From Haloterrigena salina JCM 13891 (lineage in GTDB: Archaea > Halobacteriota > Halobacteria > Halobacteriales > Natrialbaceae): a stretch of DNA of 55,236 bases. The notes below the pieces were generated by a model, which saw only the letters and a list, made by a program, of their open reading frames with translations, was not told the DNA's origin and made no database searches. The position numbers and the translations under genes were made by a program. Below, piece after piece: positions 1-55,236 of the stretch. The DNA is taken from the NCBI RefSeq assembly GCF_000337495.1, contig NZ_AOIS01000003.1:1-55236 (forward strand), read 5' to 3'. How positions within the stretch are numbered: position 1 is the first letter of the stretch; every line of letters begins with the position of its first letter.

Positions 1-1169
1 GTGTAGGCGCCGTACAGGCGCCGAAGCGTGCCGGCGTCGGCGAGCAGTTCGATCGCGGCCGACGGTCGACTCGCGACGCGTCGCATCACGGTCGCGGGTC
101 GGCGCGTGACGTCATCGATCGTCAGTCCCTCGAGCGCCGCCGCGACCGAGGCCAGGAGGTCGGGGTCCTCGTGTTCGACCCACGCGCCGCGCATCAGCCG
201 CGCGAGCCGGTACTCGGACCGCATCAGCTCGTACAGTTTCCGCGGGTACGCCGACTCGTTCCCGTCCGCGATCAGCGCCGCGAGGAGGTACGCCGATCTG
301 ATCCCCTGACAGATCCCCTCGCCCTGATACCGGTTGGCGATCCCGGCTGCGTCGCCGACGAGGAACACGTTATGCTCGGGGACGTAGGTGCGAGCGGGAT
401 CGAGGCTCGGCCCCCTCGGGATGGTGGCGATGTTCACGTCCGCCCGGTCCGGGACGGGAACCGAGTTCCGCTCGGCCGCGGCCTCGAGCGCGCCGAAGTA
501 GTCGTCGGGCCGCCGGTCACCCGCCCAGCCGATGCCGACGTTCGCGTGACGATCGGACTTCGGGAACACCCAGGCGTAGCCGACGTATCCCTCGAAGAAG
601 ATCCGCGGCCAGTTCGCGTACGCCGAGAAGTCGCCCTCGACCGTCGCGTTGAGCGCGACCATGTCACCGGTGTACTCGCGCGTCTCTCCGCTCGCTTTGA
701 GCGTCAGTGACGGCTGTCCGGTCGCGTCGACGACGTAGTCGTACGTCTCCACGATGTCGGCGTACTCGCTGGGTGAGACCGATCGGCCGGTCCGGAATTC
801 GACGCCCCTGGCTTCCAACTCTGCCGCCCACCGCCGTTCGACGACGGGTCGCTCGCAGACGTAGCCGGGCTCGCACCGAACGTTCGACGCCGCGAGCGGT
901 CCGGCGTCGCGCGGACGGTCGGCCCCCTCGTACACGCGAAGCTGGAATCCGTCGACGTCGTTGACGAACCCGTTTTCGGGCGTCTTCTCGAGCGGGACCA
1001 GCGTCGCGTCGTTGATCGCCTCACCGCAGTCCACGCGCTTCTCGTCGTACTCCTGGCGCTCGTAGACGGTCACCCGGTCTACGCCCGCGAGTCGACGCAG
1101 TCCCGTCGCCGCCGCGAGTCCCGAAACCGATCCGCCGAGCACCGCTGCAGTCGGCTGCGTGTCGTCCAT
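1..1169 (-). CDS. Geranylgeranyl-reductase-family FAD oxidoreductase (3' end outside window)
   Basis: About 389 residues are present and the frame runs off the left edge without a stop. The N-terminus has a Rossmann dinucleotide fold (AAVLGGSVSGLAAATG, about residues 8-23) followed by VDCGEAI. The second FAD motif, GDAAGIANRYQGEGICQGI, lies near residues 290-310 and is characteristic of the geranylgeranyl reductase family. In archaea such flavoproteins saturate isoprenoid chains of ether lipids, quinones or other prenyl compounds; the exact substrate cannot be read from sequence. The start is the ATG at 1169, just before the glycine-rich loop. The gene stands alone, with the next gene on the opposite strand. 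Other FAD monooxygenase-like roles remain possible. Confidence 0.85.
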   Translation of the reverse strand, partial: MDDTQPTAAVLGGSVSGLAAATGLRRLAGVDRVTVYERQEYDEKRVDCGEAINDATLVPLEKTPENGFVNDVDGFQLRVYEGADRPRDAGPLAASNVRCEPGYVCERPVVERRWAAELEARGVEFRTGRSVSPSEYADIVETYDYVVDATGQPSLTLKASGETREYTGDMVALNATVEGDFSAYANWPRIFFEGYVGYAWVFPKSDRHANVGIGWAGDRRPDDYFGALEAAAERNSVPVPDRADVNIATIPRGPSLDPARTYVPEHNVFLVGDAAGIANRYQGEGICQGIRSAYLLAALIADGNESAYPRKLYELMRSEYRLARLMRGAWVEHEDPDLLASVAAALEGLTIDDVTRRPATVMRRVASRPSAAIELLADAGTLRRLYGAY

Positions 1170-1393
1170 CGCTGTGTCCTTGCTCGAAACCAACCGTCTC
1201 GATGGTAATGAGACTAGTTGATTCTCCATCATTTTCGAACACTCACGGGACGAGGGGGATCTCGTCGGTCGAACGATTCTCGGGGGCTGGCGGCGACTCG
1301 AGTCGCCGCTGACGGCGCTCATCTCGACTGTATCCGACATCGCGGGGTACTGAGACCAGAACAGATTTCGTGATCGGTCCAATGCTGTACAGT

Positions 1394-1534
1394 ATGATGC
1401 TTCCTACCGATCCTGGCCGTCGCGGTTCGATCCCCCGGATCGCACGCTTCGTCGGGACGACACCGGACGGAGGGGCGCCTGGAATCGTCGCCGAGGCCGG
1501 CGAATTCATCGACGAAGTCGTCGAGGAACCGTAA
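1394..1534 (+). CDS. Possible small protein just upstream of the methyltransferase
   Basis: An open frame of 46 codons starts at tandem ATGs and ends at a TAA three bases before the GTG of the methyltransferase. It has a basic N-terminal half and an acidic C-terminal tail (AGEFIDEVVEEP). I recognise no family. The close spacing would suit a two-gene transcript, but the frame is short and could be chance. Confidence 0.2.
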   Translation: MMLPTDPGRRGSIPRIARFVGTTPDGGAPGIVAEAGEFIDEVVEEP

Positions 1535-1536
1535 CC

Positions 1537-2097
1537 GTGGGCTACCACACGTTCGATGCTGGGCGGGCGGACAAGCTCGAACGAGCCGAACGGCGATACC
1601 GATTCCTCTCGGCTGAGGAACTGCTGTGGGCGCTCTCGCTGTCGCCGGACGACACCGTCGCCGACCTCGGCAGCGGCACCGGCTTCTTCACCGACGACGT
1701 CGCACCCCACGCCGGCGCAGTCCACGCGGTCGACGTTCAGGAGGCGATGCACGAGTACTACCGGGAGAAGGGCGTCCCGGAGAACGTTGCCCTCGTGACC
1801 AGCGACGTGAGCGACCTCCCGTTCGACGACGACGCACTCGACGCCGCGTTCTCGACGATGACCTACCACGAGTTCGCGAGCGATGACGCGCTCGCGGAAC
1901 TCCGACGGGTCCTCGTGCCCGGCGGGCGACTCGTCGTCGTCGACTGGGCCGCGACCGGCGCCGGCGAGGACGGGCCGCCGGTCGACGAGCGATACGGCGC
2001 CGACGAGGCGGCGACCGCCCTCCGCGACGCCGGGTTCGACATCGAACACGAGGCCGTCCGACCGGAAACGTTCCTCTTGATCGCGACCCTCGAGTGA
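1537..2097 (+). CDS. Class I SAM-dependent methyltransferase
   Basis: This 186-residue protein has the Methyltransf_11-type layout. Motif I is VADLGSGTGFFTDDVA (about residues 41-56), the acidic end of strand 2 is AVDVQ (about 68), a DLPFDDDALD segment lies near 97, and LRRVLVPGGRLVVVDW is the post-motif III segment (about 120-135). It should transfer a methyl group from S-adenosylmethionine in the cytoplasm; the acceptor is unknown. The start is a GTG giving MGYHTFDAGRADKLE, a natural-looking N-terminus for this group. No membrane segment is visible. Confidence is high for the fold and low for the substrate. Confidence 0.88.
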   Translation: MGYHTFDAGRADKLERAERRYRFLSAEELLWALSLSPDDTVADLGSGTGFFTDDVAPHAGAVHAVDVQEAMHEYYREKGVPENVALVTSDVSDLPFDDDALDAAFSTMTYHEFASDDALAELRRVLVPGGRLVVVDWAATGAGEDGPPVDERYGADEAATALRDAGFDIEHEAVRPETFLLIATLE

Positions 2098-2189
2098 GTT
2101 TCCGGCCCGATTCATCAGTTTTTGACACCTCGGAACCCCGCCTTCAGAAACCGACAGGATAAACCACGTCTATGGGATAGAAGATCCAA

Positions 2190-4241
2190 ATGAGTCGTGG
2201 TGGGCAACGATCTGTAACCGATGCGATCGGTGACGTCACCCGAGCGTTGGTTCCGACCATCACCGAACCCGAGATGCGTCGCCGCGTTTGCGAGGCGTTC
2301 GTTTCATCGGAAGTGTACTCCGATGCGTGGATCGGCCGCTATCTGCCGGAGCGAGACGACGTAATTCCGAACGCATCCGCCGGGATCGCGGAGCAGACGC
2401 TCGAGGACGTCCCCATCGCCACGGAGTCGCCTCGAGCGGAACTGACGAACGAGGCGGTGCGCACACGGGAGATTACGGTCCGACGGGACCTCGTCGACGA
2501 TCCGCCTTGCGAGGAGTGGCGCGACCACGCCCTCGAGCACGACTACCGAACCTGTGCGGCAATCCCGCTCGTTTACGAGGGGACGCTGTACGGCGTCTTG
2601 CAGCTGGCTACCGACCGGCCACGCGGGTTCGAGACGACTGAGCGAGAATCGCTCGCGGAGCTGGGTGTCACGATCGCCTACGCCCTCGACGATGCGGAGT
2701 CGCCCGCGAACACTGACCGCGACGAGAGCGCGGAAGCGGTGGAAGAGATGATGGAGGTACCCATCGAGGCCGAGCAGAAACGACGGCTCTACGAGACCAT
2801 CATCTCCAGTACGCCCGACCTCGTCTACGCCTTCGACCTCGACTACCGCTTCATCTTCGCCAACGACGCGCTGCTGGAGATGTGGGGCCAAACCTACGAC
2901 GAGTCCATCGGCAACACCTTGCGAGAAAACGGCTACGAGCCGTGGCACGCGGAGATGCACGAACGCGAAATCGATCGGATCGTGGAGACGAAAGAGCCCA
3001 TCCGCGGCGAAGTCGCGTTCGAACACGCCGAACGCGGTCGCCGAATCTACGACTACATCTTCGCACCAGTGCTCGATGACGAGGGGGAGGTCGAAATCAT
3101 CGCCGGAACGACGCGCGATATCACCGAGCGCAAGGAGGCCGAGGAGGCGCTTCAGAAGAGCAAGGAGCGATTCCGCGCGCTGGTTACCGCGAGCTCGGAC
3201 GTCGTCTATCGCATGAGCCCGGATTGGAGCGAAATGCACGAGCTCCAGGGCAAGGAATTCATCGCCGATACGCAGGAATCGACCAGCGACTGGCTCGACA
3301 AATACATCCATCCGGACGATCAGGAATGCGTCACGGCGGCCATCGACGAAGCCATCCGGACCAAGAGCACCTTCGAACTGGAACACCAAATAGAGCAGGT
3401 CGACGGCAGCCTGGGCTGGACGTTCTCGCGTGCGATACCGATGCTGGACGAGGACGGCGAGATCGTCGAGTGGGTCGGGATGGCGAGCGACATCACCGAC
3501 CGCAAGGAGTACGAGCGGGAACTCGAACAAACCAACGCGCAACTGAAACGCTCGAACCGAGAACTCAAGCGATTCGCCCACGCCGCTTCCCACGACCTCC
3601 AGGAGCCGTTACGGATGGTTTCGAGCTATCTGCAGCTACTCGAACAGCGGTACGGGGACGACCTCGATGCCGAGGCGAAGGAGTTCATCGAATTTGCCGT
3701 CGACGGCGCGGACCGCATGCGGGAGATGGTCGACGCGTTGCTCGAATATTCGCAGGTGAGCACCCGCGGGAACGACTTCGAGACGGTCGACTGCGAGGCC
3801 GTCCTCGAGCAGGCGACGGGGAATCTCCAGATGGCGATCGAGGAACACGAGGCCACCGTCACGTCGGACGAACTGCCCACCGTGAGCGGCGACGAACGGC
3901 AACTGATTCAACTCTTCCAGAACCTCCTCGATAACGCCATCACGTACGCGGGCGATGCGCCGCCGACCGTCCACGTCTCCGCCGAGCGACGGGACGGCGA
4001 GTGGCTGTTTTCGGTCCGCGACGAGGGGATCGGGATCGACCCCGAAAAGACGGAGGACATCTTCGAGGTATTCAACCGCCTTCACACGCCCGACGAGTAC
4101 GGCGGAACCGGCATCGGTCTCGCTATCTGCAAACGCATCGTGACGACCCACGACGGCCGCATCTGGGTCGAGTCCGACCCCGGCGAGGGGACGACGTTCT
4201 TCTTCACGATTCCAGACGGCGCTGGCGGAGAAACGACATAG
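2190..4241 (+). CDS. GAF-PAS-PAS sensor histidine kinase
   Basis: This 683-residue soluble sensor kinase has four parts. A GAF-like domain (about residues 20-170) is followed by two PAS/PAC units (about 200-315 and 325-450), each ending in a D-I-T-(E/D)-R-K sequence. Next comes a HisKA dimerisation domain with the phospho-acceptor histidine in SHDLQEPLRMV (H468). The C-terminus is a HATPase_c domain with N box NLLDNAI (about 578), G1 DEGIGID (about 611) and G2 GGTGIGL (about 637). It should autophosphorylate on H468 in response to a ligand or redox cue sensed by GAF/PAS. No transmembrane helix or receiver domain is present and no response regulator lies beside it, so the output partner is elsewhere. 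Confidence 0.93.
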   Translation: MSRGGQRSVTDAIGDVTRALVPTITEPEMRRRVCEAFVSSEVYSDAWIGRYLPERDDVIPNASAGIAEQTLEDVPIATESPRAELTNEAVRTREITVRRDLVDDPPCEEWRDHALEHDYRTCAAIPLVYEGTLYGVLQLATDRPRGFETTERESLAELGVTIAYALDDAESPANTDRDESAEAVEEMMEVPIEAEQKRRLYETIISSTPDLVYAFDLDYRFIFANDALLEMWGQTYDESIGNTLRENGYEPWHAEMHEREIDRIVETKEPIRGEVAFEHAERGRRIYDYIFAPVLDDEGEVEIIAGTTRDITERKEAEEALQKSKERFRALVTASSDVVYRMSPDWSEMHELQGKEFIADTQESTSDWLDKYIHPDDQECVTAAIDEAIRTKSTFELEHQIEQVDGSLGWTFSRAIPMLDEDGEIVEWVGMASDITDRKEYERELEQTNAQLKRSNRELKRFAHAASHDLQEPLRMVSSYLQLLEQRYGDDLDAEAKEFIEFAVDGADRMREMVDALLEYSQVSTRGNDFETVDCEAVLEQATGNLQMAIEEHEATVTSDELPTVSGDERQLIQLFQNLLDNAITYAGDAPPTVHVSAERRDGEWLFSVRDEGIGIDPEKTEDIFEVFNRLHTPDEYGGTGIGLAICKRIVTTHDGRIWVESDPGEGTTFFFTIPDGAGGETT

Positions 4242-4338
4242 CGGTACATAGTACCGTGTCTCAGCGTGGCGTGGCTTCGTTCGGTGCGTCGGCTGTCGTA
4301 TCGTCGAATCGGGACGTCTCGAGCCGTGAACTGATGGA

Positions 4339-4803
4339 TTACCAGTCGAAATCGCGGTGGAGCTGGCGCCCCTCCTCGTTCAGTACGGGACCGGTAACAT
4401 CGCTGACGCCGTCGAGAACCTCCGCCGATCGGACTGACGGTTCGGCGCTGGTGAACTCCGCGAGTTCGTCGCTGCCCACGCTGTAGACGACCCGTCCGAA
4501 CCCGGCGCTGACCATCCCGCCGGCGCACATCGGACACGGCTCCGTGCTCGTGTACATGACCGTCTCGGCGCGTTCGTCCGGGTCGAGTTCTCGACACGCC
4601 CGATACGCGAGGTGAAGTTCCGGATGGCGGCGAATGTCGTCTTCCGTAACCACGCGATTCGAGTCGGCCATGATGACCGTATCGTCCCGGACGAGCACCG
4701 TCCCGAACGGCCGGTCACCGCGATCGACGGCCTCGCGAGCGAGTTCGAAGGCTCGGCGCATGTGCGCCTCGTGGTCGAACTCATCGAAGGTCGGATCGGA
4801 CAC
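4339..4803 (-). CDS. Nucleoside/cytidine deaminase-fold protein
   Basis: This 154-residue protein belongs to the zinc-dependent CDA/TadA superfamily. The zinc site is HPE (about residues 60-62, in place of the usual HAE) plus PCPMC (about 89-93). The N-terminal half has the typical RPFGTVLVRDDTVI strand pair. The family hydrolytically deaminates guanine, cytosine or adenosine-type bases. The length fits free guanine or nucleoside deaminases better than dedicated tRNA deaminases, but substrate assignment is inference. The gene converges on the sensor kinase, with about 100 bases between the stops. Confidence 0.85.
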   Translation of the reverse strand: MSDPTFDEFDHEAHMRRAFELAREAVDRGDRPFGTVLVRDDTVIMADSNRVVTEDDIRRHPELHLAYRACRELDPDERAETVMYTSTEPCPMCAGGMVSAGFGRVVYSVGSDELAEFTSAEPSVRSAEVLDGVSDVTGPVLNEEGRQLHRDFDW

Positions 4804-4824
4804 GTCTGTACAGTAGCTCGAGTA

Positions 4825-5066
4825 GCTACATAAACCGTGGTGGACCGACGTGTGAGAGCGTCCGGAGTGTCGTCACTGCTGTCGCCGATCGTCACCTCCT
4901 CGACGGACGCTTGCGAATGCACCGGTGTCCCGCCGGTGAGCACGTTCACCGGCGTTTCTGTCTCGTCGGTGAATAGGATGTCTTCGAAGGTGTGCGTCCC
5001 GAGGATCGCGTCGGGGGCCAACTCGCAATTGTTGAATGAATTACCAGTTCCTTCTGGAATCATCAA
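4825..5066 (-). pseudogene. Remnant of an unidentified gene upstream of the deaminase
   Basis: One frame on the minus strand encodes about 75 residues of haloarchaeal-looking acidic protein (for example CELAPDAILGTHTFEDILF). Its third codon positions are strongly G/C-biased, as in real genes here. It then runs without a stop into the deaminase region in a different frame, where the protein quality disappears. It looks like a gene fragment whose 3' end has been lost. I do not recognise the family. It could instead be a short live gene with an altered end. Confidence 0.35.
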
Positions 5067-5221
5067 ATCAGGAGCCTACAGCGGGGCTCAGTCATCTCAC
5101 CCCCGAAAAACAACTTCTGCTGTGAGTGCCAGAAAAGGGTTCACAGTATTCATGTCCGGGATTCCCGAATCAGTCAGTAAAGACACATACGTGATCGACC
5201 GTCACCAGTTTTCTATCTCGT

Positions 5222-6313
5222 TCACAGGTCGAGTGTGACGCGCTGTCCCCTCTCAGCGGATTCGTAGAGGGCACGGATGACGCGCATGTCGATCATACCG
5301 TGTTCGCCGTCGGGTTCGGGGTCGAGACCACGTTGGAGGCGGTTGGCGAAGTAGTCGAACTCCTCGCGCATCTGGTCGACCGGCTCCGGCTGATACTCAC
5401 TCTCGATGTCCGGTCCGGATACCCGGAGCACTTTCCGGGTGTTCGGGAAGAAGAGCCCCTCGATGCTCAGTTCACCTTCGGTGCCGACGAACCGGAGGCT
5501 CGAGGTCACTGTCGCGCTGTGCGTGACTGTACACGAGGCGAGCGTTCCGTCGGGGAACTCTAGCTGGAACGCTGCGTGCTCGTCGGTTCCCTCGTAGGCC
5601 GGCTGTTCGGACTCCGTCCGGGCGTACACCGCTTGGGGATCTTCCTCCAGGATGAACCGGATCGTGTTCAGCGGGTAGATCCCGATGTCGTTGAGCGTCG
5701 TCCCGCCGGCAAGGTCGGGGTCGAACCGCCAACTCGTCTCGTCGGCGGCGTCGAGGATCGTGTCCGACATGTGCCCGAGTATCGAGACGACATTGCCGAT
5801 TGCGCCGTCCCGGATCAGTTCTCGGGCGCGGCGGGCCACCGGTTCGGTCTGGAGTCGGTAGGCGACCATCAGCGGGACATCCGCTTCCCGGCAGGCGTCG
5901 ACGAGCGCCTGAGCGTTCTCGACAGTCGCTTCCAGGGGCTTCTCGCAGAGGATCGCCTTATCGTGCGCGGCCGCGGCTTCGACGTGGTCCCGGTGGAGTC
6001 CGTTCGGCGTGCAGATGTACACCGCGTCGTAGGCATCGGTTGCCGCGCCGTCGGCATACTCGTCGTAAGTGAGGGTTCCCTCGATCCCCTCCAGGTCAGT
6101 CGCGACCTCCTCAGCCTTCTCCGTACTGGAACTGACCAGGACCGTCGTCGTGCAGTAGTCTGCGTTTTCGACGGCAGGGATCGCGTGCTCACGCGTCCAC
6201 CACCCGAGTCCGACCATGGCGAACCGGACCGGATCGGCGTCTGTGGGGCGTTCCCAGTCGCGAGCACTGAAGCTGTCGAGATCGAACTCCATGAGCGAGG
6301 ATTTGCTGCCCAT
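5222..6313 (-). CDS. gfo6: D-xylose 1-dehydrogenase (NADP+), Gfo/Idh/MocA family
   Basis: This 363-residue protein has an N-terminal Rossmann domain (VRFAMVGLGWWTREHA, about 29-44), the family signature CEKPLEATVENAQ near 127, and a C-terminal Gfo/Idh/MocA substrate domain. The N-terminal pattern ARDWE...GNPVRFAM-type followed by GWW and TTTVLVSS strongly resembles the xylose dehydrogenase that starts oxidative pentose degradation in Haloarcula and Haloferax (xacA/gfo6). It would oxidise D-xylose to xylonolactone in the cytoplasm with NADP+. No other pentose-pathway gene is in the window. A start at the second Met (MEFDLDS, 6292) is also possible. Confidence 0.82.
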   Translation of the reverse strand: MGSKSSLMEFDLDSFSARDWERPTDADPVRFAMVGLGWWTREHAIPAVENADYCTTTVLVSSSTEKAEEVATDLEGIEGTLTYDEYADGAATDAYDAVYICTPNGLHRDHVEAAAAHDKAILCEKPLEATVENAQALVDACREADVPLMVAYRLQTEPVARRARELIRDGAIGNVVSILGHMSDTILDAADETSWRFDPDLAGGTTLNDIGIYPLNTIRFILEEDPQAVYARTESEQPAYEGTDEHAAFQLEFPDGTLASCTVTHSATVTSSLRFVGTEGELSIEGLFFPNTRKVLRVSGPDIESEYQPEPVDQMREEFDYFANRLQRGLDPEPDGEHGMIDMRVIRALYESAERGQRVTLDL

Positions 6314-6383
6314 AACAGATAGTCTTCACGCATGAGGAGCTACCAATCGAGTAGAGACGATTTCTGGGAGCGTATCCGACAAT

Positions 6384-6566
6384 TCAGTCTCCGACGAGTG
6401 CGGTCGTAGTACTTGAAGTTTTATCTGAGTACAACGCCTCAATATCGTGCTTCGCGGCCCAATCGATGAACGCGCTCGTGGATTGGTCGAGTCTGCGTTC
6501 CGCCGCTTCGCTTGCCTTATCACCGACTTCTGCGGCCCGTCTAGTTGCTTCCTTGGCCTCTGTCAC
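6384..6566 (-). CDS. Small helical protein of unknown function
   Basis: A 60-residue frame begins at GTG (VTEAKEATRRAAEVG) and is dominated by Ala/Glu/Arg-rich amphipathic helix, ending in DIEALYSDKTSSTTTALVGD. Upstream codons in the same frame look non-coding, so I place the start at the GTG. It lies beside transposon debris, directly after the zinc-ribbon gene on the same strand. It may be intact or a fragment. No family is recognised. Confidence 0.4.
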   Translation of the reverse strand: MTEAKEATRRAAEVGDKASEAAERRLDQSTSAFIDWAAKHDIEALYSDKTSSTTTALVGD

Positions 6567-6644
6567 TACGCCGTGAGAGATCTGCGATGTACGTGGACTG
6601 GAACGACACCTTCCCATACTTCGGTAATTCTGAGTCAGACCGTT

Positions 6645-6989
6645 TCAATCGATATGTGGACCATACCGAGGAGTGCTACATCGGCTGCATTCCCAGATCG
6701 GTGTTGTAGGGACCGATGCTTCTGGTGTGGTATTATGCTCTTCGAAGGTGTGAATCGTCTCTTCGTCGCAGTGTCGACAGTCAGGTCGCGTTTTGTGTGA
6801 AATGTTCGGCTCTGTTGTGGCCAGATTCGATCCGGATGTTTCCTGTAGCACAAGTGCAGGAACGAACCACCGACGTGAATCCTCGAGTGCGTCCAATTCT
6901 TCGCTGTCAGCAATTGCGTCCCCCCACTCGTTGTAAAGAATTGGCAACTCTCTATCGGCTGTCGCCCATCCTGTGATATTTTGGTCCAC
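6645..6989 (-). CDS. Small zinc-ribbon hypothetical protein
   Basis: This 114-residue acidic protein has two CxxC knuckles in its C-terminal half, CRHC (about 70) and CSRC (about 101), which should bind one zinc. The N-terminus includes DALEDSRRWFVPALVLQ. The start is a GTG only about 20 bases from the terminal repeat of an insertion sequence, so the IS may have separated the gene from its promoter. The function is unknown; the ribbon could serve nucleic-acid or protein binding. Confidence 0.5.
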   Translation of the reverse strand: MDQNITGWATADRELPILYNEWGDAIADSEELDALEDSRRWFVPALVLQETSGSNLATTEPNISHKTRPDCRHCDEETIHTFEEHNTTPEASVPTTPIWECSRCSTPRYGPHID

Positions 6990-7025
6990 GACGGCGTCAA
7001 GTTACTCGAGCGGCTCTGTTGAAAC

Positions 7026-7114
7026 CCTCAAACTGTGATAGGAACGGCATGCTGAATATACGCTGCAGAGACAGGAGCGGTAGCTGGGCACCATCTAGTT
7101 AGCACAGTTTGAGG
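7026..7114. repeat. Perfect 12-bp inverted repeat in the IS left end
   Basis: CCTCAAACTGTG at 7026-7037 is matched by its exact reverse complement at 7103-7114, with 65 bases between. It sits inside the IS left end, just before the transposase ATG at 7144. It could be a subterminal transposase-binding site or form a stem that limits transposase expression. Confidence 0.6.
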
Positions 7115-7143
7115 ATCGAGTAGGTCGGAGAGTGATTAGAACT

Positions 7144-7645
7144 ATGCTCGCAGACCTTCTCAGCGGGTGTTATGCGGCAGAATTTGATGAAGCTTGGGAA
7201 CGGGAGTGGGCGGCGACGTTCACAAGAGCGTAGCTCTTGTGCAGCCCATTAGAACGCGGAGGTTCTGAGGACGCCCGTCAGGGCGTTCGCCATCCGGCTC
7301 CATGCGACTGGTTGTTCTCTTCGAGAGACACAAGAAATTCTTCGCTCATTCGGCATTGAAAGGCCTCATCAAGCAATCTGGTACTGGGATCATCGGATGG
7401 TTGATAGCGTTCCAGACCCGCCGACGGTTTCGCCGTCGCGGGTCGCGGTTGATGAAACCGCTGTCAGGATTAACGGCAACCGATCTTGGATGTACGCTGC
7501 AATAGACATCGACACGAAACTCATCCTCGATGTAGCGCTCTTTGAACGGCGGGGCACCGATCCAGCTGCTGCGTTTCTACATGGACGTACCAAGAAACAC
7601 GATCTATATCACGGCGAACGAGGCCACTTTTGTGACAACATCTAA
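7144..7645 (+). pseudogene. IS6-like DDE transposase, interrupted and truncated
   Basis: The gene starts at ATG 7144 (MLADLLSGCYAAEFDE) and breaks off at a TAG after EREWAAT. It resumes in another frame at TPVRAFAIRLHATGC (7271) and continues through a helix-turn-helix (SLRETQEILRSFGIERPHQ) into the catalytic domain with the first Asp of the DDE triad (VAVDETAV). It stops after RGTDPAAAFLHG, well before the second Asp and the Glu. The break coincides with a 55-base palindromic insertion; removing it restores the expected AATPVRAFA continuity. Non-functional. Confidence 0.75.
7216..7270. mobile_element. 55-bp palindromic insertion inside the transposase gene
   Basis: A 55-base segment lies between two copies of ACG (7216-7218 and 7271-7273) and shifts the transposase frame. 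It contains a perfect stem-loop (CACAAGAG-cgtag-CTCTTGTG, 7221-7241) and a shorter one (AGAAC-gcgga-GGTTCT, about 7251-7266). Size and structure resemble the small palindrome-bearing elements derived from IS200/IS605 transposons in haloarchaea. That identity is inference. Confidence 0.5.
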
Positions 7646-7702
7646 CGAAGAAAAAGAGGCCGGTGGGTACAATACTTCTGATGAACCACTGCCAGTGTAG
7701 GT

Positions 7703-8060
7703 ATTTGCGGATGGTACTATCCAGCCGATCAGTCCACATAATGCCTGCTCATGTCAGCATCCATTCCCTCGAATTCTGGATGAAAAAGATGTCTTTGAGA
7801 CCGCTAAAGCGACTCAAAAGGTTGAAGACCGAATTGAGAAACTCAGAAAGACGTGCAGCTGAAGCAAACGATACTAGACGAGACGTACAACTTACGGTGC
7901 GGAGTCGAGCGAATCAACGACACAGTCAAGGACTGCGGCCTCGGGCACGTTCATGCCCAAGGCTGCGTCCACGCACGAGCGCAGGTTCCCCGCGCTATGT
8001 CTTTTCCTTGTCATCACAATCACCGACTATGGATGAGGAGATAATCCAGGAAATACTGTG
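7703..8060 (+). pseudogene. C-terminal remnant of a DDE transposase
   Basis: Two frames together give a recognisable transposase tail: DVFETAKATQKVEDRIEKLR, ending at a stop near 7861, then LKQTILDETYNLRCGVERI and NDTVKDCGLGHVHAQGCVHA in the next frame. This pattern is typical of haloarchaeal IS4-like or ISH transposase C-termini, which normally continue to end the protein. The upstream catalytic part is missing and the frame is broken at least once, so this is debris from an element different from the IS6-like one to its left. Confidence 0.55.
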
Positions 8061-8152
8061 ATCATAGTGTGGGAACTCTTCTATGACTCCCTATAACCGC
8101 CAGCAAGTGCATGAAGTCCTTGAGACTGAGATCCAGTATTAGTATGAAACGG

Positions 8153-9352
8153 TCAGCTGAGCCGGCTGATCACCGTGCTCTTGAGCTCGCTGCGGATCTG
8201 TCGGGCGATCGGACGCGGGTCGTCGAGGTGGAGATAATCGAAGCCAGGGTCGTTGTAACACGAGCGTAGGATCTTGGCCGCGCGTCTTGGCAACGAGGGG
8301 CGCTCGACGAACGGGGACTCCTCGCGGGCGATACTGACGAGGTGTTCCAGCTCACCGTACAGATAGTGCGTGCTGACGCCGGTCTCGTAGCTAGGACTGA
8401 TTAGTCCAGAACGATCGGTAGCTGTATACCAGTACCAAGCGGGGAAATCCGCCCCCGCACAGGTCGCACAGGCCAGCGACTGCCACATCCGTGGATTGAT
8501 CTCAACGATGTTAAACTCACCAGTTTCGGCATCCTCGACGTACTCGATACAGGCCAGCCCATGCCACTCGAGTTCATCGAGGATCGCCCGGCCAGTTTCC
8601 TCAAGTTCGGGAATGGCAACTGACTCGCGATAGACGCCGCCGCTACCGGTGTAGGAATCTCCCCGGAGCTGTTTGTGCTGGAAAGTCCCCAAGGGTTCGC
8701 CATGGTCGTACAGCGCTCCGAAGAGGTACTCCTCGCCATCGATGTATTCCTGAACAATCGGTTCATGGCCCATTTTCTCGACGAGTGCGTCGATGTCAGG
8801 CGTCTCGCCTGCCGGGATATGTACAACCGATTTAGCAATCCCGGAATCTTCGAACGCCATGTCCTCAAGGTACTCGTCAGTGAGTAAGTTATACCGGGAT
8901 TTGATGATCCGGTCACCGCTCCAGTCGGTGACCTCGCCGAGCAGTTGCGTATCTGGGATTGCCACGTCCGCCCGAGCGGCTGCCTCCGTGAGGTGCTTTC
9001 GGTCGTGGACGTCCCGCAGCCTCTCGAGGTCTGGGACGACGACGTCGACGTGGCGGTCGAACTCGTCGGCGAACTTCGAGAGAAGGTACGTATCGTGTGG
9101 CCGGTGGGGGATAATCGTTCTGACGTCTGGCCGAGCGGCCAGTCCCAGTAGCGAATCCTTGTACGCTGGGAGGTCACTCGGCGCCGGAACTAGCACCGAT
9201 TCGTCGCAGTACCGGGAGGTTGTGACGCTCAAAGACTCGTCAGCGACCGCGGCGATCGTGTGCAGGCCGCAGTCAGCCAGCGAACGGATCGAAGCGTATC
9301 CGTGGGGATACCGTGAGGCGGTGACGACGACTGCGTCGCGCTCAGCAGACAT
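8153..9352 (-). CDS. ATP-grasp carboxylate-amine ligase
   Basis: This 399-residue protein has an N-terminal Rossmann-like pre-ATP-grasp domain (VVVTASRYPHGYASIRSLAD) and a central-to-C-terminal ATP-grasp fold. The fold includes a nucleotide-binding lysine region (DRIIKSRYNLL), the EYIDGEEYLFGALYD segment, and the metal-binding end GEFNIVEINPRMWQ (E and N ligands). ATP-grasp ligases form an acyl-phosphate on a carboxylate and couple it to an amine or thiol. The start ATG overlaps the last bases of the asparagine-synthase-like gene upstream by 11 bases, so the two are almost certainly co-translated and act together. Substrate unknown; capsular polysaccharide amidation, a peptide-like metabolite or a modified amino acid are all conceivable. 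Confidence 0.85.
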   Translation of the reverse strand: MSAERDAVVVTASRYPHGYASIRSLADCGLHTIAAVADESLSVTTSRYCDESVLVPAPSDLPAYKDSLLGLAARPDVRTIIPHRPHDTYLLSKFADEFDRHVDVVVPDLERLRDVHDRKHLTEAAARADVAIPDTQLLGEVTDWSGDRIIKSRYNLLTDEYLEDMAFEDSGIAKSVVHIPAGETPDIDALVEKMGHEPIVQEYIDGEEYLFGALYDHGEPLGTFQHKQLRGDSYTGSGGVYRESVAIPELEETGRAILDELEWHGLACIEYVEDAETGEFNIVEINPRMWQSLACATCAGADFPAWYWYTATDRSGLISPSYETGVSTHYLYGELEHLVSIAREESPFVERPSLPRRAAKILRSCYNDPGFDYLHLDDPRPIARQIRSELKSTVISRLS

Positions 9353-11264
9353 CGTCGAACTCCCCCCTCTCGAGCGACCAAAAACTGGAGTCCGTTACGT
9401 CGGTTTTCTGCGTGCGATCTGTTTCGGGTTCGAGAATGCGTTTCGTGACTGGCATCGTGAGTAGTGTCAACAGCGTGTATAGTTCGCCGACGCGGTTTTG
9501 GCCGCGCAGGTGGGTACGGTACCGGTCGTCAATTCTGTCAGCGTCGAGGCCGGGGAGCTCGTCGGCGAGGTTGGCAGTTCGTTCGAAGACGTTCCCCGCG
9601 AACGGCTCCGAGCGGAGCAGTTCGGCGTCGTCCAGCCAGGGACCGTTAGTTAGGTACGGCTTCGGTGATGTCTGGTTGCGAATGTGTTTGTCCCATAGCT
9701 CCAGCAGATGTCTGCCAGCGTATTTGATCGGGAACGATCGTGAGAGCGCGACACCGGAGGTTGCGTGGGGGATCGCTGCCAGGTCGGGCGCAAGACGATC
9801 GACCGCCTGCCCGATAAGATCCCGTCGGAGTCGGTATCGGACCGGCATCGACAGAGAGAGATCGATAATACGGTTATCGAGAAACGGCGACTGGTAGGGA
9901 AGCATCCGGTGGAGATCAGTATGGAATCGCAGGTCGTCGTCGTTTGAGAGCGGATAGCAGTCGCCGTAGTAGACGAGTTCGTTGAGGGAGTTGTACGTGA
10001 CACCGTGGTGGATAATTTGCTTGCCCTCTCGGTAGATATTTGCCTCGAGGATCGACTGGAGATCCGTCGAGGTGGGAAGATCGTCGTGGGCCGATTCGAG
10101 CAGCAAATTGATGTATTCGTCGACCGTCTCGATCGATTGCTCGATCGGCACCGTTACCGACCCGAGCGGGCCGACTGACACTGTCGGAGAAGGGACGCTA
10201 TAGTCATGGAACAGCGAGTCGGCATATAGTCCCGACAGGAGTCCGTCGACTCGGTTGGTGATCTCTGTTTCGAAACCGCTAGTGTAGGGCTGGGTGAACC
10301 AGCCGTTGAACGAGCCAGCCCACCGGTTGCGCTTGAGGGCGTCGATCCGGTATTTGGCTCCTCGGTCGAGTACCTCGAAGTCAGCGTCGGCCTCGAGGGC
10401 GACCCGTTCAGCGGTGCGGGCCTCGCGATTCATCCAGTCGTTCATGTGGAACGCGGTCGCATCCTCGAGGGTGGCTAGAACAAGCCGCGAGTCTCGACCC
10501 CCTGAAAGCAAGACGCCGTACTCGCGGTCGTCGCGGGTCCACTCGTCGACGACTGTACGGAACCGACGCACGAACTCGTCGACGAACCACTCAAAGGACT
10601 CGTCGCGCGGGCAATACTCGGGCCGCCAGTACTGGTCGCTCTGAGTCGCACCGTCAACTAGCGAAATAGTCGTGATCGTACCTGGCTGGAGTTTCTCGAC
10701 GCCTTCGAGAGGAGTTGTCACCCCGAATGTGCGCCGAAAGGCGAGATATTCGTGGAAGTACGCCGAATTGAAGGCGGTATCAACGTCCGGGTGGTACGGA
10801 AGAAATTGGATATTCGTCGAGAAGACGATTGTCTCCTCGTCCGGCCGTATCCAATAGAGTGGCACCGTCCCGAACCGGTCGGTACAAAGAGTGAGCCGAT
10901 CGTGCTCACGATCATAGATTAGGAGTGTGAACGTGCCGTTGAGGCCGTTGACAAAGCGCAGTCCGTCGCGCTGGTACAGCGACACACAGTACTGTGCAGG
11001 GTCAACATTGGCAGACCGTGTCCTGTATCCGCCGGGTTCGCCAATGGCACTCGCGTCATAGCCATATATGTCGCCAATCACCCAGCAACGGAGCGACTCA
11101 TCGCCGTCGCAGGACTGGCTTGCGGTGTGACACCGACCTGGATCAGCCGTGAGTGCCACGTTGTCGGTCACATGCTGAATACCGTCGTCAGATAAATCCC
11201 ATTCCCCTAGTGTATCCTCTAATTCCGTTCCGTGAATGTCAATAATACCGTATGTTCCATTCAT
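9342..11264 (-). CDS. Asparagine-synthase-like protein lacking the glutaminase cysteine
   Basis: This 640-residue protein has the AsnB two-domain plan. The N-terminal Ntn-type domain includes CTDRFGTVPLYW (about 127-138). The C-terminal ATP-pyrophosphatase domain has the PP-loop LLSGGRDSRLV (SGGRDS 254-259) and later LPYQSPFLDNRIIDLSLSMP (about 480-500). The residue after the initiator Met is Asn, not the catalytic Cys2, so ammonia cannot be released from glutamine by the usual route. The protein may use free ammonia, or adenylate a substrate carboxylate for internal attack as beta-lactam synthetase does. It overlaps the ATP-grasp ligase. Upstream lies an AT-rich stretch, and the pair sits amid transposon debris, suggesting horizontal arrival. 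Confidence 0.85.
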   Translation of the reverse strand: MNGTYGIIDIHGTELEDTLGEWDLSDDGIQHVTDNVALTADPGRCHTASQSCDGDESLRCWVIGDIYGYDASAIGEPGGYRTRSANVDPAQYCVSLYQRDGLRFVNGLNGTFTLLIYDREHDRLTLCTDRFGTVPLYWIRPDEETIVFSTNIQFLPYHPDVDTAFNSAYFHEYLAFRRTFGVTTPLEGVEKLQPGTITTISLVDGATQSDQYWRPEYCPRDESFEWFVDEFVRRFRTVVDEWTRDDREYGVLLSGGRDSRLVLATLEDATAFHMNDWMNREARTAERVALEADADFEVLDRGAKYRIDALKRNRWAGSFNGWFTQPYTSGFETEITNRVDGLLSGLYADSLFHDYSVPSPTVSVGPLGSVTVPIEQSIETVDEYINLLLESAHDDLPTSTDLQSILEANIYREGKQIIHHGVTYNSLNELVYYGDCYPLSNDDDLRFHTDLHRMLPYQSPFLDNRIIDLSLSMPVRYRLRRDLIGQAVDRLAPDLAAIPHATSGVALSRSFPIKYAGRHLLELWDKHIRNQTSPKPYLTNGPWLDDAELLRSEPFAGNVFERTANLADELPGLDADRIDDRYRTHLRGQNRVGELYTLLTLLTMPVTKRILEPETDRTQKTDVTDSSFWSLERGEFDDVC

Positions 11265-11502
11265 TATTTAATTTATTGCTATTGGAAATATATTTTAAAA
11301 ATGGTTCTTGGAATTAGTTCTTCACAATCCCCTCGTATAAGTAGTTCGGTTGTCATCTTTTAAGAGATCATCAACTAATTCTGTCTAAGTTACTAATTCT
11401 GTTCTGATGGAGTTGTTATTGGCAGCATAACTATACTATCCGGGCGAGAATTTGTAAATTGATTGTTTATAGGCACACAATGATTGTGAACACATACATT
11501 AT
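11265..11502. other. AT-rich leader of the asparagine-synthase-like operon
   Basis: This gene-free stretch is markedly AT-rich compared with the rest of the window (for example ATTTATTGC and ATATATTTTAAAAATGG just upstream of the ATG). It probably carries the promoter for the leftward operon; A/T-rich boxes near 11280-11300 are at a suitable distance. No inverted repeat stands out. Confidence 0.4.
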
Positions 11503-11913
11503 CTATATGAGAAACCTCTGGGTTGGGGAGCCACTAATCAGGCACTGGCCTGGATCCTCGGCGTGTGAGCCCTTGAGGACGAGCTGAGATGCCTGCAGCG
11601 ACGCAACCTCGTTACGACGGAGACCCAACCGCACAGCGCGAGTACCAGTAATTCTTCACCGGGAGACTCGACAGCGTTGTAGATTCGGCGGACTTGCCGG
11701 ATCGAAAGGGCAGAGTTGTCTTTCTTTTCTCGGGTCCAGTTGTATTCCGCATCGGTGTCTGAAGCTGAGTTGAAAGCGGCTTTCGCCCGCTGTTCGAGGT
11801 GATCGTAGAACTGGTCTTCGGGAATTACCTCGAGATCGGCTTCGGACTCGACTGTCCACGGACTCTGTTCGACGAGTTCGTCGATCGAGCCGAAGGTTCT
11901 TGCTCTTATCGAC
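11503..11913 (-). pseudogene. Tyrosine recombinase (integrase) fragment with frameshift
   Basis: The first frame reads FGSIDELVEQSPWTVESEAD to NSALSIRQVRRIYNAVESPG and EELLVLALCGW. It is then lost to a frameshift near 11625 and continues as LRRNEVASLQASQLVL to a TAG at 11503. The joined sequence LALCGWG-LRRNEVASL is the conserved region around the first catalytic Arg of XerC/D-type recombinases. The core-binding start and the entire HxxR...Y end are missing, so it is inactive. It marks the former boundary of an integrated plasmid or virus whose decayed genes follow to the right. Confidence 0.6.
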
Positions 11914-12110
11914 TAATAAACAAGAGTTTGAGTGAATATAGCGGTGTCTGTATTATCCCTCCTCTCCCTGTTCGAGCGGGTGGGAGGAACAAGCCCCAAG
12001 GTTGTTTATCAGTCATAGTTCCGACGATAGTACCGGTTCAACCGATACGACCACCCGGAAACCTGACCTTCCTCTACGGTCTGTGTACCACTTCACAGAA
12101 CCTTCAGGCC

Positions 12111-12518
12111 TTACTGGGAGGGACTAGTATCGAGGCCGGCTGTCAACTGGTGCTGTGTCTGGATCCCTGTGTGGAACCGCTGGACGATCTCGGACAGGTG
12201 CTTCGGACACGCCAGCGGAATGACGGCCCCATCCTGAACGTGGACCAGAGGATGCGGCGAGTTATACGGGGAGAGGCGGCAACTAGGACACGACACTCCG
12301 CCAGCCGGTCGATGATGCAGAAGATCGGCCGTGTCTTCGGACGTCAATCCACAGACCGAAGAGAACTGTTCCAAGTGCTCGTCACAGCTGAGGACAGGGA
12401 TCGTGAGTTGATCCAGGAGGAGAAACGATACCTCTTGCCATCCGCCAGACTGGACAGCAGACTGGCACGCATCACATCCGATAGCCGACAGCGACTGCTG
12501 GACATCAGGTGATGCCAT
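12111..12518 (-). CDS. Hypothetical zinc-binding protein of plasmid type
   Basis: This 135-residue protein begins MASPDVQQSLSAIGCDACQS. It has three metal-type cysteine/histidine clusters: CDAC (about 16-19), LSCDEHLEQF (about 45-54), and CPSC followed by a late ACPKH. The pattern suggests two zinc sites in a treble-clef or ribbon arrangement. I recall similar proteins from haloarchaeal plasmids and integrated elements, without a known function. The start is chosen at the Met that begins the conserved-looking segment. It lies between integrase debris and other small broken genes of the same strand. Confidence 0.6.
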   Translation of the reverse strand: MASPDVQQSLSAIGCDACQSAVQSGGWQEVSFLLLDQLTIPVLSCDEHLEQFSSVCGLTSEDTADLLHHRPAGGVSCPSCRLSPYNSPHPLVHVQDGAVIPLACPKHLSEIVQRFHTGIQTQHQLTAGLDTSPSQ

Positions 12519-12697
12519 TGTATATCCTCGGGCCGCCACACAGGTAAGTCCTCGTCTACGATGAGTTCAGCTTCTACCCTGTACTCAGGTCTCGACGCTA
12601 TCCCGCAGTACTGCGAAATCAAGTCTCTGAGAATGTGTAACTCCGCAGTCGGGACACTCTTCCTACCAGAATCCTTCCGCGTGACTTCAGTGCTCAC
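12344..12697 (-). pseudogene. Degenerate small reading frame overlapping the zinc protein
   Basis: From a GTG at 12697 the frame encodes KSVPTAELHILRDLISQYCG and AELIVDEDLPVWRPEDIQWH, which look like authentic protein for about 60 residues. It then runs on in a non-coding-looking frame through the next gene. A second frame over the same bases gives EECPDCGVTHSQRLDF with stops. The true gene cannot be decided; it is most likely a decayed member of the same plasmid-type cluster. Confidence 0.25.
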
Positions 12698-12783
12698 ACT
12701 GCCTCGGATCTGCCTCCAACGACAGTAGCTCCCACCCCGGATCTGGCTCTGAGTACAGGGACGCTCCACTTCCGGATCTCAAA

Positions 12784-12997
12784 CTACCCGGGAGAAAAAG
12801 CAAAGACGTACTCGTTACTCTCAAGATTCTCATTCGGATACTGGTACGTCGGACGGATGTCTTCGAGGAGTTCCTCGACACTGTCCCAGAGAATCGAGGA
12901 AGGAGTTTCGTGTTCGAATGAGATTCCCCAGCGGTCTTCCCCCTCAGTGACTTCGTACTGAATCGTCCGCAAACGGGTCAGTTGCCCCGAATTTCAT
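12784..12997 (-). pseudogene. Small hypothetical gene with an early frameshift
   Basis: The ATG at 12997 overlaps the stop of the upstream fragment (ATGA) and starts MKFGATDPFADD. About 30 bases on, a one-base shift is needed to reach the well-formed sequence RTIQYEVTEGEDRWGISFEH to NENLESNEYVFAFSPG, ending at 12784. Without the shift, a 62-residue protein could start inside (MRTIQYEV at 12972). It is acidic, has no recognised domain, and belongs to the decayed plasmid-like operon. Confidence 0.4.
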
Positions 12998-13165
12998 GCT
13001 GTTGCCTCCATGAACTGGTCAGCGATACACGTCGTCAGCTCGTCGAACGTCTCGAGTGTCGGTTCCTCGTAGTCAAGGAGATTGCGGCCGAACTCGATAG
13101 GTTGTGATAGTCAGGTACTCCTCAAGCGCAGAGTAGTCGAATCTCAACAGTTCGTTGTCGATCGG
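12994..13165 (-). pseudogene. Fragment of a small plasmid-type gene
   Basis: Two overlapping frames join as DYSALEEYLTIT and then QPIEFGRNLLDYEEPTLETF to DELTTCIADQFMEATA, ending in a TGA that overlaps the next ATG by the ATGA arrangement typical of operons. One frameshift near 13105 separates the halves. No family is recognised. Confidence 0.35.
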
Positions 13166-13176
13166 GACGTTCGTGC

Positions 13177-13550
13177 TCAACCGACCTGCCACTCCTCGTA
13201 GTCGTCTTCGTTTCTGCCGTCGAGGACGACGAGATCCGCCGTATCGTCCACACCGATGAGTCGAGCGACTGCCGCCGGATCGAAATAGTACTGCTTACAA
13301 AATTCAGTGTATGGACAACCACGCTCACACTCGATCCGCTACGGGGCTACGTGCGATGTCCAGTGCTGGGAATAGTACGCTCCCTCGGAGCGAATATCCA
13401 CTCCCATAGCTTGCGTCGCCGCCGCATTCGCCTTGTTCCGCTTTGATTCGAGTTTCGCGAGTGTCGTTTCCCGTTCCTCGAATCGCTCTCTTCGTCCGAG
13501 GCCGAAATCGGACCGCAGGGAGCGGTCTGCTGTGATGCTAGTCCGCGGAC
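13177..13550 (-). pseudogene. Broken gene with cysteine-rich C-terminus
   Basis: One frame carries ERETTLAKLESKRNKANAAA, MGVDIRSEGAYYSQHWTSHV, an in-frame TAG, then RIECERGCPYTEFCKQYYFD and LVVLDGRNEDDYEEWQVG to the TGA at 13177. A helical basic segment precedes a Cys-rich motif (C-x3-C-x5-C) that could bind zinc or an iron-sulphur cluster. No start codon is clear. The internal stop makes it a pseudogene unless it is a sequencing error. Confidence 0.45.
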
Positions 13551-13716
13551 GCCGCAGACGCGTTCGACTGCTTTCTCAGCACCGGTCGTTCCCAGAAAGT
13601 GTCTCCTAACGGTGACGCTCTGGAACAGGTAGGTATCCTATTACTAAATGTTGTTTGACTATGGTTTTGTGTGGAATGCTAGCGCAAAATAGCGGCCAAC
13701 AGTGTGGGTGCGAACA

Positions 13717-15060
13717 ATGACCGGGTCGACCCGACGCGAGACGTTGAAGTCGCTCGGTGCCGTTTCGGGGCTGGTACTCGGCGGTACCGGCGCCGACGTT
13801 CTGACCGGTGATTCGCCGACGGATACCGAGAGACCACCGGGACGCTCCGGCACCGAGTTCGTGGGAACGTGGACGGCAAGTCCGATGGCGCCGAACGACG
13901 AGGGCCGCTCTCAGGAGGGCTTCGAGGACGAGACGCTTCGACTGATGGTCCGGACGAGCGTCGGTGGAAACGGTGTCCGTATCCGCCTGTCCAACACGTT
14001 CGGTGACGGACCAGTCACGTTCGACCGGGCGTCCGTGGGGATACGGGCCGAGTCCGGTAGCGCCGCGATCGAACCCGGGACGCTCCGGCAACTGACGTTC
14101 GGCGGTGACGACGACGTGACGATCACGGCCGGGAGTCGCGTCTTGAGCGACCCGGCGGATCTGCACGTCGAACCGGAGCAGGATCTGGCGGTCAACCTCT
14201 ACGCGGCGGCGCCGACGGGCCCGACGACCTTGCACCACCTCGAGACCAAGACGTCCTTCGTCGCGGAGAGCGGCGATCACACGGACGAAACCGGTGCAGA
14301 CGCGTTCACGACGGAAATCTCCCAGTGGTTCTACCTCGACGGGGTCGAGGTGGTCTCACCGGAGACGAACGGCGCGATCGTCTGTCTGGGCGACTCGATC
14401 ACCGACGGCTTCGAATCGACGTACGACGCCAACGCGACCTATCCCGACTTCCTCGCCGAGCGAATCAACGAGAGCGGGAGTCTACAGAAATCGGTGTTGA
14501 ACGCTGGTATTTCCGCCAATCGCGTACTCAGCAGAGGCGCCGGCGAAAACGCTCTCGCCCGGTTCGACCGAGACGTCATCGCCCAGACGGGCGTGACCGA
14601 CGTGCTCCTGTTGGAGGGGATCAACGATATCGGAGCCGGGACGGGTGCGGGCTCCGAAACTCTGACCGCCGAGGACCTAATCGATGGCTATCAGCAGCTC
14701 ATCCGCAGGGCCCACGCGAAGGGCCTGCGAATCATCGGTGGAACGCTGACGCCGATGAAAGATAATCCACACTACACGCCCGAAGGCGAGGAGATCCGCC
14801 AGACGGTCAACGAGTTTATCCGGACGAGCGACGCCTTCGACGGTGTCGTCGACTTCGACGAGGCCATCCGGGACCCCGACGATCCCGAGCGGATGCTTCC
14901 GAAGTACGATAGCGGCGACAACCTCCACCCAGGGGACACGGGCTACGAGGCGATGGCCGAGGCGGTCGATCTCTCGCTGTTCCGGGGTCGTGGCCGAAAC
15001 GGTGGAAAAGGGCACGGAAAGAACGAGGGCCGCGGAAGAAGTCCGGGTAAAGCGGACTGA
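13717..15060 (+). CDS. Tat-exported SGNH/GDSL-type hydrolase
   Basis: This 447-residue secreted esterase-like enzyme begins with a Tat signal (STRRETLKSLGAVSGLVLGG). A beta-rich N-terminal domain (about 50-215) precedes the SGNH domain. Block I is CLGDSITDGFES with nucleophile Ser227, the G and N blocks are NAGISANR and LLEGINDIG, and block V is DNLHPGDTGYEAM with Asp401 and His404. The layout matches extracellular GDSL lipases/acylhydrolases that deacetylate polysaccharides or hydrolyse esters. The C-terminal tail is a low-complexity Gly/Lys/Arg stretch, unusually basic for a haloarchaeal exoprotein. The start is the ATG that places RR seven residues in; there is no lipobox Cys, so a free exoenzyme is expected. 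Confidence 0.88.
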   Translation: MTGSTRRETLKSLGAVSGLVLGGTGADVLTGDSPTDTERPPGRSGTEFVGTWTASPMAPNDEGRSQEGFEDETLRLMVRTSVGGNGVRIRLSNTFGDGPVTFDRASVGIRAESGSAAIEPGTLRQLTFGGDDDVTITAGSRVLSDPADLHVEPEQDLAVNLYAAAPTGPTTLHHLETKTSFVAESGDHTDETGADAFTTEISQWFYLDGVEVVSPETNGAIVCLGDSITDGFESTYDANATYPDFLAERINESGSLQKSVLNAGISANRVLSRGAGENALARFDRDVIAQTGVTDVLLLEGINDIGAGTGAGSETLTAEDLIDGYQQLIRRAHAKGLRIIGGTLTPMKDNPHYTPEGEEIRQTVNEFIRTSDAFDGVVDFDEAIRDPDDPERMLPKYDSGDNLHPGDTGYEAMAEAVDLSLFRGRGRNGGKGHGKNEGRGRSPGKAD

Positions 15061-16392
15061 GGCCACCGCGAATCGGCCCGGCGGTATCGCCGACGCGGTC
15101 TCCGCTCTTGCCGGCTCTCTGCGCGTCGGCTGTTCGTAGATCACAGTGCGGTGGCTCGAGTCGGCAGCCACACGGCGAGCGACGGAACGCGGTGGGAGTC
15201 GCCGACAGAAATTGTCTGCTCGCCTCGTGGAACGAACCGAGTGGGCCGGATATGTCGACGGAAGCGATAGTGGACGGATCGTCCGGTGAGATCACGAGAG
15301 GCGAGGCGATCGTACCGGCTTACCTGTCAGCCTCCACCCTTAACGGAGAACGGACGAATGGTCGTACTGGCGGGACAGGAGTACTGTCGTTGCCGGCAGC
15401 TCTCGTCCGATCTGAGACATCTGTACCCGCCGCTAATCGAGAGTATCCGACGTCAGAGGCCAATCTCGGTTCACCCCTACCCACCGATTGACACACCACC
15501 ATCGACAGGGGGGATCCGACGCCGGGCCCGACCGGCGTTTCTCGCAGGACCCAGTAGTCGAAAGCCGCGAGCCGCGGGTAACGACGGCGTCCCGAGAGGT
15601 CGTGATCGCCGCAACGATACTCTCCGTACGGCGCGCTGACGGGGGTCGCGGTCACTCCGAAACGGTCGACCGGCTTCGCAGAGCGAGTCTGGCAACCGGT
15701 CGCCGCCCGATTCTCGAGCGGAATGTCGGCTCGAGAGGCGTCGGCGAACCGCTCGAGAGCGGACGGCTATACGAATTCGGCCGAAAGCAAAAGTCCCAGC
15801 GGGCCGGGGCGGGCCCACGGTGGCTGACGACAAGGTCGGGTGTGGAGATGGGATCGCTTTGTCGCGTGGGAGAGGTACGCGACAGTGGATGTGTTCGGCG
15901 CAAGGGTTATCAACCCAGCCACGATTCCAACAGACTCGGAATCGGCTCTTCACGCCCAGACACTCGTGGCCTCGACGCGGCTACCGATCCGTTGGAATCG
16001 GTGGCGAGCGATTTCTCCGAACGGGACCGTTCGGCGAACGACGCTCGATCACGAGAGCGCCTCGTAGGGTCACCATTCGGCGCTCGTTGTGGTCGGTTAT
16101 CTGTCGATACCTCGCTTCGGTCGGCTTTCGGACGGGATTCTCTCGCTGGTTCAGGATAGATCCAGTGCCGTATCACGCCACCTCTCTTGATTCTCCAAGC
16201 AATGACACTATTAAGGATTATTATATTTATAGGAGTATACGAAAAAGGAATGAATTTCAACTGATAACTTCTTCTCCGACCCCGGTGGTTATTCGTCTCG
16301 ACCGTATACCACTACAATCGCGCTACTTTCTGTGACCCAGACCCTTACAACTAACCCAAATTTATTTGCCTTCCAACATCAAGTGGTCTCAT
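15061..16392. other. Long gene-free stretch
   Basis: About 1.3 kb has open frames in several phases, but all are rich in Arg, Ser and Pro and lack the acidic composition and codon pattern of the neighbouring genes, so I see no convincing gene. The last 200 bases turn AT-rich (AAGGATTATTATATTTATAGG near 16213) and end in the promoter of the Usp gene, where AAATTTATTTGCC lies about 30 bases before the ATG. Confidence 0.4.
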
Positions 16393-16821
16393 ATGACGAT
16401 TGTTGCTTCAGTTGACGACGAGGAGAGATCGAACGCAGTAGTGAGGGAAGCAGCGACGTTAGCCGATCGCTTCGACGAACCGCTTCACGTCCTCTCCGTG
16501 TACGAAGAGTCGGAGCACGACCATCTCCTCAACGAGAAAATCGACATCGATCAAAAGCCGACGGATGAGGACAGAAAGGAAATCGCTCGAGCGGTCGCTG
16601 AACGGGCTTCCGAAGGCATTTCGCGGGAGCACGAAGTGATCGGACGAACGGGGAATCCCGCCGAAGAAATCCTGGAGTATGCAACCGAAGTCGATTCCCG
16701 ATATCTCGTTCTGGGCGGACGGAAACGATCGCCAGTTGGCAAGGCGCTATTCGGGAGTGTCACCCAATCGGTCCTTCTGGACGCGGACCGACCGGTGGTC
16801 GCGGTAATGGACAGCAATTGA
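16393..16821 (+). CDS. Universal stress protein (UspA family)
   Basis: This 142-residue single-domain protein begins MTIVASVDDEERSNAVVREA, the standard Usp strand-loop-helix. It ends with the nucleotide-binding signature GGRKRSPVGKALFGSVTQSV (the G-x2-G-x9-G-S/T pattern), indicating the ATP-binding type. Such proteins bind ATP as dimers and respond to stress. The ATG is preceded at about 30 bases by a TATA-like ATTTATT, consistent with a leaderless transcript. It is distant from the Usp cluster at 34.9-38.6 kb but resembles the single-domain copy at 38.2 kb more than the others (both with GKA(L/I)FGS). Confidence 0.92.
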   Translation: MTIVASVDDEERSNAVVREAATLADRFDEPLHVLSVYEESEHDHLLNEKIDIDQKPTDEDRKEIARAVAERASEGISREHEVIGRTGNPAEEILEYATEVDSRYLVLGGRKRSPVGKALFGSVTQSVLLDADRPVVAVMDSN

Positions 16822-17188
16822 TCCGCCCTGCTGTTTGATCGCCGCAGATTGCTGTTGCTCGCCGGAAGGCGTTCGACGACTCGCACCCCACTGAAATGCG
16901 AGTACCGCGGCGTCAGACCGGTGAACGTATCGGCGACCTTTTCGGATCATCCTCCGTTCGGAGGCGGAACGTCCCACGCGACTGACGGATCGGAGCGCGT
17001 GCGATGACCGGCAAGATCCCCCTGACGAGGACCGCCGGCAGCAGCGCGGTTCTCGAGCAGGTCGTCACGAAATCAGTTTCCGACGAATAGTTGTATCTAT
17101 TCGGAGTACCGCAAATAGGGAGAGCCAGTACCTCGGGGACGAACGGCGCTCGAGGAGGTGAGTCAGTGATCGAGGTCGAACAGTATCG
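16822..17188. other. Intergenic region without visible genes
   Basis: It lies between the convergent Usp and helicase genes. I see no gene, clear terminator hairpin or repeat; open frames here are short and lack coding character. Confidence 0.4.
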
Positions 17189-19444
17189 TCACTCGGGAAT
17201 CGGGATGAACTCCGGTTCGACCCGTCGCAACCGCCCGGTGCTCTCGAGGAACGAGTGGAGATCGTCGTAGAGGTCAGTGCCGTCCCCGGCGCCGCCCCGC
17301 GAGTCCCGCAACGTGTACCAGTCGCCGATCAGCGCGCAGAATCGTTCGGCGCGGGTCATCGCCACGTTCAATCGCCGCGGACCGTCGAGCGGACGGTCGA
17401 GGAAGCCGACCTCGCCGTCGGCGTTGCTTCGGACCAGCGAGATCACGATCGCGACCTTCTCGCTGCCCTGGAAGGAGTCGATCGTGTCCACGGTCACCTC
17501 CCGGCCGCGCTCGAGTTGGGCGGTCAGCTTCGTCCGAACCGCGTCGACCTGCGCCGTGTACGGCGTGATGACGCCGATCTCGGCGGCCTCGAGCCCGGCC
17601 TCGGTTCGGAGTTCGTCGACGACGTGCGCGACGAGTCGCGCCTCCGCGTCGTTGCGCTTCGAGTGATCGATCGTCTCCTCGCTGCCGCCGACGTCGTAGC
17701 CGACGAGCGCCGGCCGGTCCGCGAGCGACGCGACGTCGCGGCCCTGCCGCAGCGCCCGGTCGTAGAAGCGCCGGTTCGAGAACCAGGCGATGTCGCGGTG
17801 CATGCGGTACTGCGTCCGCAGCTGAACGCCGACGCCCTCGTAGACGCCGCCGTCGGCGTAGAGGTGCTCGAACAGCGACATCCCGGCCGCCGACTCCGGC
17901 GGGTCTTCGGTCGCGCTGAACGGCGGCAGCTGCTTGTGGTCTCCCGCGAGGACGACCTTGTTCGCCCTCGCCAGCGGGATACAGGAGGCGGTACACGTCG
18001 CCTGTGTCGCCTCGTCGAGGACGAGCACGTCGAACTCGCGATCGAGGGTGGCGGCGCTGCTGTTCGTCGCGGCGACGACGTCGGCCCGACCGTCACAGGT
18101 CGCGTACCGCTCGCCGACCACGTCGTTCGACGAGTTGCCGGCGTTGACCCGTCGGAGGACGAACTCGTCGGCGCCGTGCTGTGCGTAGGCGTGGAGCGAC
18201 CGTTCGTCGGCCGTCGCCGCCGTGCTCGAACCGGCGACGAGGTTGTCGACCGCCTGGTTCGAGTCGGCGCAGACGAGGACGTCGTCGCCCGCCTGCACGG
18301 ACCGCCTGACGACCTCGACGAGCGTTCGCGTCTTCCCGGTGCCCGGCGGTCCGTGGATGCAAAACAGGTGATCGGCGAGGAGGGCACAGGAGACCGCGAG
18401 CTCCTGTTCCTGATTCAGCTCGACGTCCTGCTGGCTGCTCTTGACTCCGGCGGTGTCGCCGAAGGTGACCGCCGTCTCCCCCGTCAGGAGGGCGCGGTGA
18501 TCGTCGCGCTCGCGAACGCGTGCGATCGCCTCGAGTTCGCGGTCGTAGGGAACGGAGTTCAACAGCAAGGTCACCGCGTACCCGCGTCGCTTCTGTCGGA
18601 GGTAGCCGCCGACGGTCGACCGGTCCTCGATGGCGTGCCAGTCGACGGCCAGTCTCACGGTCCGCCCCTCGATCGAACCGACCGTCGCCGCGATCGGGAA
18701 CGCGTCCGGCGCGCGCTCCGCGTTCGGCGGGAAGAGTTGGACCTCGTTCCCCTCGAAGATGCCGAACTCGCGTTGGACGTACCGATGCCGGTCCTGCGCC
18801 CGGTCGTCGCCGTCGTCGTCGATCCTGAACCGATAGGTCCCGTCTTCGGGCTGGCCCAGCGACGAGAGCGAGGGGATGGCGCCGAACCCCTGCTCGCGGA
18901 GCGCTTCGGGCGTCGACCCGGCCGCTTTCTCCCCGTTCGCGTCGCGTTGGGCGTCCATCTCCGCCCGGACGAACGACTCGAGTTCGTCGAAGAACGACGC
19001 CGCGTCGTCGCCGGAGAGCGGCCGTCGAGGGGGCTCGCGTTCCGCGATCGGTGAGTCGAAGTACGACGGGGGATCGTCGGGCGCGTAGTCGGAGTGCCAG
19101 AAGCGCACCCGTTCGGCCAGCGTCGACTCGACGAAGGCGTCCCGGTCGATCGACTCGTAGTCGTCGCCGTCGTCGTAGACGAAGATCTCGCCGTGGAGCG
19201 CGTGATCGGTGAAGGCGATATACTCGCCTGTCAGCGCAGCGCTGTCGGATTCGTGAAGCGGAACCGCGATCCAGTCGTCCTTCTCGGGATGATCGAGTCG
19301 GTCGTGGTAGCTCGCGTACTCGACGATGCCGTCGATCGGGACGGGCTCGTCACGCGTCGCCTCGAGGTCGCCGTTCGTCGGCGAATAGAGCGTCGCAGTC
19401 GAGAGCTCGAAATCGCCGATCGCGTTCTCGAAGAGGAGGGACAT
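17189..19444 (-). CDS. Superfamily 1 DNA/RNA helicase (Dna2/SMUBP2/Upf1-like)
   Basis: This 751-residue protein has a poorly conserved N-terminal part (about 1-340) followed by a complete SF1B helicase core. Motif I is HGPPGTGKTRTLVEVV (about 362-377), motif II VLVLDEATQAT (about 473), motif III LAGDHKQLPPF (about 500), motif IV QLRTQYRMHRDI (about 543), motif V TIDSFQGSEK (about 670) and motif VI RLNVAMTRAER (about 695). Archaeal members act on nucleic acids in replication, repair or RNA turnover; no nuclease domain is visible here. I choose the ATG giving MSLLFENAIGDFE, because sequence upstream of it in the same frame is not protein-like. The gene stands alone. Confidence 0.92.
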   Translation of the reverse strand: MSLLFENAIGDFELSTATLYSPTNGDLEATRDEPVPIDGIVEYASYHDRLDHPEKDDWIAVPLHESDSAALTGEYIAFTDHALHGEIFVYDDGDDYESIDRDAFVESTLAERVRFWHSDYAPDDPPSYFDSPIAEREPPRRPLSGDDAASFFDELESFVRAEMDAQRDANGEKAAGSTPEALREQGFGAIPSLSSLGQPEDGTYRFRIDDDGDDRAQDRHRYVQREFGIFEGNEVQLFPPNAERAPDAFPIAATVGSIEGRTVRLAVDWHAIEDRSTVGGYLRQKRRGYAVTLLLNSVPYDRELEAIARVRERDDHRALLTGETAVTFGDTAGVKSSQQDVELNQEQELAVSCALLADHLFCIHGPPGTGKTRTLVEVVRRSVQAGDDVLVCADSNQAVDNLVAGSSTAATADERSLHAYAQHGADEFVLRRVNAGNSSNDVVGERYATCDGRADVVAATNSSAATLDREFDVLVLDEATQATCTASCIPLARANKVVLAGDHKQLPPFSATEDPPESAAGMSLFEHLYADGGVYEGVGVQLRTQYRMHRDIAWFSNRRFYDRALRQGRDVASLADRPALVGYDVGGSEETIDHSKRNDAEARLVAHVVDELRTEAGLEAAEIGVITPYTAQVDAVRTKLTAQLERGREVTVDTIDSFQGSEKVAIVISLVRSNADGEVGFLDRPLDGPRRLNVAMTRAERFCALIGDWYTLRDSRGGAGDGTDLYDDLHSFLESTGRLRRVEPEFIPIPE

Positions 19445-19637
19445 ATCGATCCGGTCGCAGCACTCGCCCCTAAATCTTCTCGTCGAATTGGTATGTGGAT
19501 CGAATTGAAACGGCCGTCGGCGATGCAGCGGTTGACATCGGTCCCGGTAATACCGTCCACTGAGTGATAGATCGACTGATGAAGCCCATGCAATAGACGG
19601 GCGCGTGGCTATCGGTTCTGAGTTCAAAGCTGAGACG

Positions 19638-20234
19638 ATGACACGAGATGAACGGTTCTCACGTCGCCGGATGCTCGAGCTGACCGGTGTCGCGGCATCG
19701 ACAGCGTTCCTCGCAGGCTGTGGCGGAGGCGGTGGGAACGGAAACGGCGGCGGTAACGGCGGGGGTAGTGACGGGTTCGAGATCGACCCTGGGACGACGG
19801 TGGAGTTCAGTGGTCAGACGACCGAGTGGGAGGGTCTCGCCCCAAGCCAGATCGAGGGCGAATCGAATCCGACGCTGATCTTGCAGGAGGGCGAAGACTA
19901 CACGATCGGTTGGACCGAGGGCGACGGTTCGGATCACAACATCGAGATTTGGGACGAAAACGGCGAAATCGTCAACGATCTCTCGACCGAAATCGTCAGC
20001 GAACCGGACGAGGCCCAGATGCTGGATCTGACGGCGAGCAGCGAGATGGCCCAGTACGTTTGCCAACCCCACTCGTCCCAGATGGTCGGCGACCTCCAGA
20101 TCGAAGGCGGCGGTGGAAACGGCGGTAACGAAACCGAGGGCAACGAGACTGGTAGCAACGAAACTGGCGGTAACGAAACCGAGGGTAACGAGAGCGGCGG
20201 CAACGAGAGCGGCGGTAACGAAAGCAGCGAGTAA
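19638..20234 (+). CDS. Tat-exported lipoprotein cupredoxin (halocyanin/plastocyanin-like)
   Basis: This 198-residue protein has a twin-arginine signal (SRRRMLELTGVAAS) ending in the lipobox LAGC, so it should be lipid-anchored outside the membrane. A Gly/Asn linker follows. The cupredoxin domain has type 1 copper ligands in the expected order: His in DHNIEIWD, then Cys, His and Met in CQPHSSQM (C-x2-H-x4-M). It would carry electrons between membrane complexes or act in copper handling. The C-terminus is a repetitive tail of NETEG, NETGG and NESGG units (about 45 residues), rich in N-glycosylation sequons (NET/NES), perhaps a glycosylated stalk or wall-interaction region. Start chosen at MTRDERFSRRR. 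Confidence 0.88.
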   Translation: MTRDERFSRRRMLELTGVAASTAFLAGCGGGGGNGNGGGNGGGSDGFEIDPGTTVEFSGQTTEWEGLAPSQIEGESNPTLILQEGEDYTIGWTEGDGSDHNIEIWDENGEIVNDLSTEIVSEPDEAQMLDLTASSEMAQYVCQPHSSQMVGDLQIEGGGGNGGNETEGNETGSNETGGNETEGNESGGNESGGNESSE

Positions 20235-20665
20235 TCAGTCGCTCTCGATTCGGAGCCGATTTATCGGCGATACGACTATCGCGAGTCACAACCGCGTATA
20301 GCGACCATGTGGCGAGGTTACGTTCCGAGAACGAACCCCTCGATCACTGTGATAGGAAGTGCCGGGGTAAGGTATGATGGCACGAGCGGCGGCGGCTGTC
20401 TCGTGGAACCCCGGCAGAATTCGTAGCCCTCTATTTCCAATAGTGGTACCGCTTGCAATGGCACCCCGTTTCAACGACCGATTCGCGTATTTCGTGGGAG
20501 GCACAGAGCTGGTCCGCTACGTGTGACACTCCGACCATCGTGCTACTTCGGTTCGGGTCGATTTTCGGAAGCAGCGCGACAATCGACGTACCGATCGCGC
20601 TGCGCTCGAAGCGTCACGTCACCGATTTCGGTGAGTGACGCGAGCGCATCCTCGAGTCGTCGGTC
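20235..20665. other. Intergenic region without visible genes
   Basis: About 430 bases lie between the cupredoxin gene and the 3' end of the MATE gene. Frames here are short and lack haloarchaeal coding character; I see no repeat or RNA structure. Confidence 0.4.
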
Positions 20666-22165
20666 TCAGTCGTCGGACGACGCGGTATCCGACCCGGGAG
20701 CGTCGGCGCCGATGTTCATCCCCGTGAGGTCCGTCGTCCGCCACGTCCCGCGCTTGAACCAGAGGTACGCGACGACCGCACCGATCGCGTTCGAGATCGG
20801 GAACGCGATCCAGAGTCCGGCGGAGCCGATCGCCGACGAACCGAACCAAGCGATGGGCAACCGGACGAGGCCGAGCGTCACGACCGAGACGACAGCGGCG
20901 ATCATCGTTTTCCCGGCGCCGCGGAAGCCGCCGGTGTAGGCCCGCATGACGCCCATGAATCCGAACGTTAGGGCGGCGTACCGGAGGAACGTCGCGCTCT
21001 CAGCGACGACCGCCGGGTCGTTCGTGAAGACGGCCGCGATCGGCCGCGCGGCCACCAGCGTGACGAGTCCGACGCCGGACAGGATGACGAGCATGGCGCG
21101 CGCGCCGAAGTGATTCGTCGCGGCGGCCCGGTCCTGTTTCCCCGCGCCGATGTTCTGCCCGGTCATCGTCTCGATTCCCTGTGAGACGGCCAGCGCCGGG
21201 AGGAACACGACCGAGAAGATCCGGGTTCCGATCCCGTAGGCGGCGCTGATCTCCGCCGGAAAGGCGGCCAACACGAACAGCAGCAGGTTGATCGACAGCG
21301 AGCGGGCGGTCCCCTCGATCGACGCCGGAAGTCCGATATCGACGATCTTCCGGCCGAACGCGAGATCGGGCGCCATCTGCGTCAGCCGGATCTTCACGCC
21401 CCGGTCGCCGCCGAACATGATCGCGAGGCCGACGGCGAACGCCAGCGCTCGCGAGAAGACAGTCGCGATCGCAGCGCCTTCGATCCCCGATCCGGCGTAT
21501 CCCGTCAGTTCGAACAGCGACGCCTCGAGGCCGCCGGCTCCGAAGAGGCCGAACAGGGGATTGTTCTCGAAGCCGAAGATGAGGATCGGGTCGAGGACGA
21601 CGTTGAGGGCGACCGAGCCGGCCATCACGTACATCGGGGTAATCGTGTCCCCGTACCCGCGCATGAGCGCCATGAACACGGCGAAGCCGAACACGCCCGC
21701 GAGGCCGATCGAGTAGACCCGCATGTAGTCGGCGACCAGCGGCGAGATCTCGGGGCCGGTCCCGAGGAGCACGAGGAACTCGTCGACGAAGGCATACCCG
21801 ACGACGCCCAGGACAAGCGACGCGACGACGGCGTAGGCCATCGTCTGCGAGGCGGCGTACTCGGCTTTGCGCTCGTTGCCGGCGCCGACGTGTTGGGCGA
21901 CCAGCACGCTGCCGGCGACGGAGAGGCCGAGCGCCAGCGAGATCATCAGGAAGACCATCGGGAACGCGAAACTGATCGCCGACAGCGACGCCGTGCTGTG
22001 GCGGCCGAGCCAGAAGGTGTCCGCGAGGTTGTACGTGACCTGAAACAGGTTCTGGATGATGATCGGCAGGGAGAGGTAGAACAGCGGCTTGCCGATCCCG
22101 CCCGACGTGAGATCGAACTCGTCGGAATCCTTGAACAGCGAGTCGACGAACCGGCGCACCCCCAT
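20666..22165 (-). CDS. MATE-family multidrug efflux transporter
   Basis: This 499-residue integral membrane protein has about 12 helices in the two-bundle MatE arrangement. The first bundle opens with PLFYLSLPIIIQNLFQVTYN and LADTFWLGRH; the second repeats the pattern from IGLPASIEGTARSLSINLLL onward. It should export cationic drugs or metabolites in exchange for Na+ or H+. The C-terminus is a short acidic tail ending in DTASSDD. A TetR-type gene reads away from its promoter and a palindrome lies in the shared region, a typical arrangement for a self-regulated efflux pump. Confidence 0.93.
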   Translation of the reverse strand: MGVRRFVDSLFKDSDEFDLTSGGIGKPLFYLSLPIIIQNLFQVTYNLADTFWLGRHSTASLSAISFAFPMVFLMISLALGLSVAGSVLVAQHVGAGNERKAEYAASQTMAYAVVASLVLGVVGYAFVDEFLVLLGTGPEISPLVADYMRVYSIGLAGVFGFAVFMALMRGYGDTITPMYVMAGSVALNVVLDPILIFGFENNPLFGLFGAGGLEASLFELTGYAGSGIEGAAIATVFSRALAFAVGLAIMFGGDRGVKIRLTQMAPDLAFGRKIVDIGLPASIEGTARSLSINLLLFVLAAFPAEISAAYGIGTRIFSVVFLPALAVSQGIETMTGQNIGAGKQDRAAATNHFGARAMLVILSGVGLVTLVAARPIAAVFTNDPAVVAESATFLRYAALTFGFMGVMRAYTGGFRGAGKTMIAAVVSVVTLGLVRLPIAWFGSSAIGSAGLWIAFPISNAIGAVVAYLWFKRGTWRTTDLTGMNIGADAPGSDTASSDD

Positions 22166-22300
22166 CAGTTAGTCACCACAGGTGACTCGACGGCGCTTTC
22201 TCGGCGACGGAAATCGACGGTGTCGCGTCCGCGGGGAGGGCGACATCTCACCGGAACCAATCCGATTATTGCAGTAGCGTTCATATCGTTCAGTACAGAG

Positions 22301-22320
22301 GTTACTGACTGGTCAGTCAA
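22301..22320. promoter_or_regulatory. TetR-type operator between the MATE and tetR genes
   Basis: GTTACTGACTGGTCAGTCAA contains the perfect core ACTGAC-TG-GTCAGT. It lies in the divergent region, about 135 bases before the MATE start and 145 before the tetR start. Three similar sequences occur at 23.74, 26.73 and 26.83 kb, all before transport-related genes. Confidence 0.6.
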
Positions 22321-22462
22321 AAACGTTCGGGAACGGGATCGATTTGGGTCGTCCGCTCGGACGCTGCCATTCCCCGTGGAGGAATCTTGTAGCCGCGCCA
22401 TCGAACAGCGATCGACTGGCGTCGGATCAAAATCGGCATCCGCGGACTCCTCGAGTGCGGTA

Positions 22463-23064
22463 ATGGTCGATTCGTCGACTAAAACGGTCCCCGATCCGGA
22501 CGCGGCGATCTACCGCGCGCTTCGCGAACCGGGGACACCGGGCTCACGATGTAACGGATTGCCGACGAATACAGGAGTCGATCGCCGGATCCACTCCCAC
22601 TACGACACCGAGAAAGACCTGCTCGCGGCGTTCTTGGACTACGTCCTCGATCGATTCACGGATTCGGTCTACGAGGTCGAAATGGCGGCTTCCGAACAGC
22701 GCCTCGGGTTGGTGCTCGACAAACTGCTCGTCGAGCGCCACGACCACAGGAGTTGCTCGTCACGGTCCTGGAGATGCGGAGTCAGGCGCCGTACAAGAAG
22801 CGCTTCAGCGACCGGTTCCGCCAGAACGACGAGTACGTTCGGTACCTGCTTCGCACGGTGATCGATCAGGGCATCGAGGAGGGCGTGTTCGCCGCCGTCG
22901 CCTCCGATCACGTCTCGCGGGCCCTCGTGACGATCGTCGACGGCGCCCGGACTCGAGCGGTCGTGCTCGACGAGGAACGGTCGCTCACGACGGTGAGACG
23001 AATCACCGACGAGTACGTACAGGCGGTACTGCTGTCTTCTCCCACGGACCGAGCGGCTCGCTAA
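22463..23064 (+). pseudogene. TetR/AcrR-family regulator, frameshifted
   Basis: From ATG 22463 the frame gives a normal TetR start (DPDAAIYRALRE), then a scrambled stretch where the helix-turn-helix should be. In another frame the same bases read IADEY, as expected for this helix. The first frame returns for HSHYDTEKDLLAAFLDYVLD to LVLDKLLVE, and is lost again near 22745. The C-terminal ligand domain continues in another frame (LLVTVLEMRSQAPYKKRFSD to RAAR, ending 23064). At least three small indels are needed to restore about 200 residues. It may be a real pseudogene or sequencing error. If intact in life, it should repress the divergent MATE pump. Confidence 0.7.
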
Positions 23065-23262
23065 CTGTACTCGCGTGCTTATCACCTGAAAGAGCCTTAC
23101 GGAAGATACGTGCTCTAAACCGGATTAGTCATCACTTCTAATCTAAGACTCTTGGATGTGTTTCTAAGACATATATCGTAGATATAGGGTCGAGCATGTG
23201 GGCTCGAAGGGGAACGTCTCGTTTGACAGAACTGAAAAATATCGAGGCGCAACAGCGAGTGC

Positions 23263-23733
23263 CTACCCCCTATCGTCGGCCGACTCCTCGAGTTCGTCGC
23301 CGTCGACGTCGACCGCTTTCGTACACCAGTGACAGAACTCGAGTTCCGGATCGAGTTCGTTGCCGCAGTGGGGGCAGTCGATCGCGCCTTCGCCGGCCGT
23401 CGCTGCGCTGACTGCGTCCGCGTCCGCATCGTCCGTCGTCGTCAGTCGAGCCGCCGCGTTCTGGATGCGGGCGAGCAGATACGCGTCGACGACGCTGAGC
23501 CCCGCGACGAAGGTCATCGGCGCCATCGCCAGTATCGTCTCGGCGTTCACAGTCCCGGCCATCAGTTTCTCGACTGCCGCGGGATCGACGAACAGAGCGG
23601 ACACGAGGAACGACGCGGCGAGCCACCCGAGCGCGCGACGCCACCGACGAAGGTACAGGTGGCCGAATCCGGTGAGAATCGCCGCGAGCAGCGCTGCGAG
23701 CCACGGCCGTTTCCGCGATATCGATCGAACCAT
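23263..23733 (-). CDS. Membrane protein with C-terminal zinc ribbon
   Basis: This 156-residue protein has two to three hydrophobic segments in its first 95 residues (WLAALLAAILTGFGHLYLRR; LGWLAASFLVSALFV; AMAPMTFVAGLSVVDAYLLA). An acidic linker and a zinc ribbon with CPHCGNELD and FCHWC knuckles (about 120-141) follow. This is a haloarchaeal family of unknown function (DUF7575-like). An inverted repeat resembling a TetR operator lies immediately upstream of its ATG, so it is likely co-regulated with the efflux genes nearby. Its C-terminus points to the frameshifted tetR gene. Confidence 0.75.
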   Translation of the reverse strand: MVRSISRKRPWLAALLAAILTGFGHLYLRRWRRALGWLAASFLVSALFVDPAAVEKLMAGTVNAETILAMAPMTFVAGLSVVDAYLLARIQNAAARLTTTDDADADAVSAATAGEGAIDCPHCGNELDPELEFCHWCTKAVDVDGDELEESADDRG

Positions 23734-23735
23734 AT

Positions 23736-23755
23736 GTTGACTAACCGTTCAGTAA
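23736..23755. promoter_or_regulatory. TetR-type operator before the membrane zinc-ribbon gene
   Basis: GTTGACTAACCGTTCAGTAA begins three bases upstream of the start codon at 23733. It shares the ACT...CAGT half-sites of the sites at 22.31, 26.74 and 26.83 kb, though its symmetry is imperfect. Binding here would block transcription of a leaderless or short-leader mRNA. Confidence 0.5.
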
Positions 23756-23902
23756 GTAAAAAGTCTTCGCGACCGCTCCTCCTTGTCGTGGAGTCGACGC
23801 ACGACGGGCGCGGGACGTTGCTCTCGAACTGTCCCGGCGAATTGCGGAGCGTACGTCACGGTATCGGCCGAACGAACACTTCAACTTCTGTCGAGGCGGA
23901 GT

Positions 23903-23971
23903 CCCCTTCCTCAAGGAGCAACGCAGTGAGCGGAGCGAACGAGTAGCGCAGTAGGGAGGGGAGAAGTCGAC
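23903..23971 (+). mobile_element. Solo right end of a TnpB-type element
   Basis: This stretch has a 9-base stem (CCCCTTCCT at 23903 with AGGGAGGGG at 23953, one G-T pair) and ends AGAAGTCGAC. The intact TnpB element to the right ends with the same architecture: CCCCACCCT and AGGGTGGGG followed by TAGTTGAC. It therefore looks like the leftover right end of an earlier IS200/IS605-group element. Confidence 0.5.
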
Positions 23972-24012
23972 AACCTCTTCTATTAAGTGACTTTAGCACT
24001 ACATTGAACATA

Positions 24013-25279
24013 GTGTCGGACGACGACTATCACCGCCGAACCGCCATCACACGGCTCGACGTATCCCCCCACCGACGAGTCACTCCTCCGAGATACCATC
24101 GAGGAGTGGAAACAGGGATGCCAAATCGCCGTGGACAAGGCGTGGAAGCTGTGCCACTCCAAGTCCGACGTACAAAACCTCGCCTATGACGACGTGCGAG
24201 AGAACACGAATATCGGCAGTCAGTACGCCATTCTCGCCTGCCACCAAGCTGCTGAGAACATCAAATCCTGCATCTCTCGCCGTCAAGACGGGACGAAGGC
24301 AAGCAAGCCCACGTACACGAGTCTGATAGTCACCTACGACAGTCAGACGATGACAGTCTTCCCCGAGAAAGAACAGGTATCGCTTACCACGTACGGCGAC
24401 CACTCTCGCGTCCGAGCCGACCTCGTACTCCCCGACGACGAGGACGGCTACCAGCACCAGTACCTCGACAGCGACGAGTGGGAACCCACGGAATCCACAC
24501 TCCACTATCGAGACGGAGAATGGTATTTGCATCTCGGCTTCCGTAAGCCCAAGACTGCCGACGAAGCGACCGAGAACGGAACGGTTCTCGGTGTTGACCT
24601 CGGCGTGAACGAAATCGCTGTCACCAGCACAGCCCGCTTTTTCTCGGCTGGTGAACTCAACCACAAGCGACGGGAGTTCGAGCGCGTGCGTGGCGACCTC
24701 CAAGAATGTGGCACGCGGAACGCACATCGCACACTCGAAGCTGTGAGCGGTCGGGAAGACGAGTACGTGAAACACGTTATCCACAGCGTGGCCAACGGCA
24801 TTGTTGAGGGAGCCCTTCGTTACGAGTGTGACGGGATTGTGTTCGAGGAGTTAGACGGCATCCGCGAGCGATTACCTGAAGCTGTATGGCACTCCGAGTG
24901 GGTGTTTAACCGACTCTACGAGTACGTCGAGTACAAGGCCGAAGCGGAAGGGCTGTTCGTGGAGACGACGAACCCGAAGAACACCAGTAAGCGATGTGCA
25001 GAGTGCGGGTATATCCACGACGATAACCGCCCGTCCCGTGACACGTTTGAGTGCCAGAAGTGCGGGAATCAGAACCACGCTGACTACAACGCTGCCAAGA
25101 ACGTGGCAGACGTGTATCCCCGACGCGAGCAACAGTCCTCGCGTGGGAGGGGCGTCAGTCAATACGCCCTGAAGTCTGGGACAGTGACGCCGAATCGGGG
25201 ATACACCCCGTACTCTACCGAGTCAGAGGTCGAGTCCACGGACAAGCCCCACCCTCAACGAGCGAACCCGTCAGGGTGA
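24013..25279 (+). pseudogene. tnpB: TnpB RNA-guided nuclease with a single +1 frameshift
   Basis: The natural start is GTG 24013 (MSDDDYHRRTAITRLDVSP). A run of six C at 24065-24070 then shifts the frame; removing one C restores SPTDESLLRDTIEEWKQGCQ and the rest of the protein. As written, translation could start only at the GTG at 24131, without the first 40 residues. Numbered from there, RuvC residues are all present: Asp156 (GVDLGVNEIAV), Glu in VFEELDGIRERL (about 239), and Asp318 in NHADYNAAKN. The zinc ribbon CAEC...CQKC is also present. TnpB cleaves DNA guided by an RNA from the element's right end. The lesion is in a homopolymer, so it may be a sequencing error. Confidence 0.8.
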
Positions 25280-25303
25280 GCGAAGTAGGGTGGGGTAGTT
25301 GAC
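25247..25303 (+). ncRNA. Predicted guide-RNA scaffold at the TnpB element's right end
   Basis: A perfect 9-base stem (CCCCACCCT 25247-25255 with AGGGTGGGG 25287-25295) encloses a smaller hairpin (ACCC-GTCA-GGGT, 25266-25277). It overlaps the tnpB stop codon and ends near TAGTTGAC. In TnpB systems the omega/reRNA derives from the 3' end of tnpB and the right end, with the guide just outside the element. Here the guide would start near CGCGATATACACGC. Position and fold support this; transcription is inferred. Confidence 0.5.
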
Positions 25304-25364
25304 CGCGATATACACGCAAACCGAACGCTTACCCGACCGGACGCCGATATTTCGACTGTCGTTC

Positions 25365-25901
25365 ATGCTTGAAACCGTGATCGCCGCTGTCGGCAGCGGC
25401 CTCGAGGCCGTCGTCGAGACGGCGACGGGCTGGCCCGGAATGGCCGTTATCTTCGCGTACTCGTTTCTGATCGCGTTCGTCCTCCCCGGCCCGAGCGAGA
25501 TCGTGCTGATCGCGCCGCTCGATCTCGGGTTGCCCTCGTGGGCGCAACTCTCGAGCGTCATGCTCGTGAGCGCGATCGGCAAAGCCGCTGGCAGCGTGTT
25601 GGCGTTTCATATCGGCCAAGAGGTCAAACAGGCCGGTCCGGTAACCCGTTGGCTGCGCCGGTCGCGATGGGACGTGCTGCAGTGGTCCGAAAAGCGCTCG
25701 GTCCGGCTCGCACAGCAATACGGGTACGGCGGCATGGCGATCGCCCTGTCCATCCCGTTCTTTCCCGACACGATCTCGATCTACGCGTTCGCCGTCCTCG
25801 AAACGGACTACGTGCGGTTCGCCGCCGCGACGTTTCTCGGGAGTCTCGGGCGGCTTCTCGTCACGGCCGGCGTCTTCGGCGGACTCGTGACGGTGTTTTG
25901 A
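25365..25901 (+). CDS. VTT/DedA-like membrane protein
   Basis: This 178-residue protein has about four hydrophobic segments. The VTT (SNARE-associated) core includes FAYSFLIAFVLPGPSEIVLI, the conserved G-x-(A/S)-GS region GKAAGSVLAFHIGQ, and a late YGYGGMAIALSIPFFPDTIS. DedA-superfamily proteins are scramblase/flippase-like and help membrane homeostasis. Starting at ATG 25365 (MLETVIAAVG) avoids about 20 unlikely residues upstream. The gene begins some 60 bases beyond the TnpB element, whose insertion may have altered its promoter. Confidence 0.8.
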   Translation: MLETVIAAVGSGLEAVVETATGWPGMAVIFAYSFLIAFVLPGPSEIVLIAPLDLGLPSWAQLSSVMLVSAIGKAAGSVLAFHIGQEVKQAGPVTRWLRRSRWDVLQWSEKRSVRLAQQYGYGGMAIALSIPFFPDTISIYAFAVLETDYVRFAAATFLGSLGRLLVTAGVFGGLVTVF

Positions 25902-26003
25902 ACCCGATCGAACCGCCGAACTCGCGCGATCGCGACCGGCGCGTTGTCGTGCGGACGGACCGAGACGATGTGACCCGTTCGGTGGCCGGTTAGCGCCGCC
26001 GGC

Positions 26004-26615
26004 TCACGCTTCGACGAGGAGATACTCCCGAACGTAGCGCTCGAAGGCGGCGCGGCTGTCCTCGAGGACCTCCTCGTCGTTGTTGGTGACGCGAAGCACC
26101 ATCGTTCCGAGGAAGACGTTCTGGAAGAGCGCCGCTGTTTGCTGGGGGTCGACCTCCTGGAACACGCCCTGTTCGATCCCCGACCGGATCGTATGTGCGA
26201 TGTGTTTTCGAATGAAGCGATCGCTCCGGGAGAAATACTCCCGATAATCGTCGTCGTGGGCCGCCTGTGATCGGAGTTCGACGACCGCCTGCGTGAACTC
26301 GGTCGACGTCGCGGCGTCGCCGAAGCCGAACGTTTGGTCAACGATTTCCTCGATGTGATCGTCCACGCCCCCGTTCTGGTACGCGGGGATCTGGCCCTCG
26401 ATCTCGTCCAGCATGAACTCGAGGAAATCGAGGAGGAGTTCGTCCTTACTGTCGTAGTGGTGGTACAGCAGCGACTTGCTCTTCGAGAACTCGTCGCCGA
26501 TCCGCTGGATCGTGAGATCACTGTATCCGTGTTTACAGAGTGCGGCGTACGTCGCGCTCATGATAGCGCCGCGAGTACCGCCCGGATTCTCGAGGAATTC
26601 TGGGAGTTGCGTCAT
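26004..26615 (-). CDS. TetR/AcrR-family transcriptional regulator
   Basis: This 203-residue protein has an N-terminal TetR DNA-binding domain with helix-turn-helix LTIQRIGDEFSKSKSLLYHH (about 34-53) followed by YDSKDELLL. The larger C-terminal alpha-helical domain (about 70-200) would bind a ligand and dimerise. The gene is divergent from the MMPL exporter, with two operator-like palindromes between them, so it likely represses both itself and the pump until a substrate binds. Its HTH differs from that of the frameshifted TetR at 22.5 kb, but the operator sequences are similar. Confidence 0.92.
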   Translation of the reverse strand: MTQLPEFLENPGGTRGAIMSATYAALCKHGYSDLTIQRIGDEFSKSKSLLYHHYDSKDELLLDFLEFMLDEIEGQIPAYQNGGVDDHIEEIVDQTFGFGDAATSTEFTQAVVELRSQAAHDDDYREYFSRSDRFIRKHIAHTIRSGIEQGVFQEVDPQQTAALFQNVFLGTMVLRVTNNDEEVLEDSRAAFERYVREYLLVEA

Positions 26616-26729
26616 CGTCCTCGCGTCCCGTCTTTCCCGTGCGTTTCGACGGCGGTCCGACGTCGATTCCGGGTCGATTCCGTAGTTCTCACCATACTGA
26701 CTGCCGGATACGACTACCAGCTATAAAAA

Positions 26730-26749
26730 TCGATTGAACGGTCAGTCCA
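26730..26749. promoter_or_regulatory. TetR-type operator proximal to tetR
   Basis: TCGATTGAACGGTCAGTCCA matches the pattern TTGACTGAAC-GNTCAGTCAA at most positions. It lies about 115 bases upstream of the tetR ATG, beside a TATA-like box (CTATAAAAAT, 26721-26730) that could serve either direction. Confidence 0.55.
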
Positions 26750-26822
26750 GACGGGTCGAGATGGATTTCTCTCAGACCCCTCTACCGGGACGAAATAGCC
26801 GAAGAGAAAAAGCATATAAGTA

Positions 26823-26842
26823 CCGATTGAATATTCAGTCAA
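26823..26842. promoter_or_regulatory. TetR-type operator at the MMPL promoter
   Basis: CCGATTGAATATTCAGTCAA is the best match to a 20-base palindrome (TTGACTGAATATTCAGTCAA, 17 of 20). It lies just downstream of a TATA-like CATATAAG (about 26812-26819) and directly before the ATG at 26846, covering the expected transcription start of a leaderless mRNA. Confidence 0.6.
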
Positions 26843-26845
26843 CAC

Positions 26846-26977
26846 ATGACAGCGAAACCGAAACGAACGGCCGGGATCACGACCGCTACCGGTCGGATCC
26901 GGGGGCGCTCCTCGCTCAGTAGCGAGTCGAGCGCACCGAACGAGGACGGAATACGAGGAGGGCTATCCGCCACATGA
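26846..26977 (+). CDS. Small basic leader protein coupled to the MMPL gene
   Basis: A 43-residue frame (MTAKPKRTAGITTATGRIRG, ending GGLSAT) starts about 30 bases after the TATA-like box, the usual leaderless position. It ends in the ATGA shared with the MMPL start codon. The peptide is basic and unlike the acidic proteome. It may be a true small protein, or a leader whose translation drives re-initiation at the transporter ATG. It could also be chance; the precise ATGA overlap is the main support. Confidence 0.35.
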   Translation: MTAKPKRTAGITTATGRIRGRSSLSSESSAPNEDGIRGGLSAT

Positions 26978-29664
26978 GTTGGATCGACACGGTCTCCGAT
27001 GCGGTCGCGGACTACAGTCGGCCCGTGATCGCCGTCATGCTCGTGCTCACGCTCGTCGTGGGTGCGGGCGCCGGAATGGTCGAGCAGTCCTCCGACCTCG
27101 ATGCGTTCCAGAGCGACAGCGAGGAAGCGCAGAAGATGGAGTACATCGAGGAGAACTTCTCGAGCGGTCAGGAGAACACGTCGGCCGCGCAAGTGATCGT
27201 TAGGGGTGAGAACGTCCTCACGCAGGAGGCGATGGTCGAGAATCTCCGATTGCAACAGTCGTTCCGCGAGAACGAGACGATCAACCGGACGCTCGCCGAC
27301 GAACAGCCGACGGTCGGCGTGGCGAATTTCGTCGCGCTCGCGTCGCTGTCCGAGGGTCAGCAGGCGGCACAAGCGGACGAGTCCGGTCAGCAACGGGCCA
27401 CACAGGAGGGCAACGCCGGCCAGCAACAGGGTGCACAGGCGAGTGCCGCGTCGCCGACGCTGCAACAGCAGATCGACGCCCTCGAGTCGATGAACGAGAC
27501 GGAGTACGAGCGGGCGCTCGGCGCCGTACTGAGCGAGGAGTCGTCCGACGAGATGAGCGGACTGGCGTTCATGCCGACGAGCTACGAGCCCGGCTCCTCG
27601 AGTGCGAACGCGACGATGCTGATGGTCACCCACCAGACCGACGGCGGTGGTGGCCAAGAAGGGACGGCATCCGATGCGGTCACTGACGCGCAACTGGCCA
27701 TGCAGTCCATCGCGAACGAGGACATCGAGGACGACAGTTCCGAGGTTATCGTCTTCGGGAGCGGAATCATGGGCGAGGAGATCGAGAACTCGATGGGCGA
27801 CAGCATTGCGATCGTCGGTCCCCTCGCGCTGCTGTTCGTCGTCATCGCGTTGCTGGTCGCGTACCGCGACCTGCTCGACATCGTCCTCGGTCTGGTCGGT
27901 ATCGGCGCCGTCCTCCTCTGGACGTTCGGGTTCATGGGCTGGGCGGGGATCGACTTCAACCAGATGTTCATCGCGGTGCCCGTCTTACTGATCGGGCTCT
28001 CGATCGACTACGCGATCCATATCTTCATGCGCCACCGCGAGCAGCGCCAGGCTGGCGGTGCGTACGGCGCGGACGACACCCGCGGATCGATGCGGACTGC
28101 TCTGGCCGGCGTCGGCGTAGCGCTCGTGTTGGTGACCGCGACGACGGCTATCGGCTTTCTCTCGAATCTCACGAGTCCGATCCCGCCGATACAGGAGTTC
28201 GGCATCGTAAGTGCGGTCGGGATTACGGCGGCTCTACTCGTCTTCGGCATTCTGATTCCGGCGCTCAAAATCGAACTCGACGAGTTCCTCGAGTCGCGGG
28301 GCATCGATCGGAAAAAGCGCGCGTTCGGGACGGGTGGCGGCCGATTCAGCCAGCTCCTGTCGATCGGATCGACGGCGGCGCGACGGATGCCGCTCGTCAT
28401 CATCCTCGTCGCGGTTCTCGTGAGCGCCGGCGGCGCGTACGGCGCGGCACAGGTCGACACCAGCTTCAACCAAGAGGACTTCATTGCAGAGGATCCGCCG
28501 GAGTGGACGGACAACCTCCCCGGTCCGATGGAGCCGGGCGACTACTCGATGAAGGAGAACCTCGAGTTCGTCAACCAGAACTTCGCCCGGGAGGACTCCC
28601 AGGCGCAGATCCTCGTCGAGGGGAACGTGACCGATCCGGAGACGTTACAGCGGCTGAAGGCGGCTGAGGGCGAGGCCGCCGAGAGCGACGTCGCAATCAC
28701 GCTCTCGAGCGGCGAGGCCGACGTCCAGAGTCCCCTCGGAACGATGCGACAGGTCGCCGCCGAGAACGAATCGTTCAACGCGACGTTCGCCGCGGCCGAC
28801 ACTAACGGCGACGGCGTGCCCGATCAGAACGTCGAGCAGGTGTACGACGAACTGTTCGCCACCGCGCCCGACGAAGCGGCCGGCGTCATCCATCGGACCG
28901 ACGAGGGTGACTACGAGGCCGTTCGGATGGTCATTTCGACGAGCGGCACCGCGTCCATGAGCGACGTCACGGACGAGATGCGAGCGATCGCGGACGACCT
29001 CGACGGGAACGGACTCGAGGCCACCGCAACCGGACAGACGATCACGTTCGACATCGTCCAAGACCAGCTGATGGACACGGTCATCGAGAGCCTGCTGATC
29101 ACGCTCGTGGCCGTCTTCGCCTTCCTGATGGTCGCCTACCGGATCACGAAGGGCAGCGCGACCCTCGGGGCGGTGACGCTCCTCCCGGTCGTGTTCAGCG
29201 TCTCGTGGATCCTCGGGACGATGTACTTGCTCGAGATCCCGTTCAACGTCATGACGGGGATGATCACGAGCCTCACCGTCGGCCTCGGGGTCGCCTACAG
29301 CATCCACATCAGCGAGCGCTACAGTCTGGAACTGGAGCGCACCGGCTCGGTCTGGGAAGCGATGTCCCGGACGGTCACCGGCACGGGCGGCGCGCTGTTG
29401 GGCAGCGCGGCGACGACCGTCGGCGGGTTCGGCGTCCTCGCCTTCGCCATCCTCCCGCCGCTCCAGCAGTTCGGGATCATCACCGGGCTGACGATCACGT
29501 ACGCGTTCCTCGCCAGCGTGATCGTCCTCCCGTCGCTGCTGGTGCTGTGGACGCGCTATCTCGGCCCCGACGTTTCCTTCGGCTCGCCGAGTAGTTCGCC
29601 CGCGCCCACGGCCAGCGACGGCGGGCGACCGGCCGACCAGCCGGAGGGAAGAACCGACGACTAA
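26974..29664 (+). CDS. MMPL/RND-superfamily exporter
   Basis: This 896-residue membrane protein is built of two repeats. Each has one helix, a large extracytoplasmic domain and five more helices: TM1 about 18-36, TM2-6 about 280-430, TM7 about 468-488, and TM8-12 about 700-860. Helices such as LLIGLSIDYAIHIFMRHREQ and TVGLGVAYSIHISERYSLEL carry the Asp or polar residues used for proton or ion coupling in MMPL/SSD transporters. The first external loop contains a Gln/Ala-rich stretch (SEGQQAAQADESGQQRAT). It should export lipids or hydrophobic compounds. Regulation by the divergent TetR is likely from the operators in front of it. The start overlaps the small leader frame by ATGA. Confidence 0.92.
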   Translation: MSWIDTVSDAVADYSRPVIAVMLVLTLVVGAGAGMVEQSSDLDAFQSDSEEAQKMEYIEENFSSGQENTSAAQVIVRGENVLTQEAMVENLRLQQSFRENETINRTLADEQPTVGVANFVALASLSEGQQAAQADESGQQRATQEGNAGQQQGAQASAASPTLQQQIDALESMNETEYERALGAVLSEESSDEMSGLAFMPTSYEPGSSSANATMLMVTHQTDGGGGQEGTASDAVTDAQLAMQSIANEDIEDDSSEVIVFGSGIMGEEIENSMGDSIAIVGPLALLFVVIALLVAYRDLLDIVLGLVGIGAVLLWTFGFMGWAGIDFNQMFIAVPVLLIGLSIDYAIHIFMRHREQRQAGGAYGADDTRGSMRTALAGVGVALVLVTATTAIGFLSNLTSPIPPIQEFGIVSAVGITAALLVFGILIPALKIELDEFLESRGIDRKKRAFGTGGGRFSQLLSIGSTAARRMPLVIILVAVLVSAGGAYGAAQVDTSFNQEDFIAEDPPEWTDNLPGPMEPGDYSMKENLEFVNQNFAREDSQAQILVEGNVTDPETLQRLKAAEGEAAESDVAITLSSGEADVQSPLGTMRQVAAENESFNATFAAADTNGDGVPDQNVEQVYDELFATAPDEAAGVIHRTDEGDYEAVRMVISTSGTASMSDVTDEMRAIADDLDGNGLEATATGQTITFDIVQDQLMDTVIESLLITLVAVFAFLMVAYRITKGSATLGAVTLLPVVFSVSWILGTMYLLEIPFNVMTGMITSLTVGLGVAYSIHISERYSLELERTGSVWEAMSRTVTGTGGALLGSAATTVGGFGVLAFAILPPLQQFGIITGLTITYAFLASVIVLPSLLVLWTRYLGPDVSFGSPSSSPAPTASDGGRPADQPEGRTDD

Positions 29665-29781
29665 TCTGGCGGGTACCCACCCTTCTCCCCGTCGCGGTAG
29701 CGGGGACGGTATCTGCAGGAGAAATTCGCACGTGCAACGCGTATCGACATCTTTGAACCGCTCGAGTACCTGGATCCGACT

Positions 29782-30843
29782 ATGAGCACCGGTATCGCTG
29801 TTCTCAACTTCGGCGAACCGTCGGAACCGGATCGAGACGCCGTCGTCGACTACCTCGAGCGGATCTTCCTCGCGAACATGGAAATCGAGGGCGAGACGAC
29901 GCCTGAGGCGGCCCGCGAACGAGCCCACTCGCTGGCGGAGCGTCGCGTCCCCGCGTTGATCGAGGAGTACGAAGCGATCGGCGGGTCGCCGCTGAACGCG
30001 CACGCCGAGACGCAGGCGGAGCGACTCGAGTCCGAACTCGTCGCCCGCGGCCACGACGTGACGACCTACAACGGGTTCCAGTTCACCGAGCCGTTCGTCG
30101 AGGACGCGGCGACCGCCGCGGCCGAAGACGGTGTGTCGAACTTCGTCGGATTGCCCCTCTACCCGCTCTGCGGACCGTCGACGACGGTACAGGCCCTTGA
30201 GGACCTCTCGGGTGCCGTCGACGATCTCGACTGGTCACCGGAGTACCACGAGATCACGGGCTGGCACACGCACTCGGCGTATCTGCGGCTGCGCGCCGAC
30301 GCGATCCGTAACACGCTCGAGCAAAACGGCCTCGAGTTGGGGACGGACACGCGACTCGTCTTCTCGGCCCACGGCACGCCGCAGTACTACCTCGAGGAGG
30401 GGAGCCGATACGCGCAGTACGTCGACGAGTACGCGGAGATCGTCAACCGAATGCTCGGCGACCCCGGCTACGAACTCGGCTACCAGAACCACGAGAACCG
30501 CGACGTCGAGTGGACGGAGCCCGACGTCGAGTCCATCGTCGAAACCCTCGACGCCGAGCGCGTCGTCGTCGATCCCGTCAGCTTCATGCACGAGCAAAGC
30601 GAGACGCTCTCCGAACTCGACCTCGAACTCCGCGAGGAAGCCGAGGAGCGGGGGCTCGGGTTCTTCCGCGTCCCAGTTCCCTACGACGACGAGCGCTTCA
30701 TCGAACTCCTGGCCGACCTCGTCGAGCCGTTCGTCGCCGACTTCGATCCGGAGTACTACGGCTTCCAGTCGTGTACCTGTCGGGACAGCCCGAACGCGAT
30801 GTGTCTCAATGCCCGCCGGAACGAACCGGCGCGAAACGAGTGA
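29782..30843 (+). CDS. hemH: Ferrochelatase
   Basis: This 353-residue protein has the type II chelatase fold of HemH/CpfC. The catalytic His is His197 in VFSAHGTPQYY and the conserved Glu is Glu274 in SFMHEQSETLSELD, corresponding to the metal-insertion pair of bacterial ferrochelatases. It inserts Fe2+ into protoporphyrin IX or coproporphyrin III. The C-terminus ends with CTCRDSPNAMCLNARR, three cysteines that could hold a [2Fe-2S] cluster, as in some bacterial and animal ferrochelatases. The gene is followed after eight bases by hemG on the same strand. Confidence 0.92.
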   Translation: MSTGIAVLNFGEPSEPDRDAVVDYLERIFLANMEIEGETTPEAARERAHSLAERRVPALIEEYEAIGGSPLNAHAETQAERLESELVARGHDVTTYNGFQFTEPFVEDAATAAAEDGVSNFVGLPLYPLCGPSTTVQALEDLSGAVDDLDWSPEYHEITGWHTHSAYLRLRADAIRNTLEQNGLELGTDTRLVFSAHGTPQYYLEEGSRYAQYVDEYAEIVNRMLGDPGYELGYQNHENRDVEWTEPDVESIVETLDAERVVVDPVSFMHEQSETLSELDLELREEAEERGLGFFRVPVPYDDERFIELLADLVEPFVADFDPEYYGFQSCTCRDSPNAMCLNARRNEPARNE

Positions 30844-30851
30844 GATCCGGG

Positions 30852-32123
30852 ATGCGCATCGGAATCGTCGGAGCGGGGATGACGGGGCTCGCGCTCACGC
30901 ACGCGCTCGCCGAGCGCGGGATCGACAGCGTTGCCTACGAGGCCACCGGCGAACCCGGCGGCGTCATCGACTCCCGCGTCGTCGACGGACGCGTCATCGA
31001 GGTCGGTCCACAGCGCCTGCGGCTCAGCGACCCGGTCGCGGAGCTGGTCGAGGCGGTCGGGTTGCGTCGAGAACTCGCCGCGGCCGACGACTCGCTCCCG
31101 CTGTACGTCTACAGCCGCGGGGCGCTTCGGCGCGTCCCTCGGTCGGCGACCGCGTTTCTCAAGACGGACCTCCTCTCGCCGACCGCGAAGCTTCGCGTGC
31201 TCGCGGAGCCGTTGACCGGGGACGCGACGCCGGACGAGTCCATCGCCGAGGTGTTCACGCGCAAGTTCGGACGGGAGGCCTACGAGAACCTCGCCGGACC
31301 GATCGTCGGCGGCACGTTCGGCTCCGATCCGGCCGAGATGCCCGCGCGGCACGCGCTCGAGTCGCTGTTCGAACTCGAGCAGCGACACGGAAACCTGCTC
31401 GTGCCCGCCGCCAAACGGCTCCTCGGCTCGAGCGAGACGCCGCCGCCGGTCTCGTTCGAGGGCGGACTGCAACGGCTCCCGAACGCGCTCGCGGACGCAC
31501 ACGACGACCGGGTCCGGTTCGAAACGCCGATCCGATCGATCCGCGAGGCGGGCGACGAGGTCGTCGTCACGGGAGCCGACGGCGACGTCGAACGATTCGA
31601 TCACGTCGTCGTAACGACGCCCGCGGGCGAGACGGCCGACCTGCTCCGGGAGAGCGTCCCGGAGGCGGCCGCTCTCGAGGAACTCACTTACAATCCGCTC
31701 GCGCTCGTGCATCTCGTCTCCGACGCCAACGCGGCCGGATTCGGCTATCAGGTTCGACGCGGCGAACCGCTGCGGACCCTCGGCGTCTCCTGGAACGCGA
31801 GCCTGTTCGACCGCGACGGCGTCTACACGGCCTTCCTCGGCGGGATGAACGACGCAGAACTCTGCGACAAGGCGGACGAGGAAATCGGTCAGATCGCGGC
31901 TCGAGAGTTCGAGCGCGTCCTCGGCGCCGAGGCCGACGCGTTGCACGTCGAGACGCTTCCCGCGGCGTTTCCGGCCTACGATTCGTCGTGGAGCGCGCTC
32001 GACCGCGTCGATCTCCCCGAGCGGATCCACCTCGCGACGAACTACACGTCCCGAATGGGGATCCCCTCGCGCGTTCGGGAGGCGAACGGTCTCGCGGAGA
32101 CGTTTGCGGACGAAGCCAGCTAG
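30852..32123 (+). CDS. hemG: Protoporphyrinogen/coproporphyrinogen oxidase (HemG/HemY type)
   Basis: This 423-residue FAD flavoprotein has an N-terminal dinucleotide fold (RIGIVGAGMTGLALTHALAE), the early EPGGVIDSR signature, and RKFGREAYENLAGPIVGGTF in the membrane/substrate domain. A C-terminal FAD segment, IHLATNYTSRMGIPSRVREA, closes the protein. It oxidises a porphyrinogen to porphyrin with O2. The family name hemG is used for archaeal and Gram-positive HemY/CgoX types alike. I start at ATG 30852, immediately before the Rossmann strand. Eight bases separate it from hemH, so they form one transcript. Confidence 0.9.
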   Translation: MRIGIVGAGMTGLALTHALAERGIDSVAYEATGEPGGVIDSRVVDGRVIEVGPQRLRLSDPVAELVEAVGLRRELAAADDSLPLYVYSRGALRRVPRSATAFLKTDLLSPTAKLRVLAEPLTGDATPDESIAEVFTRKFGREAYENLAGPIVGGTFGSDPAEMPARHALESLFELEQRHGNLLVPAAKRLLGSSETPPPVSFEGGLQRLPNALADAHDDRVRFETPIRSIREAGDEVVVTGADGDVERFDHVVVTTPAGETADLLRESVPEAAALEELTYNPLALVHLVSDANAAGFGYQVRRGEPLRTLGVSWNASLFDRDGVYTAFLGGMNDAELCDKADEEIGQIAAREFERVLGAEADALHVETLPAAFPAYDSSWSALDRVDLPERIHLATNYTSRMGIPSRVREANGLAETFADEAS

Positions 32124-32174
32124 GGTCGTCCGAACCCGGGTGGCCTCACCACCTTCGATCGGGAACGGACCGGG

Positions 32175-33188
32175 TTAGTTCCACTCCCAGTTTTTCGCGG
32201 TTTCGACGAACGCCGCGACCGACTCGATCGGCGTCTCCTTGCCGACGCCGTGGCCGAGGTTACAGATGTACCCGCGGGGGCCGGCGGCCTCGATCATCTG
32301 TGCGGTTCGGGACCGAACCGTTTCGGGATCGGCAAACAGCAGTGTCGGATCGAGGTTACCCTGCACCGGCGTCGTCCCGAGCTCCTCGCGCGCATTCTCC
32401 ATATCGACGGTCCAGTCCAGCGAGACGGCGTCGGCGCCGCCGGTTCGCAACTGCTCGAGCCGGCCGCCCATCCCGCGAACGAACAGTATCGTCGGCGCGT
32501 CGATCGCGGAGAGGATCTTACGATGCAGCGGGCGTACGTACTCCTCGTAGTCCGCCGGCGGGAGGACGCTCGCGTAGGTGTCGAACAGTTGGACGACGTC
32601 CGCGCCGTGGTCGACCTGCAGTCGGAGGTACTCCGCGACGACGTCGGCGAACCGCTCGAGCAGGTCCTCGAACGCGGCCGGCTGTTCGGCGCGGAACCGG
32701 CGGATCGCTCCGTTCTGGCGGTCGGCGCCGCCGGCCACGGCGTACGACGCGAGCGTGAACGGCCCGCCGGCGAATCCGATGACGGCGTCCGTCTCGGCGA
32801 CCGACGCGGACAACCGATCGAGCAGGTCGTAGACGAAGTCGAGTTCGGTCTCGACGTCGCGGTGGTCCGCCGGAACGTCGGCGGGTCCCTCGACCGGGTT
32901 CGGGACGACCGGACCGACGCCGGATTCGATGTGGTAGTCGAACCCGAGGGGCTCGAGGCACGTGAGAATATCCGAGAACATCACGACGCCGTCGACGTCG
33001 TACCGCTCGTAGGGCTGGAGCGTGATCGTTTCCGCGATCTCCGGCGTTTCGATGGCCTCGCGAAACGAGTGCTCGTTTCGGAGCTCCCGGTACTCCGGGA
33101 GGTGGCGTCCGGCCTGGCGCATCATCCAAACCGGCGGCCGTTCGGTGCGTTCGCCCCGCGCCGCTCGAACGAGGAGTGGTGTGGTCAT
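32175..33188 (-). CDS. hemE: Uroporphyrinogen decarboxylase
   Basis: This 337-residue TIM-barrel enzyme shows the family signatures PPVWMMRQAGRHLPEYRELR (about 18-37) and VIGFAGGPFTLASYAV (about 140). Further conserved residues are in LQVDHGADVVQLFDTYASVL and the late GYICNLGHGVGKETP. It decarboxylates the four acetates of uroporphyrinogen III to give coproporphyrinogen III. The start at ATG 33188 gives MTTPLLVRAARGERTERPPV, the usual N-terminus. It faces the hemH-hemG pair tail to tail with 51 bases between stops, a compact haem locus transcribed from both sides. Confidence 0.94.
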   Translation of the reverse strand: MTTPLLVRAARGERTERPPVWMMRQAGRHLPEYRELRNEHSFREAIETPEIAETITLQPYERYDVDGVVMFSDILTCLEPLGFDYHIESGVGPVVPNPVEGPADVPADHRDVETELDFVYDLLDRLSASVAETDAVIGFAGGPFTLASYAVAGGADRQNGAIRRFRAEQPAAFEDLLERFADVVAEYLRLQVDHGADVVQLFDTYASVLPPADYEEYVRPLHRKILSAIDAPTILFVRGMGGRLEQLRTGGADAVSLDWTVDMENAREELGTTPVQGNLDPTLLFADPETVRSRTAQMIEAAGPRGYICNLGHGVGKETPIESVAAFVETAKNWEWN

Positions 33189-33485
33189 ACTCGGACGTCG
33201 CCCACCGAGTAAAGAGTAGTTTCGGTTGCCACCCGCCGGTTCCAAGAGTGCTCGTCGCCGTCTCGCTCCGCGTCGACTACGGGCGACGATCCGTCGCGTG
33301 GTACGTGCCGACGAGCCGTCAGTACGGCGACCGCGCCGGATGGTCACCGCGACAGGCCCCGTCGATCTCCCACCGACAGGTCCGGTCGATGCTGGAGTGG
33401 AGCGAATCTGCTCTCTACCATAGTGAGCAGAACGGTCTCTTGGCAGATGACAGACTGGTTCGATCGATTTGACTTTCCGAATACT

Positions 33486-33525
33486 CACCCCATCATATGG
33501 GGGTGGTATTTTTGTAGTATTACAA
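33486..33525. promoter_or_regulatory. Two inverted repeats in the hemE-upstream region
   Basis: CACCCCAT-CAT-ATGGGGGTG (33486-33505) is a near-perfect hairpin. It is followed within seven bases by the perfect palindrome TTGTA-GTAT-TACAA (33512-33525). The rest of the 500-base gap between hemE and the next gene holds nothing recognisable. The repeats could be operators for the rightward gene or part of a terminator/attenuator. Confidence 0.35.
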
Positions 33526-33687
33526 GAATACCAGCGTAAACCAACCAGTAGAACATCTTATTCCCGTAGTTGTGTTTTCCCTACCTGTATGGATTCTTAT
33601 CGGACTCGAGATGCTACGCTCGAACTCGACTATCGTACCGAATCACGAGAAACGCACTTATCGTTCCGTCCCCTTTCGACGGTCACA

Positions 33688-34311
33688 ATGATGGCGACAA
33701 CGCACGTGCTCTGGGGGATGGCGCTCGCTCTCCCGGTCCTCGCGACCGCCCCGGAGTTCGCCCCGGCCAGCTTCGCGGCCGGACTCGTCGGCGGACTGCT
33801 CCCCGATCTCGATCTCTACGCCGGCCACCGGAAGACGCTCCACTATCCGATCTACGCGTCGCTCGCGACCGCGCCAGCGCTCGCGCTCGCACTCGCGGCG
33901 CCGTCGACGCTGACCGTCGGCCTCGCCGTCGCACTCGCCGCGTCGGCCCTCCACGCCGCCGCCGACGTCCTGGGCGGCGGCCTCGAGCTCCGACCGTGGC
34001 AGGAGGGCTCAGAGCGAGCGGTGTACAGTCACTATCACGGCCGCTGGATCCGACCCCGGCGGCTCGTCCGTTACGACGGCGCACCCGAGGATCTCGCGCT
34101 CGCCGCGGTCGTCGCGGCGCCACTCGTCGGAACGGGCGACGGGACCGTGACCGCCGTCACGGTCGCGTTCCTGTCGGTTTCGGCCGTCTACGTGCTGTTA
34201 CGAAAACCGCTCGCGACGCTCGCCGAGCGACTCGCCGGCCTCGTCCCGCAGCCGCTGTCACCGTACCTGCCCGAGCGCTATCGCGAGTCCGGCGCGTACT
34301 CGCGGCAGTAG
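33688..34311 (+). CDS. Membrane-bound metal-dependent hydrolase (YdjM/DUF457-like)
   Basis: This 207-residue protein starts MMATTHVLWGMALALPVLAT. It has an early His in TTHVLWG, the acidic/His motif GGLLPDLDLYAGHRKTLHYP, and several hydrophobic helices. These are hallmarks of the YdjM/LexA-regulated inner-membrane hydrolase family, in which conserved His and Asp residues bind metal. A cytosolic patch with YSHYHGRWIRPRRLVR follows. The physiological substrate is unknown. The ATG just before the conserved segment is preferred over far-upstream starts. Confidence 0.8.
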   Translation: MMATTHVLWGMALALPVLATAPEFAPASFAAGLVGGLLPDLDLYAGHRKTLHYPIYASLATAPALALALAAPSTLTVGLAVALAASALHAAADVLGGGLELRPWQEGSERAVYSHYHGRWIRPRRLVRYDGAPEDLALAAVVAAPLVGTGDGTVTAVTVAFLSVSAVYVLLRKPLATLAERLAGLVPQPLSPYLPERYRESGAYSRQ

Positions 34312-34420
34312 AGTAGTCGGAGACGCCCACGCTACTATCGGTCTGGTAGTCTCGGACGGTCGGATGGGTCACGGTCGGGCCGTCCACCGCCCTCGATGCC
34401 GACCGTCGTCCGAACCGTCG

Positions 34421-34771
34421 TCAACGACGGGAGCAATTCGCTTCGACGGCGGCGAGTACGTCTGCGATCAGCTTACAGCGATAGTATCTGACCGTCCCGG
34501 ATCGACTGTCGTACTCGATCACGTCCCCGTCCTCGAGCGCGGGCAAGTGGCGGTGGTGGAGTTCCATTTTCCAGGTCTCGGCGCTCATGTCGGTGTGCTC
34601 GTCGGCCAACGTGGAGACCAGTCGATCGACGTCCATCGAGTCGCGTTCCGACCGCTCGAGAACGGAAACGACGGTGCGTCGCCGGGCGTTCGACAGCAGT
34701 CGGAGCACGTTCCCTGCCGTACACGAACACACCTCGACGTCGTTTCGGTTGACGATTGGACACTCAGTCAT
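34421..34771 (-). CDS. DUF7344-type winged-helix protein
   Basis: This 116-residue protein has one winged-helix fold: NVLRLLSNARRRTVVSVLER, then a recognition region MSAETWKMELHHRHLPALED, and a wing DVIEYDSRSGTVRYYRC. This is the haloarchaeal DUF7344/HTH type, often found near stress, signalling or gas-vesicle genes. A Cys pair (CSCTAG) near residue 16 is unusual. It probably binds DNA; the target is unknown. It lies beside the Usp cluster, suggesting a local regulatory role. Confidence 0.75.
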   Translation of the reverse strand: MTECPIVNRNDVEVCSCTAGNVLRLLSNARRRTVVSVLERSERDSMDVDRLVSTLADEHTDMSAETWKMELHHRHLPALEDGDVIEYDSRSGTVRYYRCKLIADVLAAVEANCSRR

Positions 34772-34900
34772 CGTTTCTCTCGGATCGTCGTTCTATCGGA
34801 GCGGGCTAAAAGCCACATCGTGTTCCCAGCGACTGACATACTTCTCAGTATCGAACGGTCTCGAAAACGTGAATTGGAAGTCGATCGCCCCGCCAGACGA

Positions 34901-35323
34901 TCACCGAACGACCGTCACCGGCATCGATGCCCGTCGAACGACCTGTTCCGCGACACTGCCCAGCAGCACGCGCGAAACGCCCGAGCGACCGTGGCTGCCG
35001 ATGACGATCTGATCGACGTCGTTTTCCTCCGCGAACCCGACGATGTCGCGAATCGGTTCTCCGACGACTGTTTCGGTCGTCAGCGAGGCCTCGTGGCCGT
35101 GCTCGTCGGCGACCTCTCGGGCCGTCTCGAACAACGTCTCGGCTCGCTCTTCCTCGAGTTCGACGAGTCGTTCGAAGTGAAGGTGGCTGTCCGTCCGGTA
35201 GGTCGACATCGGGGGATTGACGACGTGTAACGCCGTAATATCCGCGTCCGGAAACGTCGTTACGGCGTGTTCGATCGCCGCGCGCGCCGGTTCGGAACCG
35301 TCGATCGGGACGAGGACGTGCAT
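34901..35323 (-). CDS. Universal stress protein (UspA family)
   Basis: This 140-residue single Usp domain begins MHVLVPIDGSEPARAAIEHA and ends with the nucleotide-binding loop IVIGSHGRSGVSRVLLGSVA. The start is set at the conserved MHVLVPIDG; codons before it in the same frame are Arg/Ser-rich and not protein-like. It is the first of four Usp genes in 3.7 kb, and it points away from its neighbour at 35.7 kb, so the pair may share a regulatory region. Confidence 0.92.
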   Translation of the reverse strand: MHVLVPIDGSEPARAAIEHAVTTFPDADITALHVVNPPMSTYRTDSHLHFERLVELEEERAETLFETAREVADEHGHEASLTTETVVGEPIRDIVGFAEENDVDQIVIGSHGRSGVSRVLLGSVAEQVVRRASMPVTVVR

Positions 35324-35677
35324 GGGAGATCGTTCGACGACCAGCGACATATACGCCGAGTGAATTCCCGCCATCCGGAACTGCGGGCGAGGGTCTCGTG
35401 TCCGAGCGGAGCGCTCGAGCGACGACTCGGTCGACGGCCGGACACTGCGCTGCCGGTTGACGAACGAGCCGACGCGACCCCGTCGACCACCTCCTTCGAG
35501 ATCGGACGGAATCGTACGACTGCGTCTCATCGCGACGCTGCTCTATCGCTCCCCGAAGGCGCACCGCGCCGCGTCGCGTGACTGTCCGTCCGATCCTCCG
35601 CAGCGGACTCTCACGCTCGAATCGTCGCCTGCCATCCCGCGGAGTAATAACGGAGGCGGTCGGACGTCCACCCACGA

Positions 35678-36127
35678 ATGTACTCCGACATCCTTCTCGC
35701 GACCGACGGCAGCGAGTGTGCCCGGGCGGCGACATCACACGCGGTCGACCTCGCGGCGACCTACGGTGCGACGCTACACGCGCTCTACGTGATCGAAACC
35801 CGGATCGGCTACGATAGCGGCGTCGTCGATCCGGAAACCATCGAGGACGACCTCCGTTCCGAGGGCGAGTCCGTCCTCGAGGCAGTCGACGACGAGAGTC
35901 GGTCGCGGGACGTGACGCTCGTCGATCGGATTCGAAAGGGCGTCCCCGAACGGGAGATCGCCGACTACGTCGAGAGGGAGGGGATCGATATTGTCGTCGT
36001 CGGGACGCGAGGGAAGTCCGCGTTCAAGACAATCCTGCTCGGAAGCACGAGCGAGGCGCTCGTCCGTGACCTGTCGGTTCCCGTCGTACTGGTGTCCGAA
36101 GACGGCGAGACGGGCGCCGATACCTGA
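35678..36127 (+). CDS. Universal stress protein (UspA family)
   Basis: This 149-residue single Usp domain begins MYSDILLATDGSECARAATS and carries IDIVVVGTRGKSAFKTILLG followed by STSEALVRDLSVPVVLVSED, the G-x2-G-x9-G-S ATP-binding signature. It is divergent from the copy at 34.9 kb. A membrane-protein fragment follows without a proper start. Confidence 0.92.
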   Translation: MYSDILLATDGSECARAATSHAVDLAATYGATLHALYVIETRIGYDSGVVDPETIEDDLRSEGESVLEAVDDESRSRDVTLVDRIRKGVPEREIADYVEREGIDIVVVGTRGKSAFKTILLGSTSEALVRDLSVPVVLVSEDGETGADT

Positions 36128-36186
36128 GGGGTCCTGACGAGTCGGCACGGTCGAGGCGATCGAGCCGTCGACCGTCTACCCCTATC

Positions 36187-36615
36187 GGGTACCTTCCCGA
36201 TTTCGTCGAACGCGCGTACGATGTCGAGCTCCAGCCGTGGCAGCGGGCGTACGTGAACACCGCGCTGCTCAACCACGCCGTCGGGATGCTCGGTCCGTAC
36301 GACGACGTCTGGTGGTGGGACCACCTCACGCACGCCCACTCCTCGTCGATTCTGGGCGGGGTGATTTGCGCCGCCAGCCGTCGGCGGGGACGCGATCCAG
36401 GCCCGCAGGTCGTCGCCGCCGTCGTCTGTCTTGGCCTCGTCTGGGAGTTCGTCGAGTACGCCGTTCACACCGCGGCGAACCGTCTCGGGTTCGAGCCGGT
36501 ACTCGTCACGTACGGCCCGAAGGACACCGCCCTCGACATCGTCTTCGACCTGGTCGGCGCGTTGCTCGTACTCGCGTTCGGAGACCGCATCTTCGACGCG
36601 TTCGAGGACGTCGAG
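36187..36615 (+). pseudogene. Fragment of a DUF2238-like membrane protein
   Basis: The frame gives LPDFVERAYDVELQPWQRAY, then GMLGPYDDVWWWDHLTHAHS, a helix VVAAVVCLGLVWEFVEYAVH, and ALDIVFDLVGALLVLAFGDR. These match the second half of haloarchaeal DUF2238/YjdF-type membrane proteins (conserved WWWDxxTH and WE residues). The N-terminal helices are missing, with no good start before the conserved part; a GTG at 36253 would begin inside it. After FEDVEYV the frame runs on into non-coding sequence over the next gene. Both ends appear lost, although translation from the GTG cannot be excluded. Confidence 0.5.
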
Positions 36616-36743
36616 TACGTCTTTCCCCCGTTCCTCTCTTCCTCTCCTTCTCGACCTCTCCCTCGAGACGATCGACCCTTCGATGGGCCGACGACATCCG
36701 ACGAACCGCGCGTTAGACCACAGGAGACGCCTCGGCGAGCCGA

Positions 36744-37628
36744 TCACGACGAACGCACCACGAACAGTACGGGGACGTCGACTATCCGCAGGAGCGTCGA
36801 GGTGATGCTTCCGAGGATTCGGCGACCGAGGCCCGACCGGCTGCGGGCGCCCATCACGAGCAGGTCGATATCGGCCTCGACGACGTACTCGCGAACGCCG
36901 GCCGGGACGCCGTCGAAGGACGTCGTCCGGACGACCGCGGTCGTGACGGCCGGCGCCGCGTCCCCGATCTCCGCCGCCGCGTCCTCGACGATCTCCTCGC
37001 CGTCCGCCTCGAGTCGTTCGACGAACTCCTCCCGTAGCCCGCCCGCGGCGAACGCGCCGCCCGCGGCCTGCAGATCGACCACGTTCAGCACGTGGACCGT
37101 CGACCCGTACCGCTGTGCGATCGCGGCGCCGTGCCGGGCGGCGGCGGTCGCGCGTTCGCTTCCGCCCGTCGGAACCAGCAGGTCGGAGTAGTCGGTCACC
37201 GCGTCCGACGCCCCCTTCGGGACGACGAAGACGGGGACATCGCTTCGATGGAGGAGCCGCTCCGTGACGCCGCCGAGGAGTCGCTTTCCGAGCCTCGTGA
37301 GCCCCTGTCTGCCGACGACGATCAGGTCCGCGTCCCGGTCGGAAGCGAACGCAACGATTTGATCCGCGGGCTTTCCCTCGGCCAGTTCCGTCGTTACGGA
37401 CCGGTCGAAATCGGACGCGAGCGCCTCGATCTCCTCGAGCACCGCTTCACCCTGTTCTCGCAGACGAGCCGTTTCGCCGCCGGGGCTCGCGACCCGCAGC
37501 GCCTTCGACTCTACGACGTAGACGACGTCGACGGCCGCGTCGAAGATGCGCGCGAACTCGAGTCCGCGCTCCGCCGCTCGTGCGGCCTCGTCGCTTCCGT
37601 CGACCGCGATGAGTATCCGGTCGTACAT
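36744..37628 (-). CDS. Tandem-domain universal stress protein
   Basis: This 294-residue protein consists of two Usp domains. Domain 1 (1-143) begins MYDRILIAVDGSDEAARAAE and ends with IVVGRQGLTRLGKRLLGGVT. Domain 2 (about 148-294) begins YSDLLVPTGGSERATAAARH and ends LVMGARSRSGLGRRILGSIT. Both keep G-x2-G-x9-G-type nucleotide loops, so an intramolecular dimer binding ATP is likely. The TGGSE start of domain 2 replaces the usual D-G-S. It lies in the Usp cluster, followed by a small membrane protein's gene upstream on the same strand. Confidence 0.9.
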   Translation of the reverse strand: MYDRILIAVDGSDEAARAAERGLEFARIFDAAVDVVYVVESKALRVASPGGETARLREQGEAVLEEIEALASDFDRSVTTELAEGKPADQIVAFASDRDADLIVVGRQGLTRLGKRLLGGVTERLLHRSDVPVFVVPKGASDAVTDYSDLLVPTGGSERATAAARHGAAIAQRYGSTVHVLNVVDLQAAGGAFAAGGLREEFVERLEADGEEIVEDAAAEIGDAAPAVTTAVVRTTSFDGVPAGVREYVVEADIDLLVMGARSRSGLGRRILGSITSTLLRIVDVPVLFVVRSS

Positions 37629-37685
37629 GGCCCGACGTTCGACGCCGACGGTCTTCGTTCTTTGCGGCTGGTCGAACCGACTACG

Positions 37686-37958
37686 CTACGGCCGGACGGG
37701 GAGCTCGGCTCGTCCGTTCGTCCGCATGACCGCTCGATTTCGCTCCGGCCACGCCAGGAGACGCTCCCGGAGCGGCTCGCCGGTTTCGGTCTCCGGATCG
37801 TAGTCGACGAGCGCTGCAGTCGCCGTCAGGAGGATCCACCCGCCGTAGCCGAGAAAGACCGTTACCGGCGCGAAGACGACGATCGGAACGACGACCCGTA
37901 CGAGCCGCTCGCTGAACGAGGGATCGGCGGTGGTATGGCTGTCTGGTGACGAGACCAT
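37686..37958 (-). CDS. Small membrane protein
   Basis: This 90-residue protein has two adjacent hydrophobic segments (VVVPIVVFAPVTVFLGYGGW and ILLTATAALV, about 23-55) and hydrophilic ends. No family is recognised. It lies 57 bases upstream of the tandem Usp gene on the same strand, so they may be co-transcribed and functionally linked to stress response. Confidence 0.6.
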   Translation of the reverse strand: MVSSPDSHTTADPSFSERLVRVVVPIVVFAPVTVFLGYGGWILLTATAALVDYDPETETGEPLRERLLAWPERNRAVMRTNGRAELPVRP

Positions 37959-38160
37959 ATTCGAACGTCCGGCCTAGGAGATATTCAAACCAAAGGTGAC
38001 CGAACCCCAACATGAACCGGCGCGATCCGTTCAGAGGCGAGTAGCGACGTGACTCCTCGCCTCCCGGTCAAGTAGCCCTTCTGGACGGAGACGCGTACTC
38101 GTTTCCGCCCCTGTTTCCACGGGGAGTAGGTTTAAGTCCTGTCTGCTGTATCAATGATAC

Positions 38161-38604
38161 ATGGGATTAGAAACGGTCGTTCTCGTCTGTAAACCCGGTG
38201 ACGAAGGATTAGGGTCGAAACTCGCGGAGACGGTCGTCGATATTGCAAAGCCGGCGAACGCCCGCGTGGAAGTCGCACAGGTGTTCACGGACGACGAGTA
38301 CGAGAACACCACGACGAGTCTCGGTCTCGACGACGAACCCGAGATCGCACCCGAACGGATCGCAGCCCAACACGGAACGTTTCGGACCATCGTCGATCGG
38401 TTCGACTCCGAGGGGCTCGAGTACGACGTGAGTACCTCCATCGGGCCGCACGCGGACACCATCGTCGACCTCGCCGCCGACGCGGATCTCCTTGTCATCG
38501 CCGGCGACAAGCGGTCGCCGGCCGGAAAAGCGATCTTCGGGTCGACAACTCAGGAGGTACTGCTCTCGGCCCCCTGTCCGGTGGTGTTCGTCCGGCGGGA
38601 GTGA
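38161..38604 (+). CDS. Universal stress protein (UspA family), divergent
   Basis: This 147-residue Usp-fold protein begins MGLETVVLVCKPGDEGLGSK rather than the usual D-G-S start. It keeps the C-terminal loop LLVIAGDKRSPAGKAIFGST followed by TQEVLLSAPCPVVFVRRE. This resembles the copy at 16.4 kb, which has GGRKRSPVGKALFGS. A TTTAAG box lies about 30 bases before the ATG, consistent with a leaderless transcript. Confidence 0.88.
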   Translation: MGLETVVLVCKPGDEGLGSKLAETVVDIAKPANARVEVAQVFTDDEYENTTTSLGLDDEPEIAPERIAAQHGTFRTIVDRFDSEGLEYDVSTSIGPHADTIVDLAADADLLVIAGDKRSPAGKAIFGSTTQEVLLSAPCPVVFVRRE

Positions 38605-39338
38605 GCCCGAAGCGGCATCCCGGAATCCCCGCCTCGAGTGTGAGGGGTATCCACGAACTGTCGCAAGCTGATCGAGAATGCGAAAATATGGCTCCTGTAT
38701 CATACCACCTGTCTCCTTGAATCTCTTTTTCAGATACTGTTATAGATAATGACGATATGTTCTATCGGAGTGCGAAACTGTACTCTAGTGAGGCGTCGAT
38801 CGATAGTCGATACTCGTCCCAATTATCGTCCCTCTTGATTCGTCTAGAAGGCGGAATACCGTTCACTACAGTCAGTTCGCGCAGTCAAATCACTGCGAAG
38901 AACGCTCGTACTGTCTGAGTCAGTCACTCTTCGTTCGTGCTTTGGATATCTTCCGTGAACTGTGACAGCACGACCAGTTTAAGTTCGTCTACTCGACGAC
39001 ACCAGATACGGTGGTCGGCGGTTATCCGGTCGTAGATCCGTCCTGAGGAAATATATGTTCGGACGATATTTGAGCTATATTTAGACGGACAGATCGGTAC
39101 ACCTCTCGGATACGAATCTGTTCTAGAATGCGAAGATACCAACGGCGATGACTCAGTCCAAGTCGGTCGGGAGTACACGAACGGAACAGTTCTGAAGGCG
39201 ACGGAACACGGTGACGGCTACTGGTCTCGAGACGATAGTCGCCCTTCCGCGAACGCCACCCGTTCGATCTGGAGACAAGAGCTGCTATTCTCGGCTACTG
39301 TCGCTCATCTTCCGTCTGAAAGCGGTAACGAGGACGCT
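38605..39338. other. Gene-poor stretch
   Basis: About 730 bases have lower GC than their surroundings. One plus-strand frame (about 39075-39280) reads like protein for 60 residues (LECEDTNGDDSVQVGREYTN) but has no start, no family and no clear end. It may be a gene remnant. No repeats or RNA genes were seen. Confidence 0.3.
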
Positions 39339-40667
39339 TCACGGCTGCGCTTCGGCGGCGCTCTCGCGGTACTCCTCGAGCGAGAGATCGATCTCCCTCG
39401 CCCGCTCGCGGATCGCGTCGGCGTCGACTGACGTGACCTCGCCGTCGTCGACCAGCACGTTCCCGTCGACCATGGTAAAGACCACGTCGTCGCCGTGAGC
39501 ACCGAAGACGAGGTGCGAGAGCGGGTCGTGCAGCGGCGTGGCGCGGGTCAGGTCCGTATCGAGGCCGACGACGTCCGCGCGCCACCCCTCGCGGAGCGCG
39601 CCGAGACGGTTGAATCCCGCGGCCTTCGCGCCGTTGATCGTCGCCATCTCGAAGAGCGTCGCTGCCGGCGCGGCGACCGGGTCGAGGGTGTCGACCTTCT
39701 GCAGGAGGCTCCCCTGTCGCATCTCGGTGAACGGATCGAGCGTGTTGTTACACGGCGGACCGTCGTTACCCAGCGCGACGTTGATCCCGCGCTCTATGTA
39801 GTCGACGACCGGCGCGACGCCGCTGGCGAGTTTCATGTTCGAGGACGGGCAGTGCGTGACGTGGGTCCCCGTCTCGGCGAGTAGTTCGCGTTCGCTCTCG
39901 TCGGTCCAGACGCAGTGGGCGAGGACGACGTCCTCCCCGGTGAGTCCGACCTCGTCTAACCAGTGGATGTTCCGCATGCCGGTGTCCTCCTCGACGGTCT
40001 CGATCTCGCTGCGGTTCTCGCTGGCGTGGGTGTGAATCCGAACGCCGTCGTACTCGTCGGCGAGTTCGCGTGCCCCGCGCAAGCACGCCTCGCTACAGGA
40101 GACGGCGAAGCGCGGCGTCACCGCATACCGGATGCGGTCGTCGAACGCGCCGTGGTACTCCTCGATCAGTTCCCTGCTCTCGGCGAGAGCCTCGTCGGTG
40201 TCCTCGAGCAGGCCGTCGGGCGAGCGCTGATCCATCAACACCTTCCCGAGCACGCCGCGGATGCCGATCTCGCCGGCCGCCTCGAACGCGCGCTCGGCGT
40301 GGTTGACCGAAAGGTGGTCGACGCAGGTCGTCGTCCCGCTCTCGATCATCTCGAGGTAGCCCAACTTCGCCGCGATCTCCATCTCCTCGGGCGAGAGCGA
40401 TGCCTCCATCGGGAGGACGTACTCGAAGAGCCACTCGAGCAACTCGGAGTCGTCGGCGATCCCGCGGCCGAGGCTCTGGACGGAGTGGAGGTGTCCGCCG
40501 ACCAGCCCCGGCATGAGGATGTCGTAGCGTCGTTCCTCGCGGTCCGGATACCGGTCGCGGAGGTCGTCGCGGCGACCGACGGCGTCGATGCGCGACCCGT
40601 CGACGACGACGGCTCCGTTCTCGATGACGGTTTTAGAGTCGGCGATGACCGTTCCCGAGAGTAGCAT
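39339..40667 (-). CDS. Amidohydrolase, 5'-deoxyadenosine/S-adenosylhomocysteine deaminase-like
   Basis: This 442-residue metal-dependent hydrolase has the ATZ/TRZ-type motifs: MPGLVGGHLHSVQSLGRGI (H-x-H, residues about 60-62), RIHTHASENRSEI with metal His, VVLAHCVWTD, and VALGNDGPPCNNTLDPF with the catalytic Asp. This subgroup deaminates adenosine-type nucleosides, S-adenosylhomocysteine or related purines. A guanine deaminase or chlorohydrolase-type relative is also possible. The C-terminus (PLHDPLSHLVFGAHGDDVVF) is typical. The start is set at MLLSGTVIADS, which begins the beta-sandwich of the composite domain. Confidence 0.88.
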   Translation of the reverse strand: MLLSGTVIADSKTVIENGAVVVDGSRIDAVGRRDDLRDRYPDREERRYDILMPGLVGGHLHSVQSLGRGIADDSELLEWLFEYVLPMEASLSPEEMEIAAKLGYLEMIESGTTTCVDHLSVNHAERAFEAAGEIGIRGVLGKVLMDQRSPDGLLEDTDEALAESRELIEEYHGAFDDRIRYAVTPRFAVSCSEACLRGARELADEYDGVRIHTHASENRSEIETVEEDTGMRNIHWLDEVGLTGEDVVLAHCVWTDESERELLAETGTHVTHCPSSNMKLASGVAPVVDYIERGINVALGNDGPPCNNTLDPFTEMRQGSLLQKVDTLDPVAAPAATLFEMATINGAKAAGFNRLGALREGWRADVVGLDTDLTRATPLHDPLSHLVFGAHGDDVVFTMVDGNVLVDDGEVTSVDADAIRERAREIDLSLEEYRESAAEAQP

Positions 40668-40959
40668 ACCACGCGGGAATCCAGCCGCACGCACAAAACG
40701 ATTCGCATTCTGTCGGTTGCGATCAGCGGAATCCGACCCTACCTCCGTGGGCTGATCGAACGGTCACCTGTGACCGACTGGTCTCATGCACTCTCTCCCT
40801 CGGGAGTCACCTCTCACAATCACAGAATACTGCTGCAAATTACGTTATCAGTAGTGGTAATACTATTTCTTTATTCATAGTGATAGATAAAAACCGTCGA
40901 TACAGGTAGAGGAGATAACGAACATAAAGAATTAATATCTTTGACAAAATACGACGCCT

Positions 40960-41145
40960 ATGAACCAGACTGCGGAACGTCTCCAATATCACATCAAGGG
41001 TTCATTCATAGTCCTGCTCGTCCTCGCAGCCTTTCAGTACTGGCAGGGCAACCTCGATATTGGATTTCTAGTTGTAGTGGCAGCTGGTTACGTTGTTCTC
41101 AGGATGGCGTTTGATATTATTCAAGAACGATACACAAGCGCCTGA
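40960..41145 (+). CDS. Small two-helix membrane protein
   Basis: This 61-residue protein has two hydrophobic segments (FIVLLVLAAFQYW and DIGFLVVVAAGYVVLRMAFD) and short charged ends. It is preceded by an AT-rich promoter-like region. No family is recognised. It lies between the amidohydrolase and recombinase genes, with no obvious partner. Confidence 0.55.
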   Translation: MNQTAERLQYHIKGSFIVLLVLAAFQYWQGNLDIGFLVVVAAGYVVLRMAFDIIQERYTSA

Positions 41146-41261
41146 ACGCCGTTCCATTCGCACATGTACTTATCGAATCGTCCACCGCAGTTTCAGTCAT
41201 CGTTCTGAATAAAGAAGCCGCGTTACTATCTACTGTTATTTACTTTCTATTACATGCGGCG

Positions 41262-42398
41262 TCAGGTATCGTGTTCGGTGAACGCCTCACCGGCGTCTTC
41301 GGCCATCTCTTTGGCTTCGATGTGCGAGTACGACTTGCGGACGACCTCCTCGCTGTTATCCAGCAGTCGAGCGGCGGCGGTGAACCCGCGCTGGCGAACC
41401 ATCACTTCGCCAGCGCCGCGGCGTCCGCCGTGCGGGGCGAGGTAGTCGTGCTTTCCCTCGAGTTCGAGATCGGCGCCCTCGCAGAGCCGGCGCATGATCC
41501 GGCGAGCGCCGTCGGTGTTGATGGAAGGAGGCGACAGGTCGCGTTCGCGCAGCGCGTCGAACACGTCGGTCTGTCCGGTGAGTTCGTCGACGAAGGGTTC
41601 GATTTCGTCGGTCGACCAGTCGTATTCGTCTCGTAACCCAGTACGAAGCGTCTCGTACAGCGAGGGGAGGTGAAACGTCGGAAATACCGGCCACTCGTCG
41701 CTCGCGGGATCGAGCAACCTTTTGTATCGCCGCATAGGGTTTACAGCCTGTTTCGTCAGCGATCGATCGGACCAGTCCTGCTTCTTGGCGAGGACGGTCA
41801 TTTTCTGGTCGTCGAGCGAGACGTCGCCCCACCGAAGGCCGTTCCGGCGATCATCCTTCGGGTCCGCGAAGATCTCCCCGCCACGAACGCCGGAGTAACA
41901 GAGGACGTAGACGAGCGCTCGATCGCGGAACTCCCGAATCGCGTCGAATCCCTTCTCGTCGGCGGCGTCGTGCGCTCGTTCGTCGACGTGTCGCGTGATC
42001 AGTAGTCGGTGTTCGTCGGTCCAGGCCTGCTGGTCGCCCGACCGACGGCCGTCGTTCTCCGGAAGCGGCTCCTTCGCGACGTTTCGCTGGGCATAGTTCG
42101 CCTCGAGGAGCCCCTCGCGGACGCACCAGCCGATGTAGGCGCTCACCTGCGCGTAGTAGGTCCGGATCGTCCCCGGCGCGAGGTCGCGAGCGGTGAGCTC
42201 CCGGGCGTACCGGCGAAACGTCCGTTCGTCGAGTTCGTCGAACGCCATGCCGGACTGGGCGTCCGCCTCGAGCCATTCGAGGAAATCCTCGACGCAGCGT
42301 TCGAGGTTTCGACGGTAGTTGCCGCTCCCTTCGCCGCCCTTCGACTTCGATCGAAGGAACGCCTCGAGCGGGTCGCCGACCGGCGTCGCCGCGTTCAC
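41262..42398 (-). CDS. Tyrosine-type site-specific recombinase (XerC/D-like)
   Basis: This 378-residue protein has an N-terminal SAM-like core-binding domain (about 1-120, including FRRYARELTARDLAPGTIRT) and a complete catalytic domain. Arg I is in CYSGVRGGEIF, HxxR is in LAPHGGRRGAG, and the nucleophile Tyr is in VRKSYSHIEA near the C-terminus. It should cut and rejoin DNA through a 3'-phosphotyrosine. No tRNA or duplicated attachment site is visible nearby and no prophage genes adjoin it, so it may be a chromosome-encoded recombinase rather than an active element's integrase. The promoter region just upstream is AT-rich. Confidence 0.9.
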   Translation of the reverse strand: MNAATPVGDPLEAFLRSKSKGGEGSGNYRRNLERCVEDFLEWLEADAQSGMAFDELDERTFRRYARELTARDLAPGTIRTYYAQVSAYIGWCVREGLLEANYAQRNVAKEPLPENDGRRSGDQQAWTDEHRLLITRHVDERAHDAADEKGFDAIREFRDRALVYVLCYSGVRGGEIFADPKDDRRNGLRWGDVSLDDQKMTVLAKKQDWSDRSLTKQAVNPMRRYKRLLDPASDEWPVFPTFHLPSLYETLRTGLRDEYDWSTDEIEPFVDELTGQTDVFDALRERDLSPPSINTDGARRIMRRLCEGADLELEGKHDYLAPHGGRRGAGEVMVRQRGFTAAARLLDNSEEVVRKSYSHIEAKEMAEDAGEAFTEHDT

Positions 42399-42755
42399 GC
42401 GCGATCACCGCCTCGTGTCCTGTTCCGGTGCATTTTTCGTGAGCAAGAGATGGATCGAATCCTTATAAATCTATACTAATCAAGTGTGTTCGCGGAAAGC
42501 AACGACTCCACTGCGACCGAACTTCGAGCGCAGCATACGATGGTCCTGAAGTATAAACCGCACACGGATTCATCCAACGTCACCGCTACGCGATCTAGCT
42601 ATCGTTGATCACGTTACGTTCGTCGGCGAACCAGTTCGATTGAACACATCGCACAAACGGTGAAACCGAGACCACGCCGATCGTCCGTCGACGCCTATCT
42701 ACCGGTGAGCGCGCTTCCACCCATCTGCTCGTCACGGTCCGTCTGACGAGTTTCC

Positions 42756-43236
42756 TTACCCTGTATTTTTCATCCCGGCCGCGATCCCTTTGACCGTCAG
42801 CCGGAGCGTCCGCTCCTCGATATCCGTGCGGTGGTTCCGGTCGAGCAGGTGCACCTGAAGCATGTTGAGCGGGTCGACGTAGGGGTTCCGTTGCTCCAGA
42901 TTCTCACCGAGCCAGTCGCGGGTGTGGAGGCGATCGCGTCGCCCGATTTCCGTGATCAGTTCGGTCGCCCGCTCGTACCTCCGCGAGGTTGATTAGTTCG
43001 AAGTAGGTCGTAAACGCCCGCGCGACGATCCGCTGATTGTGGGACGACAGTCCCTCGAGCTCCGTAATTAGCGGATCGCGAGTGTCGAGATCGCCCGAGC
43101 GGTAGTCGATCGCGGCCTGTCGGCACGATTCGACCGTCTCAAACGTCTCGCGAGACGTCTGCTCCTCGAGGATGGTCCCCAGGAGCGCGCCGAGTTCGCG
43201 AATATCGTGACTGATAAATTTATCTTGAATCACCAT
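42756..43236 (-). pseudogene. ppc: Phosphoenolpyruvate carboxylase reduced to its two ends
   Basis: The first 80 or so residues (VRELGALLGTILEEQTSRE-type start, QRIVARAFTTYFELINLAE) match the N-terminus of PEPC. The last 70, in another frame from about 42985, match its C-terminus (RNPYVDPLNMLQVHLLDRNH and LRLTVKGIAAGMKNTG to the TAA at 42756). PEPC is about 900 residues, so some 750 residues are missing, including all catalytic parts. The junction near 42980 also shifts the frame. It cannot fix bicarbonate onto PEP. Whether a second intact ppc exists elsewhere cannot be told here. Confidence 0.85.
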
Positions 43237-43435
43237 ATATCATGAATATAGCTTTGACGGTAAAATATCCCGCCGAGACAGAAGAGGTCATCGGTCCGTT
43301 CGCCGAGCCTGCGTCATCGGAGACGCCACGTCCCGAAACTCCGAGTGGTGCCGTCCGTTTCGAACGACCGGTTCCCCCGCCGGTCAGCGGACCGAAAGCG
43401 AATGCTTCTTGCGGCCGGCAGAGGTGGACAGCGAT

Positions 43436-44308
43436 GTGAACATCGGAATCGCGTTCGCCGGCCTGGCCGCGTTGCTCTACGGAACGTCCCTGTTCGTGAT
43501 GAAGCGGTGGTTCGCCGACTACTCCTCGCCGACCTTCCTCTCGATCACGTACGCGCTGTCGATGGTCCTCTACCTCCCGGTGGTCGTCGCCGCCGACGGC
43601 CCCTTCCTCCCTGCGTCGAACCGAGTCAGCGTTCTCGGAGTTATTTTCGCGGTCACGGCGTTGACGGCGCTCGCCATGGTGTTCCTGTTCCGGGCGCTCC
43701 GAATCGGGGAGGTCTCGTACGTCTCGCCGATCAGCAAGATCATCCCGGTGTTCGTCCTCCCGCTGGAAGTGGGGCTACTGCGACAACAACTCTCCGCGCT
43801 TCAGGTCGGAGGCGTGGTCGTCGCAACGATCGCGATCTACGTCGCCAACTGGGAGGGGACGACGCTCCTCGCCCCGATCAAACGGGCCAGTCGGTCCAGA
43901 CCGGCCCAACTGGCGCTGCTGTCGGCCGCGACGTTCGCGGTCGTCGACGTGGGCAAACGCGTGCTGATGCAGGAACTGGCCATCGCACCGACGACGTACG
44001 TTCCGTTGATGTTTTTCGGCATCGCCGGGTTGATGGGACCGCTGGCAATCCGCGCCCGATGGCCGGACGACTGGTGGCGCGACCTGACCTTTTTCGTCGT
44101 CACGGCGCTCGTCATCGCAGCTGGGAACCACGTCGTCCTGCTCTCCTTTCAGCGATTGCCGGCGAGCATCGTCTCCCCGGTGGTCAACGGACAGGCGATC
44201 GTCGCCGTGATCCTCGGTGCGATCTTCCTCGAAGAGTCCCACCTTCGGACGCGTCTCGCTGCGACCGGCTTGGCCGTCCTCGGTATCACGATGATCTCTC
44301 TCGGGTGA
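43436..44308 (+). CDS. EamA/DMT-superfamily transporter
   Basis: This 290-residue integral membrane protein has ten hydrophobic segments in two EamA repeats. The first starts NIGIAFAGLAALLYGTSLFV, the second SRPAQLALLSAATFAVVDVG. It ends AATGLAVLGITMISLG. EamA proteins export or import small metabolites such as amino acids or nucleotide sugars. GTG 43436 is preferred because it places the first helix at the N-terminus; in-frame TTG and GTG codons lie further upstream. It has no operon partner: the ppc remnant is on the opposite strand. Confidence 0.87.
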   Translation: MNIGIAFAGLAALLYGTSLFVMKRWFADYSSPTFLSITYALSMVLYLPVVVAADGPFLPASNRVSVLGVIFAVTALTALAMVFLFRALRIGEVSYVSPISKIIPVFVLPLEVGLLRQQLSALQVGGVVVATIAIYVANWEGTTLLAPIKRASRSRPAQLALLSAATFAVVDVGKRVLMQELAIAPTTYVPLMFFGIAGLMGPLAIRARWPDDWWRDLTFFVVTALVIAAGNHVVLLSFQRLPASIVSPVVNGQAIVAVILGAIFLEESHLRTRLAATGLAVLGITMISLG

Positions 44309-45196
44309 GCACGGATAGTCGTTCAGGAACGCTTGCTTTTGCGAGGGCGATTTCTGGCGACGGACGGAAGCGACTGGTACATCCCGTCGAATCGAATGCG
44401 TGCAGGCTGAACCCCGATGTTTGTGCCTCTCAAACGCGTGGACGAGGTCGGATACGATAGTTACGCGGATACGGACCAAACACCAGCAGGAGATTACGGC
44501 AGTACGGGTGTAAACATATACGGTGCCTACTGCTCCGTTTCGATCAGCAGGGAACAGGAGATCGGCTGACCGAGAATCAGCGTTACTCGCTTTATTCGGC
44601 TGTTTGTAACGATCAAACGCGGTTGGAGACCGGATCAAACCGAGAAATTGGAGCGAGAGCGACAGCTCTCCTCACTCGCGTACCGAAGACAGAAATCCGT
44701 TCACGGGAATCGAGAGGAGGACGCGAATACCGTTTTGTTCTCTCAAACGCCATCTTCTCACCCTATTCGAGATCATCTTTCAGTCAGAGAAGAATGAGGC
44801 CGACAGATATCAAAGTAATCCGCGACTCCAGGACGGTCGATTCGGTTGAACATCGAGATCTGATACCGCTCATACGATCAATACTCAGTGTTGGTATCGT
44901 AATTCGTTCTGCTTTCGGTATCTTACCGATACCATCGAAGTCAGCAGAGCATCGTTACAGAAGCACGACCGTAAAATTGGATTCAAACGGGGAGTAAACT
45001 CTGAGCGTTATCAGCTAGGGACGAGACGTGACGAATTCCGCTCGGTCGACTCGGTTAAGAGTCATGTACTCTCGATATCGGTCCTCGGCAACCGGACTCG
45101 CGAGAATTTGGGAGAGCAGATTCGAAGCGAGCGTTTCTCCCGGTAAAACGGAAGCATGGCGGAACATTTTACATACAAGTGTCCCATATAGTAGCT
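44309..45196. other. Gene-free stretch before the IclR gene
   Basis: About 890 bases hold no frame with haloarchaeal codon usage. It is less GC-rich than its neighbours. A TATA-like TTTTACATAC (about 45167-45176) lies 25 bases before the IclR ATG. Confidence 0.4.
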
Positions 45197-45964
45197 ATGG
45201 AACCGAACGGGGATTCAGGACGGTCGGTTAAATCAAATGAGACGCTGTTCGCTATCATCGAATCACTGAAGGAGACCGATGGTGCGGGCGTCACCGAACT
45301 CGCCGACCGCCTCGACCTCGCAAAGAGCACCGTACACAAACACCTCGTGAGTCTAGAACGCAACCGCTACGTCGTCAACGAAGGCGGCCGTTACCGACTC
45401 GGACTCGAGTTCTTCAACACTGGCGTCTACGTACGAAACCAGTACGAGATCTACCACGCCGCGAAGAACCGCATCGACAGGTTGGCCGAGGAGACCGACG
45501 AGGCGGCGTGGCTCATCGTCCCGGAGAACGGTCTCGGGATGTTCATCTACGGGGTCCCGCGAAACGAGTCGTTCTCGTTCGATTCGACGATCGGGACCTG
45601 GGTCTACCTTCACGCGAATTCCGCTGGTAAGGCAATTCTGGCTCATCTCTCCGACGAAGAAGTCCAACAGGTCATCGATCGCCATGGTCTACCGGCCCAG
45701 ACGGAACAGACGATCACTGACAGGGAGGAGCTGTTCGCCGACCTCGAGGACGTCCGTGAGCGCGGCTACGCGATGAACTTCCAGGAGGACCTCCGGGGAC
45801 TACACGCTATCGCGACGCCCGTCATCCGAGACGGGCGACCGATCGCCGCCGTCACGATCGCCGGCGCCGCGAACCGCCTGACCGAAGAGCGAATCGAAGA
45901 CGAGCTGTATGAGTCGTTACTCGAGGCTGTCGACGATATTGAGCTCCGTCTCGTCTACGGCTAG
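45197..45964 (+). CDS. IclR-family transcriptional regulator
   Basis: This 255-residue protein has an N-terminal winged helix (GVTELADRLDLAKSTVHKHL, residues about 31-50) and the C-terminal IclR effector domain. The effector domain includes WVYLHANSAGKAILAHLSDE, ERGYAMNFQEDLRGLHAIAT and GRPIAAVTIAGAANRLTEER. It should bind DNA as a dimer or tetramer and respond to a small organic acid. In haloarchaea this family often controls carbon catabolism; the acyl-CoA operon starting 1.5 kb downstream is a plausible target. The ATG at 45197 gives MEPNGDSGRSVKSNETLFAI. Confidence 0.92.
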   Translation: MEPNGDSGRSVKSNETLFAIIESLKETDGAGVTELADRLDLAKSTVHKHLVSLERNRYVVNEGGRYRLGLEFFNTGVYVRNQYEIYHAAKNRIDRLAEETDEAAWLIVPENGLGMFIYGVPRNESFSFDSTIGTWVYLHANSAGKAILAHLSDEEVQQVIDRHGLPAQTEQTITDREELFADLEDVRERGYAMNFQEDLRGLHAIATPVIRDGRPIAAVTIAGAANRLTEERIEDELYESLLEAVDDIELRLVYG

Positions 45965-46023
45965 AAGACGCGCCGCTATCCGTCACGAACGTGGACTGAT
46001 TTCTGTGGCCGGCGTTTCGGCGG

Positions 46024-46155
46024 TTACGCGTTGATGACCGACGACGTCGTGTATTCGAGCTCTTCAAGCGAATTACGATAGCGCGCCCAGAGAGTTTCCC
46101 CGGTGATGTTCGTAGCGGAATCAGCAGGACCAACATCAACCGCATGGACTATCAC
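46024..46155 (-). pseudogene. Possible C-terminal remnant of an unidentified gene
   Basis: A minus-strand frame reads HAVDVGPADSATNITGETLW to RYRNSLEELEYTTSSVINA, ending at 46024. The composition is haloarchaeal, but there is no convincing upstream part and no recognised family. A GTG at 46155 could start a 43-residue protein. Confidence 0.2.
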
Positions 46156-46488
46156 AGCAGTGCTAATGTAATGGTTAGATCTCAACTCTCATCGTCTCGG
46201 CTCCTCATCCATTATTGATAGACGGGAAATCTTCCCTCAGAAGGAGGCTCAGCTAGCCCAGAATGGCAATAACGAAGTCAATATCGCATATAATTTAATA
46301 TATGGGCACCTACATCCATTATACTACAAGAAAAGTCGAACTAGTGTCGAATCGATATCGGTCACAACTGATATATGCGTCTGATATAATCGGACGATTG
46401 GCGGGCGGTGGTCAGCTACTACTATGATCGATTCCACACCACCGATGTCCTCCGTTCTCCGATTGTCGACGCACTGATCGTTTCCTAG

Positions 46489-46736
46489 ATGGGAAACGGT
46501 ACCGGCCCCTCTGTTGTCGTGAGAAACACGGACGTGCCAGAGTTCGTTGCGCCCGGTGAGCGCATCGAAAAGGAGTTCGTCGACGAGATGACCAACTCCT
46601 CTTCGTGGCACAGTTGATCGTTCGATTTCGAGACCGGCAAGAACCTCGCCAACGCTGGCACCGTGCGCCGGTCGTACGACGTGATGGTTGGGGACGGCGT
46701 CGTCTTCGTCGACGACGGAACGTGCCCGCTCGTTTT
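46489..46736 (+). pseudogene. Remnant of an unidentified gene with in-frame stop
   Basis: From ATG 46489 the frame encodes VVVRNTDVPEFVAPGERIEK and EFVDEMTNSSSWHS, a TGA at 46615-46617, then SFDFETGKNLANAGTVRRSY and DVMVGDGVVFVDDGTC in the same frame. Both parts have haloarchaeal composition and read as one protein with a nonsense codon. Near 46735 the coding sense jumps to another frame belonging to a membrane protein. I cannot name the family. Confidence 0.4.
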
Positions 46737-47075
46737 ACTTATCTCGCGGCACCGTTCGTTCCCCTGATGATGATGATTCTCGGCGTTCCGGACCCGAAAA
46801 TCGCCGCCACGGCGATCATCGTCGCCGGTGCCGAGTACTTCGTCGGGACAACGCTCGTCGTCGAAGCGTCGCTGTTCACGAAGGTGTTCGTCATGATCGT
46901 CACGAGCGCGCAGGCGATCTTCTTCGCTGCGACGGCACCGATGATGGTGGACATGTTCGACGACGTTCCGATGCGGTTTCGCGATCTCACCCTCCTCTTG
47001 ATTCTCCGAACCGCGCTGCTGATCCCCGTTGCGGCCGCGCTGACCCACGGTGCCATCGCTGTCGGCCTCATCTGA
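46737..47075 (+). pseudogene. C-terminal fragment of a YjiH-like membrane protein
   Basis: The frame gives four hydrophobic segments, including YLAAPFVPLMMMILGVPDPK, AATAIIVAGAEYFVGTTLVV, SAQAIFFAATAPMMVDMFDD and LILRTALLIPVAAALTHGAI. This order matches the C-terminal third of YjiH/nucleoside-recognition (gate) membrane proteins, with the conserved GPMMVDMFD-like segment. The N-terminal two thirds are absent and replaced by the unrelated fragment to the left. Confidence 0.5.
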
Positions 47076-47446
47076 CCGCATCGAACCTCGACACCGTCCG
47101 ATCCCGTTCTGTTCTCCTCGCTGACGCTGAACCGCAACAGTGCTCGAGAGGGGAGACCATATCGATCGCTGCGAGGACGCGGAACGGTGGATCGGTCGGC
47201 TCGTGCACCACCCGGAACCCAACCGCGACAGTCGACGAGACGGTCGTCGGCGAATCATCGTCTGAAGACTGCGGTTTGGACCAGTTGGCTCCGGTCTAGC
47301 CAGCGATAGTAACGCTAGCACTCGCTGTCAACAGTCAACATCGTCGATCGCACCCTCGAAGACCGATCTTTCCAGTCGTGGACCATTCTCGGGATCACAT
47401 ACTCTACTCTTCCAAAGATATATGGGAGACAATAAGAAAGAGTTCT

Positions 47447-49399
47447 ATGATGACGATTGACACCGTGCAGCGAGTGGCAGTACTCGGAGCCGGAAGTATG
47501 GGACATGGTATCGCGGAAGTCACTGCGATTGGCGGCTACGACGTCGCGATGCGCGATATCGAGGAGGACATCGTCCGCGAGGGATACGAGCAGATCAAGT
47601 GGAGCCTCGGCAAACTCGATGAGAAAGACCAGATCGACGAGTCCGCCGACGAGGTCCTCGAACGGATCGAGACGACGACGGACATCAGTGAGGCCGTCTC
47701 CGATGCGGATCTGGTCATCGAGGCCGTCCCCGAACAGATGGAAATCAAGGAGGACACGTTCTCCGCGGTCGACGAACACGCCCCGGATCACGCGGTCCTG
47801 GCGTCGAACACCTCGAGCCTCTCGATTTCGTCGATCGCGTCGGCGACCGATCGACCCGAGCAGGTCGTCGGCCTCCACTTCTTCAACCCGCCGGTGAAAA
47901 TGGACCTCGTCGAGGTCACCTACGGCGAGGCAACCACCGACGAGACAGCAGAGATCGCCCACGAGTGGGCCGAGTCGGTCAACAAGACGCCGATCTACGT
48001 CCGTAAGGACGTCCACGGCTTCGTCGTCAACACCGTCCTCGTCCCCTTCATGGAGGAGGCGGCCTGGATGTTGTCGAACGACGAGACGACGGTGCGTGAG
48101 GCCGACGCCACGATGGTCTATGAGCGGGGGTACCCGATGGGACCGTTCGAACTCAACGACTTCGGCGGGATCGACGTCGCGTACCACTTCCGCGACGAGT
48201 CCGGCCAGCCCGTTCCCCCGGCCATCGCGGAGAAGGTTGAGGCCGAGGAACTCGGCAAGAAGAGCGGCAAGGGCTTCTACGATTACGAGGACGGTGACGG
48301 CGTCGACTACGAACCCGAGGATTCGGGCGGTTACGACGCACTTCGCACCGAAGCCGTGATGATCAATAAGGCTGCATGGCTCATCGGGAACGACGTCGCG
48401 ACCCCCGAGGAGATCGATATTGGGCTCCGGCTGGGCGGTAGCTTCCCCGAGGGAATGTGCCGGCGCGGCGATCGCATCGGTCTTGACGTCGTCCTCGAGA
48501 AGCTCGAGTCGCTGTACGAGGAGTACGGCGAGGAGCGCTACGATCCCACCGACTACCTCGTCGAACTCGTCGAGGAGGGCTGGACCGGCGAGGACGCCGG
48601 CAAGGGCTTCTTCGACTACCGGGTCGATCCGCCGTACCACTACATCAACTGGGAGATCGACGACGACGGCGTTCTCGCGGTCGAGCTCGACCGCCAGGAG
48701 CGGATGAACTCGATGTCCGAGGACATGTTCGCGGAGATCGATCGACTCCTGAACGACGTCGACGCCGACGAGGTCTCCTGCGTCGTCTTCGAGGGAGCCG
48801 GCGACCGTGCGTTCAGTTCGGGCGCCGACATAACCGGCTTCACGGCCGGCGAGCCAACTGACATTATGGACGTCGACGAGATGTTCCAGACCGTCTACGA
48901 GTTCCCGCGGCCGACGGTCGCGAAGATCGACGGCTTCTGTCTGGGCGCCGGTATCGAGCTCGCGCTGGCCTGTGACATCCGTATCGCGACCGAGGACTCG
49001 ACGATCGGGACCCCCGAGACGAACCTCGGCGTGATCCCCGGCGGCGGCGCGACCCAGCGGCTCGTCCGCCTCGTCGGCGAGGGCCGGACGAAAGAGATGG
49101 TGTTCCGCGGGATGCAGTTCGACGCCGTACAGGCCGAGGAGTGGGGCATCATCAACCACGCTGTCTCCGACGACGAACTCGAGGAACTGGTCGGCGAGAT
49201 CGTCGACGACCTCGTCTCGGGTCCGCCGGTCGCGCTGAAGGCGGCCAAGCAAGTGATCAACGACGGTCCCGAGGCCAGCCTCGAGGCGGCGCTGGCCATG
49301 GAGAAACAGGCGTTTGCGGTGCTGTCGACGACCGACGATATGTACGAGGGCGTGGCAGCGTTCAGACAGGACCGCGAACCGCAGTTCGAGGGTGAGTAA
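47447..49399 (+). CDS. Fused 3-hydroxyacyl-CoA dehydrogenase / enoyl-CoA hydratase
   Basis: This 650-residue bifunctional enzyme has four parts. The N-terminal NAD domain (QRVAVLGAGSMGHGIAEVTA, residues about 7-26) is followed by the 3HCDH core (VVGLHFFNPPVKMDLVEVTY). Two C-terminal 3HCDH segments each end in a GKKSGKGFYDY or AGKGFFDYR motif. The crotonase domain (about 400-650) has FSSGADITGFTAGEP for the oxyanion hole and PETNLGVIPGGGATQRL. It would hydrate trans-2-enoyl-CoA and oxidise the 3-hydroxyacyl-CoA. The order dehydrogenase-hydratase is the archaeal arrangement, the reverse of FadB. It is the first gene of a tight four-gene operon; the thiolase follows after two bases. A TATA-like AGATATATGG lies at 47416-47425, about 25 bases before the start. 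Confidence 0.94.
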   Translation: MMTIDTVQRVAVLGAGSMGHGIAEVTAIGGYDVAMRDIEEDIVREGYEQIKWSLGKLDEKDQIDESADEVLERIETTTDISEAVSDADLVIEAVPEQMEIKEDTFSAVDEHAPDHAVLASNTSSLSISSIASATDRPEQVVGLHFFNPPVKMDLVEVTYGEATTDETAEIAHEWAESVNKTPIYVRKDVHGFVVNTVLVPFMEEAAWMLSNDETTVREADATMVYERGYPMGPFELNDFGGIDVAYHFRDESGQPVPPAIAEKVEAEELGKKSGKGFYDYEDGDGVDYEPEDSGGYDALRTEAVMINKAAWLIGNDVATPEEIDIGLRLGGSFPEGMCRRGDRIGLDVVLEKLESLYEEYGEERYDPTDYLVELVEEGWTGEDAGKGFFDYRVDPPYHYINWEIDDDGVLAVELDRQERMNSMSEDMFAEIDRLLNDVDADEVSCVVFEGAGDRAFSSGADITGFTAGEPTDIMDVDEMFQTVYEFPRPTVAKIDGFCLGAGIELALACDIRIATEDSTIGTPETNLGVIPGGGATQRLVRLVGEGRTKEMVFRGMQFDAVQAEEWGIINHAVSDDELEELVGEIVDDLVSGPPVALKAAKQVINDGPEASLEAALAMEKQAFAVLSTTDDMYEGVAAFRQDREPQFEGE

Positions 49400-49401
49400 C
49401 C

Positions 49402-50598
49402 GTGACCGCGACTCGCAACGTCGCGATCGTCGGTGGCGGACAAACGAACTGGGGCGAACGCGACGCGACTTGGAAGGACCTCGCCCAAGAGGGCGGAAAG
49501 GCGACGTTCGACGCTGTCCCCGCCATCGGCCCCGAGAACGTCGAGGGGCTGTTCGTCGGCGCGGTCCAACCGGAGCGGTTCGCGAACCAGACTCACGTCG
49601 CGCCGCTGGTCGCGGAACTGCTCGGCATCGAGGTCACCGAGATGACTGCGCGGACCGAACTGGCCTGTGCCAGCGGGCAGGCGGCGCTGCGCTACGCCTG
49701 GCTCGCGATCGCGGCCGGTCAGCTCGACACCGCGCTCGTGCTCGGCGTCGAGAAGATGAACCTCGGCCGCGAGTATATGCCCGAGATGCAGTCGTCGATG
49801 TCGAACGTGCTCGACCGTGAGTTCGACGGCGTTAACGGACTCGCCGCGCCGCCGTTTTTCGCGTGGTACGCCCAGCGACACATGCACGAGCACGGGACGA
49901 CCCGCGAACAGCTCTCGCTGGTCGCCGCGAAGAACAAGAGCAACGCCGCGAAGACCGACTTCGCCCAGTTTCGGTCGGCGATCGAGCCCGACGAGGTCAC
50001 CGAGTCGCCCGAGATCGCGCCGCCGCTGCACCTCTACGACTGCAGCGGCATCACGGACGGCGCTTCGGGTGTGATCCTCATGAGCGAGGAGAAGGCCCGT
50101 GAGGTGACCGACACCGCGGCCTGGATCACCGGTAGCGGGCAGTCGTCGATGGCGGGCAACTCGATCAATAATCTCCCGTCCTTTTCTGGCTGGCCGCAGG
50201 CCCGAAAGGCATCGCAAAACGCCTACGAGCAGGCCGGTATCGAGGATCCTCTCGGGGAGATCGACATCGCCGAGATCCACGACTGCTTCTCAATCAGCGA
50301 GGTCATCGAGTACGAGGAACTCGGCTTCTGTGAGCGCGGCGAGGGCGGCCAGTTCATCGAGGACGGCCGCAGTCGCCTCGACGGCGACATCGCGGTCAAC
50401 CCGCGGGGCGGCCTGCTGGGTTGTGGCCACCCGCTAGGCGCAACCGGCGTCTCGCAGGCGCTGGAGGTGACCCAGCAGTTCAAAGGTGAGGTATCGAGAA
50501 ACAGACAAGTGGACGATCCGACGACCGGGCTGATCCACAACCTCAGCGGAAGCGGATCGGTCCACAGCGTGATGACGCTCGCGAGGGATCCCCAATGA
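49402..50598 (+). CDS. SCP-x-type thiolase
   Basis: This 398-residue protein is of the archaeal thiolase family lacking the loop domain of classical thiolases. The nucleophile Cys lies in ARTELACASGQAALR (about 91), the second site in IAEIHDCFSISEVIEYEELG, and the C-terminal GGLLGCGHPLGATGVSQALE carries the Cys and His used in acyl transfer. It should cleave 3-ketoacyl-CoA or condense acyl-CoAs. Such thiolases normally work with a DUF35 partner, and exactly that gene follows with an ATGA overlap. The GTG start is two bases past the upstream stop. Confidence 0.92.
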   Translation: MTATRNVAIVGGGQTNWGERDATWKDLAQEGGKATFDAVPAIGPENVEGLFVGAVQPERFANQTHVAPLVAELLGIEVTEMTARTELACASGQAALRYAWLAIAAGQLDTALVLGVEKMNLGREYMPEMQSSMSNVLDREFDGVNGLAAPPFFAWYAQRHMHEHGTTREQLSLVAAKNKSNAAKTDFAQFRSAIEPDEVTESPEIAPPLHLYDCSGITDGASGVILMSEEKAREVTDTAAWITGSGQSSMAGNSINNLPSFSGWPQARKASQNAYEQAGIEDPLGEIDIAEIHDCFSISEVIEYEELGFCERGEGGQFIEDGRSRLDGDIAVNPRGGLLGCGHPLGATGVSQALEVTQQFKGEVSRNRQVDDPTTGLIHNLSGSGSVHSVMTLARDPQ

Positions 50599-51110
50599 CT
50601 GACACCACAGACCCCACGGACGGCGACGCCGAACGAGAGCGCGTCTCGGTCCCCTCGAAGGTCGAGCTGCCACGACTGCTCGACTTCTACGAGCTCCAGA
50701 CCGAGGACCAGACGCAGATCCACGAGTTCTACGACAACCTGCGGGACGGGCGGCTGACGACGACCCAGTGTTGCGACTGCGACGAGATTCACTTCCCGCC
50801 GCGGATCGTCTGCCCCGAGTGCACGGGCGACGATCTCGAGTACGTCGATCTCCCCGACGAGGGCGAGCTGTTCGCCTTCTCGGAGGTCCGAGACGGCCTC
50901 CCGCTAGGACTGAGCGAGCACGACGTCCCCTACGTGGTGGCCGTCGTCGACCTCGGTCCCGTCAGGCTCTCGGGATGGATCGACAACGCCGCTTACAGCG
51001 ACCTCGAGATCGGAGACGCGGTCTCGCTGAAGATCGTCGAGATAGACGGCCCGACCGACGAGGAACGCGTCTTCTACCGCTTCGAACCCGCGGACGGTGA
51101 TGCGAAATGA
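50595..51110 (+). CDS. DUF35 zinc-ribbon/OB-fold thiolase partner
   Basis: This 171-residue protein has a rubredoxin-like zinc ribbon (CCDCDEIHFPPRIVCPEC, about 56-73) followed by an OB-fold strand set (ELFAFSEVRDGLPLGLSEHD and VVAVVDLGPVRLSGWIDNAA). DUF35 proteins bind acyl-CoA and form a complex with the thiolase, channelling intermediates. Translation overlaps the thiolase by four bases (ATGA) and the ligase again by four, so stoichiometric expression is likely. Confidence 0.92.
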   Translation: MTDTTDPTDGDAERERVSVPSKVELPRLLDFYELQTEDQTQIHEFYDNLRDGRLTTTQCCDCDEIHFPPRIVCPECTGDDLEYVDLPDEGELFAFSEVRDGLPLGLSEHDVPYVVAVVDLGPVRLSGWIDNAAYSDLEIGDAVSLKIVEIDGPTDEERVFYRFEPADGDAK

Positions 51111-52729
51111 AAGACTACGAACTCACGCTACGGGTCATGCTCGAACGGGCCACTGACCTGTTCGGCCACAAGGAGATCGTCTCGGAACTGCCCGACGGAA
51201 CGACTCACCGATACACGTACGACGAGGCGTACGACCGAATCGCCCAGCTGACCAACGCCTTAGACGAGCTCGGCGTCGACGCCGGCTCGCGCGTGTCAGT
51301 GATGGCGATCAACCACTACCGCCACTACGAACTGTACTTCGGGCCCTCCTGCAGCGGCCGGAGCATCCACATGACCAACCACATGCTCCCGGACGAACAC
51401 CTCGTCGAGATCGTCAACGAGGCCGAGGACGAGCTCGTCTTCGTCGACCCCCAATTTGTCGAGACCGTCGAGAACGTCGCCGACGAACTCGAGACGGTAG
51501 AGCACTACGTTGTCCTCGACGACGAGGTACCTGAGACGGACCTCGAGCCCGTCGTCGCCTACGAGGACCTCCTCGAGGGGCAGGACACCGACTACGACTG
51601 GCCGGACCTCGACGAAGAACAGGAGGCGGGGATCTGTTACACCTCCGGAACGACCGGGCTCCCGAAGGGGGCCGCCTACTCCCACCGGGATCTCTACCTC
51701 CACACGCTCACACACGGCCACGTCGACGTCTTCGAGATCGGAGAGAACGACGCCGTGATGCCCGTCGTTCCGATGTACCACGTCAACGGCTGGGGGCTGC
51801 CCTACAGCGCGACGCTGTCCGGCTCGAAGCTGATCCTGCCAGGCCCCAAGACCGGCGCCGAGGAGATCGCAGAGCTCATCGAGCGGGAGGCCGTGACCAT
51901 CACTGCAGCGGTAACGACGGTCTGGCTCGAGATGGCCGAGTTCTACGACGAGCATGATGACGTCGAACTCGAGAGCCTTGATCGGGTCCTCATCGGCGGC
52001 ACGTCGCCGCCGGAGTGGCTCATGGAAAAGTTCGACAAGGAGATCGACGCGCCGATCCACCAGGGGTACGGCATGACCGAGGCCGCGCCTCACCTCGTCA
52101 ACACGATGACGACGACCGAGGTGGCCGATCTCCCCGAGAGCGAGCGCTACCAACAGCAAATGAAACCGGGTCTCCCTGCGCCCGGCGTCCGGATCCGGCT
52201 GCGGGACATGAGCGGCGAGCCGGTCCCTCACGAAGGGGAATCGACCGGCGAGATTCAGGCGCGCTCGCCGTGGCTCATCGACGAGTACTTTGACCGACCC
52301 GAGGAAACCGAGGCGTCGTTCACCGACGACGGCTGGTTCAAGACCGGCGACGTCGGTGTGATCGACGAGTACGGCTATCTCGAGGTCGTCGACCGCCTCG
52401 ACGACGTCATCAAGAGTGGCGGCGAGTGGATCTCCTCGCTGGAGCTCGAGAACGAGCTGATGGCCCACGACGATGTCGAGGAGGCGACGGTGATCAACAT
52501 GGAACACGAGAAGTGGGACGAGCGCCCAATCGCCTACGTCGTCCAGCGAAACGAGATCACCGAGGACGAACTGAAGGGACACCTGTTAGAGCGGTTCCCG
52601 AAGTGGTGGCTGCCAGACCGGATCATCTTCATCGAGTCGATCCCGAAGACGACGACCGGGAAGTTCGATAAGAAGGTGCTCCGCGACGAGTTCGAGTCGA
52701 AGTACGGGACGCTGCCGGTCGACGAGTAA
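51107..52729 (+). CDS. Acyl-CoA ligase (AMP-forming)
   Basis: This 540-residue ANL-superfamily enzyme has the P-loop GICYTSGTTGLPKGAAYSH (about 180), the A5 motif HQGYGMTEAAP (about 322), the hinge region GWFKTGDVGVIDEYGYLEVV (about 408-427), and the catalytic Lys in PKTTTGKFDKKVL (about 516). It resembles medium/long-chain fatty-acid-CoA ligases and would activate the acid that feeds the upstream beta-oxidation enzymes. It ends the operon. The convergent hydrolase frame overlaps its last 144 bases. Confidence 0.93.
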   Translation: MKDYELTLRVMLERATDLFGHKEIVSELPDGTTHRYTYDEAYDRIAQLTNALDELGVDAGSRVSVMAINHYRHYELYFGPSCSGRSIHMTNHMLPDEHLVEIVNEAEDELVFVDPQFVETVENVADELETVEHYVVLDDEVPETDLEPVVAYEDLLEGQDTDYDWPDLDEEQEAGICYTSGTTGLPKGAAYSHRDLYLHTLTHGHVDVFEIGENDAVMPVVPMYHVNGWGLPYSATLSGSKLILPGPKTGAEEIAELIEREAVTITAAVTTVWLEMAEFYDEHDDVELESLDRVLIGGTSPPEWLMEKFDKEIDAPIHQGYGMTEAAPHLVNTMTTTEVADLPESERYQQQMKPGLPAPGVRIRLRDMSGEPVPHEGESTGEIQARSPWLIDEYFDRPEETEASFTDDGWFKTGDVGVIDEYGYLEVVDRLDDVIKSGGEWISSLELENELMAHDDVEEATVINMEHEKWDERPIAYVVQRNEITEDELKGHLLERFPKWWLPDRIIFIESIPKTTTGKFDKKVLRDEFESKYGTLPVDE

Positions 52730-53893
52730 CGCGACCGTCGAGCGCGTCGCCCCTTTCGGTCGTTTCCGACCGATCTTGTCGCTGATGACGCCCCTCGAGC
52801 GGTTCGACCGCCGGACCGGATATCGGTGCCGCAGGTTGCGACGGAGGAACCGTTCCATGTCTGTAAGGGAAGCGATCGGGCCATCTCTCACCCGTTCTCG
52901 CAGGGCGTCATCGGTGGGTTTGCAGTGCGCCGTTCTCGCGGTTGCTTCGGCCGGCGGGGTATCGCTCAACGCCGAATAGACGTCTTCGGAACTATGCCCG
53001 AGGCCGTGGAGTTCGTAGAACGTTGTGTCGTGACAGCGCTCACGAGCCCGCTCGAACAGCAACTCGCTCTGTCCATAGCCGACGATGTGATCGTCGTTCC
53101 CGTGATAGAGGAGGAGCGGCGGGTCGTCGGGGTCCACGTACTCGATCGGACTGGCGTACTGGCCGGCTTCGGGGTTCTCTCCGACGTTCTCCCCCACGAG
53201 AAGCGATTCCGGAGCTGTGGCGTGTTCGTACTCGTACGGGCTGTCCGGGTGGGCCGTTTCCCGCAGCCGATCGAGGGCCATGATCCCGTACCAAGAGACG
53301 GCAGCCTGGACATCGCTCGAGTACGTAGAGGGGCCATCACCTTCGAACTCGTCGACCTCGTTCGTCACTCCGGCGAGGGCGGCGAGATGGGCGCCCGCGG
53401 ACGTCCCCCACGTAGCGACGTTCTCCGCGTCGAGGTCGTAGTCGTCAGCGCGGGCACGGAGCCACTGGATAGCGGTGTTGACGTCGCGAATTTGTGCGGG
53501 GAACGTCGCTTCCGTCGCGAACCGGTACTCGATGCTCGCGACGGCGAACCCTCGCCGTGCGAAGTGTTCGAACATCGGAACCTCACTGGGGTCGGCCTTG
53601 TCCCCGTAGAGCCACTGCCCACCGTGAATGTAGACCACTACCGGGGCCGGGTGCGGCTTCCGTCGATCGGGGAGATACAGGTCGAGTTGAAGTTCGCCGT
53701 CGCCGTGGTCCTCGTGATCGACGTCCGGCCGTTCGGCGTACGTGAGGTTCTCGCGACGTTCGATCTCCCTCGAAGGAGTGGCCGGTGTGCCTGCTGCACT
53801 GCCAGTCGACAGTGCGATCGCCGACCCAGCGATACCGAGCCCTCGAAGAATCGATCTCCGCGTCGTTCCGTTTCTCTTATCGTGATCAGTCAT
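52586..53893 (-). CDS. Tat-exported alpha/beta hydrolase with overrunning C-terminus
   Basis: This 435-residue protein has a Tat signal (TTRRSILRGLGIAGSAIALS) without a lipobox. The BD-FAE/carboxylesterase-type fold carries the oxyanion motif VYIHGGQWLYGD, the nucleophile in WGTSAGAHLAALAG, the acid in YHGNDDHIVGYG, and the His in LHGLGHSSED. It probably hydrolyses acyl esters outside the cell. The recognisable enzyme ends near MERFLRRNLRHR; about 65 further Arg/Leu-rich residues continue into the end of the opposite-strand ligase gene. This suggests a lost or misread stop codon. Start chosen at MTDHDKRNGTTRR. Confidence 0.85.
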   Translation of the reverse strand: MTDHDKRNGTTRRSILRGLGIAGSAIALSTGSAAGTPATPSREIERRENLTYAERPDVDHEDHGDGELQLDLYLPDRRKPHPAPVVVYIHGGQWLYGDKADPSEVPMFEHFARRGFAVASIEYRFATEATFPAQIRDVNTAIQWLRARADDYDLDAENVATWGTSAGAHLAALAGVTNEVDEFEGDGPSTYSSDVQAAVSWYGIMALDRLRETAHPDSPYEYEHATAPESLLVGENVGENPEAGQYASPIEYVDPDDPPLLLYHGNDDHIVGYGQSELLFERARERCHDTTFYELHGLGHSSEDVYSALSDTPPAEATARTAHCKPTDDALRERVRDGPIASLTDMERFLRRNLRHRYPVRRSNRSRGVISDKIGRKRPKGATRSTVALLVDRQRPVLRLELVAEHLLIELPGRRLRDRLDEDDPVWQPPLREPL

Positions 53894-54070
53894 GCCGACG
53901 TAAATGTGTGACAATGGCACACTACATACGTCTTGGGCTGAGAGTCAGATGTTGCTGCTGAACAGACCGGCTATAGATCACGGCCGGCGTTCCGTCTGTG
54001 GTTTGAACCCCTCAGTAGGCTCTGACTGAGAACGTCATTCGGAATCGACGGCGAAAAGAACCGAATGAGT

Positions 54071-54925
54071 TCAGGCCGGTAGCTCCCGGCCGTAGAGCCC
54101 GGTCGGTTTCGCCAGCAACACGAGGGCGATGACGATCAGCGCCGACATCCCGCCGAGACGCGGCTCGACAGACGTGGTGGCCACCTCGAGGAAACCGATA
54201 ATGTAGGCAGCGACGACGCTGCCCCGGATCGAGCCGATGCCGCCGAGGATAACGATGGCGAACGCTAAGACGAGCGGTGTCAGGCCCATATCGTACGACG
54301 CCGCTCGAAACGACCCGTAGAGCACGCCGGCGGAGCCAGCCAAGACCCCGGCCACCGTCCAGGTGAGCAGCGTGACACGATCGGTCCTGATGCCAAGCAG
54401 TGCGGCGCCCTTCTCGTTCATGCTCGTGGCGATGATCGCTTGTCCGACCTTCGTGTAGTTGACGAAGGCGAAGAGGGCAATGATGAACACCCACGAGAGC
54501 GCGAAGATCAGGAGATTGTTGTAGAGAAATGAGACGCCAGCGACTGTCGTCTCGCCCTCGAGCAACTGTGGCACCGCGCGCGACTGGGTGCCAACCACCG
54601 CCTCGAGGAGGTACTCGACGACGAGGCCAGCCAGTAGCGTGAGGATGAGGACGTTGACGCCGTCGTCGATGTGACTCACGAAGACTCGGTACAGCAGGGC
54701 GTGGAACAGCGCACCGGTCACGATAGCGGCGACGAGACCGATCCAGACGCTGTGTCCCAGGCCAGCAACGTACCAGGCGGTGAACGCACCGATGGTGATC
54801 GTTCCGCCGTGGGCGAGGTTTGCCTGTCCCGCGACGCCGAAGACGAGGGTGAACCCCACCGCGATGAGGGCGTACAGCGATCCGACGATGACCGTGTTCG
54901 CTGCGATGGTAACGATGTCGACCAT
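54071..54925 (-). CDS. livH: Branched-chain amino acid-type ABC transporter permease (LivH)
   Basis: This 284-residue protein has about eight hydrophobic helices. The early VIVGSLYALIAVGFTLVFGV and GQANLAHGGTITIGAFTAWY segments and the late AFAIVILGGIGSIRGSVVAA (EAA-like loop region) are typical of LivH-type permeases. With LivM and two ATPases it would import branched-chain amino acids, amides or urea. The binding-protein gene lies three bases upstream. No livM, livG or livF follows downstream, so the other subunits are either upstream of the window or elsewhere. Confidence 0.92.
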   Translation of the reverse strand: MVDIVTIAANTVIVGSLYALIAVGFTLVFGVAGQANLAHGGTITIGAFTAWYVAGLGHSVWIGLVAAIVTGALFHALLYRVFVSHIDDGVNVLILTLLAGLVVEYLLEAVVGTQSRAVPQLLEGETTVAGVSFLYNNLLIFALSWVFIIALFAFVNYTKVGQAIIATSMNEKGAALLGIRTDRVTLLTWTVAGVLAGSAGVLYGSFRAASYDMGLTPLVLAFAIVILGGIGSIRGSVVAAYIIGFLEVATTSVEPRLGGMSALIVIALVLLAKPTGLYGRELPA

Positions 54926-54928
54926 GGT

Positions 54929-55201
54929 TCAGAACCAAGAGGGCCGCTGGTAGTCCGAGGTCGACAGGTCCTCGGGGTGGATGACTTCCTGAACGCCACC
55001 GTCGTCGGTGGCCTGCCACTGGAAGTTAACTCGACGGAGGTACTCCTCGCCGAACTTCGCGTCGTGGGGGTATTTGTGGTCCATCCCGTTGAACTCGATC
55101 GTTCCGCGCGTTCCCTCGAAGGAGGCATCGGCCAACGCCGGCACGATCTCCTCGGCGTCGGTCGTTCCCGCCGACGTGACGACGTCTGCCCACATCTTGC
55201 T
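54929..55201 (-). CDS. ABC-transporter substrate-binding protein, C-terminal part only
   Basis: About 90 residues (SKMWADVVTSAGTTDAEEIV to DLSTSDYQRPSWF) match the end of a periplasmic-binding-protein type I (LivJ/amide-binding) protein: EIVPALADASFEGTRGTIEF is the typical late helix-strand pair. The N-terminus is beyond the genomic end of this sequence at 55201. The apparent start (MYKRQ) is translated from adapter, not from the genome. It is tightly linked to livH. Confidence 0.85.
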   Translation of the reverse strand, partial: SKMWADVVTSAGTTDAEEIVPALADASFEGTRGTIEFNGMDHKYPHDAKFGEEYLRRVNFQWQATDDGGVQEVIHPEDLSTSDYQRPSWF

Positions 55202-55236
55202 CTGTCTCTTATACACATCTCTGATGGCGCGAGGGA
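55202..55236. other. Sequencing adapter: Tn5 mosaic end plus 454-type primer
   Basis: CTGTCTCTTATACACATCT (55202-55220) is the exact 19-base Tn5/Nextera mosaic end. It is followed by CTGATGGCGCGAGGGA, the reverse complement of most of the 454 primer A used with Nextera libraries. It is not genomic. The peptides MYKRQ and MCIRD read from it are familiar artefacts. Confidence 0.97.

Follow-up and report, generated by a model that had tools for sequence, protein, structure and literature searches.

Introduction

In Haloterrigena salina JCM 13891 the two ends of a phosphoenolpyruvate carboxylase (PEPC) gene, ppc, abut each other with nothing in between. The locus lies on contig C3 (NZ_AOIS01000003.1), of which the window analysed here covers 55,236 nucleotides. 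It raises a simple question: has the strain lost an anaplerotic enzyme, has it lost only a spare gene, or was the middle of an intact gene dropped during assembly? The initial annotation, drawn up from the letters alone, described a ppc reduced to N- and C-terminal stubs and offered two outcomes, i.e., loss of the enzyme or retention of another copy. PEPC as a family, plasmid-borne copies of its gene (annotated in sequence records) and deletion pseudogenes are known kinds. In searches of open-licence papers on haloarchaeal PEPC neither gain and loss of ppc, nor this particular remnant, nor a reciprocal loss were found.

Structure of the ppc remnant

On the minus strand, window positions 42756-43236 comprise the first 86 and the last 74 codons (stop counted) of a haloarchaeal ppc. 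The reference is the intact orthologue of a genus relative, G001:C4, which codes for 913 aa and lies in collinear surroundings. According to the alignment the N-terminal remnant (42979-43236, 258 nt) consists of the start codon and 85 codons. The C-terminal remnant (42756-42978) contributes 73 codons and the stop TAA (42756-42758); its translation of 73 residues terminates in GMKNTG. Both stretches match the PEPC profile PF00311 at opposite profile ends, i.e., profile positions 2-97 at 43212-42928 (E 5.7e-13) and positions 833-919 at 42989-42759 (E 1.8e-14), and both pass the family cut-off (48.6 and 54.1 bits vs. 22.4). This bears out the description as two stubs. The first estimates were about 80 N-terminal and 70 C-terminal residues, some 750 missing residues and a junction near 42980; they come close to the measured values of 86, 73, codons 87-840 and 42978/42979.

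The N and C parts are in different frames, i.e., the continuous reading frame of a working PEPC is absent. The TAHPTE motif (His138 in E. coli) and the FHGRGG motif, both of the catalytic core of PEPC, are absent as well; both are located within residues 87-840 of the G001 protein, the stretch that is gone in the window. What remains is a 110-aa open reading frame (42904-43236, minus strand), which consists of PEPC residues 1-86 and a tail of 24 codons beyond the junction, and which matches PF00311 with an E of 4.2e-14. With its start codon kept and 110 codons open it could be viewed as a functional short protein under selection, e.g., one that modulates the PEPC enzymes still present. However, the final 24 codons are out-of-frame C-part sequence, the junction is present in 1 of 125 family genomes, the window's own, and the divergence is too small for detecting selection. 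We regard such a protein as extremely improbable.

Other ppc copies in the same genome

The search for further ppc genes which the initial annotation had recommended was successful. Using the PF00311 profile, two were identified in the window's own genome (G000), one on C37 (lineage A) and one on C57 (lineage B). Each is divided by a single N into two halves, both of them open. Because the halves are in different frames a programmed or shared frameshift was first suspected. This was rejected: the single Ns (L027 position 9993 and L028 position 9658, corresponding to C37 and C57) are flanked by exact duplicated overlaps of 96 and 66 bases, i.e., they mark assembly gaps. From the open halves and the identical overlaps we infer that copies A and B are whole; the assembler could have swapped halves between them. 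Near the Ns both genes have an identical run of 87 bases in common, perhaps a product of gene conversion between paralogues.

Viewed from the window, in which nothing but the stub is visible, PEPC function might seem wholly lost and the stub the relic of a sole gene. At the level of sequence this is refuted by the two further genes, the larger halves of which score 724 and 712 bits, above the Pfam cut-off; we give the notion next to no credence. Since these genes exist in the same genome PEPC is, at this level, not lost: a spare copy is gone, not the enzyme. Of the two outcomes initially offered, retention of other copies stands and enzyme loss falls. This corrects the natural concern that an anaplerotic enzyme had disappeared from the strain.

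Evolution of ppc in Haloterrigena

In the 61 genomes searched (own, genus, family and order) PF00311 is matched at E 0.001 in 51, in 50 above the cut-off. Of the 52 rows in a DNA tree, 14 represent the six genomes of the genus and 38 are drawn from 44 named loci. Lineage A is present in all six genus genomes. Lineage B consists of G000_C57, G004_C3 and a remnant on C9 of G001 (support 100). Lineage C unites the stub, G001_C4 and G004_C2 (SH-aLRT 100), with the stub and G001_C4 as a pair (97). Within lineage A it is G001 and G004 which pair (97), without G000. The discordance of these pairings indicates that the copies have differing histories. The stub is a member of an extra ppc lineage borne on plasmids, pHTS220 in H. 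salifodinae and pHTUR01 in H. turkmenica. The plasmids of H. turkmenica DSM 5511 are pHTUR01 (698,495 bp) and a second one of 413,648 bp.

The window's own genome has kept A and B and deleted C; G001 has kept A and C and lost B; H. turkmenica (G004) has kept A, B and C unbroken. In the literature three PEPC entries are given for H. turkmenica (PMC3521007). The plasmid ppc of H. alkaliphila (G005) is located among Natrinema sequences in the tree and is split over two frames; the PLSDB table, which is incomplete, has no CDS for it. In the sole ppc found in G003 (C1, L040 8114-10876) the middle stretch is in another frame than both ends, as if two compensating frameshifts had occurred; these may be sequencing errors.

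Five of the six genomes of the genus possess extra copies, eight altogether; of these, four are unbroken, three are broken and one is open apart from a gap. As sources, lineages B and C would be the minimum, along with a copy in Haloterrigena sp. KLK7 (G002) that is close to the main copy of that genome, and the Natrinema-like copy in H. alkaliphila. Silenced are C in the window's genome, B in G001 and the plasmid copy in H. alkaliphila. The ppc spares of Haloterrigena might constitute a fluctuating set, mostly plasmid-borne and from several independent sources, silenced differently among close relatives, with fast gain and loss and an interchangeable dosage of an anaplerotic enzyme. We consider this general proposition an even bet.

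The deletion and its junction

Compared with G001:C4, 2261 bp are missing at 42978/42979, corresponding in the alignment to nt 260 through nt 2520 of the gene. Compared with G004:C2 of H. turkmenica DSM 5511, a gene shorter by 51 bp, the deletion accordingly amounts to 2210 bp. Either number leaves a remainder of 2 when divided by three. The deletion length is not a multiple of three; thus, the frameshift which had been reported at the junction is due to the deletion itself. At the junction no bases are inserted, within the gene there is no further rearrangement, and the flanks are collinear with the relative. Intact orthologues are present at the matching place, in G001:C4 and on pHTS220. The earlier proposal of one recombination event is supported in the sense of one deletion.

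Short direct repeats at the junction, suggested as a point of comparison with a relative, are weak at best. The ends have one exact base in common, surrounded by an imperfect match of 6/7. Among 20,000 random breakpoint pairs at least one exact base is shared in 46%, and 6/7 or better is reached in 1.9%. Measured against these pairs, end repeats as cause of the deletion found weak support.

The junction might be an assembly artefact, in which an intact gene was deprived of its middle as the reads of three similar ppc copies collapsed. The ppc family did trouble the assembler, the assembly breaking inside both other copies where these are identical. Yet the single base shared by the junction ends is far under the 66-96-base overlaps at those real breaks, and the window is devoid of any N. 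A chimera of A and B is contradicted by the stub ends, both of which belong to lineage C: DNA identity to G001:C4 is 95-96% for the C part and 89-90% for the N part, whereas it is at most 85% to the own A copy (85% and 83%) and at most 81% to the own B copy (81% and 80%). By these features a collapse at the junction appears unlikely, and we rate the artefact as a highly doubtful explanation.

Age of the deletion

The end branches of the stub (0.039) and of the intact G001_C4 (0.033) are close to each other, which indicates little decay of the stub. In the C part private changes are limited to three, and each is at a third position. In the N part 11 were counted, distributed as 2, 4 and 5 over codon positions 1, 2 and 3, i.e., not mainly third-position, which counts against the favoured reading. 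Eight of these 11 are within the first 30 nt (window 43207-43236) and are mainly toward A/T; at these sites G001, G004 and pHTS220 concur, against the window. The changes contribute to a perfect 12-bp palindrome, GATAAATTTATC, at 43213-43224. It was considered that the start region of the stub had been copied from elsewhere in the genome. This was dismissed: within three mismatches the 29-base pattern is present only at its own place, and in a search for another source the next best of 41 matches has an E of only 0.1. Because the stub branch resembles that of the intact G001_C4 and private changes are few, the deletion looks recent; the counts are too small to test selection.

Neighbourhood of the remnant

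Downstream of the stub a phage-integrase SAM-like protein is encoded (41262-42398, minus strand; PF13102, E 1.1e-5), which adjoins the intact ppc on pHTS220 too. Upstream and divergent is an EamA/DMT transporter (43409-44308, plus strand; PF00892), a neighbour of the intact ppc on both pHTS220 and pHTUR01. A relative of the integrase-like gene with 84% DNA identity is located in H. alkaliphila at L038 12474-13613, not far from the plasmid ppc that is broken there. A tRNA scan of the window detected no genes; therefore, the window has no tRNA attachment site for the adjoining integrase-like gene. An Rfam scan of the window gave no matches.

Collinearity with pHTS220 stops at window position 44764, 1.8 kb from the stub. 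Past this point the window has a gene for an IclR regulator as well as genes of fatty-acid oxidation, the latter matching other haloarchaeal plasmids. Contig C3 was considered as a plasmid because the orthologues are plasmid-borne; this was not adopted, and a Cdc6_C match is absent from C3.

Discussion

With a probability of roughly 0.93 we consider the locus to be a pseudogene, formed by a recent deletion in a spare ppc of the plasmid lineage C, in a Haloterrigena species. One event took out the 2261 bp, codons 87 to 840 with the catalytic core among them, and joined codon 86 out of frame to the C-terminal 73 codons, leaving the neighbours unmoved. The loss was presumably tolerated because PEPC activity would be provided by A and/or B. 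The break was probably joined by a route with little or no homology, and a single end-joining deletion would be the simplest account. Microhomology-mediated end joining (MMEJ), as reported for Ku-less haloarchaea, may have been used; the junction supports microhomology weakly. A Ku match was not detected in the strain's own genome. For Haloferax volcanii, a review states that a Ku homologue is absent and that breaks are repaired by MMEJ, with deletions as products (PMC7776575).

The locus presents, on a small scale, an example of how redundant genes of plasmid lineages are reciprocally lost in haloarchaea. Each loss among the three ppc lineages has a known place, and H. turkmenica with all three serves as reference.

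Among the closest known counterparts is the ppc on pHTS220 of H. salifodinae BOL5-1 (WP_204749663.1, NZ_CP069191.1). The gene order, integrase-like gene, ppc and DMT transporter, is that of window 36189-44764, at 93-95% identity. On pHTS220 the ppc CDS is intact, whereas in the window its middle is missing; the plasmid-encoded protein is 99.1% identical to the G001 protein. The ppc on pHTUR01 of H. turkmenica DSM 5511 (WP_012945432.1, NC_013744.1) is, like the stub, of lineage C and has the DMT transporter upstream. Unlike the stub it is intact, 51 bp shorter than that of G001, and its downstream neighbour is an IclR regulator instead of the integrase-like gene. The lineage-B ppc on C9 of G001 is likewise a spare that deletion has reduced to a remnant, and its surroundings are collinear with the B region of G000. 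It differs from the stub in lineage and in the extent of damage: several deletions and a stop have left only pieces of ppc. Its end branch of 0.29, compared with that of the stub, indicates an older decay in C9.
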